Source: Mycolicibacterium nivoides (lineage in GTDB: Bacteria; Actinomycetota; Actinomycetes; Mycobacteriales; Mycobacteriaceae). Taken from it: a DNA stretch of 64,000 bases. The position numbers and the translations under genes are program-made. Shown one piece after another: positions 1 to 64,000 of the stretch; the first letter of the stretch is position 1, and every line of letters starts with the position of its first letter. The DNA lies in NCBI RefSeq assembly GCF_003855255.1, contig NZ_CP034072.1:2930801-2994800 (forward strand), read 5' to 3'. The notes beneath the pieces are model-generated. The model worked only from the letters and a program-made list of their open reading frames with translations. It did no database searches and was not told where the DNA came from.

Positions 1-296
1 TCGACAGTGTCGACGTTCTGGCAGCCCGCGTAGAAGCGGTGCCCCACGGTGCCCTCGGCGTACTTGTCGGAGAACCAGGTGCCCATGGTGAGCAGCACGG
101 CCGGGGAGGCGTAATTCTCACTGGCGATCAGCTTGAGCGAATCACGTTGATCGGCAAGCTCTTTGCGGGTGGCTGCCGCGACCCGGGGCTCGACGGATTC
201 GATGACCTGCAACGCGGCCTGGTAGGCGGCGCTTGAGGTGTCGGCGTAATCAGCGCCGGAAGCCGCGGGCAAGGTGGATGACGAGTCTGCTGCCAT
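1..296 (-). CDS. glyA: Serine hydroxymethyltransferase, N-terminal part (cut by window edge)
   Basis: This is the first 98 or so residues of a PLP enzyme that interconverts serine and glycine with tetrahydrofolate as the one-carbon carrier. The ATG at 296 opens a frame with no stop to the window edge. It contains the family block [15 protein letters not shown] followed by [15 protein letters not shown], typical of the SHMT N-terminal region. The N-terminal extension of about 45 residues before that block matches the longer actinobacterial form rather than the short GlyA1 form. It lies 10 bp downstream of a small membrane-protein gene on the same strand, and coaA is close by, as in other mycobacteria. 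The catalytic lysine lies outside the window. Confidence 0.93.
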
Positions 297-306
297 GCCT
301 TTTAGC

Positions 307-816
307 CTAGTCGGGGCGGTTGTGGCCGTTGATCGGGCCCGGGGCTGGATAGCCGGGGTGGGGGTACGGCTGCTGAGGTTGCGGCGCGACCGCGAGGCCC
401 TTGGTGAGCTTGGAGAGCAGCACGAACCACGCGGCGGGCCCGACGAAAACGCAGCCCCACCAGAGCAGCAGGCTCACGGTTTCCGCCCATGGCCGCTCAC
501 CGAGCAGCTTCATCAGGATCGACGGGCTGGTGCCACTGTCGCCTCCGTCGGCGCCGAACAGGCCGAAGCCGAACATCGACGACCACACGACGATCTGTGA
601 CCAGGCCTGCCCGGAGGTGAGTTCCGGCCCGGGTAACCGACGCATCATCCTGGTGGTCGCCACCAACGCGAGCACGAGCACGGGCGAACACAGGACGACG
701 AACACCGTCATCCAGCCCAGCGGCACGAACAGGCCCCGGCCGACCGCCATCCAGAGCACCAGCAGAAGGTTGATCGGGGTGGCGATGGTGGGGATGTCTC
801 GCCGCAGAGACGACAT
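307..816 (-). CDS. Hypothetical integral membrane protein, proline-rich tail
   Basis: A 169-residue protein with no recognised family. Hydrophobic segments at about residues 15-33, 35-55, 75-90 and 112-133 suggest four membrane passes. The C-terminal 30 residues are rich in Pro, Gln and Tyr and should face the cytoplasm. The ATG at 816 follows no strong Shine-Dalgarno sequence. It is transcribed toward glyA with a 10 bp gap, so the two probably share a transcript. The function is unknown. Confidence 0.75.
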
Positions 817-859
817 CGTGCGAGCCTAAGCCCGCAATGCCGACGGGATCAGCAGCAGA

Positions 860-1171
860 TCACTTGGTGTGGTTCCAAGCGCCGCCAGCCTTTCCGTTGG
901 CAAAGCCGCCGCCCGGCCACCCCTTGCTCCAGTCGTGACCGGCCCAGGCGCCTCCCGGCCACCCCTTGCTCCAGTCATGGCCGGCCCACGCGCCGCCGGG
1001 CCACGGGATCACGAGGCCGGGTGTTGGCGGATCCACCGTTTCGCCATTCAAAACGACGACGGGATCGGCATTGGCCACCGCCGTAGGTCCGGCCAGCCCC
1101 ATCGAGCCCGCCACCACGATCACGCCGGCCATCAACTTGACCCGGTTCGATTTCGTCCTCGTTGCAGCCAT
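860..1171 (-). CDS. Small secreted protein with 14-residue WPGGAWAGHDWSKG repeats (copy 1)
   Basis: A 103-residue exported protein. The start at 1171 is chosen because an AAGGGAG ribosome site lies 5 bases upstream and because the tandem paralogue starts with the same MAATR. A signal peptide covers residues 1-36, with cleavage likely after ANA. The mature part is only about 67 residues and carries two perfect tandem copies of WPGGAWAGHDWSKG (57-70 and 71-84), then WPGGGFANGK and GGAWNH. It has no cysteines, so it is probably a flexible Gly/Trp-rich wall-associated or secreted peptide. I do not recognise the family and the function is unknown. The paralogue lies at 1459-1866. Confidence 0.8.
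   Translation of the reverse strand: MAATRTKSNRVKLMAGVIVVAGSMGLAGPTAVANADPVVVLNGETVDPPTPGLVIPWPGGAWAGHDWSKGWPGGAWAGHDWSKGWPGGGFANGKAGGAWNHTK
917..1000 (-). repeat. Two tandem 42-bp coding repeats
   Basis: The two WPGGAWAGHDWSKG units of the small secreted protein are encoded by near-identical 42-bp DNA copies, differing at a few positions around 940-950 and 975-990. A third, related unit sits in the paralogue near 1540-1592. The near identity points to recent duplication or conversion. Confidence 0.75.
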
Positions 1172-1221
1172 GTCGACTCCCTTGCTGCCACCCGGTTGCA
1201 TCGCCGTGATGTTCAGCAAAC

Positions 1222-1251
1222 ATTTTACGCTTCATCGAAGAAGCCGATCAA
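1222..1251 (-). promoter_or_regulatory. Predicted sigma-A-type promoter for secreted repeat protein copy 1
   Basis: On the minus strand TTGATC (1251-1246) and TAAAAT (1227-1222) are separated by 18 bp, placing the transcript start about 45 bases upstream of the ATG at 1171. The copy-2 gene has an equivalent promoter, TTGAAT-18-TAACAT at 1946-1917. Both are predictions from sequence only. Confidence 0.5.
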
Positions 1252-1412
1252 CCAGCTGGGCAGCGCGGACCCCGCGACGGGATGCACCGCAAATCAAGGT
1301 CAGTATTTGCAGTTTCAACTGCCGTTTCCCTTTAGGGGTCGAACGGCAGGACAAGCACCCGGCCGGCGGGAGCGCCGAAGGTCAGAGCGCCCATCAGCAA
1401 ACATCGTTCGAC

Positions 1413-1441
1413 GCTGGGCGGACCCGTTGAGTCCGCCCAGC
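1413..1441 (-). terminator. Hairpin terminator after secreted repeat protein copy 2
   Basis: A perfect 11-bp stem (GCTGGGCGGAC with its complement) closes a 7-base loop, 17 bp past the stop of the 1459-1866 gene. There is no U-tract, which is common for mycobacterial terminators. Confidence 0.6.
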
Positions 1442-1458
1442 TTTCTCGGGTTATCCGA

Positions 1459-1866
1459 TCAGTCCCGGTGGTTCCAGGCGCCGCCGGCCCTGCCGTGGAT
1501 GGCAGCGCCGCCGCCCTTGCCGTTGGCGAAACCGCCGCCGGGGTATCCCTTGCTCCAGTCGTGGCCGGCCCACGCACCGCCGGGCCACGGGCTGACGAGG
1601 GGCGGGATCTCGGCGCCGGAGATGGCGGGGACCCCGGAGATGCCAGAGATGGCGGACGTCACCGGATCGCTACCGACCTTGGTGAAGGGCGCTTTCTTAC
1701 CGCCAGGACTGACCGGCGCCACCGGATCGCTACCGACCTTCGTGACGGGTCCGGCGTTGGCCACCGCGCCAGAGCCGAGGATGCCGGCAAGCGCCATCGC
1801 ACCCGCCGCCACGACCACGCCGGCCGCACGCTTGATCCTGTTCAGACTTCCCCTTGTTGCTGCCAT
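1459..1866 (-). CDS. Small secreted protein with WPGGAWAGHDWSKG motif (copy 2)
   Basis: A 135-residue paralogue of the protein at 860-1171. The start at 1866 is preferred because AGGA lies 7 bases upstream and the protein then begins MAATR like its partner. The signal peptide (1-38) ends ANA-GP. The mature region has two TKVGSDPV copies (42-49 and 62-69), a hydrophobic Ile/Ser/Gly stretch (70-90), one WPGGAWAGHDWSKG unit (94-107), YPGGGFANGK and GGAWNH. Copy 1 has two repeat units and lacks the middle region, so repeat number varies between the copies. No known family was recognised. A promoter-like TTGAAT-18-TAACAT sits at 1946-1917. Confidence 0.8.
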   Translation of the reverse strand: MAATRGSLNRIKRAAGVVVAAGAMALAGILGSGAVANAGPVTKVGSDPVAPVSPGGKKAPFTKVGSDPVTSAISGISGVPAISGAEIPPLVSPWPGGAWAGHDWSKGYPGGGFANGKGGGAAIHGRAGGAWNHRD

Positions 1867-1916
1867 GGCCATTTCCTTTGCCCGGCCCGGCACTGCCACC
1901 GGACCCTTCGGCAACA

Positions 1917-1946
1917 ATGTTACTTATCGGTAACTAGGCGATTCAA
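1917..1946 (-). promoter_or_regulatory. Predicted promoter for secreted repeat protein copy 2, with GTTAC palindrome
   Basis: TTGAAT (1946-1941) and TAACAT (1922-1917) with an 18-bp spacer face the gene at 1866. Inside it GTTAC and GTAAC form an inverted repeat (1919-1934, 6-bp centre) overlapping the -10, a plausible operator position. Prediction only. Confidence 0.45.
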
Positions 1947-2086
1947 TCACTTGGGACCGAGGTCATACGTGATTGCCGACACAACATCGAACGCCGTAAG
2001 GCAAACGCATGACGCACCATCGCGGCGCCGTCGAAACCGGATTGAGAGATTTGCTGCCCAGCTTCGACAGCCGGCCATCCACCGGC

Positions 2087-3319
2087 TCAGGAACCCCGCA
2101 ACGTCGAGGGAATCAGCGGCTCGTCGAGCAACCGACCGAAGCGCTGGGTCAGCGTCACACCGTCGGGCCGGTCGTCCAACCACGCTCGCAGCAACCGGTA
2201 ACCCTCGATGTAGGTGCTCGTGTAGGCCCGCCACAGCGGCGAGGACAGGAACCGCAGCGACTGCCTGGCCCGGTTGTCGTCGACCAGCAGCCACCGCTTG
2301 AGGAACTCCGCCACCTCGTCGACGTCGCGATGCTCGTCGTGCAGCATCAGCGCCGCGTCCTGGCGCACGTCGGCCAGCCCGGCCACCGCCTCGGAGATCG
2401 CCTCGGCGCGCTCCCCGTCGAACCGCAGCCCCAAGTCGGCGTAGATGTCGGCGGCCCATGCGCCCCATCCCGGCCCGACGATGGCATGCAACGCCAGGTC
2501 GGCCAGGCCCTCGGCCATCAGGCACTGCGGGGTGTTGACGAGGAAGATCGTCTGTTCCAGTTCGCCGTCGCGGGCCACCAGGCCGGCCTCTTTGCGGCAG
2601 TGCTCTGTGTGATGGCCCGGGTAGGACTCGTGGGCCACCAGCCGGGGCAGGTTGGCCATCTGTTGTTTGAGGTCGGCGTTGACCGCGACGGTCGACTTGT
2701 AGTCGCCCAGGTAGTAGTTGAACCCCGACCACGGTTTGTCGGTGACCACCTCGTAGGTGATGGTCTCGGTCTCGGGCAGCGGGTACGCGGCGCGCACCTT
2801 GTCGCGCAGGGCCGAGGAGAACGCGTGGATGCACTCCTCCAGCCGGGCCGGTGGGATCTCGTCTCCGGTGCGGTGGGCCTGAATTCGCTCGGCCAGCGGG
2901 CCGGTGCCGCCCAGTGCATCGTCGAGTTTCGCGTGGGCCTGGCGGTAGCGCTCGGGGTCGCCCTTGCTGATCCGCACGTCGAAATAGGCCTGCACCTCGT
3001 CGACGAAACCGACCTGCTCACCGGCGAATTTTCGGCCCGCGCAGTTGAGCGCACGCAGGTGCGCGGCGATGTATTCGGCCCGGTCGTGGTCGAGGTCGTC
3101 GGGGATCTGGGCCAGTAACCGATCTGCCTGGCGGGCCAGCTCGGCCGGGTCGGGCGCGGGCTCGTTCTCGACCGCGCGACGCAGCTGCGGGTCACCGGTG
3201 AAGGAGTCGACGTAGCCGTCCTCGACACGATCGAACCGCAGTCCGAGCAGCAGGTACTCGCGGACGAAATCGGCTGAGTCCGTCCCCGAGCCGATTCCCA
3301 AGTCCATCCCGTTTCCCAT
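2087..3319 (-). CDS. DUF885-like putative zinc metallopeptidase
   Basis: About 410 residues if it starts at the ATG at 3319; an in-frame ATG at 3307 is also possible. The segment [10 protein letters not shown], followed by a [10 protein letters not shown] helix, resembles the HExxPGHH metal site of DUF885 proteins, which are predicted thermolysin-like zinc peptidases. The protein has no signal peptide, so it should be cytoplasmic. A long reading frame continues upstream into coaA but has coaA-shadow composition and is not used. The gene is divergent from coaA with only 30 bp between the starts. The substrate is unknown, and assignment to DUF885 rests on this motif and the overall helical pattern. 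Confidence 0.7.
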
Positions 3320-3349
3320 GCCCACAACCGTAGATGTAAGACTGACCGA

Positions 3350-4288
3350 ATGCCGCGGCCGAGCGAGCCGAGCCCCTATGTGGAGTTCGACCGAAGTCAA
3401 TGGCGTGCACTGCGCATGTCGACACCGCTGAAACTCACCGAGGATGAGCTGCTGCGCCTGCGGGGTATGGGCGAGAAACTCGACATCCTCGAGGTCGAAG
3501 AGGTCTATCTGCCCCTGGCGCGGTTGATCCACCTTCAGGTGGCCGCCCGGCAGCGTCTGTTCGCCGCGACGGCGGAGTTCCTCGGTGAGCCGCAGCAGAA
3601 TCCGGACCGGCCGGTGCCGTTTGTCATCGGCGTCGCGGGCAGTGTGGCGGTCGGGAAATCCACCACCGCCCGTGTGCTGCAGGCCCTGTTGGCCCGCTGG
3701 GGCCATCACCCCCGGGTCGACCTGGTGACCACCGACGGATTTCTCTACCCCAACAAGGAGCTGCACCGCCGGAACCTCATGCACCGCAAGGGGTTCCCGG
3801 AGAGCTACGACCGGCGCGGGCTGATGCGGTTCGTCACCGCGGTGAAATCGGGTGCCGACGAAGTCTGTGCGCCGGTGTACTCACACCTGCTCTACGACAT
3901 CGTGCCGGGTGAGAAGCAGGTGGTACGGCATCCGGACATCCTGATCCTGGAAGGGCTCAACGTCCTGCAGACCGGCCCGGCACTGATGGTCTCGGATCTG
4001 TTCGACTTCTCGGTGTACGTCGATGCGCGCATCGAAGACATCGAGCAGTGGTACATCTCCCGGTTCCTGACGATGCGCTCGACGGCGTTCGCCGATCCGG
4101 CCTCTCACTTCCACCACTACTCGACGCTGACCGATGAGCAGGCCGTGTTCGCCGCGCGCGACATCTGGCATTCCATCAACCGGCCCAACCTGATCGAGAA
4201 CATCCTGCCGACCCGGCCGCGGGCCACCCTGGTCCTGCGCAAGGATTCCGACCATTCGATCAACCGGCTGCGACTGCGGAAGTTGTGA
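3350..4288 (+). CDS. coaA: Pantothenate kinase, type I
   Basis: This enzyme phosphorylates pantothenate with ATP, the first and regulated step of coenzyme A synthesis, in the cytoplasm. The 312-residue length equals M. tuberculosis CoaA. The Walker A loop [12 protein letters not shown] is at 94-105, followed by VDLVTTDGF (the Walker B/substrate region), the [10 protein letters not shown] loop and the ILEGLNVLQ strand, all hallmarks of the bacterial type I family. The N-terminus [15 protein letters not shown] aligns with the known mycobacterial start, supporting 3350. The last 29 bases overlap the end of the convergent flavin monooxygenase gene. Confidence 0.97.
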
Positions 4289-5732
4289 TCAACGGTCCGC
4301 AGCGGACATCGAAGCGCTCCCCCACCGTGTCCAGTGCGCGACGCAGGTGCTCGCGGTCGCGGTGGTGAGTCGCGATGAACCGGGCGGTGGCTGCCAACTG
4401 GCGCGGTTTCGGATACCAGCGGTTGAAGTCCAGGCCGCATTCACGGAACACTTTGACCGGCAACGTATCCGACAGCAGGCTCAGGTTGTATTGGGCCAGC
4501 GCGAACATCGCGTACGGCAACGCCGTCTTGCACTTTCTCGACAGGTCCTCCAGGTCGAGTTGGTAGAGCGGCACGGTGTTCAGCTTTCCGAGGAACATCA
4601 GATGCGTCGCGAAGTAGGCCGCGTATGACGTCAGATGCAAAGTCGCGGAACGGATTTGGATCGATAGAATCGATCCGGCGCCGGACAGGTACGGCTCATA
4701 CGGATGCTCATCGGTGATGAGGTAGCCGGTGCAGTTCACGATCCAGCTGCCAGTTGTGACCGGTTTCGAATCCCCGCTGCGCAAAACCAGATCGACGGAG
4801 CCACGGTTGTCGACGACATCCACCAAGTGGTCCATCACCACCTCGTTCAGACCCGCGGCGATGGTGGCGTTCTCCGCTTCGGACAGCACGCCGGCCATGA
4901 AGTTGGTGGCTCGCGGCGTCGGGCAGGTGCCGTAGACGGACCGGAACCACGACGCAACTTCGTTCTCGTTGGTGCCGTCGAAGCGCCGCGTCATCTCGAT
5001 GGCCATCTTGGTCAATTCGACCCCACCCCACCAGCGCTGGGCACCGGTGGGGAACAGCCGATCCCGGCTGGAGAAGAAGGTCCCCGATCCGGCCACCATG
5101 TTCACCTCACGACCTGGATACGTTGTGATCAGAGCGTGCACGGTGTCCATGGCGGTCTTGCCGCTGCCGATCACCCACACCGGGGTGTCGCTGTCGGAGA
5201 TCTCGCCGGAGCGCACATCACAGGTGTCGGGTGACACCGACCTCACCAGATCGCTGGACAGCGCCAAGGCGTCGTTCGGCGTCACGCGCACTCCGTAGGC
5301 CTTGATCAACCGGTCGGCCCGGATGGTGTGCGGTTGCCCGTCGGCGTCGCGGCAGGCGATCTGTACGGCACCACCGACAGCGTCCGCCGTCTCGAACTCC
5401 CAGCCGAACCGTTCCTCGACGCGCACCCGCTGTTTGATCTGCTGCAGGCAGTGCGCGAAGTGGTCGAGCACCTCGGGTTTGGTGGCCAGGTACGACGGTT
5501 CGCGGCCCAGCGTCCACTTGATGTCGCCGGCGGTGAACATCGGGTGGGGCTGGTGCAGCCGCACATACGGGTAGGTGTCCACCCACATGCCACCGACGCG
5601 CGGCCGACGGTCGATCAGGATGACCTTCTGGTCCGGTCTGAGATATCTGCTCGCCACGAACAGGGCGTTCATGCCGCACAGACCGGCGCCGACAATACAG
5701 ACATCGCAGCTGTCCGCAGCTGTTGTGGTCAT
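4260..5732 (-). CDS. FAD-dependent oxidoreductase, flavin monooxygenase-like
   Basis: A 490-residue flavoprotein. The N-terminal dinucleotide motif GAGLCG (15-20), an acidic strand end at [23 protein letters not shown] (the FAD contact region of FMO/Baeyer-Villiger-like enzymes), and a second Rossmann motif [10 protein letters not shown] near residue 190 support a two-dinucleotide-domain monooxygenase using NADPH. The full FMO fingerprint FxGxxxHxxxY/F is not evident, so the reaction (hydroxylation, Baeyer-Villiger oxidation or simple oxidation) is open. It has no signal peptide. Its C-terminal codons overlap coaA by 29 bp in antisense. A gene of this type is not at this place in M. tuberculosis. 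Confidence 0.82.
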
Positions 5733-5820
5733 CGCAGCCTCCAGTGACGCCCCCTGAGGTCAGTCTGCGACGCCGGCTCGTGATGGTCGTGAGTAGTCGG
5801 CTACCCGAATCGGGCGTCGC

Positions 5821-6393
5821 TCAGGCGCGTTCCCAGCCGCCCCACTCATTGCCTACGAATCGCCTTCCGTCGGCGATCACGAAATGGTGCAGGAACACCT
5901 GCAGCGCCGGCTGCATGCGCTGGTGCAGTTCGGTCATCTCGGTGACCAGTTCGGGGGTCATCGGATCCTCCCCCTCGGGCTTCTTCGGCGGGATCAGCCC
6001 CAGGTGCAGCGCCATCTCCAGCTGATAGAAGGTGAAGTCGCCGTACGGCCGCTTCGGATCGCAGCCGGGCACCTCCTCGTCCAAATAGGGATCGGACAGT
6101 TCCCAGCTCATGTTTGCCAGCAGGGTGCGGTGCTGATCGGTGAGGCCGAACGGGCCGGACTCCGGCAGCCTCTCCACGAAGAACGAGTACTCATGGTCGG
6201 CCGGCGGACGCTCGTAGGGGTATTCGCCTGCGGCACAGGCGCCGAACCCGGTGGCGATGCGCAGCAGATCGAGGTCGCCGGGTTCGGTCTCCCAGTCCGG
6301 CGGAAAACACGGCGCGCCCACCTCGGTTCCGTCCCAGCCGACCCGTACTGCCCGCAACCGCTCGGTGTGCTCTGGTGTCCAGCGCAGTTCCAC
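5821..6393 (-). CDS. Conserved hypothetical protein, 190 residues
   Basis: A soluble acidic protein starting at GTG 6393 with no signal peptide or membrane segment. It is rich in aromatic residues (WELSDPYLDEE, NEWGGWERA at the C-terminus) and contains single Cys residues at the positions PCFPP, GACAAG and PGCDP. No family was recognised. It stands alone, 67 bp from the downstream membrane protein gene and 88 bp from the monooxygenase start. Confidence 0.65.
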   Translation of the reverse strand: MELRWTPEHTERLRAVRVGWDGTEVGAPCFPPDWETEPGDLDLLRIATGFGACAAGEYPYERPPADHEYSFFVERLPESGPFGLTDQHRTLLANMSWELSDPYLDEEVPGCDPKRPYGDFTFYQLEMALHLGLIPPKKPEGEDPMTPELVTEMTELHQRMQPALQVFLHHFVIADGRRFVGNEWGGWERA

Positions 6394-6418
6394 TCGACGA
6401 TTATCCGCCAGGCACGCA

Positions 6419-6451
6419 GATCGCCCAGAACCGCAATGGCTCTGGGCGATC
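6419..6451 (-). terminator. Hairpin terminator after first 4-TM protein
   Basis: A perfect 11-bp stem, GATCGCCCAGA paired with TCTGGGCGATC, with an 11-base loop. It starts 9 bp past the stop at 6461. No U-tract is present. Confidence 0.6.
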
Positions 6452-6460
6452 GCAGGTCGG

Positions 6461-6874
6461 TCAGGCCGGGATCCGCTTGACCCCGACGTACTGCAGTTCG
6501 GCCATCGCCAGCGTGTAGATGCCGGTGGCGATGACGAAGACCACGCCCGCGGTGGTCAGTGTCATGGTGAAGGCGGCGGCCAGTGCGATCACCGTGCAGG
6601 CGGCGTTGGCGATCACGGTGCCGATGCCTGCGGGACGCACCCGCTCGATCCCGGCGAGGGCGAACACCGCGATGCCGTAGACGACCGAGAAGATGCCGAC
6701 GCCGTACTCGACGGATTTCGGCAGACCCGTGAGATCGGCGAACCACCCGGCTGCGGCCAGCAGCGCGATCCCGCTGATGCCGACGAGGACTGCGTCGAGC
6801 CGCATGGCCAGGCGCAGCAGCGAGTCCGCTGACTTCCTGGTGCCCGCGGCTCCGGTGGCGGTGATGGCGGTCAT
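6461..6874 (-). CDS. Small integral membrane protein, four segments (paralogue A)
   Basis: A 137-residue protein. The start at 6874 is set by AAGGAG six bases upstream. Hydrophobic segments at about 29-48, 58-77, 85-105 and 110-130 indicate a four-helix membrane protein with a short soluble N-terminus containing SADSLLRLAMRLDAV. The neighbouring gene at 6994-7419 has the equivalent GDSLLRFALRADATV and the same spacing of helices and ends in a similar LQYxGVxR motif, so the two are tandem duplicates. The family function is unknown. Confidence 0.75.
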   Translation of the reverse strand: MTAITATGAAGTRKSADSLLRLAMRLDAVLVGISGIALLAAAGWFADLTGLPKSVEYGVGIFSVVYGIAVFALAGIERVRPAGIGTVIANAACTVIALAAAFTMTLTTAGVVFVIATGIYTLAMAELQYVGVKRIPA

Positions 6875-6993
6875 GATTCTCCTTCTCTCCGGTGTGATTT
6901 CTTGTCGTGCATCGACTTGGTGCGATGGAGCACGGTGCGGGGATACTCGCCGTAACCTCTTCCGGCGGCACCCCGCACCGGCTCGGGAAGGAG

Positions 6994-7419
6994 TCACGCC
7001 AGACGGCGCACTCCGCGGTATTGCAGCCAGGCCAATACGACGGTGGCGCTGACGAATCCGAGGACCAACTCGACGCCGGTCCCGGTCAACGGCAACCAGC
7101 CGGTCACGATGGCGACGACCGTCGCGACCGCGAAGACCAGGTTGCCGGCGAGGACGACGACGCCCACCCGCCGTACGTGCGAGGCCGCGGCCAGGACGTA
7201 CAGCAGGGCGCCATAGCCGACCAGAGCGGCGCCGACGAACCACCCGGCGGTGGCGGACACGCCCGCGATGCGGGCCAGCTGATCGGCGGCCATGGCCACC
7301 AGCAGTCCGACGCCGGCGCACACGGTGGCATCGGCGCGCAGGGCGAACCGCAGCAGGGAATCTCCCACGGCCGGTCCGGCTGTGGGGTCGGCCAGTGGCT
7401 GGTGCAGGGTGGCGGTCAT
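6994..7419 (-). CDS. Small integral membrane protein, four segments (paralogue B)
   Basis: A 141-residue protein starting at the ATG at 7419 behind GAGGAG. It has four predicted helices at about 33-50, 60-80, 88-108 and 115-132. It shares the N-terminal SLLRxAxRxDA signature and the C-terminal LQYRGVRR with paralogue A downstream. The 119-bp gap to paralogue A could hold a separate promoter. The function is unknown. Another possibility is that the two form a small heteromeric membrane complex. Confidence 0.75.
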   Translation of the reverse strand: MTATLHQPLADPTAGPAVGDSLLRFALRADATVCAGVGLLVAMAADQLARIAGVSATAGWFVGAALVGYGALLYVLAAASHVRRVGVVVLAGNLVFAVATVVAIVTGWLPLTGTGVELVLGFVSATVVLAWLQYRGVRRLA

Positions 7420-7553
7420 GTCGGGCTCCTCGGCGATGAGGGTGTCGATGGGTGGAACACCTCCGACCTTGCTCATGAGGTGCTGCCAGATCGACGCCAA
7501 ACACTGCCAAGGACTGCCAAGCCCTGGTCAGGGGTATTTTCGGCGGCGCGAAC

Positions 7554-8927
7554 CTATCGGCCGGCCGAGCCGGCCACCGGCGCCAGGTCACCGCGCAGGT
7601 CCGCGGCGATCACCCGCGCCGCGGCGTTCTGCCAGTTGTGCAGCGAGCGTTGCGGCACCTCGGTGACGAACCACTGCCAGGCCTGCCGGGCAACGGGATC
7701 CAGTCCGGCGGCGGTGGCGTTCTGCGCGTAGGCGCGGACCCCGACGACGTAGGGGAAGTACAGCGAGTTGTAGTGGCGCCACTGCTCGGTGGTGCCGAAG
7801 TCGCCGCTGTCACGGGGCTTGAGAGCGGCGATGCGGTCGGCCAGCAGCGCCTTGAGTTCGTTCGCGCGTTCCAGCGGCTGGTCCGGCGCCCCGCGCTCGG
7901 CCAGCCGGGCATCGATCGTCGGTAGTGCCGTCAACGGGCTGGCCACCAGTTTGGACAGGTCGCCGTAGTGGCCGAGGGCGCGCCGGGTGAGCCGCGTGAA
8001 GGCGTCGTCGTCGATGCCGCCCAGGGGGTGATCCGATCGCAGCGGCAGCGCGGCCTCGGTCTGGCGCAGTGCCTCACGGTCGGCCCGCAGGTCCGGGGAC
8101 CGGGAGAAGGCCAGTCGGTCGAACAACCCGGCCAGTGGATCGGCAAGCACTTCGACGGCGACCGCGACCGCCAGGCTGGTGAACAGCAGGATCGTCATGA
8201 CGGTACGGCCGGTCCCGGCGTCGAGAACGGTCATGCCGATCAGGGCCTGCGCGGCGAACGGGACCGCGATCACCAGCGTGCCGATGATCGAGCGGCGCAT
8301 GTCCGCGCGCAGCGCCTGGCCCTCGTCGAAGGCGTCCCAGATCGCGACCGCGACACCGAGCAGCGCGACGTCGAATCCGGTGGAGGCCAGGGCCAACCAG
8401 CTGGGTACCAGTCCGAGCGGGATCACCAGGATCGCGTTGCCCAGCGCGAAGAACAGCGTCGCGACGATGATGAAACCCACCACCGACCCGGGTTTGGCGC
8501 CGCCGACCACGGCCTTGATCATGGCCCCGAGCGAGGACAGCGAGATCACCGCGAACATCACCCAGTGACCGGTCCGCAGCGGACCGTCGACGCTGCCCGC
8601 GAGTCCCGCTCCGGCCAAGGCCAGAACCGCGACGGCGAAGATCGCGGCGATCTCACCCGCGCGGGACCGGAAGGTGTCGGCCGGCCGGGCAAGTTCGACC
8701 ATGACCGCGAACCAGGCGATACCAGGTACCGCCACCAGATAGATCTCGATGCGGCTGAGCACTTCCGAGCCGGTGACGAGCCGGACCGCGTCGAGCGCGA
8801 CGACCACCGCGAAACTGGTCAGCCCGATCGCCGCGAGGGCGAGGACGGGCTTACGCGGGTCGCGGGCGAGCAGGTAGAGACCCAGCCACCAGCTGAGCGT
8901 GAAGACCACTGCCGACAGCGCAGCCAT
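7554..8927 (-). CDS. Polytopic membrane protein with cytoplasmic C-terminal domain
   Basis: A 457-residue protein. The first 250 residues contain about eight hydrophobic helices (for example 5-22, 28-48, 65-80, 90-110, 125-140, 150-175, 182-200, 215-250). The remaining 200 residues are hydrophilic, with ARPADTF-type loops and a long charged domain. The layout resembles 7TM sensory receptors coupled to an output domain, but no kinase, cyclase or HTH motif is visible in the tail. The start at 8927 is followed 15 bp upstream by the stop of the prenyltransferase gene, which suggests co-transcription. Confidence 0.72.
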   Translation of the reverse strand: MAALSAVVFTLSWWLGLYLLARDPRKPVLALAAIGLTSFAVVVALDAVRLVTGSEVLSRIEIYLVAVPGIAWFAVMVELARPADTFRSRAGEIAAIFAVAVLALAGAGLAGSVDGPLRTGHWVMFAVISLSSLGAMIKAVVGGAKPGSVVGFIIVATLFFALGNAILVIPLGLVPSWLALASTGFDVALLGVAVAIWDAFDEGQALRADMRRSIIGTLVIAVPFAAQALIGMTVLDAGTGRTVMTILLFTSLAVAVAVEVLADPLAGLFDRLAFSRSPDLRADREALRQTEAALPLRSDHPLGGIDDDAFTRLTRRALGHYGDLSKLVASPLTALPTIDARLAERGAPDQPLERANELKALLADRIAALKPRDSGDFGTTEQWRHYNSLYFPYVVGVRAYAQNATAAGLDPVARQAWQWFVTEVPQRSLHNWQNAAARVIAADLRGDLAPVAGSAGR

Positions 8928-8942
8928 AGGTTCAGTTTGGCA

Positions 8943-9734
8943 CTACTTGCCGAATCTGCGATGCCGGGCCGTGTAATCGCGCAGTGCGCGCAGGAAGTCG
9001 ACGCGGCGGAAGGCGGGCCAGTACGCCTCGGTGAACCACATCTCCGAATATGCGCTCTGCCACAATAGGAATCCGCTGAGCCGTTGCTCACCCGAGGTGC
9101 GGATGACGAGGTCCGGGTCGGGTTGGCCTGAGGTATAGAGGTTCTCCGAGATCCCGTCGACGGTGACGGCTTCGACGAGTTGTTCGGCAGTGGCTCCGTT
9201 GGCCAGTTCCTTCGACAACAGCGAGCGCACGGCGTCGACGATCTCCTGACGTCCGCCGTAGGCGACGGCGACATTCACATGGAACTTCCCGCCCCTGCCG
9301 TTGGTCGACTCGACGGCCTCCCGCAGCCTGCGGGCCGGCTCCTCCCCCAACAACTCAAGGTCACCGACGGTGCGCACGGTCCAGGTGTTCGACGGGGCGC
9401 AGATCTCCTCGACCACGTCGGTGATGATCTCGAGCAGGGCCGACAGCTCTTCGGGGTCGCGTTGCAGGTTCTCCGTCGACAACAGATAGACCGTCGTCAT
9501 CTCTATGCCCGCGGCCTGACACCAGCGCAGCATCTCGGCGATCTTGGCGGCACCCATCCGGTAGCCGATGCTGACGTCGTCGTAACCCGCGTCACGCGCC
9601 CAGCGGCGGTTGCCGTCGCACAGCACCGCGATATGGCGGGGCAGTTCTGATCTGGACTGCGCCAATTCCTGACGCAACCGCATCTCGTAGAGCCGATAGG
9701 CCGGTTCTTTGAGCCGCGGGGGAATGATGTCCAC
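8943..9734 (-). CDS. Short-chain cis-prenyl diphosphate synthase (Rv1086-type Z-farnesyl diphosphate synthase)
   Basis: This cis-prenyltransferase condenses isopentenyl diphosphate with an allylic diphosphate. The M. tuberculosis orthologue Rv1086 makes the omega,E,Z-farnesyl diphosphate used to build decaprenyl phosphate for the cell wall. The family motifs are present: HIAVLCDGNRRWAR (catalytic Asp and Arg), YLLSTENLQRDPEEL, VNVAVAYGGRQEIVDAV and PDPDLVIRTSGEQRLSGFLLWQ. The length of 263 residues fits. The neighbouring hemolysin III gene (divergent, 56 bp) is also adjacent in M. tuberculosis, which favours the Rv1086 orthologue over decaprenyl synthase UppS. Confidence 0.93.
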   Translation of the reverse strand: MDIIPPRLKEPAYRLYEMRLRQELAQSRSELPRHIAVLCDGNRRWARDAGYDDVSIGYRMGAAKIAEMLRWCQAAGIEMTTVYLLSTENLQRDPEELSALLEIITDVVEEICAPSNTWTVRTVGDLELLGEEPARRLREAVESTNGRGGKFHVNVAVAYGGRQEIVDAVRSLLSKELANGATAEQLVEAVTVDGISENLYTSGQPDPDLVIRTSGEQRLSGFLLWQSAYSEMWFTEAYWPAFRRVDFLRALRDYTARHRRFGK

Positions 9735-9790
9735 GAGAGTCCAGACTACTGTGAGCGTCGGGGTACACCACGGTTCTCAATGGAGGTGAC

Positions 9791-10534
9791 ATGACTGCGC
9801 CGACGGGTAGCACCAAGCCCTACCGCTCAGCGGCCGCGCTGAACCGGCCCGCGGAAGATCTGCCCGAGGCGGTTGCCGAGGGCGTCGCCCAGTTCCTGGG
9901 CAGGCCGCGCGCACGGGGCTGGATCCACGTGTATTCGGCGGTGATCGCATTCATCGCCGGTGCGGCCCTGGTGTCGGTGTCGTGGTCGCTGGAATCCACC
10001 CGGGCCGGGCTGGCCACGCTGCTCTACACGTTCACGATCGTGGCGATGTTCGCCGTCAGCGGCACCTACCACCGGGTGACGTGGAAGTCACCCAACGCTC
10101 GCAAATGGATGAAACGCCTCGATCATTCGATGATCTTCATCTTCATCGCCGGCAGCTATACCCCGTTCGCACTGCTTGCCCTGCCCGAATCCAAAGGCAT
10201 GGTGCTGTTCTGGATCGTCTGGGGTGGGGCGATCGCGGGCGTGCTGCTCAAGATGTTCTGGCCGTCGGCACCACGCTGGCTCGGCGTCCCGCTCTACATC
10301 CTGCTGGGTTGGGTCGCGGCCTGGTTCATCGGACCGATCATGCACGGCGCGGGTGTGGCCGCGGTGGTGCTGTTGATCGTCGGTGGCGCGCTCTACAGCA
10401 TCGGCGGCGTGCTCTACGCGCTCAAATGGCCCAATCCCTGGCCGACCACGTTCGGTCATCACGAGTTCTTCCACGCCTGCACCGCGGTAGCGGCGATCTG
10501 CCACTACATCGCAATGTGGTTCGCCGTCTTCTGA
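9791..10534 (+). CDS. Hemolysin III / PAQR-family membrane protein
   Basis: A 247-residue protein with seven hydrophobic segments and the family signatures [25 protein letters not shown] and [19 protein letters not shown], where the His and Asp residues form the zinc site of PAQR/hemolysin III proteins. In bacteria these proteins are tied to membrane-energetics and lipid homeostasis; true haemolysis is doubtful. GGAGGTGAC precedes the ATG. It is the orthologue by position of Rv1085c. A bidirectional hairpin follows at 10542-10569. Confidence 0.9.
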
Positions 10535-10541
10535 CACAAAA

Positions 10542-10569
10542 GCCCCGCACCGCCGAAGCGACGCGGGGC
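10542..10569. terminator. Bidirectional hairpin between convergent genes
   Basis: GCCCCGC (10542-10548) pairs with GCGGGGC (10563-10569). Read on the minus strand it is followed by TTTTGTGT, a good U-tract for the steroid isomerase gene. On the plus strand it also ends the hemolysin III gene. Confidence 0.7.
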
Positions 10570-10580
10570 CTCACACGTGT

Positions 10581-10955
10581 CTACAGCTGGGTGATGTCGG
10601 CCGCCGTCCAGTAGGCCTTCATCGCGGTGATCTTGCCCTCGGCGTCGAACGTCATCACCTCCATGGGTTCGATGCGCATGGCCCCACCGACGACGATCGC
10701 GAACAGGAAGGCCGCCTCGTGTCCGCCGGGGCGGAACTTGAGCAACTCGGTGGTGATCTCGCCGCCCGCGGCGGTCAGGTTCTTGTAGAAGCCCTCGATC
10801 GCCTGGCGCCCGATGTGTACCTCGCCGCTGCCCACCGGATCCTCCAGCGTCGCGTCGTCGGCGTACAGCGCGGCGACCTCGGCCGCGGACCCACCCGCAA
10901 CGGTGTCGAGATAGCGCTTGACGAAGGACTCCAGGGCGGCGGCATCGTGGCTCAT
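10581..10955 (-). CDS. Ketosteroid isomerase-like protein (NTF2/SnoaL fold)
   Basis: A 124-residue protein closely resembling bacterial 3-oxo-delta5-steroid isomerases, which shift the double bond of 5-ene-3-ketosteroids. The block YADDATLEDPVG plus the ending KAYWT matches the P. putida enzyme well. By that alignment the catalytic Tyr is Tyr15 and the general base Asp is Asp39, but the third active-site acid (Asp103 of P. putida) is Glu99 here. The start at 10955 gives the usual family length. The 3' hairpin at 10542-10569 is the terminator. A role in sterol degradation is likely but unproven. Confidence 0.82.
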   Translation of the reverse strand: MSHDAAALESFVKRYLDTVAGGSAAEVAALYADDATLEDPVGSGEVHIGRQAIEGFYKNLTAAGGEITTELLKFRPGGHEAAFLFAIVVGGAMRIEPMEVMTFDAEGKITAMKAYWTAADITQL

Positions 10956-10965
10956 GGCCGCGAGG

Positions 10966-12996
10966 CTACACGGCGCCACTTCTGCCGTCTGGCGGTTCAC
11001 CACCCAGCGAGACAGCAAGCTCTCCGACCGTCGTGACGGGCAGGTCGCACACCGTGCCGCGACAGACATAGGCGGCATCGGTGCCGTCCACGCGATCGCG
11101 CCCGGTGAGCAGTTCCGAGGAGTCGACTTCACCGCCGACCACCAGCGCCCCACCCGGCGCCAGCCGGCGCGCGGCGGCCAACAGCGGTGACGCCGGATCG
11201 CCCGCGACTGCGATCTGGATCGGACCGCGGACCTGCGCCTCGGCGACCGCGAGCCAGTGCCCGCCGGAGCGGGCCGCGCGCGCGAGGATCGGCGAGGCCG
11301 ACGACAGCGTCGCCTGTGCCGCATCCACGTAGCGCGAGGACCCCGTCAGGTACCCCGCGAGCTGCAGCGCCTCGGCGATCAGGGAGGCACCCGACGGCGT
11401 CGCACCGTCAATCGGGTCGGCGGGACGCACCATGAGCTTCTCGGCGTCATCGGCGGTGTCGAACCAGCGCCCGGGCTGATCCGGGTCGGCAAAATGTTCG
11501 AGCGCGAGGTCCACCAGGCGAACCGCCTCGGGCAATCCGAATCCGGTGAGCTGGTAGAGCGTCAGCAATGCGGTGGCCAGCGCCGCATGATCCTCGAGGA
11601 TCGCCGCGCTCGCCCCGACCTGGCCGCCCAGACTGGCGCGGCGCAGCCGGCCGTCCACCATGTGCAGATCCAGCAGCCGGCGCGCGCATTCGAGTGCCGC
11701 GGAAAGGAATTCGGGCCGCTCCAGCGCCACCGAGGCTTCGGCCAGCGCGGTGATGGCCAGGCCGTTCCACGCGGTCACCACCTTGTCGTCGCGCGCGGGC
11801 TGGGGTCGCAGCGCGCGGGCCGCGGACAACGCCGCCCGCACCGATTCGAAGCGGGCTTCGTCGTCGGGATCGCGGTGCAGTTGCAGCACCGAGGCACCGT
11901 GATCGAATGTGCCGGCCTCGGTCACCCCGAAAAGCGAAGCCGCCCAAGCCCCGTCGTCATCGCCCAGTACCGCGCGCAGATCGGCCGGCGTCCACACGTA
12001 GGTCAAGCCTTCGCGCCCACCGGCGTCGGCGTCCAGCGACGAGGTGAACATTCCGCCGGCACCCAGGTCGGACACGATGAACGCGGCGGTCTCCTCAGTC
12101 ACCTTGCGTGCCAACGGATCTCCGGTTCGACGCGCCAGGTGGGCATATGCCCGGAGCAGCAGCGCGTTGTCGTACAGCATCTTCTCGAAGTGCGGTACCA
12201 CCCAGTGCGGGTCGACGCTGTAGCGGGCGAATCCCCCGGCCAACTGGTCGTAGATGCCGCCGCGGGCCATCGCCGAACAGGTGCGCTCCACAGCCGTGCG
12301 CGCCGGGGCGGATCCGGTGCGTTCATGGTGGCGCAGCAGCCCTTCCAACAACGCCGAGGGCGGGAACTTGGGCGCGCCGCCGAAGCCTCCGTAGGTCTCG
12401 TCCTCGTCGTGCAGCACCGCGGCCACCGCGTGGTCGCACAGTTCCGGCCCCACCGGCGCCCCGCCGCCGGGCAGCCCCGCGGACATCGAACGCAGCTCGG
12501 TCGCGATCTGATCCGAGGCCCGCTCGACCTCGTCGCGCCGGTCCCGCCAGGTTTCGGCGACTGCGTCCAACAGTTGCAGGAACCCGAGCTTCGGGTAGTA
12601 CGTGCCGCAGAAGAACGGCCGGCCCTCGGGAGTCAGGAAGCAGGTCATCGGCCAGCCGCCCTGCCCGGTCAGCGCCACGGTGGCATTCATGTACACCGCG
12701 TCCAGGTCCGGACGCTCCTCGCGGTCGACCTTGATGCAGACGAATCCGTCGTTGAGCACGGCGGCCACGTCGGCGTCTTCGAACGACTCATGCGCCATCA
12801 CATGGCACCAATGACATGCCGCGTAGCCGATGGACAGCAGAATGGGGACGTCCCGCGAGGCGGCTTCCGCGAGCGCCTCGGGCGTCCACTCTCGCCAGTG
12901 CACCGGATTGTCGGCGTGCTGGCGGAGGTACGGGCTGGTGGACCCGCCGAGCGTGTTAGCCGCCACCCTGCTCACGTGTCTGACCCCGGTGGTCAT
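10966..12996 (-). CDS. Thioredoxin-domain protein of the YyaL/SPATA20 family
   Basis: About 676 residues, orthologue of Rv1084. The N-terminal thioredoxin-like domain contains ACHWCHVM (CxxC), SPYLRQHADNPVHW and GGWPMTCFLTPEGRPFFCGTYYP, which define the family. The rest is an alpha/alpha-toroid resembling N-acylglucosamine 2-epimerase/glucosidase folds (GGIYDQLAGGFARYSVD, PHFEKMLYDN). The biochemical role is unknown. The start is uncertain: ATG 12996 is chosen, ATG 13032 and GTG 12966 are alternatives, and the last would overlap the upstream stop by about 11 bases. It is part of the mca - small membrane protein - this gene operon. Confidence 0.88.
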   Translation of the reverse strand: MTTGVRHVSRVAANTLGGSTSPYLRQHADNPVHWREWTPEALAEAASRDVPILLSIGYAACHWCHVMAHESFEDADVAAVLNDGFVCIKVDREERPDLDAVYMNATVALTGQGGWPMTCFLTPEGRPFFCGTYYPKLGFLQLLDAVAETWRDRRDEVERASDQIATELRSMSAGLPGGGAPVGPELCDHAVAAVLHDEDETYGGFGGAPKFPPSALLEGLLRHHERTGSAPARTAVERTCSAMARGGIYDQLAGGFARYSVDPHWVVPHFEKMLYDNALLLRAYAHLARRTGDPLARKVTEETAAFIVSDLGAGGMFTSSLDADAGGREGLTYVWTPADLRAVLGDDDGAWAASLFGVTEAGTFDHGASVLQLHRDPDDEARFESVRAALSAARALRPQPARDDKVVTAWNGLAITALAEASVALERPEFLSAALECARRLLDLHMVDGRLRRASLGGQVGASAAILEDHAALATALLTLYQLTGFGLPEAVRLVDLALEHFADPDQPGRWFDTADDAEKLMVRPADPIDGATPSGASLIAEALQLAGYLTGSSRYVDAAQATLSSASPILARAARSGGHWLAVAEAQVRGPIQIAVAGDPASPLLAAARRLAPGGALVVGGEVDSSELLTGRDRVDGTDAAYVCRGTVCDLPVTTVGELAVSLGGEPPDGRSGAV

Positions 12997-13243
12997 CGGC
13001 GCGATCGGGGTCCCCCTCGACGGTGCCTTCATCGGCCGCCTGATCGGGCTCGGGGTGTTCCCGGTCGAAGGACTCGGGCAGCTTGCGCAGGTGCCGGTTC
13101 ATCGACCAGACCAGCGCGAAGGTTCCGATCAGCAACGCCACCGTGATGAGCAGGCCGAGCGGGGTCGCCTTACCGAACTCCGGCCCGGTGTTTCGAGGCT
13201 CGTCGGCGAGCAGTGTGATCACTGCGGTCAAAGTGTCGATCAT
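12956..13243 (-). CDS. Small single-pass membrane protein (Rv1083-like)
   Basis: A 95-residue protein with one hydrophobic segment at about 28-48 ([20 protein letters not shown]) and a long acidic C-terminal tail rich in Asp, Glu and Arg. The ATG at 13243 overlaps the mca stop by ATGA, showing translational coupling. Its 3' end overlaps the start region of the thioredoxin-domain gene. It matches Rv1083 in position and size. The function is unknown. Confidence 0.8.
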
Positions 13244-14106
13244 TTCTCAATCCCGGTGAACAAATCGTCTTCCGGCAGGTTCACCGGCACACGCGACCGT
13301 GCCAACTCGAACTCCTCCGTCGGCCAGAGTCGCTGCTGCCACTCGATCGGCGCGTGGAAGAAATCGCCTTTCGGGTCGATCTGGGTCGCATGTGCGCGCA
13401 GCGCATCGTCGCGCTGGCTGAAGTACTCCGAGCATTCAACACGGGTGGTGACCCGGTTGGCGAATATGTCGTGATCGGGGTCCCAGTGCTCAAGCCATTT
13501 GCCGAAGGGGCCCTGCCGGCCATTCTTGGCAAACTCGTCCTGCAACAGCTGCATGCGCTGCCGCAGGAAGCCGTGGTTGTAGTAGAGCTTCGACACGCTC
13601 CACGGCGTGCCCGCCTCGGGGTACAGCCGGTAGTCGGCGGCCGCCTCGTAGGCCGCCACCGACACCTCGTGGCAGCGGATGTGATCGGGATGCGGGTAGC
13701 CACCGTTCTCGTCGTAGGTGGTCAGCACATGAGGCTGGAACTCCCGGATCACCCGGACCAGGCGGCTGACCGGCTCGGCGAGCGGCACACGCGCGAAACA
13801 GCCATCCGGCAGCGGGGGCAGCGGGTCGCCCTCGGGCAGACCCGAGTCGACGAATCCCAGCCAGTGATGCTCGACGCCGAGGATCTCGGCCGCCTTGGCC
13901 ATCTCGTCGCGGCGCACCTCGGTGATCCGGCCGTGCACCTCGGGGAGATCCATCGCCGGATTGAGAATGTCGCCGCGCTCACCACCGGTGAGCGTCACGA
14001 CCATGACGCGCACACCTTCAGCCGCATAGCGCGCGGTGGTTGCCGCCCCCTTGCTGGACTCGTCGTCCGGGTGGGCATGCACCGCCATCAACCGCAGTTC
14101 ACTCAT
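13240..14106 (-). CDS. mca: Mycothiol S-conjugate amidase
   Basis: This zinc amidase cleaves mycothiol S-conjugates to a mercapturic acid plus GlcN-inositol, a detoxification step unique to mycothiol-using actinobacteria. The 288-residue sequence has the metal-binding AHPDDES (about 11-17) and the HPDH motif ([16 protein letters not shown]) of the LmbE/PIG-L fold, and the length equals Rv1082. The long C-terminal part ([19 protein letters not shown]) separates Mca from the deacetylase MshB. It is the first gene of a three-gene operon with ATGA overlap to the next gene. Confidence 0.95.
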
Positions 14107-14217
14107 TTCGCTTTCATCTAACTACGGCGTCCTCTTACCTAATCCCTGTACCCAAGTCCTCGGCCCGCTCCCTGGGGTCCGGTGACGTATTTGCCTGGCC
14201 CTATAGTTCCAGTTCTG

Positions 14218-14640
14218 ATGATCGAACGCCCCGCCGCCCGCTACGGATCCCGCCAGATATCCCGCCGGACCCGGCGATGGATCACGTTCGCGCTGGTCGG
14301 ACTGGTGGTGGCGGCGGGTGTGATCCTCGCGATCGTGGCCTTCCAGCGGTTGGGCACCGGCGAGGTGAAGGGCGAGCTCTCGGCCTACGAACTGGTCGAC
14401 AACCAGACCGTGTCGGTGACGATCGGGGTGACCCGCCCCGACCCGTCGAAGCCTGTGGTGTGCATCGTTCGGGCCCGCTCGATCGACGGCAGCGAGACCG
14501 GCCGGCGGGAAGTCCTGGTCGGTCCGTCCGATCAGACGGTGGTACAGGTGACGACGGAAGTGAAATCCAGCCGACCCCCCGTGATCGGCGATGTCTACGG
14601 TTGCGGGACGGACGTGCCGTCTTACCTGGTAGCGCCCTGA
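14218..14640 (+). CDS. DUF4307 membrane-anchored protein (Rv1081c-like)
   Basis: A 140-residue protein with a basic N-terminus (SRQISRRTRRW), one membrane helix at about 23-43 and an extracytoplasmic beta-rich domain with two cysteines (VVCIVRAR and YGCGTD), as in the DUF4307 family. The ATG at 14218 is preferred over an upstream GTG-type frame because TATAGT (14202-14207) sits 10 bases before it, so the transcript would be almost leaderless. It is divergent from mca and upstream of greA, the same context as in M. tuberculosis. Confidence 0.85.
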   Translation: MIERPAARYGSRQISRRTRRWITFALVGLVVAAGVILAIVAFQRLGTGEVKGELSAYELVDNQTVSVTIGVTRPDPSKPVVCIVRARSIDGSETGRREVLVGPSDQTVVQVTTEVKSSRPPVIGDVYGCGTDVPSYLVAP

Positions 14641-14702
14641 TTTTGCCGCCCGCAACAAACGACGAACAGCCATTACATGAAGATTCGTTGGCCGCTCGGT
14701 GG

Positions 14703-14879
14703 TACGATTGTGCGATACACGGTTCCTCGCTGGGGCCGTGTATTGCTGCATTAGCACGCGATTAGGTGCTGACGCCCGCGGCAATACACGCAGCCAGTCC
14801 CCGGCCGGAAACAACGGACTTCGTACGCGAGGACGGCGCAACAGCGCCACAAGAGCAAGACAGACAGGAGCGCGAGAAC
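14703..14879 (+). promoter_or_regulatory. Predicted greA promoter and structured 5' leader
   Basis: TACGAT at 14703-14708 is a fair -10, giving a leader of about 165 nt. In it CGTGTATTGC (14737-14746) pairs perfectly with GCAATACACG (14781-14790), and inside the loop AGCAC (14752-14756) pairs with GTGCT (14766-14770), making a nested hairpin. The ribosome site ACAGGAG lies 9 bases before ATG 14880. No known riboswitch class was recognised. Confidence 0.45.
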
Positions 14880-15374
14880 ATGACCGACACACAGGTCACC
14901 TGGCTCACTCAGGAAGCATTCGACCGGTTGAAGGCGGAGCTGGATCAGCTGATCGCCAACCGGCCGGTGATCGCCGCCGAGATCAACGACCGTCGCGAAG
15001 AGGGCGATCTGCGCGAGAACGGTGGCTATCACGCCGCCCGCGAGGAGCAGGGCCAGCAGGAGGCCCGCATCCGCCAGCTGCAGGAGCTGCTCAACAACGC
15101 CAAGGTCGGTGAGGCACCCAAGCAGTCCGGTGTCGCGCTGCCCGGTTCGGTCGTCAAGGTCTACTACGACGACGACAAGAGCGACACCGAGACGTTCCTG
15201 ATCGCCACCCGCCAGGAGGGCATCAGCGACGGCAAGCTCGAGGTGTACTCCCCCAACTCACCGCTGGGCAGTGCACTGATCGACGCCAAGGTCGGCGAGT
15301 CGCGCACCTACACCGTGCCCAACGGCAACACCGTCAAGGTCACCCTGGTCAGCGCCGAGCCTTACCACGCCTGA
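14880..15374 (+). CDS. greA: Transcript cleavage factor GreA
   Basis: GreA rescues backtracked RNA polymerase by stimulating transcript cleavage in the secondary channel. At 164 residues it is the mycobacterial length. The N-terminal coiled coil carries the acidic tip ([22 protein letters not shown]), where the Asp and Glu bind the catalytic Mg. The C-terminal FKBP-like domain ends with [14 protein letters not shown] and [14 protein letters not shown] lies 9 bases upstream of the ATG. The long structured leader upstream suggests post-transcriptional control. Confidence 0.97.
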
Positions 15375-15410
15375 CGGGACGGCCCGGGTCGAAGCACTAC
15401 AGTCGGGGAA

Positions 15411-16082
15411 ATGGCGCAAATCGCCGAAGACCTGTTCTTGCTGTTGCTGGACAACGCGGCCGCGCAGCCCGGGCTCGACCGTAACCGCAGGGAGAAAGTC
15501 CTCAGCGCCGCGGTGTTGCTGGATCTGGCATACGCGTGCCGGATCCGTCCTGCCATGGCCGGCGAACCGATCGAGGCCGGTCGGCTGATCGCGCTCGCCG
15601 GCGACTGGCCCGTCGATCCGGTCGGTGACCCCGCGTTCGAACTACTCCAACGCCGGCCGCTCGCGGCCGATACCGCGCTGGCCAAGCTGAGCAGGCACAC
15701 CCAGACCACGCTGGAACTGCATCTCGAGCGCCTCGGGCAGATCCGCCGAGTCCGCATGCCCGGCAAGGGCTTTCCGGGCAGGGCGGTCTACTGCTGGCCA
15801 CTGACCAACCGGGATCGGGTGAGCCAGACCCGTGCGGCCCTGCTTGCCGCGTTGTTCGACGGCCACAACCCGGTACCGGCGATCGCCGCGATCATCTGCC
15901 TGCTGCACGCGGTGGACGGCCTGGGCGCGGTCCTGAGCCTCAACGACCGGGGCTGGCGCTGGGTGCATGCCCGGTCGACCGAAATCGCCACGGGCATTTG
16001 GGTGGACGAGACCGCGTCGTCACTGCCGGAGATGAATCTGGCGGTGACGACGTCGGCATTGCGTCCGGCCCTGATGGCCTAG
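15411..16082 (+). CDS. GPP34/GOLPH3-family protein
   Basis: A 223-residue soluble protein beginning MAQIAEDLFLLLLD, the diagnostic start of the GPP34 family. In eukaryotes GOLPH3/Vps74 binds phosphatidylinositol 4-phosphate at the Golgi. Actinobacterial members are cytoplasmic and of unknown role, possibly phosphoinositide or lipid linked. TACAGT (15398-15403) lies seven bases before the ATG, so the mRNA may be leaderless, though GGGGAA could also serve as a weak ribosome site. It is convergent with metB (12 bp). Confidence 0.85.
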   Translation: MAQIAEDLFLLLLDNAAAQPGLDRNRREKVLSAAVLLDLAYACRIRPAMAGEPIEAGRLIALAGDWPVDPVGDPAFELLQRRPLAADTALAKLSRHTQTTLELHLERLGQIRRVRMPGKGFPGRAVYCWPLTNRDRVSQTRAALLAALFDGHNPVPAIAAIICLLHAVDGLGAVLSLNDRGWRWVHARSTEIATGIWVDETASSLPEMNLAVTTSALRPALMA

Positions 16083-16094
16083 CCGCCACGTGCC

Positions 16095-17249
16095 CTAGGA
16101 CAGGGCCTGCTCCAGATCGGCCAGCAGATCGGCGGCATGCTCGATGCCCACCGACAGTCGCACCAGGTTGTCGGGCACCTCGAGCTGCGAACCCGCGGTC
16201 GACGCGTGGGTCATGGCGCCCGGGTACTCGATCAACGACTCCACCCCGCCGAGCGATTCGGCGAGAATGAAAAGCTCAGTACGCGAGCACAGTTCACGTG
16301 CGGCACGAGGTCCGCCGCGCAGCTGCAGGCTCACCATGCCGCCGAAACCGGACATCTGCCGGGCCGCCACATCGTGGTTGGGGTGGCTGACCAGACCGGG
16401 ATACAGCACGGTCTCGACCGCTGGGTGCCCGTCGAGGAATTCGGCGATCAGCGCGGCGTTTTCGCTGTGCTGACGCATCCGCAGCACCAGCGTCTTGAGT
16501 CCACGCATGGTCAGGTACGCGTCGAACGGTCCCGGCACCGCACCGGCGCCGTTCTGCAGGAACGCGAATGCCGCGTCCAGTTCCTCGTCGTTGGTCAGCA
16601 GGGCGCCGCCCACCACATCGGAGTGTCCACCGATGTACTTGGTGGTCGAGTGCAACACGATGTCGGCACCCAGCAGCAGCGGCTGCTGCAGCGCCGGGGA
16701 GGCAAACGTGTTGTCCACCAACACTTTGACGCCCGAGGACGAGGCGATCTGCACGATCGCGGGGATGTCGGCAACGCTCAGCAGAGGGTTGGTCGGTGTC
16801 TCCACCCAGATCAGCCGGGTGCGCGGGGTCAGCGCCGACCGCACCGCGTCGAGGTCGCTCAGCGGAACGGGGGTGTGGGTGATGCCCCACTGCGAGAACA
16901 CCTTGTCGATGAGCCGGAACGTGCCGCCGTAGGCGTCGTCGGGGATCACCACATGATCGCCGGGCCGCAACACCGCGCGCAGCGCACAGTCGGTGGCGGC
17001 CATGCCCGAGCTGAACGCACGCCCGTAGGCGGCTTCCTCGACCGCGGCCAATGCCGCCTCCAGGGCCTGTCGCGTCGGGTTGCCGGTGCGGGCGTACTCG
17101 AATCCGCCCCGCAGGCCGCCGACGCCGTCCTGGGCGAAGGTCGAACTCGCGTAGATCGGGGTGTTGACGGCTCCGGTGCCCGGGTCGGGTCGGTAACCGG
17201 CGTGGATGGCTTTTGTGGCCAGACCGTGCCACCTGCGCTGTTCACTCAT
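16095..17249 (-). CDS. metB: Cystathionine gamma-synthase
   Basis: This PLP enzyme joins an acyl-homoserine and cysteine to give cystathionine in methionine synthesis. The 384-residue sequence has the Cys/Met-metabolism signature: the PLP-lysine region HSTTKYIGGHSDVVGG, ETPTNPLL, and GFEYARTGNPT near the N-terminus. It is the positional orthologue of Rv1079. Together with cbs (19119-20513) it forms the transsulfuration link, although two unrelated membrane protein genes lie between them. Confidence 0.95.
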   Translation of the reverse strand: MSEQRRWHGLATKAIHAGYRPDPGTGAVNTPIYASSTFAQDGVGGLRGGFEYARTGNPTRQALEAALAAVEEAAYGRAFSSGMAATDCALRAVLRPGDHVVIPDDAYGGTFRLIDKVFSQWGITHTPVPLSDLDAVRSALTPRTRLIWVETPTNPLLSVADIPAIVQIASSSGVKVLVDNTFASPALQQPLLLGADIVLHSTTKYIGGHSDVVGGALLTNDEELDAAFAFLQNGAGAVPGPFDAYLTMRGLKTLVLRMRQHSENAALIAEFLDGHPAVETVLYPGLVSHPNHDVAARQMSGFGGMVSLQLRGGPRAARELCSRTELFILAESLGGVESLIEYPGAMTHASTAGSQLEVPDNLVRLSVGIEHAADLLADLEQALS

Positions 17250-17332
17250 AACGCGTCGAGCCTATCGGGGTGGGCTCGAGCGCGCCCGGCCCACCACCTC
17301 GAACTCACGCGAGCGGTTGACGCTCCGACGGT

Positions 17333-17869
17333 TCAGCTGCGCAGCTTCCGGCCGTACTGGTCGGGAATCGATCGGGTGAACATCATCACCGAATCCACCA
17401 GGGCCCAGATTCCGACGCCGAGACAGATGAAGATTCCGACGATCAGCCACGACGTGACGATGCCGAGGATGGTCAGCCCCAACTGGATCGCACCGATGTT
17501 GGTGGAACCGATGTAGAAGCGCCCGACGCCCAAACCGCCCAGGAAGAACTGCAGGAGGCCGGCGGTGATGGCCGATTTGTCGGACAGCGGCTCACCGGTG
17601 AGCGGGTCACGACCGTATGGCGCCGACGGGTCGACGGGATAGGCACCGTAAGGCTGCGGCTGCCCCGGGTACCCCGGCGGCGGGCCCTGCGGCGGATACC
17701 CGGCCGGCGGACCCTGGGGCGCATACCCGCCGTACGGCGGAACCCCTTGCGGCGGCATGCCTTGCGGAGGTACACCCTGCGGCGGCGTGCCCTGCGGAGG
17801 AACACCCTGGGGAGGTACGCCCTGCGGAGGCATCCCGTACATATCTCCGGGCTGATTTGGCATAGACAT
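17333..17869 (-). CDS. TM2-domain protein with PPQG-repeat N-terminus
   Basis: About 178 residues. The N-terminal 85 residues are a low-complexity array of PPQGV/PPQGM/PPQGT units followed by PPGYP-type repeats. The C-terminal TM2 domain has two hydrophobic helices (about 105-125 and 128-155), with the family motif LGGLGVGRFYIGS between DKSAITAGLLQFF and a second helix containing ICLGVGIWALVDS. Such proteins are membrane-anchored with the proline-rich tail in the cytoplasm. The start at 17869 (MSMPNQ) lacks a clear ribosome site; 17863 or an upstream GTG are possible. Confidence 0.82.
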   Translation of the reverse strand: MSMPNQPGDMYGMPPQGVPPQGVPPQGTPPQGVPPQGMPPQGVPPYGGYAPQGPPAGYPPQGPPPGYPGQPQPYGAYPVDPSAPYGRDPLTGEPLSDKSAITAGLLQFFLGGLGVGRFYIGSTNIGAIQLGLTILGIVTSWLIVGIFICLGVGIWALVDSVMMFTRSIPDQYGRKLRS

Positions 17870-17940
17870 TGGGGCCACGACTTTCTCGAATACACCGAGC
17901 GGATGGGATCGGCAGGCTAGCTCACATGATGTCACGACCA

Positions 17941-17987
17941 CAACGCCCACGGCGCAGGCGTTTCTGCCCTGTGCGCCGTGGGCGTTG
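17941..17987 (-). terminator. Strong 16-bp hairpin terminator
   Basis: CAACGCCCACGGCGCA (17941-17956) pairs perfectly with TGCGCCGTGGGCGTTG (17972-17987) around a 15-base loop. It sits 12 bp beyond the stop of the membrane-protein gene at 18000 and is the best hairpin in this part of the window. Confidence 0.75.
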
Positions 17988-17999
17988 AGTTCGGTTCTG

Positions 18000-18850
18000 T
18001 TACTGCGACAGCGCTGCCACCGGGCCGCCACTGAGCCGACGCCAGGCGTACACCTGGATCAGGAGGATCAGCGGGATCGCCACGATCAGGCCGAGCCCGC
18101 ACGGGATCGCGCCGACGATCGCGATGGCGAGCATCACGAGCACAGTGAGCAGCACCGTGCCGAAGTTGGGCTTCACGAGTTCGAAGCTCGCCTTGACCGC
18201 GTCGACTGCCTTGAGATTGCGGTCCACTGCGGCGACCGTCGTGAACAGGAACAGCACACCGATGGCCACATCGGCGATGAAGGCCAGCGGCATGGTCAGG
18301 AACCAGAGCCCGGGCACGAAGACCGTCGGGAGCTGCAGCACGAAGTTGACCGCGAACGTGATCGCACCGACGATCACCGTCGCAAGGATCACGTTGGTGA
18401 CATTGCGCGGCTTGAAGAACGATCCGATCGACACGGGCTGCCCATTGGCGATGTCGAGCAGACCCGCGGTGTAGGCCGCGGCGATCCACCCGGTGAGGAT
18501 CAGCATCACGATCCCCCCGACGAACATCACGATGGCGCCCGCCACGGAGAGATTGTTCGACGAGGCCGCGAAACTGAAGCCATCTTCATAGGTCTCGTAG
18601 GTACCGGTGGCCTCGGGCGACACCGCGGCTGCGATCAGCGTGATGACAACCCAGACGGCGGTTGACGCCGCCCCGAACACCAGACCCGGGACGATCAGCT
18701 CGACCGGATGCTTGAGGAACTTGTTCCACGCCCATGAGAACGCGTCACCGATGTTGTAGGGCGAGACGCCGAAGCCGGGGCCACCGGCGGGCGGGTAGCC
18801 CGGGGCCTGATGTCCGGGCGGCTCCCGGGCGGGGGCGGTTGATCGGTCAC
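18000..18850 (-). CDS. Polytopic membrane protein, apparent frameshift in the proline-rich N-terminus
   Basis: The frame ending at 18000 encodes PGFGVSPYNIGDAFSWAWNKF followed by five or six membrane helices and reads open upstream through PPGHQAPGYPPAGG, but it has no ATG, GTG or TTG there. The only good start is GTG 18850 (MTDQPPPPG), behind GAGGAG, and it is in another frame. A one-base indel in the C/G-rich stretch around 18800-18840 would join them. The GTG at 18680 gives a shorter protein lacking conserved residues. Treat it as a real gene with a frameshift or sequencing error. The family is a membrane protein common in mycobacteria, function unknown. Confidence 0.65.
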
Positions 18851-19118
18851 GTCGAAAGCTCTCCTCATCTGCCGATAGCGCTCCGCGTACGGACGCTACT
18901 TTCTGCCAGCACCTAGATGTACAGACTGCTCCACAGGCAGATTACGCACCGTCAACCCCGTTTGACAGGTCAACACGAGCGCATTCGCCGGGCACAGCGG
19001 GACGGCTGTCGCCATGGGCGGTGATGGCTACTGAGTTTGCTAGCCCTAGGCCAGCTCACCCTAGCTGAGAAGTAGCTGGAGACAAGGTATTCCACGCGGC
19101 ACGAGCACCGCGACGTGT

Positions 19119-20513
19119 CTAGTGCCTGCCGCCGCCCTCGGAAAGGAAGCCGAGCAGATCGTGACGGGTGAGCACCCCGACGGGCTTGCCCTCCTCGACC
19201 ACCATCACCGCATCGCACTCACGCAGCGTCTTGGCCGCGGTCGAAACCAGCTCACCCGCACCGATGAGCGGCAACGGCGGGCTCATGTGCTCGGCGACGG
19301 CGTCGGCCAGCTTCGCCCGGCCCTCGAACACCGCGGACAGCAGTTCGCGCTCGGACACACTGCCCGCGACCTCGCCCGCCATCACCGGAGGCTCGGCGCC
19401 GACCACCGGCATCTGCGAGACACCGTATTCACGGAGGATGCCGATCGCGTCGCGCACCGTCTCCGACGGGTGGGTGTGCACGAGGTCGGGCAGCGCCCCG
19501 GACTTGCCGCGCAGCACGTCGCCGACAGTCGACTGCTCGATCGAGCCGTCCAGCCGATTGCGCAGGAATCCGTAGGACGACATCCATGCGTCGTTGAAAA
19601 TCTTTGAGAGATAACCGCGTCCGCCGTCGGGCAGCAGCACCACGACTACCGAGTCCGGGCCGGCCTTGCGGGCCACCTCGAGCGCGGCCACCACTGCCAT
19701 GCCGCAGGATCCACCGACCAACAGCGCCTCTTCACGGGCCAGTCGACGGGTCATGTCGAACGAATCGGCGTCGGAGACCGCGATGATCTCGTCGGGCACC
19801 GAAGGGTCATAGGCCGACGGCCAGAAGTCTTCGCCGACACCTTCCACCAGGTACGGGCGGCCGGTCCCGCCCGAGTACACCGAGCCCTCCGGATCGGCGC
19901 CGATGATCTTCACCTTCCCGTCCGATACCTCTTTGAGGTAGCGGCCGGTGCCCGTGATGGTGCCGCCGGTGCCGACGCCCGCCACGAAGTGCGTGACCGT
20001 GCCGTCGGTGTCGGCCCAGATCTCCGGACCCGTCGTCTCGTAGTGGCTTTCCGGACCCATCGGGTTGGAGTACTGGTCGGGCTTCCAGGCGCCGTCGATC
20101 TCCTCGACGAGACGGTTGGAGACGCTGTAGTAGCTGTCCGGGTGGTCCGGTGGCACCGCCGTCGGGCACACCACGACCTCGGCACCGTAGGCGCGCAACA
20201 CATTCTGCTTGTCCTCGCTGACCTTGTCGGGGCAGACGAAGATGCACTTGTAACCGCGCGTCTGGGCCACGAGCGCCAGACCGACTCCGGTGTTGCCGGA
20301 CGTCGGTTCGACGATCGTGCCGCCCGGCTTGAGCTCACCGCTGGCCTCGGCGGCGTCGATCATCTTGGCCGCGATGCGGTCCTTTGAGCTGCCACCGGGG
20401 TTCAGGTACTCGATCTTGGCCAGGACCACCCCCGAGCCTTCGGGGACAACTGAGTTCAGCTGGACCAGCGGGGTGTTGCCGATGAGCTCACTGATGTGCC
20501 TGGCGATGCGCAT
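19119..20513 (-). CDS. cbs: Cystathionine beta-synthase
   Basis: This PLP enzyme condenses homocysteine (or O-acetylserine-type substrates) with serine to cystathionine, the forward transsulfuration step. The N-terminal catalytic domain (1-330) has the PLP lysine in NPGGSSKDRIA, the TSGNTGVGLA loop and GTGGTITGTGRYLKE. The C-terminus has two CBS domains (about 340-400 and 405-464), the energy or adenosyl sensor module. The length of 464 equals Rv1077. No haem-binding N-terminal extension is present, as in other bacterial forms. Confidence 0.95.
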   Translation of the reverse strand: MRIARHISELIGNTPLVQLNSVVPEGSGVVLAKIEYLNPGGSSKDRIAAKMIDAAEASGELKPGGTIVEPTSGNTGVGLALVAQTRGYKCIFVCPDKVSEDKQNVLRAYGAEVVVCPTAVPPDHPDSYYSVSNRLVEEIDGAWKPDQYSNPMGPESHYETTGPEIWADTDGTVTHFVAGVGTGGTITGTGRYLKEVSDGKVKIIGADPEGSVYSGGTGRPYLVEGVGEDFWPSAYDPSVPDEIIAVSDADSFDMTRRLAREEALLVGGSCGMAVVAALEVARKAGPDSVVVVLLPDGGRGYLSKIFNDAWMSSYGFLRNRLDGSIEQSTVGDVLRGKSGALPDLVHTHPSETVRDAIGILREYGVSQMPVVGAEPPVMAGEVAGSVSERELLSAVFEGRAKLADAVAEHMSPPLPLIGAGELVSTAAKTLRECDAVMVVEEGKPVGVLTRHDLLGFLSEGGGRH

Positions 20514-20542
20514 GCGTCAATGGTCTCAGGCCCGCAGAAACC

Positions 20543-21580
20543 TCACCAGGTGGCCTCTCGAATGTATTCGCCGATCTGGCGCAACGAGCGCTTGGCTTCG
20601 GACACCAGAGGCGACGCGAGCTGGAAGACATGCATCTGACCGGGCCAGATCCGGAGCTCGACGGGAACCCCGGCGGCGGCCAGCATGTGCGCGGCCTTTC
20701 GCGCATCGCTGAGCAGAACCTCCGAGCCCGACGCGTGGATCAGCGTGCGGGGCAGACCGGACTCGACATGATCGAGCGGCTCGTAGACCTGCTCGCCCTT
20801 GCGCTTGGCCGCGGCCTCGATGAGTTCGACGAGGGCATCGAAGGCCTTGGCCGGGAACATCGCGTCGGTGTGCATGTTCGGGTGGTTGGCCCGCGACTCG
20901 TTGTCGATCTCGAACAGCGGCGACATCGTCACCAACGCGGCAGGCATCTCGCCCTCTTCGACCAGGCGCTCGGCCAGCGCCAGCGACAGGTAGCCGCCCG
21001 CTGAGTCGCCGGCCAGCACGATCTGGTCCGGCTCGTAGCCGGTCAGCCGCAGCCAGCGGTAAGCGTCGTAACAGTCGTCGATCGCGGTGCCTACCGAGTG
21101 CTTGGGAACCATCCGGTAATCGACCACGAGCACCGGGCTGTCGGCATATCCCGACAGAGCCGTGACGATCCCCGAGTGCGTGTTGGCCCCGCAGGCCAGG
21201 AACGCACCGCCGTGCAGGTACAGGATGATGCTGCGTTTCCCGTCGGCGGGAAGCACACCGTCGGCGCGCACGAGCTGTGCCTTGCAGTTGGGCAGCGCGA
21301 TGGTGGCCTTGATGGTCCCGGGCACCGGCCGGATCAGCCGGGCGGCGAAATTGACCAACCCGAACGGCCACGGCAGATGCGGTACGTGGCTACCAATTGC
21401 CAAGGTCGGCTTGATTGTCAGCATGGCCGCCAGCGAAACCAATCGGCCTGCCAGGCTCGGGCCGTCCTCGACCACCTCGACGGGTGCGCCGTCACTGACC
21501 GGAAACCTACGCCCGCGGTGGGCCCTAGCTGGGCTTATGCCAGCATGATGAGACCTGGATACCTTGCTCGGTGCAGTCAT
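20543..21580 (-). CDS. lipU: Alpha/beta hydrolase, LipU-type esterase
   Basis: A 345-residue hormone-sensitive-lipase family (alpha/beta hydrolase fold 3) esterase. It has the oxyanion-hole motif YLHGGAFLAC, the nucleophile elbow AGDSAGGYLS, DYRMVPKH and a C-terminal PGQMHVFQ with the catalytic His. The start at 21580 is set by AGGAAG eight bases upstream. The substrate is likely short or medium acyl esters. It is the positional orthologue of Rv1076, 29 bp downstream of which cbs is not contiguous because both are read in the same direction with lipU first. Confidence 0.9.
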   Translation of the reverse strand: MTAPSKVSRSHHAGISPARAHRGRRFPVSDGAPVEVVEDGPSLAGRLVSLAAMLTIKPTLAIGSHVPHLPWPFGLVNFAARLIRPVPGTIKATIALPNCKAQLVRADGVLPADGKRSIILYLHGGAFLACGANTHSGIVTALSGYADSPVLVVDYRMVPKHSVGTAIDDCYDAYRWLRLTGYEPDQIVLAGDSAGGYLSLALAERLVEEGEMPAALVTMSPLFEIDNESRANHPNMHTDAMFPAKAFDALVELIEAAAKRKGEQVYEPLDHVESGLPRTLIHASGSEVLLSDARKAAHMLAAAGVPVELRIWPGQMHVFQLASPLVSEAKRSLRQIGEYIREATW

Positions 21581-21772
21581 CGCCACCACTTCCTACGTCT
21601 TTGTAGTGCTAGGTGAGCTTCGTCACTCAGACAACCCGGGTAACTTAGCTTGACATCCGTAAACAGTTCAACAGTCAAATAAACTGAATTGATACCGGAC
21701 TTGATACAGCACCGTGATCGCCACGCTGAGGCGCCACGCAGAGAACCCGTCTGATCCACTTAGACTGATCAC

Positions 21773-22747
21773 GTGGGTTCAAGCCGAAGTGCTCCTCACG
21801 TGCGCGTCCCGCGCCGTTCGACCATCGCCCTCGCCGCTGCGGCGGGGTTGGCGTCTACTGGATCGGCCTATATCGGAGCACGCAACCTGCTGAATGGGCA
21901 GGCCGACAAGGCCCGCCAGGTCATACCCAAATCGTGGGACATCCCGCCCCGCGCCGACGGTGTGTATGTCCCCGGCGGCGGCCCGGTCGAGAAGTGGGAA
22001 CGCGGAGTCCCCTTCGACGTGCACCTGATGATCTTCGGCGACTCCACGGCGACCGGATACGGCTGCCACGTCCCCGATGAGGTGCCGGGCGTCTTGATCG
22101 CGCGCGGCGTAGCCGAGCAGCTCAACAAGCGAGTCCGCTTGAGTACCAAGGCGATTGTCGGCGCCACGTCCAAGGGGTTGTCCGGCCAGATCGACGCCAT
22201 GTTCGTGGCGGGGCCGCCACCGGATGCCGCGGTGATCATGATCGGCGCCAACGACATCACCAAACCCAACGGCATCGGGGCCTCGGCGCACCGGCTGGGC
22301 GCCGCGGTACGCCGGCTGCGCTCGGCGGGAGCCGTCGTCGTGGTCGGCACCTGCCCGGACTTCGGCGTGATCACCGCGATCCCGCAGCCGCTGCGCTGGT
22401 ACGCCCGCACCCGCGGCCTGCGTCTGGCCCGCGCCCAGGCGGGGGTGGTACGGGCCGCAGGCGGCTTTCCCGTGCCGTTCTCCGATCTGCTGGCACCGGA
22501 GTTCTACAAGGCCCCTGACCTGCTGTTCTCCGAGGACATGTTCCATCCGTCGGCGGCAGGCTACGCACTGGCGGCCAAGCAGTTGCTACCCGCGCTGTGC
22601 ACTGTTCTCGGCGAGTGGGACGGTGACGCGGCGCTGGAATCCGGGGCCGCCGACACCCGGACACTGCTGACCCGGCTGGGCGGGGTCAGCAGGCTGTGGC
22701 GCCGCTCAACCGGGGTGCCCGCACCCATCGTGGTGCACGCGGGCTAG
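21773..22747 (+). CDS. SGNH/GDSL-family esterase (Rv1075c-like)
   Basis: A 324-residue lipase/esterase with a hydrophobic N-terminal segment (about 17-36) that is a signal anchor. The SGNH blocks are visible: IFGDSTATGYG (block I Ser), GANDITKP (block III Asn) and DMFHPSAAGY (block V Asp/His), with a block II Gly region at VGATSKGLSG. It starts at GTG 21773. It diverges from lipU across 192 bp containing TTGACA (21651-21656), a possible -35. It is likely to act on the envelope side, hydrolysing ester substrates. Confidence 0.9.
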   Translation: MGSSRSAPHVRVPRRSTIALAAAAGLASTGSAYIGARNLLNGQADKARQVIPKSWDIPPRADGVYVPGGGPVEKWERGVPFDVHLMIFGDSTATGYGCHVPDEVPGVLIARGVAEQLNKRVRLSTKAIVGATSKGLSGQIDAMFVAGPPPDAAVIMIGANDITKPNGIGASAHRLGAAVRRLRSAGAVVVVGTCPDFGVITAIPQPLRWYARTRGLRLARAQAGVVRAAGGFPVPFSDLLAPEFYKAPDLLFSEDMFHPSAAGYALAAKQLLPALCTVLGEWDGDAALESGAADTRTLLTRLGGVSRLWRRSTGVPAPIVVHAG

Positions 22748-22791
22748 TTTCAATCTGAGTTTTCTAAGCCATTCGATCAGCAGGAGCCGTC

Positions 22792-24009
22792 ATGCCTGAA
22801 GCCGTCATCGTTGCCACTGCCCGCTCACCGATCGGCCGGGCCGTCAAGGGCTCGCTGGCCACCATGCGTCCCGACGACCTGGCCGCGCAGATGGTGCGCG
22901 CCGTGTTGGACAAGGTGCCGTCGCTGGATCCCAGGGACATCGACGACCTGATGATGGGCTGCGCCCAGCCCGCCGGTGAGGCCGGCTACAACATCGCCCG
23001 CGCCGTGGCCGTCGAGCTCGGCTACGACTTCCTGCCCGGCACAACCGTCAATCGGTACTGCTCGTCGTCACTGCAGACCACCCGGATGGCCTTCCACGCC
23101 ATCAAGGCCGGCGAGGGCGACGTGTTCATCTCCGCGGGTGTCGAGACGGTGTCGCGCTTCGGCGTCGGCGCCGCCGACGGTGCCCCGAACAGCAAGAACG
23201 CGTTGTTCGAAGAGGCGCAGGCGCGCACGATCACGCAGGCCGAGGGCGACATCAAGTGGCATGACCCGCGCGAAGACGGCCTCATCCCGGACGTCTACAT
23301 CGCCATGGGTCAGACCGCCGAGAACGTCGCCACCTACACCGGTATCAGCCGGGAGGACCAGGACCACTGGGGCGTGCGGTCGCAGAACCGCGCGGAAGAG
23401 GCCATCAAGAACGGGTTCTTCGAGCGCGAGATCGTCCCCGTGACGCTGCCCGACGGCACCGTGGTCTCCACCGACGACGGCCCGCGGGCCGGCACCACCT
23501 ACGAGAAGATCAGCCAGCTCAAGCCGGTGTTCCGGCCCAACGGCACCATCACCGCGGGTAACGCGTGCCCGCTGAACGACGGCGCAGCCGCCGTCGTCAT
23601 CATGAGCGACACCAAGGCCAAGGAGCTGGGCCTCACGCCGCTGGCCCGGATCGTGTCCACCGGGGTGTCCGGTCTGTCGCCGGAGATCATGGGCCTCGGC
23701 CCGATCGAGGCCATCAAGAAGGCCCTCGGCAAGGCGGGCAAGAAGATCTCCGATATCGACCTGGTCGAGATCAACGAGGCATTCGCGGTGCAGGTGCTCG
23801 GCTCGGCTCGGGAACTCGGCATCGACGAGGACAAGTTGAACGTCTCCGGCGGCGCGATCGCGCTGGGTCACCCGTTCGGCATGACCGGTGCCCGCATCAC
23901 CGCCACGCTGCTGAACAACCTGTCCACCTACGACAAGACCTTCGGCGTCGAGTCCATGTGTGTCGGTGGCGGCCAGGGTATGGCGATGGTTGTGGAGCGC
24001 CTCTCCTAA
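22792..24009 (+). CDS. fadA3: Acetyl-CoA acyltransferase (thiolase)
   Basis: This thiolase performs thiolytic cleavage of 3-ketoacyl-CoA in beta-oxidation, or the reverse condensation. The 405 residues include the active-site Cys in NRYCSSSLQTT (Cys90), the HPFGMTGAR His motif and the second Cys in MCVGGGQGMA. CAGGAG precedes the ATG by about 6 bases. It is the positional orthologue of Rv1074c. It is followed by a 33-bp hairpin and the convergent DUF559-type gene. Confidence 0.95.
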   Translation: MPEAVIVATARSPIGRAVKGSLATMRPDDLAAQMVRAVLDKVPSLDPRDIDDLMMGCAQPAGEAGYNIARAVAVELGYDFLPGTTVNRYCSSSLQTTRMAFHAIKAGEGDVFISAGVETVSRFGVGAADGAPNSKNALFEEAQARTITQAEGDIKWHDPREDGLIPDVYIAMGQTAENVATYTGISREDQDHWGVRSQNRAEEAIKNGFFEREIVPVTLPDGTVVSTDDGPRAGTTYEKISQLKPVFRPNGTITAGNACPLNDGAAAVVIMSDTKAKELGLTPLARIVSTGVSGLSPEIMGLGPIEAIKKALGKAGKKISDIDLVEINEAFAVQVLGSARELGIDEDKLNVSGGAIALGHPFGMTGARITATLLNNLSTYDKTFGVESMCVGGGQGMAMVVERLS

Positions 24010-24032
24010 TTTCGTTCTCGCCGAGTCTGCGT

Positions 24033-24066
24033 ACAGATCGCGAAATCGCGTGAAATCGCGATCTGT
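24033..24066. terminator. Bidirectional hairpin between fadA3 and the DUF559-type gene
   Basis: ACAGATCGCGA (24033-24043) pairs perfectly with TCGCGATCTGT (24056-24066) around a 12-base loop. It lies 23 bp past the fadA3 stop and 17 bp past the other gene, so it can end both. Flanking it are GCCGAGTCTGCG (24020-24031) and GCGCAGGCTCG (24067-24077), whose inverted copies lie at the far end of the gene. Confidence 0.7.
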
Positions 24067-24083
24067 GCGCAGGCTCGCTGCAC

Positions 24084-24944
24084 TCACGGCAGGGTGGCTT
24101 GCCTATCAGCGAGTGCGTCACGAACCCGCCGCAGAATCTCGGGCGGCCGGTCCTCTGCCACCACTCTGACGACGATCCAGCCCATCCGCTCCAGCTCGGC
24201 TGTGCGGCGGATGTCCTTCACGTACTGCATGCGATCACTGCGATGCTGGTCCCCGTCGTACTCCACCGCGATCATCCACTCGGCCCAACCCATGTCGAGG
24301 TAGGCGAACGGGTAGCCATTTGCCCCCAGCACCGGGATCTGGGTCTGCGGGCGCGGCAGCCCGTCGTCGATGAGGAGCAGACGCAGCCAGGTTTCCTTCG
24401 GGGACTGGGACCCTGCATCGAGCATCGGAAGCACCCTCTCGAGTTGGCGCAGTCCGCGGGCTCCACGATGCCGGGCAGCCACTTCTTCGACATCGCAAAC
24501 CTTCAAACCCGTTGCCCTGGCGAGGGAATCGAGCCGAGCCACCGCACGACCGATCCCGGGTGTGCGGCCGATGTCGAAGGCGGTCCGCTCCGGTGTTGTC
24601 ACGGGAAGTTCGTGGGCCTGTCCGATCTCGGTCGGCTGCAAGCGCATCGCGGATGTCCGCACGCCGCGCGGGCTCCTGGCATTGACCCAGATCAACTCGA
24701 TCGGCGCGGACTCATCGACCCATTTCGCCCCGTGCAGGGCCGCCGCGGTAGTACCCGCCAGCACTCCCTGGCGGTGCGACCACAACCATGCTGCCCTGGC
24801 CCGGTCGACCAGCCCCGGGCTGAAGTCCCGGGCCACATAGACATCGGGCAGGACGGCACGGAAGTTCGCCCGCAACTGATGCTTGCGGATCAGACCGGCC
24901 CGCAACGCTTCTGAGCCGATGAACGGACTGTCGAAGATGCTCAC
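24084..24944 (-). CDS. AbiEi-like/DUF559-type endonuclease-domain protein
   Basis: A 286-residue protein. The N-terminal 75 residues (starting IGSEALRAGLIRKHQLRANFRAV) resemble the winged-helix of AbiEi-type regulators. The middle (residues 75-180) is the AbiEi linker, and the C-terminal 100 residues (VEYDGDQHRSDRMQYVKDI, then RRTAELERMGWIVVRV) match the DUF559/Vsr-like nuclease fold with acidic and QH residues. Such proteins are widespread and multicopy in mycobacteria, and their function is unknown. It starts at GTG 24944 and occupies the position of Rv1073. It is bracketed by matching inverted repeats, suggesting a small transferable unit. Confidence 0.75.
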   Translation of the reverse strand: MSIFDSPFIGSEALRAGLIRKHQLRANFRAVLPDVYVARDFSPGLVDRARAAWLWSHRQGVLAGTTAAALHGAKWVDESAPIELIWVNARSPRGVRTSAMRLQPTEIGQAHELPVTTPERTAFDIGRTPGIGRAVARLDSLARATGLKVCDVEEVAARHRGARGLRQLERVLPMLDAGSQSPKETWLRLLLIDDGLPRPQTQIPVLGANGYPFAYLDMGWAEWMIAVEYDGDQHRSDRMQYVKDIRRTAELERMGWIVVRVVAEDRPPEILRRVRDALADRQATLP

Positions 24945-25040
24945 GGTGTCGACGGTGCGAGGCGTCGCCGACAGCCACTGTTCACGAGAGCGCCGGCCAG
25001 CTTATGGCTGTGGATGAAATCGACTCTGTGTACAGGTCTT

Positions 25041-25131
25041 CGAGCCTGCGCTCAGAGCGTGTTTGCGCGCAATTTCACGCCCTCAGCGCAGACTCGGCAC
25101 TCCCAACGCAGACTCGGCACGCTCTGAGCGC
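25041..25131. repeat. Composite inverted and direct repeat between two genes
   Basis: GCGCTCAGAGCGTG (25048-25061) pairs perfectly with CACGCTCTGAGCGC (25118-25131). The 56-bp interior holds two CGCAGACTCGGC copies (25087-25098 and 25107-25118) at 20-bp spacing, each the inverse of GCCGAGTCTGCG at 24020-24031. CGAGCCTGCGC at 25041-25051 is the inverse of 24067-24077. Together they form a nested inverted repeat around the DUF559-type gene. Confidence 0.7.
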
Positions 25132-25156
25132 ACCGTCGGCGCAAAATCCAAAAGAA

Positions 25157-25184
25157 AAAGGCGCCCGCAATCGCGGACGCCTTT
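25157..25184 (-). terminator. Rho-independent terminator of the Bax-inhibitor-like gene
   Basis: Read on the minus strand, a 12-bp GC-rich stem with one mismatch and a 4-base loop is followed by a T-rich tract (complement of 25151-25160). It begins 15 bp past the stop at 25200. It is the best canonical terminator in the window. Confidence 0.85.
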
Positions 25185-25199
25185 CTCGGGGCAGGGTTG

Positions 25200-26048
25200 C
25201 TAGTCGTTGTTGAAGTACGACAGCAACCGCAGGATCTCGATGTACAGCCAGACCAGGGTGACGGTCAGGCCCAGGGCGATGCCCCACGCGGCCTTCTCCG
25301 GCGCGCCGGCACGGACCATCTGGTCGGCAGCGTCGAAGTCGATCAGGAAGCTGAACGCCGCCAGGCCGATGCACAGCAGCGAGAAGCCGATAGCGAGCAT
25401 GCCGCCGTCACGCAAGCCCAGGCCTGCACCGCCGCCGACGCCGAAGATCGCCAGGACGAAGTTGAGCAACATCAGCGCCAGGACGCCGAACATTCCGGCG
25501 ACGATCATGCGGGTGAACTTCGGTGTCACGCGGATGGCACCGGTCTTGTAGACGACCAGCATGCCGAAGAACACGCCCATGGTGCCGACGATCGCCTGCG
25601 CGATCATGCCGACGCCGCCGACCGAGGCGATGTTGGCGATGATGAACGAAATGGCACCGAGGAACAGGCCCTCCAGCGCGGCGTAGCTCAGCACGATGGC
25701 GGGGCTGTCCTGCTTGCGACCGAACGTCGCAACGAGGACGAGCGCCAATCCACCGAGCCCACCCACGAGGGCGAACGGCGTCGCCAGTGCGAGGTTGCCG
25801 GCCACCAGCACGTAGGAGATGACGCCGACGACCGAAAGCACAGCGAGGGTGATGCCGGTCTTGGTGACGACGTCATCGATGGTCAGCGGCCGGGAAACAC
25901 CGGTCTGCGGCTGCTCCAGGTACTCCTGCGCGTAGGGCTGCGCATGCACCTGCTGTGCACCGTAGCCTGCGGCTCCGGTACCGAATTGTGCGTATCCGCC
26001 CTGCTGTTTCGGCAGGCTGCGGAATACCGGGTTGCTGGATTCGCGCAC
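25200..26048 (-). CDS. Bax inhibitor-1 / YccA-family membrane protein
   Basis: A 282-residue protein with a 75-residue cytoplasmic N-terminus rich in Tyr, Gln and Gly, then seven membrane helices. The first is VVGVISYVLVAGNLA, the last is WGIALGLTVTLVWLYIEIL, with LSYFNND at the end. It fits the size and position of Rv1072. In bacteria this family is linked to Ca2+ or pH-dependent leak and stress protection. A clear terminator follows at 25157-25184. It is divergent from echA9 over 175 bp. Confidence 0.88.
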   Translation of the reverse strand: MRESSNPVFRSLPKQQGGYAQFGTGAAGYGAQQVHAQPYAQEYLEQPQTGVSRPLTIDDVVTKTGITLAVLSVVGVISYVLVAGNLALATPFALVGGLGGLALVLVATFGRKQDSPAIVLSYAALEGLFLGAISFIIANIASVGGVGMIAQAIVGTMGVFFGMLVVYKTGAIRVTPKFTRMIVAGMFGVLALMLLNFVLAIFGVGGGAGLGLRDGGMLAIGFSLLCIGLAAFSFLIDFDAADQMVRAGAPEKAAWGIALGLTVTLVWLYIEILRLLSYFNND

Positions 26049-26210
26049 CGTCGGGTTCCTCTCCTATGAAGATGTTCGCTTACGAACTACTAGCTCAACG
26101 ATCGATGTTCCTGGCGGGTTCCCGTGGAGGCCAAAAGACTCCCAGGAAACTTCCAGGTTTGATCTTGAGGCAAACCCTACCCGTAGCGCACCGTCCCCGG
26201 GGGGCCGAAC

Positions 26211-26216
26211 TAGATT
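26211..26216 (+). promoter_or_regulatory. Predicted -10 element for a leaderless echA9 mRNA
   Basis: TAGATT lies exactly seven bases before the GTG at 26224, so transcription would start on the start codon. No ribosome site precedes the GTG, which supports leaderless translation. The -35 is unclear. Confidence 0.45.
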
Positions 26217-26223
26217 GCAACTC

Positions 26224-27273
26224 GTGACCGAAAACGAGGACGTCCTAGTAAGTGTCCGCAACGGCGTCGGCATCCTCACGCTGAACCGGCCCAAGGCGAT
26301 CAACTCGCTCAACGATGCGATGGTCGCCGGCATGTCCGAGGCGCTGCACGCCTGGGAGGACGACGAGGCAGTTCATACCGTGCTGCTGACCGGTTCCGGC
26401 GAACGCGGCCTGTGCGCGGGCGGCGACGTGGTGGCGCTCTATCACAGCGCCCGGGAGGGCGGCGCCGACGCACGCCGGTTCTGGTACGACGAATACCTGC
26501 TCAATGCCTACATCGGCAGCTATCCCAAGCCATACGTGGCCTTGATGGACGGCATCGTGATGGGCGGCGGCGTTGGCGTCGCGTCCCATGGCAGCGTCCG
26601 CATCGCCACCGACACCACGAAGATGGCGATGCCCGAGGTCGGCATCGGCTTCATCCCCGACGTCGGTGGCACCTATCTCCTGTCACGGGCTCCCGGTGCG
26701 CTGGGATTGCACGCCGCGCTCACCGGTGCACCGTTCTCCGGGGCCGACGCGATCGCCATGGGTTTCGCCGATCACTACGTGCCCCATGACAAGCTGGCCG
26801 CCTTCGCCGAGTCCGTCATCGCCGACGGCATCCAGAACGCCCTGGCCACCTACGCCATCGAACCGCCCGCCAGCCCACTGCTGGAACAGCGCGGCTGGAT
26901 CGACGAGTGCTACGCCGGAGACACCGTGGCCGACATCCTCGCCGCGCTGGGCGGCCATGACGCACCCGCCGCCCGCGATGCCGCGAAGCTCATCGCCACC
27001 CGCTCCCCCATCGCCCTGGCCGTCACGCTGGAAGCGGTGCGCCGGGCGGCCAAGCTGGAGACACTGGAGGACGTGCTGCGCCAGGAATACCGGACCTCGT
27101 GCGCGTCGGTGAAATCCCATGATTTCGTCGAGGGCATCCGGGCCCAGCTCGTCGACAAAGACCGCAACCCGCAGTGGTCCCCCGCCTCGATCGCAGCGGT
27201 CACCCCCGCCGATGTCGAGGCGTACTTCGTTCCGGCAGACCCCGACCTGACCTTCCAGGAGGAGAACAAATGA
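26224..27273 (+). CDS. echA9: 3-hydroxyisobutyryl-CoA hydrolase-type crotonase
   Basis: A 349-residue crotonase-fold protein, too long for a simple enoyl-CoA hydratase and matching the HIBYL-CoA hydrolase subgroup, which acts in valine breakdown. The oxyanion-hole region is [12 protein letters not shown] and the active-site stretch is [20 protein letters not shown], with the Glu and Asp of hydrolases. The start GTG 26224 gives MTENED and follows the leaderless-type -10. The last codon overlaps the echA8 start by ATGA. The EchA9 name comes from position and length. A hydratase role is not excluded. Confidence 0.9.
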
Positions 27274-28046
27274 GTGAGTTCGAGACCATCCTCGTGACCC
27301 GCGTCGAGCGGGTCGCCACCATCACGCTGAACCGGCCCAAGGCGCTCAACGCGCTCAACACCCAGGTCATGACCGAAGTGACCACCGCCGCAGCCGAACT
27401 CGACCGTGACCCGAGCGTCGGCGCCATCATCGTCACCGGCAACGAGAAGGCCTTCGCCGCCGGGGCCGACATCAAGGAGATGGCCGAGCTGTCGTTCGCC
27501 GACGTGTACTCGGCCGACTTCTTCGAGCTGTGGTCGAAGTTCGCCGCCACCCGCACCCCGACCATCGCCGCGGTCGCCGGGTACGCGCTGGGCGGCGGCT
27601 GCGAGCTGGCGATGATGTGCGACATCCTGATCGCCGCGGATTCGGCCAAGTTCGGTCAGCCCGAGATCAAGCTGGGTGTACTGCCGGGCATGGGCGGTTC
27701 GCAGCGGCTGACGCGGGCGATCGGCAAGGCCAAGGCGATGGATCTGATCCTCACCGGCCGCACCATCGACGCCGTGGAAGCCGAGCGCGCCGGCCTGGTT
27801 TCGCGCCTGGTGCCCGCGGATTCACTGATCGACGAGGCACTTGCCGTGGCCGAGACCATCGCCGGGATGTCGCTGTCGGCATCCCGGATGGCCAAGGAAG
27901 CGGTCAACCGCGCCTTCGAGTCCACCCTGGCCGAGGGATTGCTCTACGAGCGCAGGCTGTTCCACTCGGCGTTCGCCACTGCCGATCAGAAGGAAGGCAT
28001 GGCGGCGTTCTCGGAGAAGCGCGCCGCAAACTTCACCCATCGCTAA
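27270..28046 (+). CDS. echA8: Enoyl-CoA hydratase
   Basis: This hydratase adds water across trans-2-enoyl-CoA in beta-oxidation. At 258 residues (M. tuberculosis 257) it has the oxyanion-hole motif [11 protein letters not shown], then [11 protein letters not shown] with the first catalytic Glu and [20 protein letters not shown] with the second Glu. AGGAGGAG is the ribosome site, placed inside the end of echA9, and the ATGA overlap couples the two genes. It is ten bases before the GTG of the next gene. This is the core member of the echA9-echA8 operon. Confidence 0.94.
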
Positions 28047-28055
28047 AGTCGACGG

Positions 28056-29756
28056 GTGACCGAGACCGCCGAACCCGAGGCCGACGCACCCGAAGTCCAG
28101 TCAGGTGACGCAGACAAACCTGTCTGGTGGGCGCGTCATTACACGTTCTTCGGGACGGCGCTCGGTCTGGTCTTCGTCTGGTTCTCGCTGACGCCGTCGC
28201 TGCTGCCCCGCGGCCCGCTGTTCCAGGGCCTGGTCAGCGGCGCGGCGGGTGCGACCGGTTATGGGCTGGGCGTGTTCGGGGTGTGGCTGGTGCGCTACAT
28301 GCGTTCGGCGGAAACCAGTCCGCGGGCACCGAAGTGGGCCTGGCTGTCCCTGCTGGCCGTCGGCATCGTCGGCCAGGTCCTGATGATCGTCTACTTCCAC
28401 GTCTGGCAGGACGAGATCCGCGACTTCATGGGTGTGCCCCGGCTGAAGTTCTGGGATCACCCGTTGACGGCGGTGCTGTCGATCGTGGTGTTGTTCGCAT
28501 TCGTCGAGCTGGGCCAGCTGATCGGCAGGCTGGTGCGGTTCCTGGATCGCAAGCTGGATCGCTTTCTGCCGCCACGGGTTTCGGCCGTTGTGGTGGTGGC
28601 GTTGCTGCTGGCGCTCAGCATCGCGTTGCTGAACGGTGTGGTGGTCCGGGTGGCGATGGACACCATCAACCGGACATTCGCGGCCGTCAACGACGAGAAC
28701 GATCCCGACTTCCCCGCCCCGATGTCACCCCTACGCTCAGGCGGCCCGCAGTCGCTTGCCAGCTGGGAATCGCTGGGCCATCAGGGTCGAGTTTTCGTCT
28801 CGGCCGGCCCTACCGTGCAACAACTTTCGCGGTTCAGCGGCAAACCAGCGGTCGAACCGATCCGGGCCTACGCCGGCCTGCATTCCGCTGACGGCATCAA
28901 GGCCACGGCGGCGTTGGCCGCCGAGGAACTACAGCGCACCGGCGGCCTGAACCGCGCAGTGATCGCAGTGGCCACCACGACGGGCACAGGCTGGATCAAC
29001 GAGGCCGAGGCCTCGGCGCTGGAGTACATGTACAACGGCAACACCGCGATCGTCTCGATGCAGTACTCGTTCCTGCCGAGCTGGCTGTCGTTCCTGGTCG
29101 ACCAGGAGAACGCGCGCCAGGCCGGACAGGCGCTGTTCGAGGCCGTCGACGCGTTGGTCCGTGCGATGCCCGAGGACAAGCGGCCCAAGCTGGTGGTGTT
29201 CGGGGAAAGCCTGGGATCGTTCGGCGGCGAGGCACCGTTCCTGTCGCTGAACAATCTGGTCGCCCGCACCGACGGCGCGCTGTTCTCGGGCCCGACGTTC
29301 AAGAACACCATCTGGACGACGCTGACCCGCGATCGCGACGCCGGTTCACCAGAGTGGCTGCCCATCTACGACAACGGTGAGAACGTCCGATTCGTCGCGA
29401 AAGACGAGAATCTGAACCGGCCCGACGCGCCTTGGTCCCACCCCCGCGCGGTGTATCTGCAGCACGCGTCCGACCCGATCTCCTGGTGGACGCCCGACCT
29501 GCTGTTCGCCAAGCCGGACTGGCTGCGGGAACCCCGTGGGTATGACGTGTCCCGCCGCATGGAGTGGATTCCGGTGGTGACGTTCCTTCAGGTGTCAGCC
29601 GACATGGCAGTGGCCGTGGACGTTCCCGACGGGCACGGCCACGTCTATGTGCAGAACGTGGCCGATGCGTGGGCCGCGGTGCTGCAGCCGCCGGGGTGGA
29701 CACCGGAGATGACCGCAAAGCTGCGCCCGATGCTGAGCAGCAACGAGAACGCCTGA
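28056..29756 (+). CDS. Membrane alpha/beta-hydrolase family protein (Rv1069c-like)
   Basis: A 566-residue protein starting at GTG 28056. The N-terminal 210 residues have about five hydrophobic helices. The C-terminal half has the nucleophile elbow VVFGESLGSFGG (about residue 385) and a YIxxLGGGP-like layout of the alpha/beta-hydrolase_9 family (DUF). It is therefore a membrane-bound hydrolase with the active site near the membrane face. It is the third gene of the echA9-echA8 unit and the positional orthologue of Rv1069c. The substrate is unknown. Confidence 0.85.
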   Translation: MTETAEPEADAPEVQSGDADKPVWWARHYTFFGTALGLVFVWFSLTPSLLPRGPLFQGLVSGAAGATGYGLGVFGVWLVRYMRSAETSPRAPKWAWLSLLAVGIVGQVLMIVYFHVWQDEIRDFMGVPRLKFWDHPLTAVLSIVVLFAFVELGQLIGRLVRFLDRKLDRFLPPRVSAVVVVALLLALSIALLNGVVVRVAMDTINRTFAAVNDENDPDFPAPMSPLRSGGPQSLASWESLGHQGRVFVSAGPTVQQLSRFSGKPAVEPIRAYAGLHSADGIKATAALAAEELQRTGGLNRAVIAVATTTGTGWINEAEASALEYMYNGNTAIVSMQYSFLPSWLSFLVDQENARQAGQALFEAVDALVRAMPEDKRPKLVVFGESLGSFGGEAPFLSLNNLVARTDGALFSGPTFKNTIWTTLTRDRDAGSPEWLPIYDNGENVRFVAKDENLNRPDAPWSHPRAVYLQHASDPISWWTPDLLFAKPDWLREPRGYDVSRRMEWIPVVTFLQVSADMAVAVDVPDGHGHVYVQNVADAWAAVLQPPGWTPEMTAKLRPMLSSNENA

Positions 29757-29770
29757 GCGCCGGCGGCGGT

Positions 29771-30139
29771 TTACACCTGGCCGGCGGCGACCAACGCGTG
29801 ATAGCCGCCGACGACATCGGTGGACCGGTGCAGACCGAGGTCGACCAGCGAGGCGGCGGCCAGGCTTGAGGTGTACCCCTCCGAGCACAGGATCACCCAG
29901 TAGACGTCGTCGTCGACGGCCTGCGGGATCCGCGCGTCACTGGTGGGATCGCAGCGCCACTCCAGCACGTTGCGTTCGATGACCAGTGCACCGGGCACCG
30001 ACCCTTCGGCGGCACGCTGGGCGGCGGGGCGGATGTCGACCAGCACGGCACCGGAATTCAGCGCCTCGGGCAGCTCTGACGCGGACAGCCGGTGCAGCCG
30101 GGTGCGGGCCTGCTCCAGCACGGTGTCGATGCGGCTCAT
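29771..30139 (-). CDS. Rhodanese-domain protein (Rv1066-like)
   Basis: A 122-residue single rhodanese domain. Residues VLVDIRPAAQRAAEG form the N-terminal block, and the persulfide-carrying Cys is Cys85 in ILCSEGYTSSLAA. It would move sulfane sulfur to an acceptor such as cyanide or thiols. It is read from the same transcript as cysteine dioxygenase, starting two bases past that stop, which implies a joint role in disposing of sulfur from excess cysteine. Confidence 0.9.
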   Translation of the reverse strand: MSRIDTVLEQARTRLHRLSASELPEALNSGAVLVDIRPAAQRAAEGSVPGALVIERNVLEWRCDPTSDARIPQAVDDDVYWVILCSEGYTSSLAAASLVDLGLHRSTDVVGGYHALVAAGQV

Positions 30140-30141
30140 CG

Positions 30142-30660
30142 CTATCCCTCCGGCGCGTCGGTGAGTTCGGTGCGGTTGCGGCGCAAGGTGTTCTGCGGTG
30201 TCACCTCGTAATAGGACATCGCGGTCAACGGCGGCGAGTACGCATGAACGCTCAGCGTCGGACCCGAGATGGCCGCAGGCGCATGCACCACGTCATGCAC
30301 CCACCCCAAAGGGAATGCCGCCTGGTCGCCTGCCGTGAAGCGTCGCTTCCGTAAAAGCTCGCCGTCCCAACGAGTTTCGCGCAGTGCGCCGGACACCACG
30401 GTCAGCGCACCCAAGGATCCGCCGTGGTCGTGCAGTTCGGTCGACTTGTCGGGCACCCAGCTGATCAGCCAGACCTCGATCTCGTCGTCACCGGACAACC
30501 GCGTGTACCAGCGGTCATCCTTGGGCAGTCTCCGCAACAGCCGGTCGTAGCGGCCGGACAGCACTTCGTCGGCGGCATGGTCGGTGGCGTGCAGCAGGTC
30601 GGGCAATCGCAGCCGCGTGGGCGCGGAGACAGCAGGAACGGGCGCGAGCGTGGACAGCAT
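30142..30660 (-). CDS. Cysteine dioxygenase type I (Rv1065-like)
   Basis: A 172-residue cupin oxidising cysteine to cysteine sulfinate with O2 and Fe(II). The three-histidine iron site is seen as ELHDHGGS (His77 and His79) and LGWVHDVVH (His122). The Cys-Tyr crosslink Cys of the mammalian enzyme is replaced by Gly in GGSLG, as in most bacterial forms. It is preceded by TTGGAG and by a short cysteine-rich uORF at 30706-30750, suggesting control by cysteine. It forms an operon with the rhodanese gene. Confidence 0.88.
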   Translation of the reverse strand: MLSTLAPVPAVSAPTRLRLPDLLHATDHAADEVLSGRYDRLLRRLPKDDRWYTRLSGDDEIEVWLISWVPDKSTELHDHGGSLGALTVVSGALRETRWDGELLRKRRFTAGDQAAFPLGWVHDVVHAPAAISGPTLSVHAYSPPLTAMSYYEVTPQNTLRRNRTELTDAPEG

Positions 30661-30705
30661 GAAGGGAACTCCAAGGATGGCGGCGGAACAGGGCAGACGG
30701 GCGCG

Positions 30706-30750
30706 CTAGCAAGCCCGACAACACTCCTGGAATCCGGTCCCTTCCGTCAC
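30706..30750 (-). CDS. Cysteine-rich upstream ORF, 14 codons (leader peptide)
   Basis: GTG 30750 opens MTEGTGFQECCRAC then TAG, with three Cys codons among the last five. It lies 45 bp upstream of the cysteine dioxygenase ATG and ends before it. The AACACT hexamer is 7 bases before the GTG, fitting a leaderless transcript, and an AGGAG is embedded just before the Cys codons. In the RNA UCCAGG, inside the ORF, can pair with the UUGGAG ribosome site of the dioxygenase. Cys-tract uORFs that sense cysteine are known in mycobacteria. Coding is inferred from sequence only. Confidence 0.6.
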   Translation of the reverse strand: MTEGTGFQECCRAC

Positions 30751-30766
30751 GGCCGCCAGTGTTGCA

Positions 30767-30772
30767 TAGATT
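30767..30772 (+). promoter_or_regulatory. Predicted -10 element for a leaderless lpqV mRNA
   Basis: TAGATT lies six bases before the lpqV ATG at 30779. The same short stretch carries the promoter of the divergent Cys-rich uORF on the other strand, so the two genes share a very compact control region. Confidence 0.4.
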
Positions 30773-30778
30773 GGCGGC

Positions 30779-31237
30779 ATGCGCCGTTACACGTGGACCA
30801 CCCGCCTGACCGCCGGAGCCGCCGCAGCGGCCGGCCTGAGCCTGCTGATCGGATGCTCGACGGACGCTGGCAAGGACCAGTCCGGGGCATCCACGGCACC
30901 TTCCCCACAGGCGACGACGACCGCCGAGGCGGCGACGCCGACGGCCAAGCCCGGTGAGGTTGCGACGTCGCCCGGCGGGGTCACGACGGCCGTCGGCGCC
31001 GACGCGCAGTCCACCGAGGAGGAGTACTTCCAGGCCTGTCATGCCGCGAAGCTCTGGATGCAGGCCAAGGGCGGGGATCTCAAGGCGCAGATCGAGCCGT
31101 ATCTGGCGAGCGTGCAGGCCCCCGATGCGGCACCGGGGCCGGGCACGTACAACGTGGCGTGGGGCCAGCTCGAGCCGGGGCGTCAGGCTGCGGTCATCGT
31201 CGCCGCGCGGGCAGCGGCCGACGAGCTCTGCAGCTAG
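30779..31237 (+). CDS. lpqV: Lipoprotein LpqV
   Basis: A 152-residue lipoprotein. The signal peptide has a lipobox LLIGC (Cys26), so it is anchored to the membrane by an N-terminal lipid. A Ser/Thr/Ala/Pro linker (27-70) leads to a small alpha-helical domain with two cysteines (QACHAAK and DELCS) that could form a disulfide. It is the positional orthologue of Rv1064c. The ATG at 30779 follows TAGATT, giving a leaderless transcript. The stop shares four bases with the convergent SulP gene. Confidence 0.88.
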   Translation: MRRYTWTTRLTAGAAAAAGLSLLIGCSTDAGKDQSGASTAPSPQATTTAEAATPTAKPGEVATSPGGVTTAVGADAQSTEEEYFQACHAAKLWMQAKGGDLKAQIEPYLASVQAPDAAPGPGTYNVAWGQLEPGRQAAVIVAARAAADELCS

Positions 31238-32943
31238 TTCGAATCACGCTGCGGCGAATCCCCCGATTTACCGGTCTGAGCGGCCACCCAGGCGCGGCCC
31301 CGCTCGACGGCCACGTCGAGGGCGCCGAAGATCCGATCCGACGCCGGCACGACACCGTCGTCGCCCAGCAGGTCATCGAGTCCACCGCGCCGCAGCACCT
31401 CCGCGGTGCCGGGGTTGACCCCGGAGATGATCAACCGGCCGTTGTTGGCCGTCAGCTGGCCGGCCCATCGGCGCAGCGCCTTGATCGTCACCGACGACGG
31501 CACGTCGGGCAGCGCCCGCAGGCTGAGCACCACGACGGCATTGGTGGTGCCGTCGGCGCGCGGCCATGTCTCGTCGATCCGGGCCACCTCGGCGAACAGT
31601 CCCACCCCGGCGTAGTGCAGCACGGTGACGTCGTTGCTGGTGCACCGCTCGGGCACGGGAGCCTGCTGCCAGCCGCCGTCCGGTGCCGGTGTCAGCGCGA
31701 CCAGTTGCGCGGTCTCGGCCACCTTGGCGCAGTAGAGGACCAGCGAGGTGATCACGCCGATGACGATCGCGGTGTGCAGCGGTAGTTGCGTGGTGGCGGC
31801 GAAGGTGACCAGCATCGCCACCGCCGACAACGGCGCGACCCGCAGCACCAGCTTGATGTCGGGCAACCGGCCGACGATGAGTTCGGCTCCGATCACCAGG
31901 ATCAGCCCGCCGATCACGGGCATCGGGATGATCTCCGCGGCCGAGCCGGCGACGAGCACCAGCAGGGCAAGCCAGATCCCGGCGAAGATGCCTGCCCACC
32001 GGGTCTGGGCACCCGCCGACGTCGCCACCCCGGTGCGTGACAGCGAGCCACCGGCCGGCAGCGCACCGAACAGTCCGCCCGCCACATTCGCCGCGCCCTG
32101 CGCCAGGAAGTCTCCGTTCATGTTGGTGCGGCTGCCGTCCGGGTTCGGTACGGCGGCAGAGATTCCCGCGGCCTGAGCCAGCGCGACGAGTGCCACGGCC
32201 ACGCCGCCGACGATCAGCTCGGGCATCGCCGCGAAATTCGGAACCGTCACCGGCGGAAGCGCATTCGCGATCGACGCGATGTCGCCGACGGTTTCGACGT
32301 CGATCCCCAACGCCGCGGTCGCCGAAGTAACCACGACGAGCGCCAGCAGCGTCGCGAACGATTCGAGCGGCTTGATGAAGTGGAACACCGCCCACACCGC
32401 GACCGTGCCCAGCGCCACCGCGACGGCGGCCGGATGCCACAGTCCGATGTGCGCCAGCGAGTCGATGAACTTGCCAATGGTGTTGCCGCTCTGCGGTTTG
32501 TAACCGGTGGCGTCGCCGAGGACGCCGGCCACGATCTGCAGGGCGATCCCGGTGGAGAAGCCGGTCATCACGGCGTTGGAGACGAAGTTCATGATCGAGC
32601 CGAACCGCAGCAGACCGAACAGCAGCATCACTGCGCCGACGACGAGGGCCAGCGCGGCCACGTTGGCCGGATCCTGCGGATCCAGCCCGGCCTCCTTGAG
32701 CACGCTGCGCGACGTCAGCGCGATCGCACTCGTCAACGTCGTCACCATCAGTACCGTGCGGGCGAACAGTGACCCGATGATGCCGGGCATGATGCCGGCG
32801 TAGATGCCGGTGACGGGGTTGAACCCGCCGATGCTGGCGTAGGCCATGCCCTCGGGTATGGAGAACAGACCCGTGACCAGTCCTGCGATGACATCACGGG
32901 GCTTGGGACGGCCCAGTTTCCGAGCGAATGTTGGCGCACCCAC
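31234..32943 (-). CDS. SulP-family anion transporter with STAS domain
   Basis: A 569-residue protein. About ten to twelve membrane helices occupy residues 15-420, including SIPEGMAYASIGG and SRTGVATSAGAQTRWAGI, typical of SulP proteins. The cytoplasmic STAS domain spans residues 440-555. SulP members carry sulfate, bicarbonate or other anions. The closeness to cysteine dioxygenase, which feeds sulfite/sulfate formation, favours sulfate here but does not prove it. The start is GTG 32943. The gene lies in an otherwise syntenic stretch and is probably an insertion relative to M. tuberculosis. Confidence 0.88.
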   Translation of the reverse strand: MGAPTFARKLGRPKPRDVIAGLVTGLFSIPEGMAYASIGGFNPVTGIYAGIMPGIIGSLFARTVLMVTTLTSAIALTSRSVLKEAGLDPQDPANVAALALVVGAVMLLFGLLRFGSIMNFVSNAVMTGFSTGIALQIVAGVLGDATGYKPQSGNTIGKFIDSLAHIGLWHPAAVAVALGTVAVWAVFHFIKPLESFATLLALVVVTSATAALGIDVETVGDIASIANALPPVTVPNFAAMPELIVGGVAVALVALAQAAGISAAVPNPDGSRTNMNGDFLAQGAANVAGGLFGALPAGGSLSRTGVATSAGAQTRWAGIFAGIWLALLVLVAGSAAEIIPMPVIGGLILVIGAELIVGRLPDIKLVLRVAPLSAVAMLVTFAATTQLPLHTAIVIGVITSLVLYCAKVAETAQLVALTPAPDGGWQQAPVPERCTSNDVTVLHYAGVGLFAEVARIDETWPRADGTTNAVVVLSLRALPDVPSSVTIKALRRWAGQLTANNGRLIISGVNPGTAEVLRRGGLDDLLGDDGVVPASDRIFGALDVAVERGRAWVAAQTGKSGDSPQRDSN

Positions 32944-33009
32944 GGGCCAACCCTGTCACGAACAAGGCCGTCTGCGGCGGTACTTCACCGGTTGCACCAC
33001 AATGGACGT

Positions 33010-34014
33010 ATGCGTGTTGCTCTGGCCCTCGGCAGTGGTGGAGCTCGCGGCTACGCGCACATCGGGGTGATCAACGAGCTGCAGGACCGTGGCTACGAGG
33101 TCGTCGGCGTGTCCGGGTCATCGATGGGCGCGCTGGTCGGCGGTCTGCACGCAGCGGGCAAGCTCGACGAGTTCGCCGACTGGGCACGAACTTTGACTCA
33201 GCGGGCGGTGTTGCGGCTGCTGGACCCGTCGATCACGGCGGCCGGGATTCTGCGCGCCGAGAAGATTCTCGACGCGGTCCGCGACATCATCGGCGACGCC
33301 ACGATCGAAGGACTGCCGATCCCCTACACCGCGGTCGCGACCGACCTGATCGCCGGTAAATCGGTGTGGCTGCAACGCGGCCCGCTGGATTCCGCGATCC
33401 GGGCGTCGATCGCCATCCCCGGAGTGATCGCGCCACACGTGCTCAACGGCCGGCTGCTCGGCGACGGCGGCATCCTCGACCCGCTGCCCATGGCGCCGAT
33501 CGCCGCGGTCAACGCTGACCTCACCATCGCGGTCAGCCTGTCCGGCGGCGATCCGGGCACCGCGCCCACCCCCGAGGACCCGGAACGGCGCCCCACCACC
33601 GAATGGCTCAACCGCATGATGCGCAGCACCTCGGCCGTGCTGGACACGGCGTCGGTGCGGGCCATGCTGGACCGGCCCACCGCCCGGGCCGTGCTGAGCC
33701 GGTTCGGGGCGTCGATCCCGCCCGAGGACAGTTCCGAACCGGTCGACGACGAGGGCGCCGACGGTCCGGTCGACGATCCCGACGCACCCGAGGTACCCGA
33801 GCCGGCCGATGTGCCGAAGCTGGGCAGCTTCGAGGTGATGAACCGCACCATCGACATCGCCCAGGCCGCGCTGGCTCGGCACACACTCGCCGCCTATCCG
33901 CCCGACCTGCTGATCGAGGTACCGCGCACGGCATGCCGGAGCCTGGAATTCCACCGCGCCGCAGAGGTCATCGAGGTGGGGCGGGAGCTGACCGCCCGGG
34001 CGCTCGACGGCTGA
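33010..34014 (+). CDS. Patatin-like phospholipase (Rv1063c-like)
   Basis: A 334-residue patatin. The oxyanion loop is GSGGARGYAH, the catalytic Ser is in GVSGSSMGALVGG (GxSxG), and the Asp is in LLGDGGILDPLP. A central segment (240-275) is acidic and Pro-rich. It should hydrolyse acyl ester or phospholipid bonds as a cytoplasmic or peripheral enzyme. The ATG at 33010 follows CACAAT, which could be a -10 for a leaderless message. It converges on the next patatin with one base between stops. Confidence 0.9.
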   Translation: MRVALALGSGGARGYAHIGVINELQDRGYEVVGVSGSSMGALVGGLHAAGKLDEFADWARTLTQRAVLRLLDPSITAAGILRAEKILDAVRDIIGDATIEGLPIPYTAVATDLIAGKSVWLQRGPLDSAIRASIAIPGVIAPHVLNGRLLGDGGILDPLPMAPIAAVNADLTIAVSLSGGDPGTAPTPEDPERRPTTEWLNRMMRSTSAVLDTASVRAMLDRPTARAVLSRFGASIPPEDSSEPVDDEGADGPVDDPDAPEVPEPADVPKLGSFEVMNRTIDIAQAALARHTLAAYPPDLLIEVPRTACRSLEFHRAAEVIEVGRELTARALDG

Positions 34015-34015
34015 A

Positions 34016-34873
34016 TCAGCCCTTCAGGAAAGCGGCGACCTCAGCGGCGACCCGCCGGCCCTGAGCACGCCCGGCGTGCGCCGACGGCACCCGGCAGTCC
34101 GGGTCGAGCGGGTTCTCGCCGAAGGCCGCCAGGGCCTCGTCGTCGGCGAAGATCCCCAGCGATCGTCCGTCGAAGCCATCGACCTCCTGCGCTGCGCCGC
34201 TGCCGAACGGCGATGGTGCCGAGCGGCCCTGCGGCACCAGCGCCACCACGGTGTCGCAATCGGCCGCCAGTGCCATGTTGACCGTGCTGCCGATGCCGCC
34301 GTCCATGAACCGGCGGCCACCGATCGTCACGACCGGCCACACCGCGGGCACCGCACAACTGGCGGTGACGGCGTCGACCAGCGATACCCCGGCGTCGCGG
34401 TCCAGCGTCACCAGCTCGCCGGTGTCGATGTCGACGGCCGAGATCCGCAGCACCCGGTCCGGCCAGTCATGCGATGGCAGCCGCGCTTCGATGACCTTGC
34501 GCCGGACTGCCGGGTCGACCGTGGCGGTGTCGAGCGCCACGGCACCGATCTGCTGCAGCTTCTGCGCCTTGGTGGTGTTGGGCGTCAGGACGGCTTTCAC
34601 GAACAGGTCGGTGACGGTGTCGATGCTTATCGCGGGATCCAGCTCGGCCGATTCGGCACCGATCTGGCGCTCGAACAGCTCCGCCAGAGGCGCGCCGCTG
34701 CCGAGCTGCGCGGACACTGTCGAACCTGCCGACGTGCCCACCAGCACATCGACGGCGAGCAGCGCATCGGCGGCTTCGGGAGATTCGTCGGCGATGCCCT
34801 GCAGGATGCCGGTCTCCCAGGCGATCCCTGCGATACCGCCACCGGCGAGCACCAGTGCACGTTTGGAAGTCAC
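34016..34873 (-). CDS. Patatin-like phospholipase (Rv1062-like)
   Basis: A 285-residue patatin starting at GTG 34873, the exact length of Rv1062. Motifs are LVLAGGGIAGIAWETG (oxyanion loop), VGTSAGSTVSAQ (GxSxG) and RFMDGGIGS (catalytic Asp). It is a second copy of the family but quite different from the neighbour, so it is an old paralogue. It is convergent with the patatin at 33010 and follows the glutamine amidotransferase gene (35 bp gap). Confidence 0.9.
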   Translation of the reverse strand: MTSKRALVLAGGGIAGIAWETGILQGIADESPEAADALLAVDVLVGTSAGSTVSAQLGSGAPLAELFERQIGAESAELDPAISIDTVTDLFVKAVLTPNTTKAQKLQQIGAVALDTATVDPAVRRKVIEARLPSHDWPDRVLRISAVDIDTGELVTLDRDAGVSLVDAVTASCAVPAVWPVVTIGGRRFMDGGIGSTVNMALAADCDTVVALVPQGRSAPSPFGSGAAQEVDGFDGRSLGIFADDEALAAFGENPLDPDCRVPSAHAGRAQGRRVAAEVAAFLKG

Positions 34874-34908
34874 GAAGGTCGAGTGTGCCAGGGCCCCGAA
34901 TGTCACAG

Positions 34909-35763
34909 CTAAGCGTGCTGCGACGCCGCCGCCTGCGCGGACAGGTCGTCGCGGTGCAGGAGGTGGCGAGGCGGCTCCGGAAACGCGACCCGGGTGTCGA
35001 TCCGCAGATCCGCGTCGACGTGCACCAATTCGCCGGGGGCGATGAGCCGCCAGTCCTCGCCGTCCATCTGCTCGCTGGCGAACAGCACCGACGGCTGCGA
35101 CGTCAGGTGCTCGGATTCGGCCCGGATCCGGGCGCTGCGCAGGCGCAGGCGCCGCTGATCGGGGTGCCTGCGGTCGAGCACATACAGCTCGTGGGTGTCC
35201 GGGTAGCGCAGGGCCCACATGTCGGTGGCGGTGCTGAGCAGGAGATTGACGGCGTAGATCGGCACGTTGCCGGCCAGCCAGCCGATGGCGTCGACAATGG
35301 CTGCGCCGACGTCGCCGCCATGTGCCCGGACGGCCGCGGTGATGAGGGCGAAGACACGCTCGGAGTCGGTCTGGCCCCCGACGAGGTCCGCCACCCCGAG
35401 TTCGCGGATCCGCTCGTCGAGCGCGCCCAGACCTTCGACGACACCGTTGTGCGCGAAGATCCGGTCATCCTGGAGAAAGGGATGGGTGTTCGCCACATCG
35501 AGCGCCCCGGTCGAGGCGTAGCGGACGTGCGCGACGAAGGTCGTCGCGGTGACATCGTGTGCCTCCGTGGCGAATTCGGAATCCTGCCATGCTGCCACGG
35601 GTTCCTTGTGCAGCACGGCGACGCCGTCGGCACCGAACACGCCCAGGCCGGTGCCATCGGGGTTACGCCTGCTCTGCTCGGCGAGATTGTCGGGCGCATC
35701 CAGCAGCCAGAAGGTCGCCGGTACCAGCCGGCGACCGGCGTGCAGACCGAACAATCGGCACAT
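34909..35763 (-). CDS. Class II glutamine amidotransferase domain protein (Rv1061-like)
   Basis: A 284-residue Ntn-hydrolase. The start at 35763 gives MCRLFGLHAG, so Cys2 becomes the N-terminal nucleophile after Met removal. Conserved parts are NPDGTGLGVF, HVRYASTG, NTHPFLQDDRIFAHNG and GGQTDSERVFALI. This is the YafJ/GAT-type stand-alone family, whose amide acceptor is not known. It was chosen over an upstream start because it places the Cys at position 2. It is divergent from the alcohol dehydrogenase gene. Confidence 0.92.
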   Translation of the reverse strand: MCRLFGLHAGRRLVPATFWLLDAPDNLAEQSRRNPDGTGLGVFGADGVAVLHKEPVAAWQDSEFATEAHDVTATTFVAHVRYASTGALDVANTHPFLQDDRIFAHNGVVEGLGALDERIRELGVADLVGGQTDSERVFALITAAVRAHGGDVGAAIVDAIGWLAGNVPIYAVNLLLSTATDMWALRYPDTHELYVLDRRHPDQRRLRLRSARIRAESEHLTSQPSVLFASEQMDGEDWRLIAPGELVHVDADLRIDTRVAFPEPPRHLLHRDDLSAQAAASQHA

Positions 35764-35828
35764 GACCTCAGCCCACCCGATGAAGTGCCATGATTTCCGA
35801 TAGTAGCCGGGCGAGAGAAGGAGCCACC

Positions 35829-36884
35829 ATGACATCCGACCTCGGGCCTACCATGCGGGCGGAGCGCTTCTACGCCGACACCAAACGAGTTGTGGTGGAG
35901 GATGTTCCGATTCCCGAGCCAGGCCCGGGCGAGGTTCTGGTGAAGGTGGCGTTCTGCGGGATCTGTCATTCCGATCTGAGCCTGATCAACGGGACCTTCC
36001 CGGCGCAGGCCCCGGTGGTCACGCAGGGCCATGAGGCGTCAGGCACCATTGCCAGGCTCGGCCCGGACGTCACGGGCTGGGCCGAAGGCGACCGTGTCAT
36101 CGTCGCCGCCGGCCGGCCCTGCATGGAATGCCCCAATTGCGGTCGCGGCGATATCGCCAACTGCATGCGAATCCGGTTGATGGCCTTCGCCTATGACGGG
36201 GCGTGGGCCGAATACACGCTGGCTCAGGCGGTCGGGCTCACGCGCGTGCCGGACAACGTGCCGTTGGAGCAGGCCGCGATCCTCGCCGATGCGGTGTCGA
36301 CCCCGTACGGAGCGGTGGTGCGCACCGGCAAGGTCGGTATCGGCGAGTCGGTCGGCGTGTGGGGCCTGGGTGGGGTCGGCACCCACATCGCACAGCTGGC
36401 CCGGCTGGTGGGGGCGGTGCCGGTGGTGGCCGTCGACATCAAACCCGAGGTGCTGGAGCGGGCCCTGGAACTCGGCGCCGACTATGCGTTCGACGCAGGC
36501 GACGAGCGGCTCGGCGAGAAGATCGCCGAGGTCACCGGGGGCCGCGGGTTGGACGTGGCGTTCGACGCGGTGGGCCTCAAGTCGACGTTCGAGCAGGCGC
36601 TGGGTCAGCTGACGGTCGGCGGGCGGTTGGTCGCGGTCGGGATGAGTGCCCAGGAACCCACGATCGGACCGACGTCGATGTTCGGCCTGACCCAGAAGCA
36701 GGTGCTGGGTCACCTGGGATACCAGAACGTCGACATCTCCACCTTGGCGACGCTGGTGTCTCTGGGCAGGCTGGACCTGTCCCGTTCGATCAGCGAGATC
36801 GTGTCCCTGGAGGACATCGCACTGGGCATCGACAAGCTGGAGCGCCAGGAGGGCAATCCGATCCGAATCCTGGTGCGACCCTGA
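35829..36884 (+). CDS. Zinc-dependent alcohol dehydrogenase (MDR family)
   Basis: A 351-residue medium-chain dehydrogenase. The catalytic zinc ligands are in CGICHSD and GHEASG. The structural zinc loop is CMECPNCGRGDIANC with four cysteines. The NAD(P) Rossmann motif is GLGGVGTHIAQ. The ATG at 35829 is preceded by GAGAAGGAG. The substrate is unknown. It is next to the Rv1061 and Rv1059 orthologues, and convergent with the latter (3 bp). Confidence 0.9.
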   Translation: MTSDLGPTMRAERFYADTKRVVVEDVPIPEPGPGEVLVKVAFCGICHSDLSLINGTFPAQAPVVTQGHEASGTIARLGPDVTGWAEGDRVIVAAGRPCMECPNCGRGDIANCMRIRLMAFAYDGAWAEYTLAQAVGLTRVPDNVPLEQAAILADAVSTPYGAVVRTGKVGIGESVGVWGLGGVGTHIAQLARLVGAVPVVAVDIKPEVLERALELGADYAFDAGDERLGEKIAEVTGGRGLDVAFDAVGLKSTFEQALGQLTVGGRLVAVGMSAQEPTIGPTSMFGLTQKQVLGHLGYQNVDISTLATLVSLGRLDLSRSISEIVSLEDIALGIDKLERQEGNPIRILVRP

Positions 36885-36887
36885 GCG

Positions 36888-37937
36888 TTACCGCAGTTTT
36901 GGAGCGGCCTTACCGCTGATCAGCGGCAGGTCGGGGTAGGTCACCACACCGGGTGCCGCGGCGCAGACCGCGGGGACCGAGTTGACGCAGTGCGCCGCGG
37001 TGGCGACGACGCCAGACTCCGGGCCCTCCTCACCGGCCTCGGACTGGAAGCCCTTGATGATGACGGTGAAGTCCGGGTTACCGCGGACCTCCATCTCGTA
37101 ACGCTGCCCGGCGGGGCCGAAAGTCCATGCGGGGTCGAGGTTTTCCTCGCCCATCAGCCAGTTCACCGTGACCCGCACGACGGGTTCGCCGTCGACGAGG
37201 GCCTCCCAGTGGAACTTGCGGCCGGCGACCTGGCCGGGTTCGATCACGCCGATCGGCGAGTCGATGGGCGCGGTGGCCACGGCGATCTCCTGGGTGGCGC
37301 GGATCCGCGGGTCGATCTTGAATCCGACGTGATCGACGACCATCTTGACGGCCTGGATGAAACCGCCGTCGAGCATCTTCTGCATCGGTCCGCTCAGCGC
37401 GGTGTCGGGGGTGCCGCCGAAGCCCATGACATGGCGCACAACGTCGGGTGCGTCATAGGTGCGCAGGTCGGAAAATTCCTCGGCGCGAACAAAGTTCACC
37501 CCGGTGGCCATCGCGGAGAGCACCAGCGGGAACTTCTCGCTGATCCCGCCGGGCGCGATGCCGGTGCCGTGCAGCGTGGCGTTGCCTTCCAGCGCGGCGG
37601 CCCGCATCGGCGCGGCCTGCTTCTCGCTCGGGTACAACCAGCCGACGGGGGTGATCACGTTCTTGCCCGAGCGCAGCAACGCCGCGACCTCGTCGGGGTT
37701 GGGGATGAGCGGCGAGTAGATCACCGCGTCGGCGTCCAGCGCCAGGATCTCTTCAGCACTGTTGGTGGCGGTGACACCGAGCGGTTCGGCACCGATGATC
37801 TCGCCGACGTCTTTGCCGTTCTTGGCGTCCGAGTGCACCCAGCAGCCGACCAGCTCCAGGTCAGGATGTTCGAGCACACCGTTGATCGCGGCCACGCCGA
37901 CCCCACCGGTTGCCCATTGCACGACGCGTAACGCCAC
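36888..37937 (-). CDS. Dihydrodipicolinate reductase-like NAD(P)H oxidoreductase (Rv1059-like)
   Basis: A 349-residue protein, starting at GTG 37937 behind GAGGAGGG. The N-terminal Rossmann part has QWATGGVGVAAINGVLEHP, followed by a Cys/Trp strand. The family is called dihydrodipicolinate-reductase N-terminal-like and includes amine dehydrogenase-type enzymes in other bacteria. The palindrome TAGAACACGTTCTA 20 bp upstream of the start matches the KstR operator, suggesting a role in sterol catabolism. The substrate is unknown. Confidence 0.87.
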   Translation of the reverse strand: MALRVVQWATGGVGVAAINGVLEHPDLELVGCWVHSDAKNGKDVGEIIGAEPLGVTATNSAEEILALDADAVIYSPLIPNPDEVAALLRSGKNVITPVGWLYPSEKQAAPMRAAALEGNATLHGTGIAPGGISEKFPLVLSAMATGVNFVRAEEFSDLRTYDAPDVVRHVMGFGGTPDTALSGPMQKMLDGGFIQAVKMVVDHVGFKIDPRIRATQEIAVATAPIDSPIGVIEPGQVAGRKFHWEALVDGEPVVRVTVNWLMGEENLDPAWTFGPAGQRYEMEVRGNPDFTVIIKGFQSEAGEEGPESGVVATAAHCVNSVPAVCAAAPGVVTYPDLPLISGKAAPKLR

Positions 37938-37956
37938 AGACCCTCCTCGGCAGAAC

Positions 37957-37970
37957 TAGAACACGTTCTA
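37957..37970. promoter_or_regulatory. KstR-type operator (TAGAACACGTTCTA)
   Basis: A 14-bp palindrome fitting TnnAACnnGTTnnA, the published KstR motif for cholesterol catabolic genes. It is 20 bp upstream of GTG 37937 and therefore well placed to repress the Rv1059-type gene. No other copy was noticed in the window. Confidence 0.6.
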
Positions 37971-38014
37971 CTTCAGGTCTACACCACCGTCGTCGTCAGC
38001 GGAAGTACGATCGA

Positions 38015-38929
38015 TCAGTTGGCCTGACCTGTTTCACAAGCCGGGTCGCAGACCAAAGTGGTACGGGTCGCATCGAGCACGGGCGCGATCAGCGTGAACT
38101 CGCTGTAGTCGTCCTCACCCTCGGGGGACCCACGAAGAATCCCGACGGCGGCGACCTCGTCATTCCCGAGCTTCACATACGCCGGCGAACCCGAATCGCC
38201 CTCGGCGGAGTAGACGTCCGCCTGCACTCGCGTGCCGGTCACCACTTCGACCTTTCCGCACGTCTCACCGGAGACAAAGCCGAACTTGCAGAGGGTCACG
38301 TTGTTGTTCAACAGATAGTGATGATCGAGAACCTTGGTCACCCTGTACACGCCCGCGATCCGCGCGTTCGGCGAGACATCTTCTGCCAGATCAGGATCGA
38401 CGGCGATCACCGCGAAGTCCGCCCAATCATCCTTACCGGTCTGCACGACCTTGCTCGGTTCGGCCCCGGTCTGACTGGTTGTGAACTCTCCCAATTCGAC
38501 GTGGGTGTCCGGATCAGTTGCTCGGGTGAAGTACGGGCGATCACCGAATCCCTCTTTGCGACAGTGGCCGGCGGTGAACGCGATCGCGGTATCGGTCGCA
38601 TCGCGGCCGAGAAACGCCAACGTGCACTCGTGGGAGTCGACTTCATCGGTGGTGGCATCGACGCTGTCGGTGGCAATTGCGGTGCCCGGCACGAAGTCGT
38701 CGAAGGACAGCCAGTCGTTGTTCGTCCCGGTAGCGACTGGAGTCATGTTGGGCTGATCTGCCGGCACCGTCGGATTGGGCCACAAGATCAGGACCACGAA
38801 CGCCACCACGATGACGACGACGAGCCCCACAACGGTCAACAGGATGCGGCGAAACGCCCGGCGGGGCGGATTGACCGGTGCCGCCGGTGGATAAGCCGTG
38901 GACCCATCCGGATCGAAAACGTCGCTCAT
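38015..38929 (-). CDS. Membrane-anchored trypsin-like serine protease
   Basis: A 304-residue protein. A proline-rich cytoplasmic start (1-26) leads to one membrane helix (27-50), then the extracytoplasmic S1-type protease domain. The catalytic triad is visible: His122 in FTAGHC, Asp171 in WADFAVIAVD and Ser246 in EGDSGSP. Cysteines at 102, 123, 214 and 224 can form disulfides. There is no PDZ domain, unlike HtrA. The start at 38929 gives MSDVF; upstream codons to 39085 look unnatural. Two small secreted proteins are encoded nearby on the other strand. Confidence 0.88.
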   Translation of the reverse strand: MSDVFDPDGSTAYPPAAPVNPPRRAFRRILLTVVGLVVVIVVAFVVLILWPNPTVPADQPNMTPVATGTNNDWLSFDDFVPGTAIATDSVDATTDEVDSHECTLAFLGRDATDTAIAFTAGHCRKEGFGDRPYFTRATDPDTHVELGEFTTSQTGAEPSKVVQTGKDDWADFAVIAVDPDLAEDVSPNARIAGVYRVTKVLDHHYLLNNNVTLCKFGFVSGETCGKVEVVTGTRVQADVYSAEGDSGSPAYVKLGNDEVAAVGILRGSPEGEDDYSEFTLIAPVLDATRTTLVCDPACETGQAN

Positions 38930-39301
38930 GCCAGGCCGACCAAGCAGAGATCGGCTCCGGCGATGTCTCTCGTTGTCATATCGACTCCCGTTGGATGGAT
39001 CAACGGTCGTCACCGTATCCCACGAACCGGTTCGGGACTGAGTTGCTGAGGAGCAATTTCGGCGTTGCCTCGGCGAACTCTTCATCCGCCGAGCACGTCC
39101 CCGAAATGCCTAGACTGCGGCGATTGCCGATGCCTTCGGTATCGAAATGTACTGATATCCAACGTGTAAGAGATGGACCGTCCCCGCACCGGCCGTTTAT
39201 TGAAACCCTGTGAATTTTCTGGAAGCATCTTGTACGTTCGCCAGGTACTGTCCACTCGGTTTGCTCGGGACGGTCCCGACCTCGAGTGGGAGGAAATCTC
39301 T
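38930..39301. other. 372-bp divergent intergenic region
   Basis: Between the protease start and the small secreted protein start. No gene or clear hairpin was seen. It contains GGGAGGAAA before the GTG at 39302, and TACTGT near 39245 is the only fair -10-like hexamer. Composition is mildly AT-richer than the flanks near 39140-39240. Confidence 0.5.
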
Positions 39302-39571
39302 GTGCTGAAGAGGATTGCTGTCGCCGGCGCATTGGCAATGGGCGCCGCGTTGGCCAACACGACAGGCGTCGCCCACGCCGACGACATACTGGTGGTGGGT
39401 TACGACGGCGTGGAGGAGTTCTACTACACCGAAGCGGAGTGCCGAGAAGACGGGCCGACCGTTCATCTGCAGATCAACGACCACTCATACCCGTACTGGT
39501 ACTGCCGGATCGGTGATGACCGCGGTGACACCGAGCACTGGTACCTCTGGAATTCCGACAATCCCAACTAG
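39302..39571 (+). CDS. Small secreted acidic protein with two cysteines
   Basis: An 89-residue protein from GTG 39302 behind GGGAGGAAA. The signal peptide (1-26) ends AHA-DD. The mature part of about 63 residues is acidic and aromatic (GVEEFYYTEAECRED, SYPYWYCRIGDDRGDTEHWYLW) with two Cys that can pair. No family was recognised. It is 94 bp before a second secreted-protein gene and opposite the membrane-anchored protease, so it could be a substrate or partner of that enzyme; this is speculation. Confidence 0.72.
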   Translation: MLKRIAVAGALAMGAALANTTGVAHADDILVVGYDGVEEFYYTEAECREDGPTVHLQINDHSYPYWYCRIGDDRGDTEHWYLWNSDNPN

Positions 39572-39664
39572 TTCGGTGCGGGCGCGGCCGAGGGGTCCGC
39601 GGCCGGAACACCGACGAGGCGGCGCCGCAGCGCGGGACTCTGGCGGCGAAAGCGAGGAGCACGC

Positions 39665-40114
39665 ATGGATTTTGGTGGTCGGGTTCTGATCGGCACTGCC
39701 GCAGCGGGTGCGATCCTCGGCGGATCGCTTGCGCTACCGGGTATCGCCGCAGCTGACGAGATCCTGCCGACGGGGGCGGGCGGGGTCACCTACATCCGTA
39801 CCGAGTCGGGACGGACATTGTGCGGCATCCAAGGAGACGCGGTGAACTGCACGGTGCAGTTCGTGAACCCGCCGCTGACGGCATCGGGTGACGTCGCCAA
39901 TTCGGTGACGCTCGACCAGAACGGGAAATTCACGTATCTGGCTGCCGACCTCGGCGTGACGGACCCGCTCCACACCATCCGTTACGACCAGACCTACATC
40001 GCCAACGGTTGGGCGGTTGAGGCGTTCAGCGACGGCACGCGGTTCACCAACAACCGCAGCAACGAGGGATTCTGGGTCAGCGTCACCGATGTCAACGCCC
40101 TCGGCCAGATGTGA
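39665..40114 (+). CDS. Secreted hypothetical protein, 149 residues
   Basis: Signal peptide residues 1-30 (cleavage after AAA, then DEILP). GAGGAG lies six bases before the ATG. The mature part contains one Cys pair (TLCGIQGDAVNCTV), a beta-rich stretch (NSVTLDQNGKFTYLAADLG) and an ending in NNRSNEGFWVSV. This resembles small secreted mycobacterial proteins seen in several species without known function. It is followed by a leaderless uORF and AraC gene. Confidence 0.72.
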   Translation: MDFGGRVLIGTAAAGAILGGSLALPGIAAADEILPTGAGGVTYIRTESGRTLCGIQGDAVNCTVQFVNPPLTASGDVANSVTLDQNGKFTYLAADLGVTDPLHTIRYDQTYIANGWAVEAFSDGTRFTNNRSNEGFWVSVTDVNALGQM

Positions 40115-40157
40115 TTCTTCGCGAAATCCGCTGAAGGGCAACGGCTATCCTCCCAGT

Positions 40158-40196
40158 ATGAGACGAAGTCCGCCATCACCGCCGGAGTGTTGGTAA
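40158..40196 (+). CDS. Leaderless upstream ORF, 12 codons, coupled to AraC gene
   Basis: TATCCT (40145-40150) stands seven bases before the ATG at 40158, so the transcript would begin on it. It encodes MRRSPPSPPECW and stops in the TAATG that begins the AraC regulator, so its translation could feed the next ATG. A GGAG ribosome site lies inside it. Proline-rich sequence before the stop could slow the ribosome. Inference from sequence only. Confidence 0.4.
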   Translation: MRRSPPSPPECW

Positions 40197-41035
40197 TGGG
40201 AGACGCGCGCTGGAATGTGACCGGCGGACCGCCCAAGGAGAACCGCCGCCGAGGATTCCGCACCTGGTTTGTCGCAGCCTTGGGTGCCGCCCCCTTCCTC
40301 GAACACCCAGACTGGGACGTCCACGCCCCGCACCGAATCACACTGTGTGCGAGCATCGGATCGTTGCGGCCCTCGCAGGGAGATGCCCCCACGCTGGTGC
40401 CGCTGAATCGGGCCGATCTGTGGGTATTGCCTACGACGGAGCGTCCAGCCGCCGGCACATACGGACCGGTCATCGAGCATTGCGAAATCGCCCTACCAAC
40501 AACATTGTTCGCTGGGCCAGACCTACCGATCGTACGGCCTCGTCATCCGTTCACGCTCCAGCTCATCGAGCGAATGCGACAACTCGCACCACGAACCGAC
40601 GGGACCGCGCAGCTGCTCGCCGCGGCGCTCAACGAATCGATGCGGTTGCATCTCATCGATTCGTTCACAGAGCGAGGCACTCCCAGCGTTCGTAGCGATC
40701 GCCTACTCGGCGAGGACGAGCAAGCACGGTTGGTCGACTACATCGACGGGGGCAGCGTCGAGTTGGGGAGTACCGTTGCGGCCCTGGCTGATCAGGTCGA
40801 CATGACGGTCGACACGTTCAAAAAGGCATTCGCCGCGACGTTTCACACCACTCCACGCCAGTTCGTGCTCGACCGGCGGATTGCGATGGCGAGGGCACTG
40901 CTCGCCGACCCCAGCTACTCGATCGCCGACATCAGTGCCCGCCTGGGGTTCTCGAGCACCAGTCATTTCACGACGGTGTTCAAGAAGCGCGTCGGCGTGA
41001 CCCCCGCCGAGTACCGGCCACGCTGGCCGAAGTAG
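40196..41035 (+). CDS. AraC-family transcriptional regulator (copy 1)
   Basis: A 279-residue regulator. The C-terminal AraC HTH pair spans about 185-275 (DFKKAF-type helix, then ISARLGFSSTSHFTTVFKKRVGVTPAEYR). The N-terminal domain is a beta-rich sensor with no recognised ligand. The start at 40196 is used because GGAG lies seven bases before it. It is paralogous to the next gene (41201-41998): the blocks ERMxxLAxRxD, FHTTPxQxxLxxRIAxA and GHFxTxFKxRVGxTPxxYR agree. It may respond to a signal for the nearby membrane protein. Confidence 0.85.
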   Translation: MGDARWNVTGGPPKENRRRGFRTWFVAALGAAPFLEHPDWDVHAPHRITLCASIGSLRPSQGDAPTLVPLNRADLWVLPTTERPAAGTYGPVIEHCEIALPTTLFAGPDLPIVRPRHPFTLQLIERMRQLAPRTDGTAQLLAAALNESMRLHLIDSFTERGTPSVRSDRLLGEDEQARLVDYIDGGSVELGSTVAALADQVDMTVDTFKKAFAATFHTTPRQFVLDRRIAMARALLADPSYSIADISARLGFSSTSHFTTVFKKRVGVTPAEYRPRWPK

Positions 41036-41200
41036 CACCCGTGTCGACGAAGTAGTCGTCGATACCGGCGTTGCGGCCGTTGGAGCCGGCACGACTCGTA
41101 CTCGAATAGTTAGGATCCGTACGTCGCGTAGTCCGATGACTGAAGTAACCGGTGTGACGGGTGGACGGGAATCGGCGAGACGGATAGGGGGCAGTGCGAC

Positions 41201-41998
41201 GTGAGCATTGATGTCGAATTTGTGGACCTGCCGCTGCGGGGTGGTTCGGCCGATGCTGGGTTCTTGGCGCCCCACCACACCATCATCGTGTATCGCGGCG
41301 GCGGAGTACTGGCCAAGGAATATGAACTGGAAAAGGGTCAGTCTCTCCTGGTTGAGAAACCGAAGTTGGGCAACGCGTGGGTTCTTCCTGCCGAACATCG
41401 CGCTGCCGTCCTGTGCCGTGGTGCCACCATCGCGCAGTATTGCCAGCTGACGGTGCCCACCGCAGCGCTGGGCTCACAGCCACTGCGCCCGTCCGTGCGC
41501 CGTGACCCTCTCTTGCATCAATTGATCGAGCGCATGAACAGCGTTGCCGGCCGCAATGACGTGCTTGCCAGGATGATGCAGGAGACATTGACCGAAACAG
41601 TGCGCCTGCACCTGACCGATCAATACGGTCCGCCGATCCTCGAGCGACGGTCGGTGGCGGCGCCCCGTTCACTCGACCAGGCGACCCAGACGTTACTGGA
41701 GGAGTACCTCAACGACAGTCTCGATTCCCGGATCAGCCTGGCCGCCATGGCCGAGTTGGCCGGAATGCCGGCCGCGGTATTCACCAGGGCCTTTGCCGCG
41801 GCGTTCCACACCACACCTCACCAATATCTGTTGAACCTACGTATCGCTCGGGCTCAGTCACTGCTGGCCAGTGCGGCGTTGACAATGTCCGAGATCGCAT
41901 TCGCGGTCGGTTTCTCGACCCCCGGCCATTTCTCGACGACATTCAAGGATCGTGTGGGCATCACACCATCGCAGTACCGTCAGCAATCCGCGAGTTGA
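41201..41998 (+). CDS. AraC-family transcriptional regulator (copy 2)
   Basis: A 265-residue paralogue of copy 1, starting at GTG 41201. It has a beta-rich N-terminus, then a dimer-type helix and the AraC double HTH (about 170-262, GMPAAVFTRAFAAAFHTTPHQ and SEIAFAVGFSTPGHFSTTFKDRVGITPSQYR). It is four bases before the DUF4436 gene start, so it is translated with that gene and may control it. The intergenic 165 bp before it has no clear structure. Confidence 0.85.
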   Translation: MSIDVEFVDLPLRGGSADAGFLAPHHTIIVYRGGGVLAKEYELEKGQSLLVEKPKLGNAWVLPAEHRAAVLCRGATIAQYCQLTVPTAALGSQPLRPSVRRDPLLHQLIERMNSVAGRNDVLARMMQETLTETVRLHLTDQYGPPILERRSVAAPRSLDQATQTLLEEYLNDSLDSRISLAAMAELAGMPAAVFTRAFAAAFHTTPHQYLLNLRIARAQSLLASAALTMSEIAFAVGFSTPGHFSTTFKDRVGITPSQYRQQSAS

Positions 41999-42002
41999 CC
42001 GC

Positions 42003-42884
42003 GTGCCAACGGCGATAACACCGATCAAGGGGCGGGCGGTCAGGCCGGGCGTGCGCGCTGCGCTCATCGGCGGCGTCATTCTGGTCATGATGTTGGCGGC
42101 CAGCCTGGGTATGTACTACCCGACCCGCACAAGTGAGAACACTGCCCGGGTATCGGGGGATGACACCAATCCAGACCGGGTTGATGTGACGGCCTGGGTA
42201 ACCCACGTCGACACCACCAACGGCACCGTCTCGGTGAGCATCTCCAGTCTGGAACCACGCGGTTCGCTGGCCGATGAGAGTGGCCTGTTTCGTGACGATG
42301 CCCACCTGAACGCCTCAACATCGCTGACCGCCGTGTCGGTCCCGGTCAAGCACGCCGAGGTGGCACCCAACGTCGATGAGCGTTTTGGGTTGACCGGTGT
42401 TGTCACCGACTATCCGTTCGACCAGTACACGGCGACTCTGGACATCCGCATCCTGGATGCAGTCGGCAGCGAGGTGCCCACCGCGATCACGCTTCTCAGC
42501 ACCGACCCTTTCTTCACGATGAGTTCGTCTGCTGATGACGCGGGGCTGATCAATCTGACATTCACCCGAAGCGCTCCCACATTGGTATATGCCCTGTTCG
42601 TCATGGTGCTGATGCTCGGGCTCGCGATCGCCGCCGCAACGGCTGCGTATTACATCTTGCGCGGACGAAGGGGCCTGCTGTTTCCTGCATGTTCCATGAT
42701 GGCGGCCATGTTGTTCGCGCTGGTGCCGTTGCGCAATGCAGTGCCGGGCAATCCGCCGATCGGGTCGGTGATCGACTTCGGCTCATTCTTCATCGCCGAG
42801 ATCGCCATCTCGGTGTCCCTGATTGCCAGCGTGGTAATCGGCCACCATTTCGAGCGGGCGAACGAACGGTCCAAGACCACATAG
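42003..42884 (+). CDS. DUF4436 membrane protein
   Basis: A 293-residue protein from GTG 42003. One N-terminal helix (about 20-40), a large extracytoplasmic domain (45-195) and three C-terminal helices (about 205-230, 240-255, 265-285) match the DUF4436 pattern seen in actinobacteria. Function is unknown. It is the last gene of the AraC pair unit. A hairpin lies about 200 bp downstream. Confidence 0.82.
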   Translation: MPTAITPIKGRAVRPGVRAALIGGVILVMMLAASLGMYYPTRTSENTARVSGDDTNPDRVDVTAWVTHVDTTNGTVSVSISSLEPRGSLADESGLFRDDAHLNASTSLTAVSVPVKHAEVAPNVDERFGLTGVVTDYPFDQYTATLDIRILDAVGSEVPTAITLLSTDPFFTMSSSADDAGLINLTFTRSAPTLVYALFVMVLMLGLAIAAATAAYYILRGRRGLLFPACSMMAAMLFALVPLRNAVPGNPPIGSVIDFGSFFIAEIAISVSLIASVVIGHHFERANERSKTT

Positions 42885-43083
42885 GCCGTGGGCAATCAGG
42901 CCGCCGAACAGCTCTCCATTCCGGCGCACCCGTCAACAAACATGATCGGGTTCGCACTCCGAAGGCGGGCAGTCACGTTCGGCCACCCGTTTGCTGCAAG
43001 CCCAGGGAAATTTGGAAGCGTTCAGGTCAATGCCCTGGCTACACTCCTGGCGCACGCTGCGCAATAGGCGGCGCTAACGTGTG

Positions 43084-43134
43084 GCCCGATCGCCCGATGA
43101 CCTCCCTCTTCTGGGGGCGGGCGATCGGGCTTTC
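43084..43134 (+). terminator. Strong rho-independent-like terminator
   Basis: GCCCGATCGCCCG (43084-43096) pairs with CGGGCGATCGGGC (43118-43130) around a 21-base C-rich loop (ATGACCTCCCTCTTCTGGGG region), followed by TTTC. A TACACT -10-like element 40 bp upstream could define a short RNA of about 80 nt ending here. Otherwise it ends the DUF4436 unit. Confidence 0.6.
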
Positions 43135-43305
43135 AAACATCCTGAATTCGACACGACGCGCGGTCGGCAAGACCCCTACACGCGGTCAATCATTGCCTCG
43201 ACCGCGACGGCGGCAATCCGGCGAACTGGTGGCGGCTCGGAGTGTTCTCCCTACTGGCCGCGGCGGCGCTGACGGTGCGCTTGCGTCAACTCCAGTTGAA
43301 GACGG

Positions 43306-43333
43306 TTGCCCCGATTTCGCGATGAAGTATGTT
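43306..43333 (+). promoter_or_regulatory. Predicted promoter for a leaderless lipid-transfer thiolase mRNA
   Basis: TTGCCC (43306-43311) and TATGTT (43328-43333) are separated by 16 bp. The ATG at 43341 is seven bases downstream, so the transcript should start at the first base of the start codon. Confidence 0.55.
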
Positions 43334-43340
43334 CCGTTGC

Positions 43341-44531
43341 ATGGCTAACAAAGTGTTTGTCGTCGGTGTGGGGATGACGAAGTTCGAGAAGCCCGGTCGG
43401 CGTGAAGGTTGGGACTACCCGGACATGGCGCGCGAGTCCGGCACCAAGGCGCTCGAGGACGCGGGCATCTCGTATGACCAGGTGCAGCAGGGCTACGTCG
43501 GGTACTGCTCGGGGGATTCCACCTCGGGCCAGCGCGCCCTGTACGAGCTGGGCATGACGGGCATCCCGATCGTCAACGTCAACAACAACTGTTCCACCGG
43601 ATCGACCGCGCTTTACCTTGCCGCACAGGCGATTCGCGGCGGCCTGGCGGATTGCACGATCGCGCTCGGCTTCGAGAAGATGCAGCCGGGCTCACTCGGC
43701 GGCGGCGCGCAGGACCGCGAGTCCCCGCTGGGCAAGCACGTCAAGGCCCTGGCCGAGATCGATGAGTTCGCCTTCCCCGTCGCGCCGTGGATGTTCGGTG
43801 CGGCCGGCCGCGAGCACATGAAGAAGTACGGCACCACCGCCGAGCACTTTGCAAAAATCGGCTACAAGAACCACAAGCATTCGGTGAACAACCCGTACGC
43901 GCAGTTCCAGGACGAGTACACGCTCGACGACATCCTGGCCGCCAAGATGATCTCCGATCCGCTGACCAAGCTGCAGTGCTCCCCCACCTCCGACGGGTCG
44001 GGCGCGGCGATCGTGGCCAGCGAGGCCTTCGTCGACAAGCACGGCCTGGCCGGTCAGGCTGTCGAGATCGTCGGGCAGGCGATGACCACCGACTTCGCCT
44101 CGACCTTCGACGGCAGCGCCGCCAACATCATCGGCTACGACATGAATGTGCAAGCCGCCCAGCAGGTTTACGCACAGTCCGGTCTCGGACCCGAGGACTT
44201 CCAGGTCATCGAGCTGCACGACTGCTTCTCCGCCAACGAACTGCTGCTGTACGAAGCCCTTGGCCTGTGCGGCGAGGGCGAGGCGCCGCGGCTGATCGAC
44301 AACAACGACACCACCTACGGCGGACGCTGGGTGGTCAACCCCTCCGGCGGGCTGATCTCCAAGGGCCACCCGCTCGGCGCGACCGGCCTGGCCCAGTGCT
44401 CCGAGCTGACCTGGCAGTTGCGCGGCACCGCCGACAAGCGACAGGTCGACGGCGTCAACGCGGCCCTGCAGCACAACATCGGCCTCGGCGGCGCGGCCGT
44501 CGTGACGGCCTACCAGCGCGCGGAGCGCTAG
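43341..44531 (+). CDS. Lipid-transfer protein / SCPx-type thiolase (Ltp1-like)
   Basis: A 396-residue thiolase-like protein of the SCP-x family. The N-terminal Cys is in [12 protein letters not shown], the His in the loop KGHPLGATG, and the second Cys in the HDCFSANE region. Such proteins are linked to steroid side-chain or lipid metabolism and to Rv2790c (ltp1). The start is the ATG at 43341, not the upstream in-frame ATG at 43329, because a good TTGCCC-16-TATGTT promoter gives a leaderless start here. It converges on the aldehyde dehydrogenase gene with a palindromic terminator between. Confidence 0.87.
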
Positions 44532-44533
44532 GC

Positions 44534-44559
44534 CCGCGCGAACCAGCTGGTTCGCGCGG
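44534..44559. terminator. 26-bp perfect palindrome, bidirectional terminator
   Basis: CCGCGCGAACC and its complement around AGCT form a stem that starts 3 bp past the thiolase stop and ends 3 bp before the aldehyde dehydrogenase stop. Its left half (CCGCGCGAACCAGCT) is repeated at 44573-44587 inside the dehydrogenase coding end. Confidence 0.7.
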
Positions 44560-44561
44560 TC

Positions 44562-45941
44562 TCACTCCGACGCCGCGCGAACCAGCTTGTAGTTCACGAA
44601 CTCCCGGATCCCGAGGGATCCGAGTTCGCGGCCGACACCGGAGCGCTTGGTACCGCCGAACGGTAGCTCCACCGCATCCAAGCCCACACCGTTGACATAG
44701 ACCATCCCGGTGTCGAGGGCGTCGGCCACCCGGTCCGCCTGTGCCGGGTCATCGGTGAACACATACGAGCCCAGGCCGAATGGCGTGTCGTTGGCGATGC
44801 GCACGGCGTGCGCCTCGTCGGTTGCCCGGTACACGATCGCGACGGGCCCGAAGAGCTCCTCGTGGTGAATCGGGTTGTCCTCGGCGACATCGGCCAGTAC
44901 GCCACAGGTGTGAAACGCACCTTGCCGCGAACTGGGCAACAGCGCCTTGGCACCGGCGTCGAGCGCCCGCCGCACCTGGGATTCCAGGTTTTTCGCCGCT
45001 CGCTCCGACGAGAGCGGGCCCAGCACGGTCTCCTCCTTCATCGGATCGCCGGGCGCCACTTCGGCCAGCCTGCCGACGAAAAGCTCGACGAACTCATCGA
45101 AGTGCCGGTCCAGGATGATGATCCGTTTGGCGCCGTTGCACGACTGCCCGCTGTTGTCGAGCCGCGCCTCGACCGCCGCGTCCACCGCTGCGGAGAGGCT
45201 CGCGACGTCCAGCACCAGGAACGGGTCGGATCCACCGAGTTCGAGGACCGACTTCTTCACCGCGCCACCGGCGAGTCGGCCGACCACCGCGCCTGCCCGC
45301 TCGGACCCGGTGAAACTGACTCCGGCCACGCGCGGATCGGCGATGGTGTCGGCGATCTGCTCCTCGGCGGCGAAGATGGTGGTGAACACCGCTTCCGGAA
45401 AACCTGCCTCGGTAAAGATCCGCTGGATCTTCAGCGCGGACTCCGGGCACTGCGGGGCAGGTTTGAGCAGTACGGCGTTCCCGGCGGCGAGACTCGGCGC
45501 GGCGAATCGCGCGACCTGGTAATAGGGGAAGTTCCACGGCATGATCCCGAGGATCACGCCGAGTGGTTGTTTCCGGAGCACCGCGCTCCCGGTTCCCGAC
45601 TGCAGGTCGATCGAATCCTCGGCGAGGAAGGCCTCGGCGACACCGGCGTAGTAGTCGTAGATGTCGGCACTGAACTCGACCTCGGCACGCGCCTGACTGA
45701 TCGGCTTCCCCATTTCGCGCACCGCCGTTCGGGCGAGATCGTCGAGTTGTTCGCGGTGCAGCTCGGCGACCCGCTTGAGCGCGGTGGTGCGCTCAGCCAC
45801 CGAGTTGTCTCGCCAAGAGCGTTGCGCCGCTTGCGCATCGGCAATCACGCCGGCCAGGGCGGCGCCGTCGATGAACGGCAGCTGCTCGCCGGTCTCACCG
45901 GTGGCGGGGTTGACCACTTGAAATGGAATCGAGGTTGGCAT
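44562..45941 (-). CDS. NAD-dependent aldehyde dehydrogenase (succinate-semialdehyde dehydrogenase type)
   Basis: A 459-residue member of the ALDH family. The catalytic Cys is in NSGQSCNGAKR and the general-base Glu in LELGGSDPF. MPWNFPYYQVAR is the cofactor-site Asn block and the GSERAGAVVG loop is present. The closest type by motif is succinate semialdehyde dehydrogenase. It is the last gene of the five-gene operon, 33 bp after the permease stop, and in this setting would oxidise the aldehyde made by the PLP lyase. Confidence 0.9.
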   Translation of the reverse strand: MPTSIPFQVVNPATGETGEQLPFIDGAALAGVIADAQAAQRSWRDNSVAERTTALKRVAELHREQLDDLARTAVREMGKPISQARAEVEFSADIYDYYAGVAEAFLAEDSIDLQSGTGSAVLRKQPLGVILGIMPWNFPYYQVARFAAPSLAAGNAVLLKPAPQCPESALKIQRIFTEAGFPEAVFTTIFAAEEQIADTIADPRVAGVSFTGSERAGAVVGRLAGGAVKKSVLELGGSDPFLVLDVASLSAAVDAAVEARLDNSGQSCNGAKRIIILDRHFDEFVELFVGRLAEVAPGDPMKEETVLGPLSSERAAKNLESQVRRALDAGAKALLPSSRQGAFHTCGVLADVAEDNPIHHEELFGPVAIVYRATDEAHAVRIANDTPFGLGSYVFTDDPAQADRVADALDTGMVYVNGVGLDAVELPFGGTKRSGVGRELGSLGIREFVNYKLVRAASE

Positions 45942-45974
45942 TGCTGCGCTCCAGGTGCTCGTGAACGGATGGGA

Positions 45975-47420
45975 TCAGGCGTCGAGTTGGTCGTATACAT
46001 CGGGACGGCGACGACGGATCACCACCGCGCTCACCGATCCCACGACAAAGGAGGCGAGCACGAAACCCATCACGCCGTAGGCCTGGCCCTGTGTGCCGGT
46101 GAGCAGGCTGAAGTTCGTGACCACCAGCAGCAGGATCACCGCCAGCCCGATGGTGGAGATGATCGGGGCGATCAAGGTGTGCCAGATGCCTTTACCGGTG
46201 GCGACCCGCCGGAAGAACACCAGCATCGCGACGCTGACCAGCGTCATGAGGATCACCACTCCCAATGAGGAGGCCGCACCGGCCAGGGTGAACACGACAG
46301 AGACCGGATCGAGCTGGGCGATGATCGAGGCCAGCACGAACACACCGATCATGATGCTCACGACCAGGGAGGCACGCGACGGCGCGTGATGCTTGGTGCT
46401 GACCTCGCCCAGCCGCGAGGGCAGGACACCCTTCTGCGCCAGGACGAACACATACCGGGTGACGATGTTGTGGAAGGACAGCGCGCAGGCGAAGAAGCTC
46501 GTGACCAGCAAGACCCGGGCCAGGTCACCGAGAATCGGGCCCGCCACCGTGTGCATCAGGTCGAGCACCACGTTCTCGGGATCGTCGGCCGAGCGTTGCA
46601 CCACGTCGCCGACGCCGACCCCCGCGACCACACACCACGCCGAGAAGGCCGAGAACAGGCCGATGACGAAGACGGCGATGTAGGTCGCGCGCGGAATGGT
46701 GCGGTTCGGGTCGCGGGCTTCGTTACGGAACACCGCAGTGGCCTCGAATCCGATGAAGCTGTAGAAGGCGAACATGACGCCGAGCGCGGGCACCCCCTCG
46801 CCCAGCGTGCTCAACGGAACCGAAAGCGAATGGCCCGCACCGCCATTGGTGGCGAATACCCCGATGTTCATCACGATGACGACGACGGTCTCCAAAGCCA
46901 GGGCGATCAGCAGAACCTTCGAACTCAGCTCGATGTCGCGATAGCCGAGCAACCCCACCAGGGCGACCAGCATCAGGGAGAACACCCACCACGGAAGATC
47001 TGTCCCGATCAGATTGCGGGCCGCGACACCGAAATAGGCCGTCACGCCCAGCAGCATCATCGAGTACGCACAGATCGCGACCGCGGCGGCGCCGGTTCCG
47101 GTGATCCGGCCCAGGCCCGCCTGGATGTAGGAGTAGAACGCTCCGGCGTTCGGCACGTATCGGCTCATCAGGGTGAAGCCGACCGAGAACACGGCGAGCA
47201 GCGCGGTACACACCAGGAAGTAGTAGGGCGCTCCCGCGTTGGCGCTCTGCGCGATCAGAACCGGCAGGTTGGCGGCCACCACCGCCAGCGGCGCCGCCGC
47301 GGCGACGACCATGAAGACGATCGGGCCGACGCCGAGGTTACGGCTGAGCAGCGATATGCCGGCCGCGTCGGCGCGGGTGCTCGTCGCATCCGCGGATGCT
47401 GACTGAGAGCCTGTGGTCAT
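45975..47420 (-). CDS. APC-family amino acid permease
   Basis: A 481-residue transporter with about twelve hydrophobic helices. The family signatures are NLGVGPIVFMVVAAAAPL (helix 1), the long loop near residue 240 with FYSFIGFEATAVFRNEA, and the C-terminal helices ending VIRRRRPD. It is 34 bp downstream of the alcohol dehydrogenase gene in the same operon, so it probably imports the amine or amino acid broken down by this operon. Specificity cannot be read from sequence. Confidence 0.9.
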   Translation of the reverse strand: MTTGSQSASADATSTRADAAGISLLSRNLGVGPIVFMVVAAAAPLAVVAANLPVLIAQSANAGAPYYFLVCTALLAVFSVGFTLMSRYVPNAGAFYSYIQAGLGRITGTGAAAVAICAYSMMLLGVTAYFGVAARNLIGTDLPWWVFSLMLVALVGLLGYRDIELSSKVLLIALALETVVVIVMNIGVFATNGGAGHSLSVPLSTLGEGVPALGVMFAFYSFIGFEATAVFRNEARDPNRTIPRATYIAVFVIGLFSAFSAWCVVAGVGVGDVVQRSADDPENVVLDLMHTVAGPILGDLARVLLVTSFFACALSFHNIVTRYVFVLAQKGVLPSRLGEVSTKHHAPSRASLVVSIMIGVFVLASIIAQLDPVSVVFTLAGAASSLGVVILMTLVSVAMLVFFRRVATGKGIWHTLIAPIISTIGLAVILLLVVTNFSLLTGTQGQAYGVMGFVLASFVVGSVSAVVIRRRRPDVYDQLDA

Positions 47421-47454
47421 TTGTGGGTTGTCCTTCGGTGTTCGATCTCGCGGG

Positions 47455-48561
47455 TCAGTGCTGACCGGGGATGAGCAGGGTGCGCAGCGAGGCGCCGGTG
47501 GCGAGTTCGTCGAGGGCGGCCGCGGCCTCCTCCAACGGGCGACGGGCGGTCACGAGTTCGTCGATCTTGAGTTCGCCGTCCATGTAGCGGTCGACCAGCT
47601 TGGGGATGTCGATTGCGGGACGGACGCTGCCGTAGTTGGAGCCCAGGATGCGCTGATCGGCCTCGGCCAGGGCAAGCGGCTCGAAGGACGCTTTTGCGCC
47701 GGCTGCGGGAAGTCCGACGACAACGGCCGCTCCACCCAGGCCCAGCATTCCGATGGCCTGCTCGGTGGTGGCGATCTTGCCGATCGCGTCGAACACGTAG
47801 TCGGCCCCGTCGGGAAGCAGTTCGCGAAGTGCCGCGACCGGCTCGGTATTCGCGGCGTCGATCGCGTCGGTGGCACCGAGGGTGAGCGCCAGGGCAGTCT
47901 TCTCGGGCTGGATGTCGACGGCGACGATCCGGCTCGCGCCCGCGATCCGGGCCCCTTGCACGACCGACAAACCGACTCCGCCGCAACCGATCACGGCTAC
48001 GGTCGCGCCTTCTTCGACCTTCGCCGTGTTGGTGACCGCGCCGACACCGGTGGCGATCGCACATCCGATCAGACAGATGACGTCGAGCGGGGCGTCCTTG
48101 CGAACGCGGATGGCGCCACTGGCCGGCACGATCGCCTCCTCGGCGAACGAGGAGACGCCCTGGTAGTGGTAGATCGTCTCGCCGTCGCGGCTGATCCGTG
48201 AACTGCCGTCGTACAGCACGCCGCCGGGGGCGACGAGGTTCATCGCCACGGTGCAGCGGGCCTCATGACCCGATTGGCAGTACCGGCACTCGTAGCACGG
48301 GGCGACCCAGGACAGCACGACGTGGTCGCCGATCTCCAGATCGGTGACACCGGGCCCCAGTTCGGTGACCACCCCGCTGCCCTCGTGGCCAAGCACCATG
48401 GGCACCGGGAGCGGCCACTCGTTGCGGATGATGTGCAGATCGGAATGACATACGCCCGTTGCCGCGATCTTCACCCGGACCTCACCCGGTCCGGGCTTGG
48501 CCAGGTCGACGTCGGCTACCTCGACTTTTCCGGAGTTCCCGGAGAACAACACTGCGCGCAT
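47455..48561 (-). CDS. Zinc-dependent alcohol dehydrogenase (class III-like MDR)
   Basis: A 368-residue medium-chain dehydrogenase. The catalytic zinc region is ATGVCHSDLH and GHEGSGVV. The structural zinc loop is PCYECRYCQSGHEARC. The Rossmann motif is GCGGVGLSVVQG. AGGAG precedes the ATG by five bases, and the aminotransferase stop is 8 bp upstream. In the operon it may reduce or oxidise an aldehyde/alcohol from the same pathway. It is distinct from the alcohol dehydrogenase at 35829. Confidence 0.92.
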   Translation of the reverse strand: MRAVLFSGNSGKVEVADVDLAKPGPGEVRVKIAATGVCHSDLHIIRNEWPLPVPMVLGHEGSGVVTELGPGVTDLEIGDHVVLSWVAPCYECRYCQSGHEARCTVAMNLVAPGGVLYDGSSRISRDGETIYHYQGVSSFAEEAIVPASGAIRVRKDAPLDVICLIGCAIATGVGAVTNTAKVEEGATVAVIGCGGVGLSVVQGARIAGASRIVAVDIQPEKTALALTLGATDAIDAANTEPVAALRELLPDGADYVFDAIGKIATTEQAIGMLGLGGAAVVVGLPAAGAKASFEPLALAEADQRILGSNYGSVRPAIDIPKLVDRYMDGELKIDELVTARRPLEEAAAALDELATGASLRTLLIPGQH

Positions 48562-48569
48562 CTTCGCTC

Positions 48570-49916
48570 CTAGTTCGATTTCTTCTTGGTGGTGGCCGTC
48601 AAGACCTCGTCGAGGGCCGTCACCACGTGGTCGGCGTGTTCAGCTTGAAACGGCAAGGGGGGACGGATTTTCAGCACGTTCTCGGATCGGCCGGATGCGC
48701 TGATCAGGATGCCCCGGTCACGCAACTCATTGACCACTGCCGAAGCCGTTGCGGCGTCCGGCTCGCGGCCGACTGGGTCCACAACGAACTCCGCGGCCAC
48801 GAAAAGGCCACAGCCGCGGACGTGCCCGATCGTGGGGTGCCTTCGGGCCACCTGCTCGAGTCCGGACCGCAGTCGTGCGCCGACGGCGCTCGCGTTGGCG
48901 ATCAGGTCGTCATTCTCGATGACATCGAGCACCGCGTTCGCGGCCGCGATGCTGACCGGGTTTCCTCCAAATGTGTTGAAATAGCGAATGTCTCGACCGA
49001 ATCTGTCCATCGCGGCATCGGTGCCGACCACCGCGGCGATGGGGATTCCGTTGCCCATCGGTTTCCCGAGGACCACCAGGTCCGGTTTCAGCCCATGCCG
49101 GGTGAAACCCCACCAGCCGGTCCCCAGCCGACCGAAGCCCGGCTGAACCTCGTCGGCAATCCACATCCCGCCGGCCTCGTGCACGGCATCGGCGGCCGGG
49201 GCCAGCCACCCCGCAGGGTCGGTCTGCACACCATCGCTGGAGAGCACCGAGTCGACGATCATGGCGGCCAGGCCGACACCGCGTTGGCCGAGCGTCGCGA
49301 TGGCCGCCTTGACCCGGGCGGCGAAGATCTCGGCGGCGGCCGTGGGATCGTCCCTGTACGAGTCGGGTACGTCGACCAGGATCACTTCCGGACCGATGGG
49401 GTTGTTGGGCCCCAGGCTGGGCGAAATCTCGGCGGCGGCGGCCGTCGTGCCGTGGTAGGCGTGACTGGTGCAGATGATGCCGCGCGCGCCGGTCTCGTAT
49501 CGGGCCACCCGCAGGGCCAGGTCGACGGCCTCGCTGCCGGTGCAGGTGTAGACGATCTTCGACAGCTCAGGCGGGAACAGCGCGAGCAGCCGCTCCGAAT
49601 ACGCGATCAGCGGCTCGGTGAGATATCTGGTGTGGGTGTTGAGCACACGCATCTGTTCGTCCACCCGCTGCCGAACGTGCGGATGGCTGTGTCCGACCGC
49701 CGGAACGTTGTTGTAGGCGTCGAGGTAGCGCCTGCCTTCGGCGTCATAGAGCCAGACGCCTTCGGCACGGACGACACTGACCGGGGCCCGGTAGAACAGC
49801 CGATAACTGGGAGCGAGAACCGCGGAGCGGCGCCGGATGAGTTCCTTGGTCTCAGGTTCGAGCAATTCGTCGTTACCGTCGAACGCGTTCGCCATGAATG
49901 TGCGGTGAGTGTTCAT
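48570..49916 (-). CDS. Class III PLP aminotransferase / phospho-lyase (ETNPPL-like)
   Basis: A 448-residue PLP enzyme. The lysine is in VVLGKPMGNG, with IADEVQPGFGR, HAYHGTTAA and GSEAVDLALRVAR. Several blocks match the mammalian ethanolamine-phosphate and phosphohydroxylysine phospho-lyases, including NNV...VGH, LNTxxRxL, YFNTxGGNPVS and ENVLKIRPP. The adjacent kinase gene, six bp upstream, makes phospho-lyase chemistry (release of NH3 and phosphate) more likely than transamination. The start is ATG 49916, with ATG 49895 possible. Confidence 0.88.
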   Translation of the reverse strand: MNTHRTFMANAFDGNDELLEPETKELIRRRSAVLAPSYRLFYRAPVSVVRAEGVWLYDAEGRRYLDAYNNVPAVGHSHPHVRQRVDEQMRVLNTHTRYLTEPLIAYSERLLALFPPELSKIVYTCTGSEAVDLALRVARYETGARGIICTSHAYHGTTAAAAEISPSLGPNNPIGPEVILVDVPDSYRDDPTAAAEIFAARVKAAIATLGQRGVGLAAMIVDSVLSSDGVQTDPAGWLAPAADAVHEAGGMWIADEVQPGFGRLGTGWWGFTRHGLKPDLVVLGKPMGNGIPIAAVVGTDAAMDRFGRDIRYFNTFGGNPVSIAAANAVLDVIENDDLIANASAVGARLRSGLEQVARRHPTIGHVRGCGLFVAAEFVVDPVGREPDAATASAVVNELRDRGILISASGRSENVLKIRPPLPFQAEHADHVVTALDEVLTATTKKKSN

Positions 49917-49922
49917 CGTCGG

Positions 49923-50990
49923 TTACCGATCGGCCCGGGCCGCCGGGCGCCCGGCGGAGGCGGCGGTTTTCCCGCAGACTGAATGCAGATGTGCCGCAGC
50001 CTCTTCTGGGCTGATGGCCAGAACGCGGTGCAGTGTCGGCAACGTGAACCGCATCCGCATGCTGCCGTAGGCGGTCGGGTTCGTGCTCGCTCGCGACGTC
50101 CACGTCAACGCCTGCACGCACAATCTGGACGCTGCCAACGGATAGATGACAGCCAGTTCGTCGTCGGTCAGCGGTGTCACGGCGTGATACCCGCCGATCA
50201 CCTGGCCGAGGGCACGGAGCGGGTCGGCCTGACGCAACATGGCGTACGCGCCGGCGATCGTCGGCTCGGCGACTCGCACGCTGTACAACGCGTCGTTGAA
50301 GTCGAGCACCCCCGAAACTTGGTCGCGCTCAACATCGACCAGGACGTTGTTGTCGTTCAGGTCGTTGTGCACCACAGCGCGCGGCAATGCCGACAGGCCC
50401 GGTTCGACATCGTCGAACCACCGCAATGCAGTTCGCACATAGTCCATCTCGGCGAGTTCCGGGGCATCGGCGAGGCACGACGTGATCGCGGTACGGGCCC
50501 GGGTCACATCCCAGTGATGTGTGGCGCGCAGAGATTCCGGCGGAAATCCTTCGAGGGCCGCGGTGATGCGCGCGGCCGTCGCACCCAACTGGACCAAGAG
50601 GGCATCCGAATGCCGATCCACCTTGGCCCATTCGACGCCGTGCACCCAGTTGAACACGGTCAGCACTTCGTTTCCGCTGTCGAGTCGGACGTGCCGGCCA
50701 CCGCTCGCCGGCGGCACGATGGTGGGAACCGCGACTCCGGGGTCTCTGCCCGCCATGTGCGCGAGAATGTCTTCCTGCCAGCTCTGTTCGCGGAGGCCTT
50801 CGCCACGAATCTGCAGCTTCGCCAGAAAGCACGAGCCGGAATCAGCAGTGGCCCGGTAGTTGCGGTCGAACTCGCCACCCAGAAAGGCCAGGTCGACAAT
50901 CGACAGTCCGTACTCCTCGCCGAGGAGGTCTGTCAGCGTCGACCCCCAGGAGTCATCGGTGACGGGCAGTGCACCTCGCGATTGCGGCAT
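49923..50990 (-). CDS. Aminoglycoside-phosphotransferase-fold kinase (hydroxylysine-kinase-like)
   Basis: A 355-residue kinase of the APH/choline kinase fold. The catalytic loop is VVHNDLNDNNVLVD, then GVLDFND with the metal-binding Asp. The N-terminal ATP lobe includes NYRATADSG and LAKLQIRG. AAGGA lies seven bases before the ATG at 50990. In combination with the phospho-lyase downstream this suggests phosphorylation of an amino alcohol, such as ethanolamine or hydroxylysine. The substrate is not proven. First gene of the operon, divergent from pucR. Confidence 0.85.
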   Translation of the reverse strand: MPQSRGALPVTDDSWGSTLTDLLGEEYGLSIVDLAFLGGEFDRNYRATADSGSCFLAKLQIRGEGLREQSWQEDILAHMAGRDPGVAVPTIVPPASGGRHVRLDSGNEVLTVFNWVHGVEWAKVDRHSDALLVQLGATAARITAALEGFPPESLRATHHWDVTRARTAITSCLADAPELAEMDYVRTALRWFDDVEPGLSALPRAVVHNDLNDNNVLVDVERDQVSGVLDFNDALYSVRVAEPTIAGAYAMLRQADPLRALGQVIGGYHAVTPLTDDELAVIYPLAASRLCVQALTWTSRASTNPTAYGSMRMRFTLPTLHRVLAISPEEAAAHLHSVCGKTAASAGRPAARADR

Positions 50991-51033
50991 CGATCGTCCT
51001 TCCGCTGGCCGGGGTGTCGCCGGGCGCAGCACG

Positions 51034-51057
51034 TGAATGTGGGGCAGCACACATTCA
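51034..51057. promoter_or_regulatory. Candidate operator, 8-bp arms (TGAATGTG-N8-CACATTCA)
   Basis: A perfect inverted repeat between the divergent kinase and PucR genes. A second repeat, TGTGC-N5-GCACA, lies at 51114-51128 closer to pucR. These are the best candidates for PucR binding and for control of both transcripts. Prediction only. Confidence 0.5.
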
Positions 51058-51113
51058 ATGAGTTCAAAGCGATGCGGTCAATGCCATAATTGGCGCGCAT
51101 TTCGCCCATAAAC

Positions 51114-51128
51114 TGTGCGGATTGCACA
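51114..51128. promoter_or_regulatory. Second inverted repeat (TGTGC-N5-GCACA) before pucR-like gene
   Basis: Five-base arms centred 53 bp upstream of the ATG at 51174, overlapping where a promoter for the regulator would be. It may be an autoregulatory site. The motif shares GTG/CAC ends with the operator at 51034. Confidence 0.4.
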
Positions 51129-51173
51129 TTTCAGATCCTGCGATCGCAGGCCGAGAGAGAACGGGAACGCCCC

Positions 51174-52355
51174 ATGGGACAGCTGGACACCACCACGCAG
51201 CTGATCAGGACCACCGCTCGCCGACTACTCGACGTCCACCTCGACGAGATCGTGGAACGCACCGTGGCACGCACGATCGAGGACGAGCCCACCTACACCG
51301 GCGGTCCGGTCAGCCGAACGGACCTTCGGTACCACATGGATCGGACGATGCGGTTGGCGCTTTCGCGACTGGCCGGCGACGAGATCCCGGCCGATCTCGA
51401 GTCCGTCGCGCTGGAGCTCGGCAAAATCCGCGCTCGCCAAGGTGTTCCGCTGTCCAGCGTGTTGCACGCGTTCAGAATCGATCTGAAGTCGTTGTGGGAG
51501 GCGCTGATCGACGAGGGCCGCGCGGTGGGCGCGGATGTACGGGCCGACTTCCTCGAACGCTCGTCGCTGATGGTGTGGGAGGCCGTCGAACTCAACACCG
51601 AGCACGTCGTCCGCGGGTATCAGACCACCCAGGGCAGTCTCGACGAAATTCGTTCAGCCGCATTCGATCAGCTGCTCACAGGCGGCGAGCTGGAGCCGAG
51701 CGCGGTCGAAGATGCGGCTCGCGTACTGGGGTTGCCCACCGAGGGCAGCTACCACTGCCTCGTCGGCGCTTTCCCGATTCCGCGGCCCGAGGTTCTCGCC
51801 GAATGCAGTGCGGCCCTGCAGGCATCTGGCCGGGCCTTCTACTTCAGCTGGTGGGCCCGGGAACTGCGGGGCGTGGTGCACGCCGCCGACGACTCTTTCG
51901 ACATCACCGAGGAACTGGAAGCGTTGAACGGGCAGACCTGTTCGGTGGTGACCGCCGACAGGCTCGGATCGGTGTCCCGCGCCATCCGCCTGGCCCGGAT
52001 GGCAGTGAACGGCCGCTCCGGCGTCGGAGTCGAACGGCTGCAAGACAACTGGCTGCATGCCGTCGTCGCGGCGGACCAGGAGCTGTCCGAGGAAATCCAC
52101 TCCGCAGTCTTCGGCCCGCTCGAGAGGCTGAGCGACAGCGAACGCCACGGCCTGATCGAGACGGTCGGCGACCTCGCCGCGAATGGCGGATCCATCGCCA
52201 ACATCGCCGAGCGGACTTATCGGCACCGGAACACCGTGCGGGCGCGACTGCGCGCGTTTACCGAGCTCACCGGCTTCGACCTGGCCAAGCCGAATGACCT
52301 CGCCACCGTCACGATCGCGTTCATGATCGACGCCAACAGGAAGGCGGCGGATTGA
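51174..52355 (+). CDS. PucR-family transcriptional regulator
   Basis: A 393-residue regulator. The C-terminal PucR HTH is visible at IANIAERTYRHRNTVRARLRAFTELTGFDL with an ending DLATVTIAFMIDANRK. The N-terminal portion (about 1-160) is the family alpha-helical signal domain and the middle has the GGDEF-like fold typical of CdaR/PucR. It starts at the ATG at 51174 behind a GA-rich stretch. It diverges from the five-gene operon and most likely activates it in response to the imported amine or a product. Confidence 0.87.
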   Translation: MGQLDTTTQLIRTTARRLLDVHLDEIVERTVARTIEDEPTYTGGPVSRTDLRYHMDRTMRLALSRLAGDEIPADLESVALELGKIRARQGVPLSSVLHAFRIDLKSLWEALIDEGRAVGADVRADFLERSSLMVWEAVELNTEHVVRGYQTTQGSLDEIRSAAFDQLLTGGELEPSAVEDAARVLGLPTEGSYHCLVGAFPIPRPEVLAECSAALQASGRAFYFSWWARELRGVVHAADDSFDITEELEALNGQTCSVVTADRLGSVSRAIRLARMAVNGRSGVGVERLQDNWLHAVVAADQELSEEIHSAVFGPLERLSDSERHGLIETVGDLAANGGSIANIAERTYRHRNTVRARLRAFTELTGFDLAKPNDLATVTIAFMIDANRKAAD

Positions 52356-52372
52356 TCTCCACCGGGAGCAAC

Positions 52373-52978
52373 TCAGACCGTCAACATCGCGTCGATCAGA
52401 CGGCGTAGCACCTGCCTGATCTCGCGGCGGGCCTTTTTCGGATCCTCGGCGGTGGCGATGACCATGGCGGCCTCGTCGAGGGCGCCGATCAGTACGTGCG
52501 CCAGGGCCCGCACCGGCTGCCGGGCCAGCTGACCCGCCTTGATCGCCTCGGCCAGCAGCTGCTCGGTCATGCCCAGGCTGTAGCGCTGGGCGACATCGCG
52601 GAACCCGGCCCAACCGAGCACACTCGGGGCGTCGAGCAGGATCAACTGCCGCACCTCGGGATCACCCGACACCTCCAGCCAGGCATCGACCGCGGCCCGG
52701 ATCGCGTCGGCCGGCGTCGACGCGCCCGACGATGCCACCTCGGTCGCCAACCGGGCCATCACGTCCTGCTCGACGACCTCGACCACAGCCAGGAAAAGCG
52801 CTGCCTTGTCGGCGAATTGGTGATACATCGCGCCGCGGGTCACCCCGGCGGCACCGGCGATCTCGGGAGTGCCCACGTCGGCATAGCCACGTTCGCCCCA
52901 TAGCTGCCGGGCAGCCGAGATCAACGCCTCGCGGGTCGCCGCGGAACGCTCTTCCTGAGTACGTCTCTTGTTTTCCAT
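52373..52978 (-). CDS. TetR-family transcriptional regulator
   Basis: A 201-residue repressor. The N-terminal HTH (about 5-50) is SAATREALISAARQLWGERGY...TPEIAGAAGVTRGAMYHQFADKAALF. The C-terminal helical domain binds an unknown ligand. The ATG at 52978 is chosen since it gives MENKRRT and the usual length. It is divergent from the alpha/beta hydrolase at 53041, with a GGTAAGTTACC palindrome in the 62-bp gap, so it probably represses that gene and itself. Confidence 0.88.
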   Translation of the reverse strand: MENKRRTQEERSAATREALISAARQLWGERGYADVGTPEIAGAAGVTRGAMYHQFADKAALFLAVVEVVEQDVMARLATEVASSGASTPADAIRAAVDAWLEVSGDPEVRQLILLDAPSVLGWAGFRDVAQRYSLGMTEQLLAEAIKAGQLARQPVRALAHVLIGALDEAAMVIATAEDPKKARREIRQVLRRLIDAMLTV

Positions 52979-52988
52979 ACACCCTGTT

Positions 52989-52999
52989 GGTAAGTTACC
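52989..52999. promoter_or_regulatory. Candidate TetR operator (GGTAAGTTACC)
   Basis: An 11-bp near-perfect palindrome in the 62-bp gap between the divergent TetR and hydrolase genes, overlapping the likely promoters of both. Confidence 0.5.
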
Positions 53000-53040
53000 G
53001 GCAGACTGTTCGTAAATGCGTATCGAGCCGGGAGTCATCC

Positions 53041-53871
53041 ATGTCGATCATTGAGATTAACGCCGGAACCATCCATTACGAGGAATTCGGACCAATCGAC
53101 GGCAGGCCGGTCGTCTTCGTCCACGGCTACATGATGGGCGGTCAGTTGTGGCGGCAGGTCAGCGCCCGACTGGCCACGCAGGGCCTGCGGTGCATCGTCC
53201 CGACCTGGCCGCTGGGCGCGCATCCCGAACCGCTGTGGCCCGGCGCCGACCGGAGCATCCGCGGGATCGCCGACATCGTCGCCGACACCCTGGACGCGCT
53301 GGACCTGCAGGACGTCGTCCTGGTCGGCAACGACACCGGCGGCGTGGTCACCCAGCTGGTGGCGGTGCACCATCCGGAGCGGATCGGCGCCCTGGCGCTG
53401 ACGAGTTGTGATGCGTTCGAACACTTTCCGCCGCCCATCCTGAAGCCACTGATCGCGGCCGCCCGGTCCAGGACCGTGTTCCGGACTGCCGCCCAGTTGG
53501 TCCGGATCCCGGCCGTGCGCAAGCGCGCGTACGCGGGCCTCGCCTACTCCGACATCGACGCGCTCACCCGCGAGTGGGTCCGTACCGCGTTGTCGAATCC
53601 GGCGATCGCCGAGGATCTCCGGCAGTTCACCCTGTCGTTGCGCACGGAGGTCACCACCGGGGTTGCCGCGCGGCTGCCCGAATTCGACAAGCCGACGCTC
53701 ATCGCGTGGTCGGCCGATGACGTGTTCTTCGAGGTCGGCGACGGCGAACGACTGGCGCAGCTCATCCCCCAGGCCCGCCTCGAGGTCATCGACGGCGCCC
53801 GCACGTTCTCGATGGTCGACCGCCCGGACCGGCTGGCCGACCTGCTGTCGACGATCGCCGTCCGTGCCTGA
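53041..53871 (+). CDS. Alpha/beta hydrolase, haloalkane-dehalogenase/epoxide-hydrolase-like, missing catalytic His
   Basis: A 276-residue alpha/beta hydrolase from ATG 53041 behind GGGAG. The oxyanion region is VFVHGYMMGG and the nucleophile elbow is VGNDTGG, where Asp98 replaces Ser as in dehalogenases and epoxide hydrolases. The C-terminal block where a catalytic His is expected reads DGARTFSMVDRPDRLADLL with no His. It is therefore either an atypical or an inactive enzyme. It is paired with a TetR gene and is likely inducible by its substrate. Confidence 0.8.
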   Translation: MSIIEINAGTIHYEEFGPIDGRPVVFVHGYMMGGQLWRQVSARLATQGLRCIVPTWPLGAHPEPLWPGADRSIRGIADIVADTLDALDLQDVVLVGNDTGGVVTQLVAVHHPERIGALALTSCDAFEHFPPPILKPLIAAARSRTVFRTAAQLVRIPAVRKRAYAGLAYSDIDALTREWVRTALSNPAIAEDLRQFTLSLRTEVTTGVAARLPEFDKPTLIAWSADDVFFEVGDGERLAQLIPQARLEVIDGARTFSMVDRPDRLADLLSTIAVRA

Positions 53872-53879
53872 TTTCCTCC

Positions 53880-53941
53880 CGCGAGCAGACGCGTAGGTAC
53901 CCCAAGACGCCAATTTCCGGGTACCTCAACGTCTGCTCGCG
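53880..53941. terminator. Two-tier palindromic bidirectional terminator
   Basis: An outer stem CGCGAGCAGACG (53880-53891) with its complement (53930-53941), and an inner stem AGGTACCC (53895-53902) with GGGTACCT (53919-53926). It fills the gap between convergent genes and abuts the ligase stop. Confidence 0.7.
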
Positions 53942-55564
53942 CTAGAGGGTGAACACCTCGTAGACGCCATCGGCGTGCCGCGCCCGGATGGTCTTCTTGT
54001 CGTACTTGCCCACGCTGGTGCGCGGGACCTGCTCGATGAATGCCCACCGCTCGGGCAGCCACCACCGAACCACCTTGTCCGCCAGGAACTCCCTCAGCTC
54101 GGCCGGCTCCGCTGAGGCCCCCTCCTCCAGCACCACCACAGCCAGCGGACGCTCCTGCCACCGCTCGTCGGGCACCCCGACCACGGCGGCCTCCAACACC
54201 GCCGGGTGCGCGATCAGATGGTTCTCCAACTCCACCGAGGAGATCCACTCCCCGCCGGACTTGATGACATCCTTGGCCCGGTCGGTCAGCGTGACGTAGC
54301 CCTGCTGATCGATCGAGCCGACGTCCCCGGTACGCAGCCAGCCGCTCTCGAACTTCTCGGCATCGCGGCCCAGGTAGTAGGAGCCGGTGATCCACGGCCC
54401 GCGGACCTCCAGTTCGCCGACGGCGGTGCCGTCGTTGGGCAGCGGGGCGCCTTCGTCGTCGACGACACGCACCTCCACACCGCACATCGGCCGGCCCTGG
54501 CTGACCCGCATCTCCCACTGCCGCTCCTCGGACACCCCGGGCAACGGTTTGGCCACCGTGGCCAGCGGTGAGGTCTCGGTCATCCCCCACGCCTGCTGGA
54601 TGTAGACGCCGTAGCGCTCCTGGAAGGTCTGCATCAAGGACAGCGGCACCGCCGAACCACCGCAGGCCACCAGTCGCAGCGACGAAACATCGTGTCCCGG
54701 GTTCTTTTCCAGCCGGTGCATGACGTCGTTCCAGATGGTCGGTACGGCGCCGGCCAGCGTGGGGCGCTGCGATTCGATCAGGTCGATCAGCGAGGCACCG
54801 TCCATGAACCGGTCGGGCATCACCAGGTTGGCGCCGGCCATCAGCGCCGCATACGGCAACCCCCACGCGTTGGCGTGGAACATCGGCACGATCGGCAGCA
54901 CCGAGTCGCTGCAGCTGACGTCGAGGGCGTTGGCCGTGCAGGTGTTCAACGCATGCAGATAGCTCGACCGGTGGCTGTACACCACGCCCTTCGGGTTTCC
55001 GGTGGTGCCGCTCGTGTAACACATTGCTGCCGCGGAGTTTTCGTCGATCTCGGGCCAGTCGAACTCTTCTGCCTGCGCGGCCAGCAGCTCGTCCCAGCGC
55101 AGCACGGTCTTCCCGGTCAGGGCGCTGGTATCGCCGTCGCCGACCACGATCACGGTGTGCACGGTCTCCAGCAGCGGCAGCACAGGGGCCAGCAGCGGCA
55201 CCAGGGACACATCGGCGATCACGACGCTGTCGGCCGCCTCGTTGGCGATGTAGGCGATCTGCTCCGGCGACAGCCGGATGTTCAGGGTGTGCAGCACCGC
55301 GCCCATCGCGGGCACCGCGAGGTAGGCGACGAGGTGCTCGGTGTTGTTCCACATGAACGTGCCGACGCGCTGGTCGCCGTCGACCCCGAGCCCGCGCAGG
55401 GCATGGGCCAGCTGCGCCGCCTGGCCGCCCAGCTCCCGATAGTTGATCGTGCGGTAGCGGCCCTCGCCTCCCGCGGTGGTCACGGTCCGGTCCCCGTTGA
55501 CGCCGCAGGCATGTCGCAGGATCGACGCGATCGTCAACGGCCAGTTCTGCATCGTGCTCTTCAC
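53942..55564 (-). CDS. Acyl-CoA synthetase / long-chain fatty-acid-CoA ligase (FadD-type)
   Basis: A 540-residue adenylate-forming enzyme. The P-loop is YTSGTTGNPKGV, with QAWGMTETSP, TGDVGSIDQQGYVTLTDRAKDVIKSGGEWIS (the adenylate and hinge motifs) and the A10 lysine in TSVGKYDKKTIR. It activates a carboxylic acid to acyl-AMP and then to acyl-CoA. The substrate is not clear. It is convergent with the hydrolase gene at 53041. The start at 55564 gives MKSTMQNW. Confidence 0.9.
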   Translation of the reverse strand: MKSTMQNWPLTIASILRHACGVNGDRTVTTAGGEGRYRTINYRELGGQAAQLAHALRGLGVDGDQRVGTFMWNNTEHLVAYLAVPAMGAVLHTLNIRLSPEQIAYIANEAADSVVIADVSLVPLLAPVLPLLETVHTVIVVGDGDTSALTGKTVLRWDELLAAQAEEFDWPEIDENSAAAMCYTSGTTGNPKGVVYSHRSSYLHALNTCTANALDVSCSDSVLPIVPMFHANAWGLPYAALMAGANLVMPDRFMDGASLIDLIESQRPTLAGAVPTIWNDVMHRLEKNPGHDVSSLRLVACGGSAVPLSLMQTFQERYGVYIQQAWGMTETSPLATVAKPLPGVSEERQWEMRVSQGRPMCGVEVRVVDDEGAPLPNDGTAVGELEVRGPWITGSYYLGRDAEKFESGWLRTGDVGSIDQQGYVTLTDRAKDVIKSGGEWISSVELENHLIAHPAVLEAAVVGVPDERWQERPLAVVVLEEGASAEPAELREFLADKVVRWWLPERWAFIEQVPRTSVGKYDKKTIRARHADGVYEVFTL

Positions 55565-55672
55565 GGGCGCGATGCTATGCGCTCGCCGGTCGGCACCGGC
55601 GGGAACGATTCGAATTTCCTGAACGATGTATGTAGGGGAAGATGGACCGGTAACGACGGAAGGACGTGTCCG

Positions 55673-55984
55673 ATGCGCGCGAAGTGGACGCTGGCAGCAG
55701 TCGGCGTGGCTGTGTTGGGCGTGATGGGCGGGTCGACGGCGATCGCCTCGGCAGAGGAAACTGCCCAGCAGGTGATCAGCCGCCTGCAGTCCGAGGGCTA
55801 CACCGTCACCATCGACAAGATCGGCACCGCGCCGCTGGAGCAGTGCACGGTGACCAGCGTGCGCAACCCCCAGCAGGTCACCCAGTTGGTGCCCTACGTC
55901 GGTCCCGGACTCGGCGGCGATCGGATCCTGGTCCCATCGGTCACCAGCCAGACCGTGTCGGTGTCACTCAACTGCCAGCGCTGA
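55673..55984 (+). CDS. Small secreted protein, convergent paralogue A
   Basis: A 103-residue exported protein. The signal peptide (1-27, cleavage after ASA) precedes EETAQQVISRLQSEGYTVTIDKIGTAPLEQC. The conserved core IDKIGTAPLEQCTVTSVRNPQ and the final SLNCQ carry the two Cys. The paralogue on the other strand at 55988 has VNIDRVGSAPLDQCTVISVRNPQ and SLDC. The family is common in mycobacteria with no assigned function. AAGGA lies nine bases before the ATG. Confidence 0.82.
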   Translation: MRAKWTLAAVGVAVLGVMGGSTAIASAEETAQQVISRLQSEGYTVTIDKIGTAPLEQCTVTSVRNPQQVTQLVPYVGPGLGGDRILVPSVTSQTVSVSLNCQR

Positions 55985-55987
55985 GCC

Positions 55988-56302
55988 TCACTTCGAGCAG
56001 TCCAGCGACACCGTGATGGTTCGCCGCACCACTACGGGTACGAGATCGAATTCCTTCGTTCCGTTCTTGCCGAACCGCTCGACCCGGATCAGCCTGGTCT
56101 GGGTCTGCGGGTTACGGACGCTGATGACGGTGCACTGATCGAGCGGGGCGCTGCCCACCCGGTCGATGTTGACGTAGAAGCCCTCGGCTTCCAGCAGTCC
56201 GATGGTCTCGATCGCCGAGTCGGCAAATGCCGATCCGGCGGGCGCCAATATGGTTCCCAACGCCGCCCCCGACGCGGCCACCATGATGATCGATGCGTAC
56301 AT
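55988..56302 (-). CDS. Small secreted protein, convergent paralogue B
   Basis: A 104-residue exported protein. The signal peptide (1-27) ends AFA-DS. The core INIDRVGSAPLDQC and the ending TITVSLDC match paralogue A in order and cysteine spacing, differing by a KNGTKEFDL insert. The start at 56302 is preferred over the upstream GTG at 56335 because it gives the same length as A. The stops of the two genes are 3 bp apart, tail to tail, a rare paralogue arrangement. Confidence 0.8.
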   Translation of the reverse strand: MYASIIMVAASGAALGTILAPAGSAFADSAIETIGLLEAEGFYVNIDRVGSAPLDQCTVISVRNPQTQTRLIRVERFGKNGTKEFDLVPVVVRRTITVSLDCSK

Positions 56303-56434
56303 GGCCGTGTCTTCTTTCTCACTTCTCGCATACACCTTTTCGGTGATGTCCTGCCCTTTGTTACGGGCCAGGGCCGGCAGGAGTTCAACGCAAAGACCCG
56401 GCCGGGCGGTACCGGCCGGGCCTGTAGCTACCTG

Positions 56435-57796
56435 TCAGGCGTGCGCAGGTTCGGGTGTGCGGTTGGCATGGTCGTCGACCATGGTGAGTTCGTCGAACGG
56501 ATCGTCGCCGCGCAGCACCGCATCGACCTTGGCCTTGTTCACGGTGTGTGTCCACGAGCCGACCAGCAGGGTGGCCACCGCGTTGCCGGAGAAGTTGGTC
56601 ACCGCGCGGGCTTCGGACATGAACCGGTCGATCCCGACGATCAGTCCGACCCCGTCGAGCAGGTCGGGGCGATGGGCCTGCAGGCCACCGGCCAGCGTGG
56701 CCAATCCGGCGCCGGTGACGCCGGCCGCTCCCTTCGACGCGACGATCATGAACACCAGCAGTCCGATCTGCTGCCCGACGGACATCGGGGCACTCAGCGC
56801 GTCCGCGATGAACAGCGCCGCCATGGTCAGGTAGATCGCCGTGCCGTCGAGGTTGAACGAATACCCGGTCGGCACAACGACACCGACAGTGCTTCGGTCG
56901 ACACCCAGGTGCTCCATCTTGGCGATCAGCCGCGGCAGCGCCGACTCCGACGAAGAGGTCGAGAAGATCAGCAGATACTCGCGGGCCAGGTACCGCACCA
57001 GCTTGAAGATGGACACTCCCGACACCGCGCGCAGCAATACGCCGAGCACGCCGAACACGAACACCACGCAGGTCACGTAGAAGCCGAGCATCAGGGTCAG
57101 CAGCTGGGTGACGGCGGTCCAGCCGGTCTGCCCGACGACGTTGGCGATCGCACCGAAGGCGCCGATCGGCGCCAGCCACAGGATCATGATCAGCACCTTG
57201 AACACGAGCTTCTGCAGGTGTTCGATACCGCGCAGGATCGGTTCACCCGCGCTGCCCATGCCCTGCAGCGCGAACCCGACCAACAACGCCACGAACAAGG
57301 CCTGGAGCACGCTGCCCGCCGTCAGCGACGAGAACAGCGTCTCCGGGATGATGCCCTGGACGAAGTCCATGAGTCCGCCGGACTCATGTGCCTTCTCCGC
57401 GAGTTCGGCGCCCTTGCCCGCCGAGCTCTCCGACAGGTGCATGCCGCTGCCCGGGTGGATCAGGTTGCCGACCACCAGACCGATGGTCAGCGCGATCGTG
57501 GACATCGCCAGGAAGTAGCCGAAGGCCAGGCCGCCGACCTTCCCGACGGTGGCGGCCTTGCGCACCGAGCCGATGCCCAACACGATCGTGCAGAAGATGA
57601 TGGGGCCGATCATCATCTTGATCAGGTTGACGAACATGGTGCCGAGTACGCCGACGCTCTTGCCGACCTCGGGTGCCACGAGCCCGACCACCACACCGAC
57701 GACGACGGCTGCGATGACCGCGATGTAGAGCCAGTGCGTGCGGTCGCGACGCTGCGGGGGCGCCGGCTCTGATTGCGGGTCCATGGACACGGTCAT
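56435..57796 (-). CDS. dctA: DctA-family dicarboxylate:cation symporter
   Basis: A 453-residue protein of the DAACS family. The N-terminus (DRTHWLYIAVIAAVVVG) leads into about eight to ten helices. The re-entrant loop region STSSSESALPRLIAKMEHLGVDR and the cation motif GYSFNLDGTAIYLTMAALF are diagnostic, and the later helix has GAAGVTGAG. It takes up C4-dicarboxylates with Na+ or H+. GGAGG precedes the ATG at 57796. A CRP-type palindrome 64 bp upstream and a CitA/CitB-type pair 600 bp further support carbon-source control. Confidence 0.92.
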   Translation of the reverse strand: MTVSMDPQSEPAPPQRRDRTHWLYIAVIAAVVVGVVVGLVAPEVGKSVGVLGTMFVNLIKMMIGPIIFCTIVLGIGSVRKAATVGKVGGLAFGYFLAMSTIALTIGLVVGNLIHPGSGMHLSESSAGKGAELAEKAHESGGLMDFVQGIIPETLFSSLTAGSVLQALFVALLVGFALQGMGSAGEPILRGIEHLQKLVFKVLIMILWLAPIGAFGAIANVVGQTGWTAVTQLLTLMLGFYVTCVVFVFGVLGVLLRAVSGVSIFKLVRYLAREYLLIFSTSSSESALPRLIAKMEHLGVDRSTVGVVVPTGYSFNLDGTAIYLTMAALFIADALSAPMSVGQQIGLLVFMIVASKGAAGVTGAGLATLAGGLQAHRPDLLDGVGLIVGIDRFMSEARAVTNFSGNAVATLLVGSWTHTVNKAKVDAVLRGDDPFDELTMVDDHANRTPEPAHA

Positions 57797-57859
57797 CGGT
57801 CCACCTCCAGTTCGGTTGGGTTCGGCGTGAATGCGTGTACCAGTACCTTCGACCATAGG

Positions 57860-57873
57860 GTGAGCCAGGTCAC
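57860..57873. promoter_or_regulatory. CRP-type operator upstream of dctA
   Basis: GTGAGCCAGGTCAC, fitting the mycobacterial CRP motif GTGAN6TCAC, lies 64 bp upstream of the dctA ATG. It is one of the better matches in the window and is placed where an activator would act. Confidence 0.5.
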
Positions 57874-57902
57874 GTTTTAGTTCATTACGTTCAGACAGCG
57901 AT

Positions 57903-57933
57903 CCGGCCCCGAGGCGAGCGACTTCGGGACCGG
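57903..57933 (-). terminator. Imperfect hairpin terminator after the proline-rich protein
   Basis: Twelve-base arms with two mismatches around a 7-base loop, 17 bp past the stop at 57950. A G.U-tolerant pairing makes it a likely terminator separating this gene from dctA. Confidence 0.45.
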
Positions 57934-57949
57934 ACCAGCGATCGATTGC

Positions 57950-58225
57950 TCAGATACCCGCGCAGAGCGAGACAAACGGAATAGGCGCGCAGATGCCGAC
58001 CGAGAAGTAGGGCGTGATGTCACCGTTCCACGCCGGCGGAGGGGGTGGTGGAGGCGGGGGCGGCGGCACCTGGGCCGCCACGCAGGTGTTCGAAGGCGGA
58101 TCGAAAACAGTGCCCACTCCGCACTCGGTGGCGTTGCCGACCGCCGGGCAAATCGCCGTCACCACCGCCAGTGACGCAACCGCGGCCATGATGATGGTCG
58201 TCAAGCGATGAATCGTGCAGCTCAT
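57950..58225 (-). CDS. Small secreted proline-rich protein
   Basis: A 91-residue protein. The signal peptide (1-32) ends GNA-TE. The mature part has Cys pairs (ECGVGTVFDPPSNTCV and ICAPIPFVSLC) around a run of eleven prolines (54-64). A short exported protein with a rigid polyproline spacer. The function is unknown. It sits between dctA and the two-component sensor, with which it shares the 184-bp upstream region. Confidence 0.72.
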   Translation of the reverse strand: MSCTIHRLTTIIMAAVASLAVVTAICPAVGNATECGVGTVFDPPSNTCVAAQVPPPPPPPPPPPAWNGDITPYFSVGICAPIPFVSLCAGI

Positions 58226-58409
58226 CGCAGGTCTCCCTTGGATCTACCCTCGACCCTGCTTACTGTCAGATTCTACGACTGAGCGCCCGCGAACAGCAGC
58301 CCTGAATTGACGGGCGCGAAGGTCCCAAGGATCGCCGGCGCGAACCCGCTACCAGCGGATATCCGAGCCACTATTTTGAAAGATCGTTGCCTTCACAATC
58401 GGAGGTGTT

Positions 58410-59969
58410 GTGACGCACTGGCGGCAGCTGCCGGCCCGGGCCTGGCCGCGCTCCCTGGCCGGGCAGGCCATCGCACTGCAGGTCCTGGTGGTCGCGGTGG
58501 TGGTGCTGGCCGGCACCGCGCTGGCCCTTCTCGATGCCCGCCGCGACGGCGAGGATGCTGCGCGCGAGCAGGTGATCGGCATCGCCACCGCGCTGGCCGA
58601 TTCCCCCTCGACGGCGGCAGCCATCGAATCCGGCACCGCGACAAAGGTTTTGCAGCCGGTAACCGAGGCAGTGCGGACCAGCACCGACATCGCGTTCATC
58701 ACGATCATGGCGCCGGACGGAGTGCGGTTCACCCACACCGATCCCACCCAGATCGGCGGGCATTACCTGGGCACCGTCGAACCCGCGTTGCGCGGCCAGA
58801 CGTTCAGCGAGGTCTACACCGGGACGCTGGGTCCGTCGGTGCGCGCGATCGCGCCGGTGCGTAGCGCCGACGGACGCATCGTTGGCCTGGTGTCGGCGGG
58901 GATCACCCAGCAGACGCTGGCCCAGCGCTGGCGCGCGCAGATTCCGGTGATCGCCGCGGTAACCGCTGCCGCACTGGCGGTTTCACTGATCGGGGTGTGG
59001 GCGATCCGGCGCAGGCTGTTGCGTCAGACCCGGGGCCTGCGGCCCGACGAACTGCGGGTCATGTACGACCACCACGACGCGATCCTGCATTCGGTGTCGG
59101 AGGGACTCATCGTGCTCGATCGCGATGGCGTGGCCCTGGCCAATGACGAAGCACGCCGGCTGCTGGGACTGGCGTCAGGGCCGGTGCGCACGCAGGACCT
59201 GCCGCAGTTTCTGCGCAGCGCCGATCCCGGAGTGCGCGACGAGCTGCACGTCACCGCCGACCGCGTGCTGGTCGTCAACCGGGCCCGTGTCGCCGGCGCC
59301 GGCTCGGAAGTCGTCACGATCCGTGATCGCACCGAACTGCAGGGCGCCCTCGGCGAGCTCAGCTCGTTGCAGGTGCTGGCCGACTCGTTGCGGGCGCAGG
59401 CGCACGAGTCGGCCAACAAGCTGCACACGGTGGTCACCATGGTGGAGATGGGCCGGCCCGAGGATGCGGTCCGGTTCGCCACCAGTGAATTGGAGTTGTC
59501 CCAGCGCCTGGTGGACCGGTTGTCGCTGGCCGTGGGTGAACCTGCCCTGGTGGCCCTGTTGCTCGGCAAGACGGCTCAGGCCGACGAACGTGGGATCGCG
59601 CTGACCGTCACCGAGGACACCCAGTTGTCCGCCGACGCCGTGCTCTCCGGGCAGGAGATGGTGACGGTTCTGGGTAATCTGATCGACAATGCGATGGATG
59701 CCTGTGACCGTGACGATCCGTGGATCGAGGTCACAGTGACCCAGGACGATCACGAGTTGTTGATCCGGGTGGCCGACAGCGGCCCCGGCATGGACTCCGA
59801 CACCTTCGAAAAGGCCATGCAGCGTGGCTATTCCACGAAATCCGCCGACCCGGCCGGGCATGGGCTGGGACTGGCCCTGGTCGGCCAGGTGATCCGCAAG
59901 CACGGCGGGACTCTGCGCGCCGACGTCACCTACGGTTCCGTGGTGACCGCGACGGTGCCACGGCCATGA
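58410..59969 (+). CDS. Sensor histidine kinase, CitA/DcuS/DctB type
   Basis: A 519-residue sensor from GTG 58410 behind GGAGGT. Two helices (about 20-42 and 175-195) flank a periplasmic-type PAS sensor domain (45-170). A second PAS-like segment follows (215-320), then the H-box QAHESANKLHTVV with His332, and the HATPase domain with N-box LGNLIDNAMDA and G-boxes ADSGPGM and GHGLGLAL. Adjacent to dctA this points to C4-dicarboxylate or citrate sensing. The ATGA at its end overlaps the response regulator. Confidence 0.9.
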   Translation: MTHWRQLPARAWPRSLAGQAIALQVLVVAVVVLAGTALALLDARRDGEDAAREQVIGIATALADSPSTAAAIESGTATKVLQPVTEAVRTSTDIAFITIMAPDGVRFTHTDPTQIGGHYLGTVEPALRGQTFSEVYTGTLGPSVRAIAPVRSADGRIVGLVSAGITQQTLAQRWRAQIPVIAAVTAAALAVSLIGVWAIRRRLLRQTRGLRPDELRVMYDHHDAILHSVSEGLIVLDRDGVALANDEARRLLGLASGPVRTQDLPQFLRSADPGVRDELHVTADRVLVVNRARVAGAGSEVVTIRDRTELQGALGELSSLQVLADSLRAQAHESANKLHTVVTMVEMGRPEDAVRFATSELELSQRLVDRLSLAVGEPALVALLLGKTAQADERGIALTVTEDTQLSADAVLSGQEMVTVLGNLIDNAMDACDRDDPWIEVTVTQDDHELLIRVADSGPGMDSDTFEKAMQRGYSTKSADPAGHGLGLALVGQVIRKHGGTLRADVTYGSVVTATVPRP

Positions 59970-60670
59970 GCGCTTGCTCGACGATCAGCGTCCTCATCGT
60001 CGAGGACGATCCGCTCATCGCCGAGGCCCATCAGGCCTATCTCGGCCGCCTGGAGGGGTTTTCGGTTGCAGCGGTGGCGCACACCGCACGCGACGCGATG
60101 CGGGCGGCGGCGGCTGCGGCCGCGTCCGAGCATCCGGTAGACCTCGTGCTGCTGGACATCGGATTGCCCGATGCCAGCGGAATCTCTTTGGCGTCCGGCC
60201 TTTCCGGGCTGCGTCCTGCTCCTGACATCATCGCCATCACCTCCGAGCGGGACCTGGAGATGGTGCGCGCGGCGGTGGCCCATGGCGCTCTGGCCTATCT
60301 GCTCAAGCCGTTCGCGTTCGCAGCTTTCCGCGACCGGCTGGAGCGCTACCGCCGCTATCGTCTGGCGCTGCCGTCGGGAACCGATGCCGCCAGCCAGGCC
60401 GAGGTCGACCGGGCGTTGGCCGAATTACGCATCGCCACAGACAAATCCACCGCGCCCAAAGGTGCGGCACCACAGACCACAGAGGGGATCGCCGCGGCGG
60501 TGCGCGACGCGCCGGACGGGCTGACCGCCGATGAGGCGGCCAAACGGGTCGGCGTGTCACGGGTAACGGCGTGGCGCTATCTCGAGCGTCTGGCCGATGA
60601 CGGCACCGTCACCCGCCACACGGAATACGGCAAGGCCGGGCGGCCGCGTACCCGCTATCGCTGGCGCTGA
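59966..60670 (+). CDS. Response regulator, CitB/DcuR type
   Basis: A 234-residue regulator. The receiver domain has the acidic pair EDD (13-15), the phosphoacceptor Asp64 in LLDIGLPD, and the Lys of YLLKPF. The C-terminal HTH domain contains GLTADEAAKRVGVSRVTAWRYLERL as in CitB-like regulators. It is coupled to the sensor by ATGA overlap. The pair likely controls dctA in response to a dicarboxylate. It converges on the beta-propeller gene with one base between stops. Confidence 0.92.
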   Translation: MSACSTISVLIVEDDPLIAEAHQAYLGRLEGFSVAAVAHTARDAMRAAAAAAASEHPVDLVLLDIGLPDASGISLASGLSGLRPAPDIIAITSERDLEMVRAAVAHGALAYLLKPFAFAAFRDRLERYRRYRLALPSGTDAASQAEVDRALAELRIATDKSTAPKGAAPQTTEGIAAAVRDAPDGLTADEAAKRVGVSRVTAWRYLERLADDGTVTRHTEYGKAGRPRTRYRWR

Positions 60671-60671
60671 G

Positions 60672-61763
60672 TCAGGCGCCGGCCACCTGCAGGGCCGGCA
60701 GCTCGTGCATCTCGACCGCGTCCGCCGAGACCAGCTGCGAGTACAGCGACTCGGCGACGTCGAAGACGTTGACGTGGCCGGCGTAGTCGGCGATGTAAAG
60801 CCGGGTGCCGTTGTCGCGCACGGCAACTGCGGCGGGCTGTGCGTGCACGTCCATGCTGCCCTGGATCTCGCTGGTCAGAGCGCACCACACGATGACGCGG
60901 TCGTAATCGACCAGGTAGGCGCGGGTGGCATCGGGGCTCAGCACCAGCTGGGTCGGCGCTCCACCGACCTCGACGGCGTCCACCACGGCGCCGGCCGACA
61001 GGTCGACGGTGTGGACCACACCGCGATGCTCAAGGTCGGAGGTCAGCACGTAGGCCACGCCATCGCCGATCGCGATGTCGCGGATCGGGGCACCGACCCA
61101 CACGGTGGCCTGCGCCTGAGCGGTTTCGGTGTTGACGATGACCAGGCGGCTGCCACGGGAATCGGACGTGGCGACATACAGGCGCTTGCCGGTCGAGTCG
61201 ATCTGCAGGGCGTCGAGGTTGATGCCGGGGCCGGTGGCGATGTCGATGGTGCCCACCCGCTCGGCGGTGGTGTCGATGACGGCGATGTCGATGCGCTCGT
61301 GGCCGGTGCGGCCGGCGAAGACGCGCTTGCCGTCCGGGCTGATGGCCAACGCGGTCACGCTGAAGGCCAGCGGGTACTCGGCGAGCACCGCGCCGGTGAT
61401 GGTGTCGACCGTCACGATCGAGTCATGTCCCGCGGTGGCGACGCTGACGTAGGCGCGGTCGTCTGCGACAACGACGGCGAACGGGTCTCCGGCGAGGCGT
61501 ACCGAACCCACCACACTCATGGTGTGAGGGTTGATCACGGTCAGGCTCTGCGCTGCGGCGTTGGTCACCACGACGGTCTCGCGGTCGGGATCGACGGCGA
61601 TGTCGCCGATCGGCCCGCGTCCGACCTCGGCCAGACCGGCCACGTCGATGTCATCCAGCGCACCGTCGAAGGCGACGCTGCGGGCAGACGTATCGTCGAT
61701 GGCGCGGTCAACGCGGCCAGTGCGCAGCGCTTCGACCAGCGCACGCAGGAAGTTGTTTGCCAT
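60672..61763 (-). CDS. YncE-like beta-propeller protein (YVTN repeats)
   Basis: A 363-residue protein made of about seven repeats such as GDIAVDPDRETVVVTNAAAQSLTVIN and ALAISPDGKRVFAGRTGHERIDIA, typical of YVTN/NHL-like beta-propellers. There is no signal peptide or membrane helix, so it is probably cytoplasmic and not a surface YncE homologue. The start at 61763 (MANNFLRAL) is used although the ribosome site is far. Role unknown; many such proteins act as scaffolds. Confidence 0.82.
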   Translation of the reverse strand: MANNFLRALVEALRTGRVDRAIDDTSARSVAFDGALDDIDVAGLAEVGRGPIGDIAVDPDRETVVVTNAAAQSLTVINPHTMSVVGSVRLAGDPFAVVVADDRAYVSVATAGHDSIVTVDTITGAVLAEYPLAFSVTALAISPDGKRVFAGRTGHERIDIAVIDTTAERVGTIDIATGPGINLDALQIDSTGKRLYVATSDSRGSRLVIVNTETAQAQATVWVGAPIRDIAIGDGVAYVLTSDLEHRGVVHTVDLSAGAVVDAVEVGGAPTQLVLSPDATRAYLVDYDRVIVWCALTSEIQGSMDVHAQPAAVAVRDNGTRLYIADYAGHVNVFDVAESLYSQLVSADAVEMHELPALQVAGA

Positions 61764-62211
61764 CGTTATCGGCACCTCCGCCGGCAAGGCTGTAACCGGC
61801 TCTAGATTCCAGGTCTATCTGCGCCGGGAGTGGCGCGGTTGCATTGAGTCTAGCGACGAAACCGACAGGTCCTGAACGAGTTCACAGCGAATACGTGGCA
61901 CTCGCCAACACACTCTCAGAATGCGCTTAGGAATTTCTTCGTTATCGACTCGTTACCTTTTGGTCGCATTTGATTAAATGCCTGTTACCAGGGACTTCCC
62001 AGCGCCTGCTGGACGTGGCGCATTTCACGAGCAGCGGGACCGTCAATGGCAATTCTTACCTTCTCCGGCAAAAGTGAGCGGTAGATCACACCGCGACACG
62101 CCAGCAAACTTTCTCGGGCGTCAAAGCTCCCTGACTGGCGGAGACGGCCGATTCGTGTTACCGCTGTGAAAATTGAGCCGTGCCAAATCTGTAGTTCGCT
62201 GCGACCAGCAA
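61764..62211. other. 448-bp upstream region with MtrA-like repeat and a weak small ORF
   Basis: Minus-strand GTAACG and ATAACG at an 11-bp period (61940-61956) resemble the MtrA direct-repeat motif, upstream of the beta-propeller gene. A 34-codon frame (61985-62089, minus) starting GTG and ending GSPW is possible but has no clear ribosome site. Composition is AT-richer than the flanks. Nothing else is recognised. Confidence 0.4.
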
Positions 62212-62838
62212 CTAGCCGGCGACCGGTTGCAGCACGAGGCTCACCTCGCACGAACCGGTGCGGGCATCAGGCCGGACCGAAACCGCGTAGCGACCGCCGA
62301 TGACCTCGGCGTTCAGGTCGACCACTTCCTGCATCATGCCCTGCTGGATGCCTCGCACCGCCTCGGGAGAACCGACCGCGACCTCGGCCAGCGGACACGT
62401 GCAGATCTCGACGGTTACCTCCCCGAACGAGTTGAACACGGAGCGGATCTGGAATCCCAGCTCACCGAGGGTGGCCACCACCAAATCGGCCGTCGTCTCA
62501 CCGCGCCGACGGGCCACCGTCAGGGGACGGGCGTTGACCTTGATGGCGCGGGCCATCTCGCGGCGGATGTCTCCTTGATCTCGTCGGCCAGACCGTCGGG
62601 CACCAGACCCGGAAGGCCTCGTCGACGATCCTTCCTGGCCTTCTCCCCCTGCATGGTCAGCATCGCCTCGCCGACCACGACGTCCGCCGATCCCGCTTGC
62701 AGGCCGGTGGCGGCAGCGTGTCGCGTCGTTGATCCGGGCCGCACTCAGCAGCCTGGTGGTCAGTTCAAGCCCGCCCGGGCGCAGCACCCGCTGGCCCAGC
62801 CGGGCCAGTAGCCAGTGCCCGGGCAGGAGTGCGAGTTA
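62212..62838 (-). pseudogene. Decayed methyltransferase fused to a regulator C-terminus
   Basis: Fragments in different frames. First VLRPGGLELTTRLLSAARIND, typical of a class I methyltransferase start. Then, in another frame, SADVVVGEAMLTMQGEK with the later conserved block, but the SAM-binding part is missing. A one-base shift near 62574 returns to frame for REMARAIKVNARPLTVA. This runs straight into a Cys-containing C-terminus (ICTCPLAEVAVG) of an unrelated regulator. There are thus at least two internal deletions and a frameshift. No start codon is present. Confidence 0.7.
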
Positions 62839-62850
62839 GCCCGGAACGGG

Positions 62851-63690
62851 TCAGAGCCGCAACGCGGCGGCGGTGGCCGGGCCGACGATGCCGTCGACCT
62901 TGAGTCCGCGGGTGCGACGTTGGAATTCCTTCACGGCGGCCTCGGTCTGCGGCCCGAAGACGCCGTCGACCTCGAGATCCCCCGCATAACCCGCGTAGGC
63001 CGTCTTGAGTCGGCGCTGCAACTGGGCCACCTGCGGGCCTTCCATAGGCCGGAACAGCAGAGTGTCGGTGTACTGGCCCTCGGGTACCGGCGGACGCGGC
63101 GTCGGCGCGGGATTCGCGATATCGCCGATTCGCGCCTGGATGTCCGCGCGCAGGATGTCCATGTCGATGGCACCGGGATCCCACTTACCTTGCGCGCGGC
63201 CCGCATACTCCTTGTGCCCGATGGTGCGTTCCGAGGTTTGCGCCAGCCGGCGATTGATCGCGGCGCAGCACCGCACCAGCGCGAAATACTGTGCGTCAGG
63301 CCAGTTCTTGCGATGCGGCGCGGTGGGGCTGGTGCCGCTGTTGGCGCATTCGATACCGATCATGTGCCAATTGCCCATGTTCGTCGGCAACCACGGATAC
63401 ATGCCGATGCCGGCGTGCCAGGCCACCCCGAGGGCCACCACCGTCACGGTGCCGTCGCGCGCGATATGCAGTTGCGACAACGGGCCGGGAAGGTCCGGGC
63501 GGCCGTTGGCGATCGACGCGGCCGTCGCCGTGTCCGACCCGGTGTGGTGCACCATCACTCCGCGGATGTCCTTGAAATCGCCGTGCCCCCGCGTCTGCCA
63601 CCCGGGATGCTCGACGAGGTCGATACCTTCGGCCCGAAGTACATCGGCCAGCCAGACCGGGTCGCCGGTCCATCGCCCTGTCTGAGGCAC
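62851..63690 (-). CDS. N-acetylmuramoyl-L-alanine amidase with peptidoglycan-binding domain
   Basis: A 279-residue amidase_2 protein from GTG 63690 behind AAAAGGAA. The zinc site comes from VMVHHTGS (His48/49), the GHKEYAGRAQGKWDPG region (His159 and Asp171) and the peptide groove HAGIGMYPW. The C-terminus (213-278) is a PG_binding_1 domain. It resembles the Rv3594 (Ami4) family and the amidase module of mycobacteriophage lysins. There is no signal peptide, so export or delivery is unclear. Confidence 0.88.
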   Translation of the reverse strand: MPQTGRWTGDPVWLADVLRAEGIDLVEHPGWQTRGHGDFKDIRGVMVHHTGSDTATAASIANGRPDLPGPLSQLHIARDGTVTVVALGVAWHAGIGMYPWLPTNMGNWHMIGIECANSGTSPTAPHRKNWPDAQYFALVRCCAAINRRLAQTSERTIGHKEYAGRAQGKWDPGAIDMDILRADIQARIGDIANPAPTPRPPVPEGQYTDTLLFRPMEGPQVAQLQRRLKTAYAGYAGDLEVDGVFGPQTEAAVKEFQRRTRGLKVDGIVGPATAAALRL

Positions 63691-63933
63691 TGAGATTCCT
63701 TTTCCTCACGCAGCAAACCTTCTGTGCAATCAAGCCTACGCGGGCCCACCGACATCACCCCGCACTCGGCCGAACGCTCAGACAGGTTATCCATCAACCA
63801 CTTTGCTCGTTGCCGCCTCACCTGGACCCCGATATCGGACACTGTTCGCGAGCGGCCCGACCAGCAAATAGCCCCCCGGGCGGCGACGCCGCTTTCCGTA
63901 TGCATTCACGGCCGAATGTGCGAGCATCTGCGC

Positions 63934-64000
63934 ATGGACCCGAAGGACGATCCCGAGGCCCGCATCAGGGAACTCGAGCGCCCACTGGCTGACGCCGCTC
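63934..64000 (+). CDS. Partial gene: mycobacterial MDPKDDPEARIRELERPLADAA protein start
   Basis: Only the first 22 residues are in the window. The sequence MDPKDDPEARIRELE matches the N-terminus of a family of mycobacterial proteins of unknown function that begin MDPxDDPEARIRxLE. The ATG at 63934 has no clear ribosome site. Function cannot be stated from this fragment. Confidence 0.5.
   Translation, partial: MDPKDDPEARIRELERPLADAA

Follow-up and report, generated by a model that had tools for sequence, protein, structure and literature searches.

In classical attenuators, such as the trp leader and translational examples like ermC, the position of the ribosome on a leader ORF sets the fold of the RNA. 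The tna operon leader ORF of E. coli, TnaC, precedes an amino-acid-degrading gene; its key residue lies near the stop, a C-rich stretch follows, and tryptophan is reported by arrest. Work ascribed to Canestrari and dated 2020 reportedly described polycysteine leaderless sORF attenuators of M. smegmatis at six loci. Published mycobacterial relatives with Cys sORFs are cysteine-responsive according to passages citing that work (PMC9094748, PMC9031893, PMC13236596), and uORFs precede cysA2, Rv0485 and nirA (Shell 2015, PMC4633059). Literature on cysteine dioxygenase (CDO) with leader peptides, sORFs or rhodanese was searched and gave nothing on point, the polycysteine sORF paper lying outside the scope of the search; Rv1065 turned up in one paper, on immunopeptidomics. 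The CDO locus may already be among the published M. smegmatis Cys sORFs.

The window, the whole 64 kb stretch of DNA that was analysed, contains a short minus-strand ORF separated by 45 nt from a CDO_I gene (Table 1). Reading of its codons (GTG ACG GAA GGG ACC GGA TTC CAG GAG TGT TGT CGG GCT TGC TAG, 30750-30706) confirmed the preliminary description of a 14-codon ORF with three Cys near its end, VTEGTGFQECCRAC. The CDO protein gave a best match of 5.3e-14 against solved cysteine dioxygenases and was 99% identical to its Mycolicibacterium septicum DSM 44393 counterpart. The rhodanese gene is presumably co-transcribed with CDO.

Table 1. Features of the CDO leader and operon in the window.
Feature	Position	Strand	Basis
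Leaderless-type Cys uORF, GTG...TAG, VTEGTGFQECCRAC-stop	30750-30706	-	Sequence reading and conservation
Tandem Cys codons TGT-TGT	30718-30723	-	TGT in 115/118 and 111/118 distinct uORFs
-10-like AACACT of the uORF/CDO transcript, ending 7 nt 5' of the uORF GTG	30758-30763	-	Inspection and kept spacing
Small hairpin CGGGC (30717-30713) / GCCCG (30702-30698), uORF stop TAG in loop	30698-30717	-	Group co-evolution
C-rich interval from uORF stop to SD, with which the uORF 5' part co-evolves in Mycobacterium	30673-30705	-	Partner-swap test, composition
CDO Shine-Dalgarno GGAG	30669-30672	-	Inspection
Cysteine dioxygenase (CDO_I) gene, 172 aa, ATG at 30660	30142-30660	-	PF05995, 3.4e-11
Rhodanese-domain gene, 2 nt after CDO	29771-30139	-	PF00581, 7.7e-9

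The leaderless-type -10 proposed earlier just 5' of the ORF was found in place, with conserved spacing. On the plus strand lpqV (PF17301) starts at 30779, and a TAGATT (30767-30772) lying 6 nt 5' of its ATG faces the AACACT of the CDO transcript, so that two leaderless-looking promoters can be read back to back (30758-30779). Within this region AATCTATGCAACACT is retained in many Mycobacterium loci. A sigma-70 scan of the locus, which requires a -35, found nothing. A longer in-frame start at 30780 was not accepted as the main uORF start, being located 5' of the -10 and missing in L002. The AGGAG noted previously within the ORF is present (30728-30724), but has no start codon within SD reach. 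Just past lpqV, on the same strand as CDO, lies a SulP-family permease-like gene (PF00916; 31234-32943, minus strand).

The uORF is conserved beyond chance across Mycobacterium and its family relatives. The loci compared are part of the 221 of 301 family genomes with a match. With identical upstream regions counted once, a Cys-Cys short uORF preceded CDO in all but one of 95 Mycobacterium regions (94/95) and in 44/50 from the family's other genera. Outside the family the same rule was satisfied by 3/9 same-order and 4/37 class-level loci, which serves as a rough background. The gene was found in 57 of 60 genomes of the genus, and all 56 upstream regions read carried a Cys-Cys short ORF (56/56). 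In the sole Mycobacterium exception, L096, a stop replaces the second Cys; exceptions in the other genera were L092, L121, L133, L134, L135 and L224, with single-Cys versions in L092, L133 and L135. Cys codons, frame, stop and promoter spacing were all kept across species; for the Cys codons and the stop, a lack of conservation would have refuted the proposal by the terms of the preliminary description. Within the 64 kb, both strands included, the VTEGTGFQECCRAC ORF was the only short ORF (8-20 aa) with three Cys in its last five residues, and also the only one with at least two Cys in the last six plus a leaderless-type -10. Order-3 Markov sequences yielded a mean of 0.45 ORFs of the latter kind per strand, so chance could not be excluded from the sequence alone; conservation does exclude it.

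Codon choice and promoter spacing were similarly constrained. In 118 distinct CC uORFs, TGT encoded the first Cys in 115 cases and the second in 111; in 43 long ORFs of the window, picked automatically, it made up 44 of 166 Cys codons. A NANNNT box ended 6-8 nt before the start at 81/83 Mycobacterium, 32/33 Rhodococcus-type and 5/15 other distinct loci; the first two groups together gave 113/116, compared with 9% at shifted offsets. Rhodococcus-type denotes here, and in the co-evolution and structure-z tests, non-Mycobacterium loci with a peptide ending CCRG. Judged by its -10 spacing, the uORF would start without a leader, as in cysteine-responsive sORF attenuators, and Cys codons near the sORF end are conserved. 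It further resembles the polycysteine sORFs as a leaderless-type short ORF placed first in a cysteine-related transcript. It differs from them in being shorter, mostly with 2-3 Cys (117/125 distinct uORFs) and without a long Cys run, in its conserved (E)CCR, in the stop held in a hairpin loop, in its catabolic-type target and, in Mycobacterium, in a helix placed before the SD.

The CDO leader is probably a ribosome-based cysteine sensor. From the preliminary description of such a stall sensor the conserved leaderless-type Cys uORF before CDO was upheld, and the proposed RBS lock in the window was not. A regulatory role of the Cys-codon uORF appears very likely. We lean towards a cis-acting Cys-codon ribosome-dwell attenuator, related to the published mycobacterial Cys sORFs and acting on a catabolic gene. 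Counted in its favour were uORF conservation, the near-fixed TGT codons, leaderless spacing, co-evolution of the stop hairpin, the Rhodococcus-type RBS lock, the lower RBS opening cost of the window under a stalled ribosome, the longer Cys leaders at other sulfur genes of the genome and the cysteine response of published relatives. Counted against it were the single-Cys relatives L133, L135 and L092, the stop in L096 and the window taken alone, which was unexceptional: its stop hairpin gave p = 0.19 when tested singly against shuffled downstream sequence, its 90-nt leader was no stabler than shuffles (z -0.30; 68/200 shuffles as good), and its native RBS opening cost was not above that of shuffles (p = 0.33).

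Fold statistics rest on at most 146 loci, because the locus filter removed 10 of 156 (L010, L027, L047, L058, L061, L062, L065, L086, L096 and L134); of those removed, L010, L027 and L047 do have Cys-Cys uORFs. As in trpL, whose first hairpin holds the stop in its loop, the CDO uORF stop is enclosed by a hairpin, one that the preliminary description had not noticed. This hairpin co-evolves: when partners were exchanged at random within a group, a test that can leave some effects of shared descent in place, the native pairing was equalled in 0/5000 swaps in Mycobacterium (n = 57) and in 2/5000 in the Rhodococcus-type group (n = 20). Decoy regions were flat in both groups (1252 to 4786 of 5000). 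Against shuffled downstream sequence the stop-enclosing stem reached p ≤ 0.05 in 40/136 leaders and p ≤ 0.01 in 17.

In the Rhodococcus-type group the pairing partner of the uORF 5' part is the RBS (2/5000), not the interval (4012/5000). An alignment covering 23/36 Rhodococcus-type leaders contained three helices, with 90.7% of cells paired versus 38-48% when slid. Double-change cells numbered 16 versus 7.8 when shuffled and covariation was 0.214 versus 0.187; neither the count of pairs showing a double change (93/500) nor that of additional pair types (336/500) stood out. The cost of opening the RBS was calculated for all leaders with a peptide ending CCRG (n = 37, a set that includes the Mycobacterium locus L030) and was 15.5 kcal/mol native, 8.0 with a shuffled uORF and 6.5 when a ribosome sat at the first Cys, the native value lying above shuffled uORFs at p ≤ 0.05 in 29/37. 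For the other 93 leaders, mostly Mycobacterium with the window included, the corresponding costs were 6.8, 6.6 and 5.5 kcal/mol, and p ≤ 0.05 was reached in 10/93. As modelled, a lock on the RBS that is opened by a ribosome on the uORF is real in the Rhodococcus-type relatives, and the structural model of the polycysteine sORFs, a ribosome-controlled RBS, fits these leaders. By inspection, several of them (L137-L144, for example) have another helix pair further downstream, a repeat of the stop hairpin, and so consist of four segments like the trp attenuator.

The lock by which a UCCAGG in the uORF was originally proposed to cover the UUGGAG ribosome site of the dioxygenase is unsupported for the window by opening cost, fold or co-evolution. 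UUCCAGG (30732-30726) can pair with CCUUGGAG (30676-30669), and this pairing is absent from the minimum-energy fold. As a general lock it was rejected, being unsupported in Mycobacterium, where the 5' part of the uORF pairs with the C-rich interval before the SD (0/5000 swaps as good) and the signal of uORF-RBS co-evolution was weak (127/5000; second run 132/5000). When the window was folded with and without a stalled ribosome, a check suggested earlier, the opening cost fell from 8.1 to 2.7; the mean unpaired probability of the SD fell instead of rising, from 0.256 to 0.209, probably since the freed SD finds weak local partners. Mean SD unpaired probability was dropped as a read-out in stalled states and opening cost was used instead.

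An intrinsic terminator (hairpin plus T run) was not found in 30600-30850; the CDO leader differs from classical attenuators in this and, in Mycobacterium, in having no supported RBS lock. No structure emerged when a consensus fold was computed automatically for 84 leaders from the Mycobacterium set, which included the outsiders L057 and L059, and an ungrouped chimera test over 128 leaders was weak, with 15 in the best 5%. Rfam 15 at gathering gave no matches in the window or in 12 loci. NCBIfam 20, in which the 14-aa uORF was entered as a 24-aa in-frame extension because of a 20-aa limit, gave no hit for 9 of 10 submitted peptides and one sub-cutoff match (E 0.12).

In the dwell mechanism the 5' end of the transcript would lie at or beside the GTG, and the 14-codon uORF would be translated first. 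At the UGU-UGU near its end, ribosome dwell time would be set by charged Cys-tRNA, the presumed signal. The position of the ribosome would then decide the folding of the leader, which involves the hairpin around the uORF stop and a longer uORF helix whose partner would be the bases before the CDO RBS in Mycobacterium or those over the RBS in the Rhodococcus-type. A dwelling ribosome would leave the RBS open in the Rhodococcus-type; in Mycobacterium, the window included, it would open the hairpin before the SD and expose the C-rich interval. That dwelling raises CDO-rhodanese expression is a well-founded expectation for the Rhodococcus-type and a weak one for the window; the leaning towards dwelling as the ON state follows from the published relatives, which are so described in citing passages (PMC9031893, PMC13236596 and PMC9094748). 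For the organism of the window, the odds that CDO goes up at low cysteine are, in our estimate, about even. Induction by cysteine shortage is unexpected for a gene that destroys cysteine. The earlier expectation that the logic should be opposite to that of biosynthesis genes is unproven, because in the Rhodococcus-type SD lock a dwelling ribosome would switch CDO ON, which is the same sign. Were the attenuator real, a degradation gene would join those at which ribosomes gauge cysteine, one conserved uORF would drive two different RNA switches, and the paradox to test would be a shortage sensor controlling the destruction of the very compound in short supply.

The RNA output may have been rewired within the one bacterial family around the one conserved uORF, the Rhodococcus-type freeing the RBS and Mycobacterium exposing or hiding the C-rich interval, possibly with opposite signs, or with a TnaC-like arrest near the stop at high free cysteine; we regard this as doubtful. 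Control inverted in Mycobacterium is an unlikely variant, in which a stalled ribosome would break the uORF-interval helix, the exposed C-rich, G-poor interval would act as a putative Rho or nuclease site, and low cysteine would turn CDO off; with ample cysteine the hairpin would reform and CDO would be made. It would suit a catabolic gene, and in Mycobacterium the uORF 5' part co-evolves with the interval (0/5000), the RBS being unclear. The interval averages 51% C and 18% G in Mycobacterium, and interval, RBS and gene start, when folded on their own, have less structure than shuffles (mean z +1.18); the Mycobacterium leader up to the SD is stabler than shuffles (mean z -1.36; 21/82 below -2). 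However, the Rhodococcus-type structure predicts the opposite sign, and the terminator search described above was negative.

A second alternative is arrest by the nascent peptide, as in TnaC: (E)CCR would halt the ribosome near the stop at high free cysteine, or in response to another thiol or metal signal, the leader would stay open and the catabolic operon would be made. The two leaders are alike in preceding an amino-acid-degrading gene, in a key residue near the stop and in the C-rich stretch that follows, and the logic matches catabolism. Beyond the Cys count, the position of CCR relative to the stop is conserved and GAG precedes Cys-Cys in 95/118 distinct uORFs; some relatives keep one Cys alone. 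However, the peptide is unrelated to TnaC, TGT in tandem is more suggestive of decoding than of arrest, and the codons vary no more at their third positions than elsewhere, a sign of selection on codons or RNA and not on the peptide alone. Peptide arrest is judged quite unlikely.

The favoured dwell attenuator would lose its paradox if induction by starvation were ordinary, that is if the CDO-rhodanese pair scavenged sulfur from other thiols and was not a disposal route. Other Cys-leader genes of the genome are sulfur-assimilation genes. Longer Cys leaders lie 5' of a two-domain rhodanese gene (VSARLELVLTKRRAVDLCRVAGCCCCCCC-stop) and of a sulfite/nitrite reductase gene (VTAAHNSTTRIQLVARRHVDFKRVCSCCCLP-stop), and a candidate shares its strand with a sulfate-binding protein gene (MHSASGKTESHVLALIAVGSCAVADVACCR-stop). 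These longer leaders are of the same kind as the cysA2 and nirA uORFs in PMC4633059. The leader of CDO is shorter than they are and retains (E)CCR. The CDO match, moreover, is at family level only, but its nearest solved relatives carry the name cysteine dioxygenase, and scavenging is considered improbable. The question raised is whether the actinobacterial CDO-rhodanese pair serves cysteine disposal or sulfur scavenging. Finally, a chance ORF without function, for which only the Markov yield of comparable ORFs per 64 kb strand speaks, is scarcely credible, being refuted by conservation in genus and family alongside the codon bias and co-evolving RNA pairing.

Other sulfur loci of the genome (L161, L172, L175) carry Cys-rich leader ORFs, one with seven consecutive Cys. 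Two further genomic copies of GAGTGTTGTCG were set aside, both lying within long ORFs that resemble hypA and an HNH gene. CDO was searched for in phages without a match. Inspection by eye, which follows no fixed rule and has no base rate, found a different peptide at 7/9 same-order loci, whose Cys comes right before the stop and in most cases follows F-D-[EQ], and other Cys-containing leaders at 10/37 class-level loci (L191, L202, L206, L208, L210, L212-L215 and L219). Outside the family (L057, L059-L064, L206) the small peptide preceding CDO mostly has the form F-W...R-R...F-D-[EQ]-x-C near the stop. The class-level loci L212-L215, which belong to one family, share a leader ending RCRCSSC or similar, about 240-340 nt before the CDO match.
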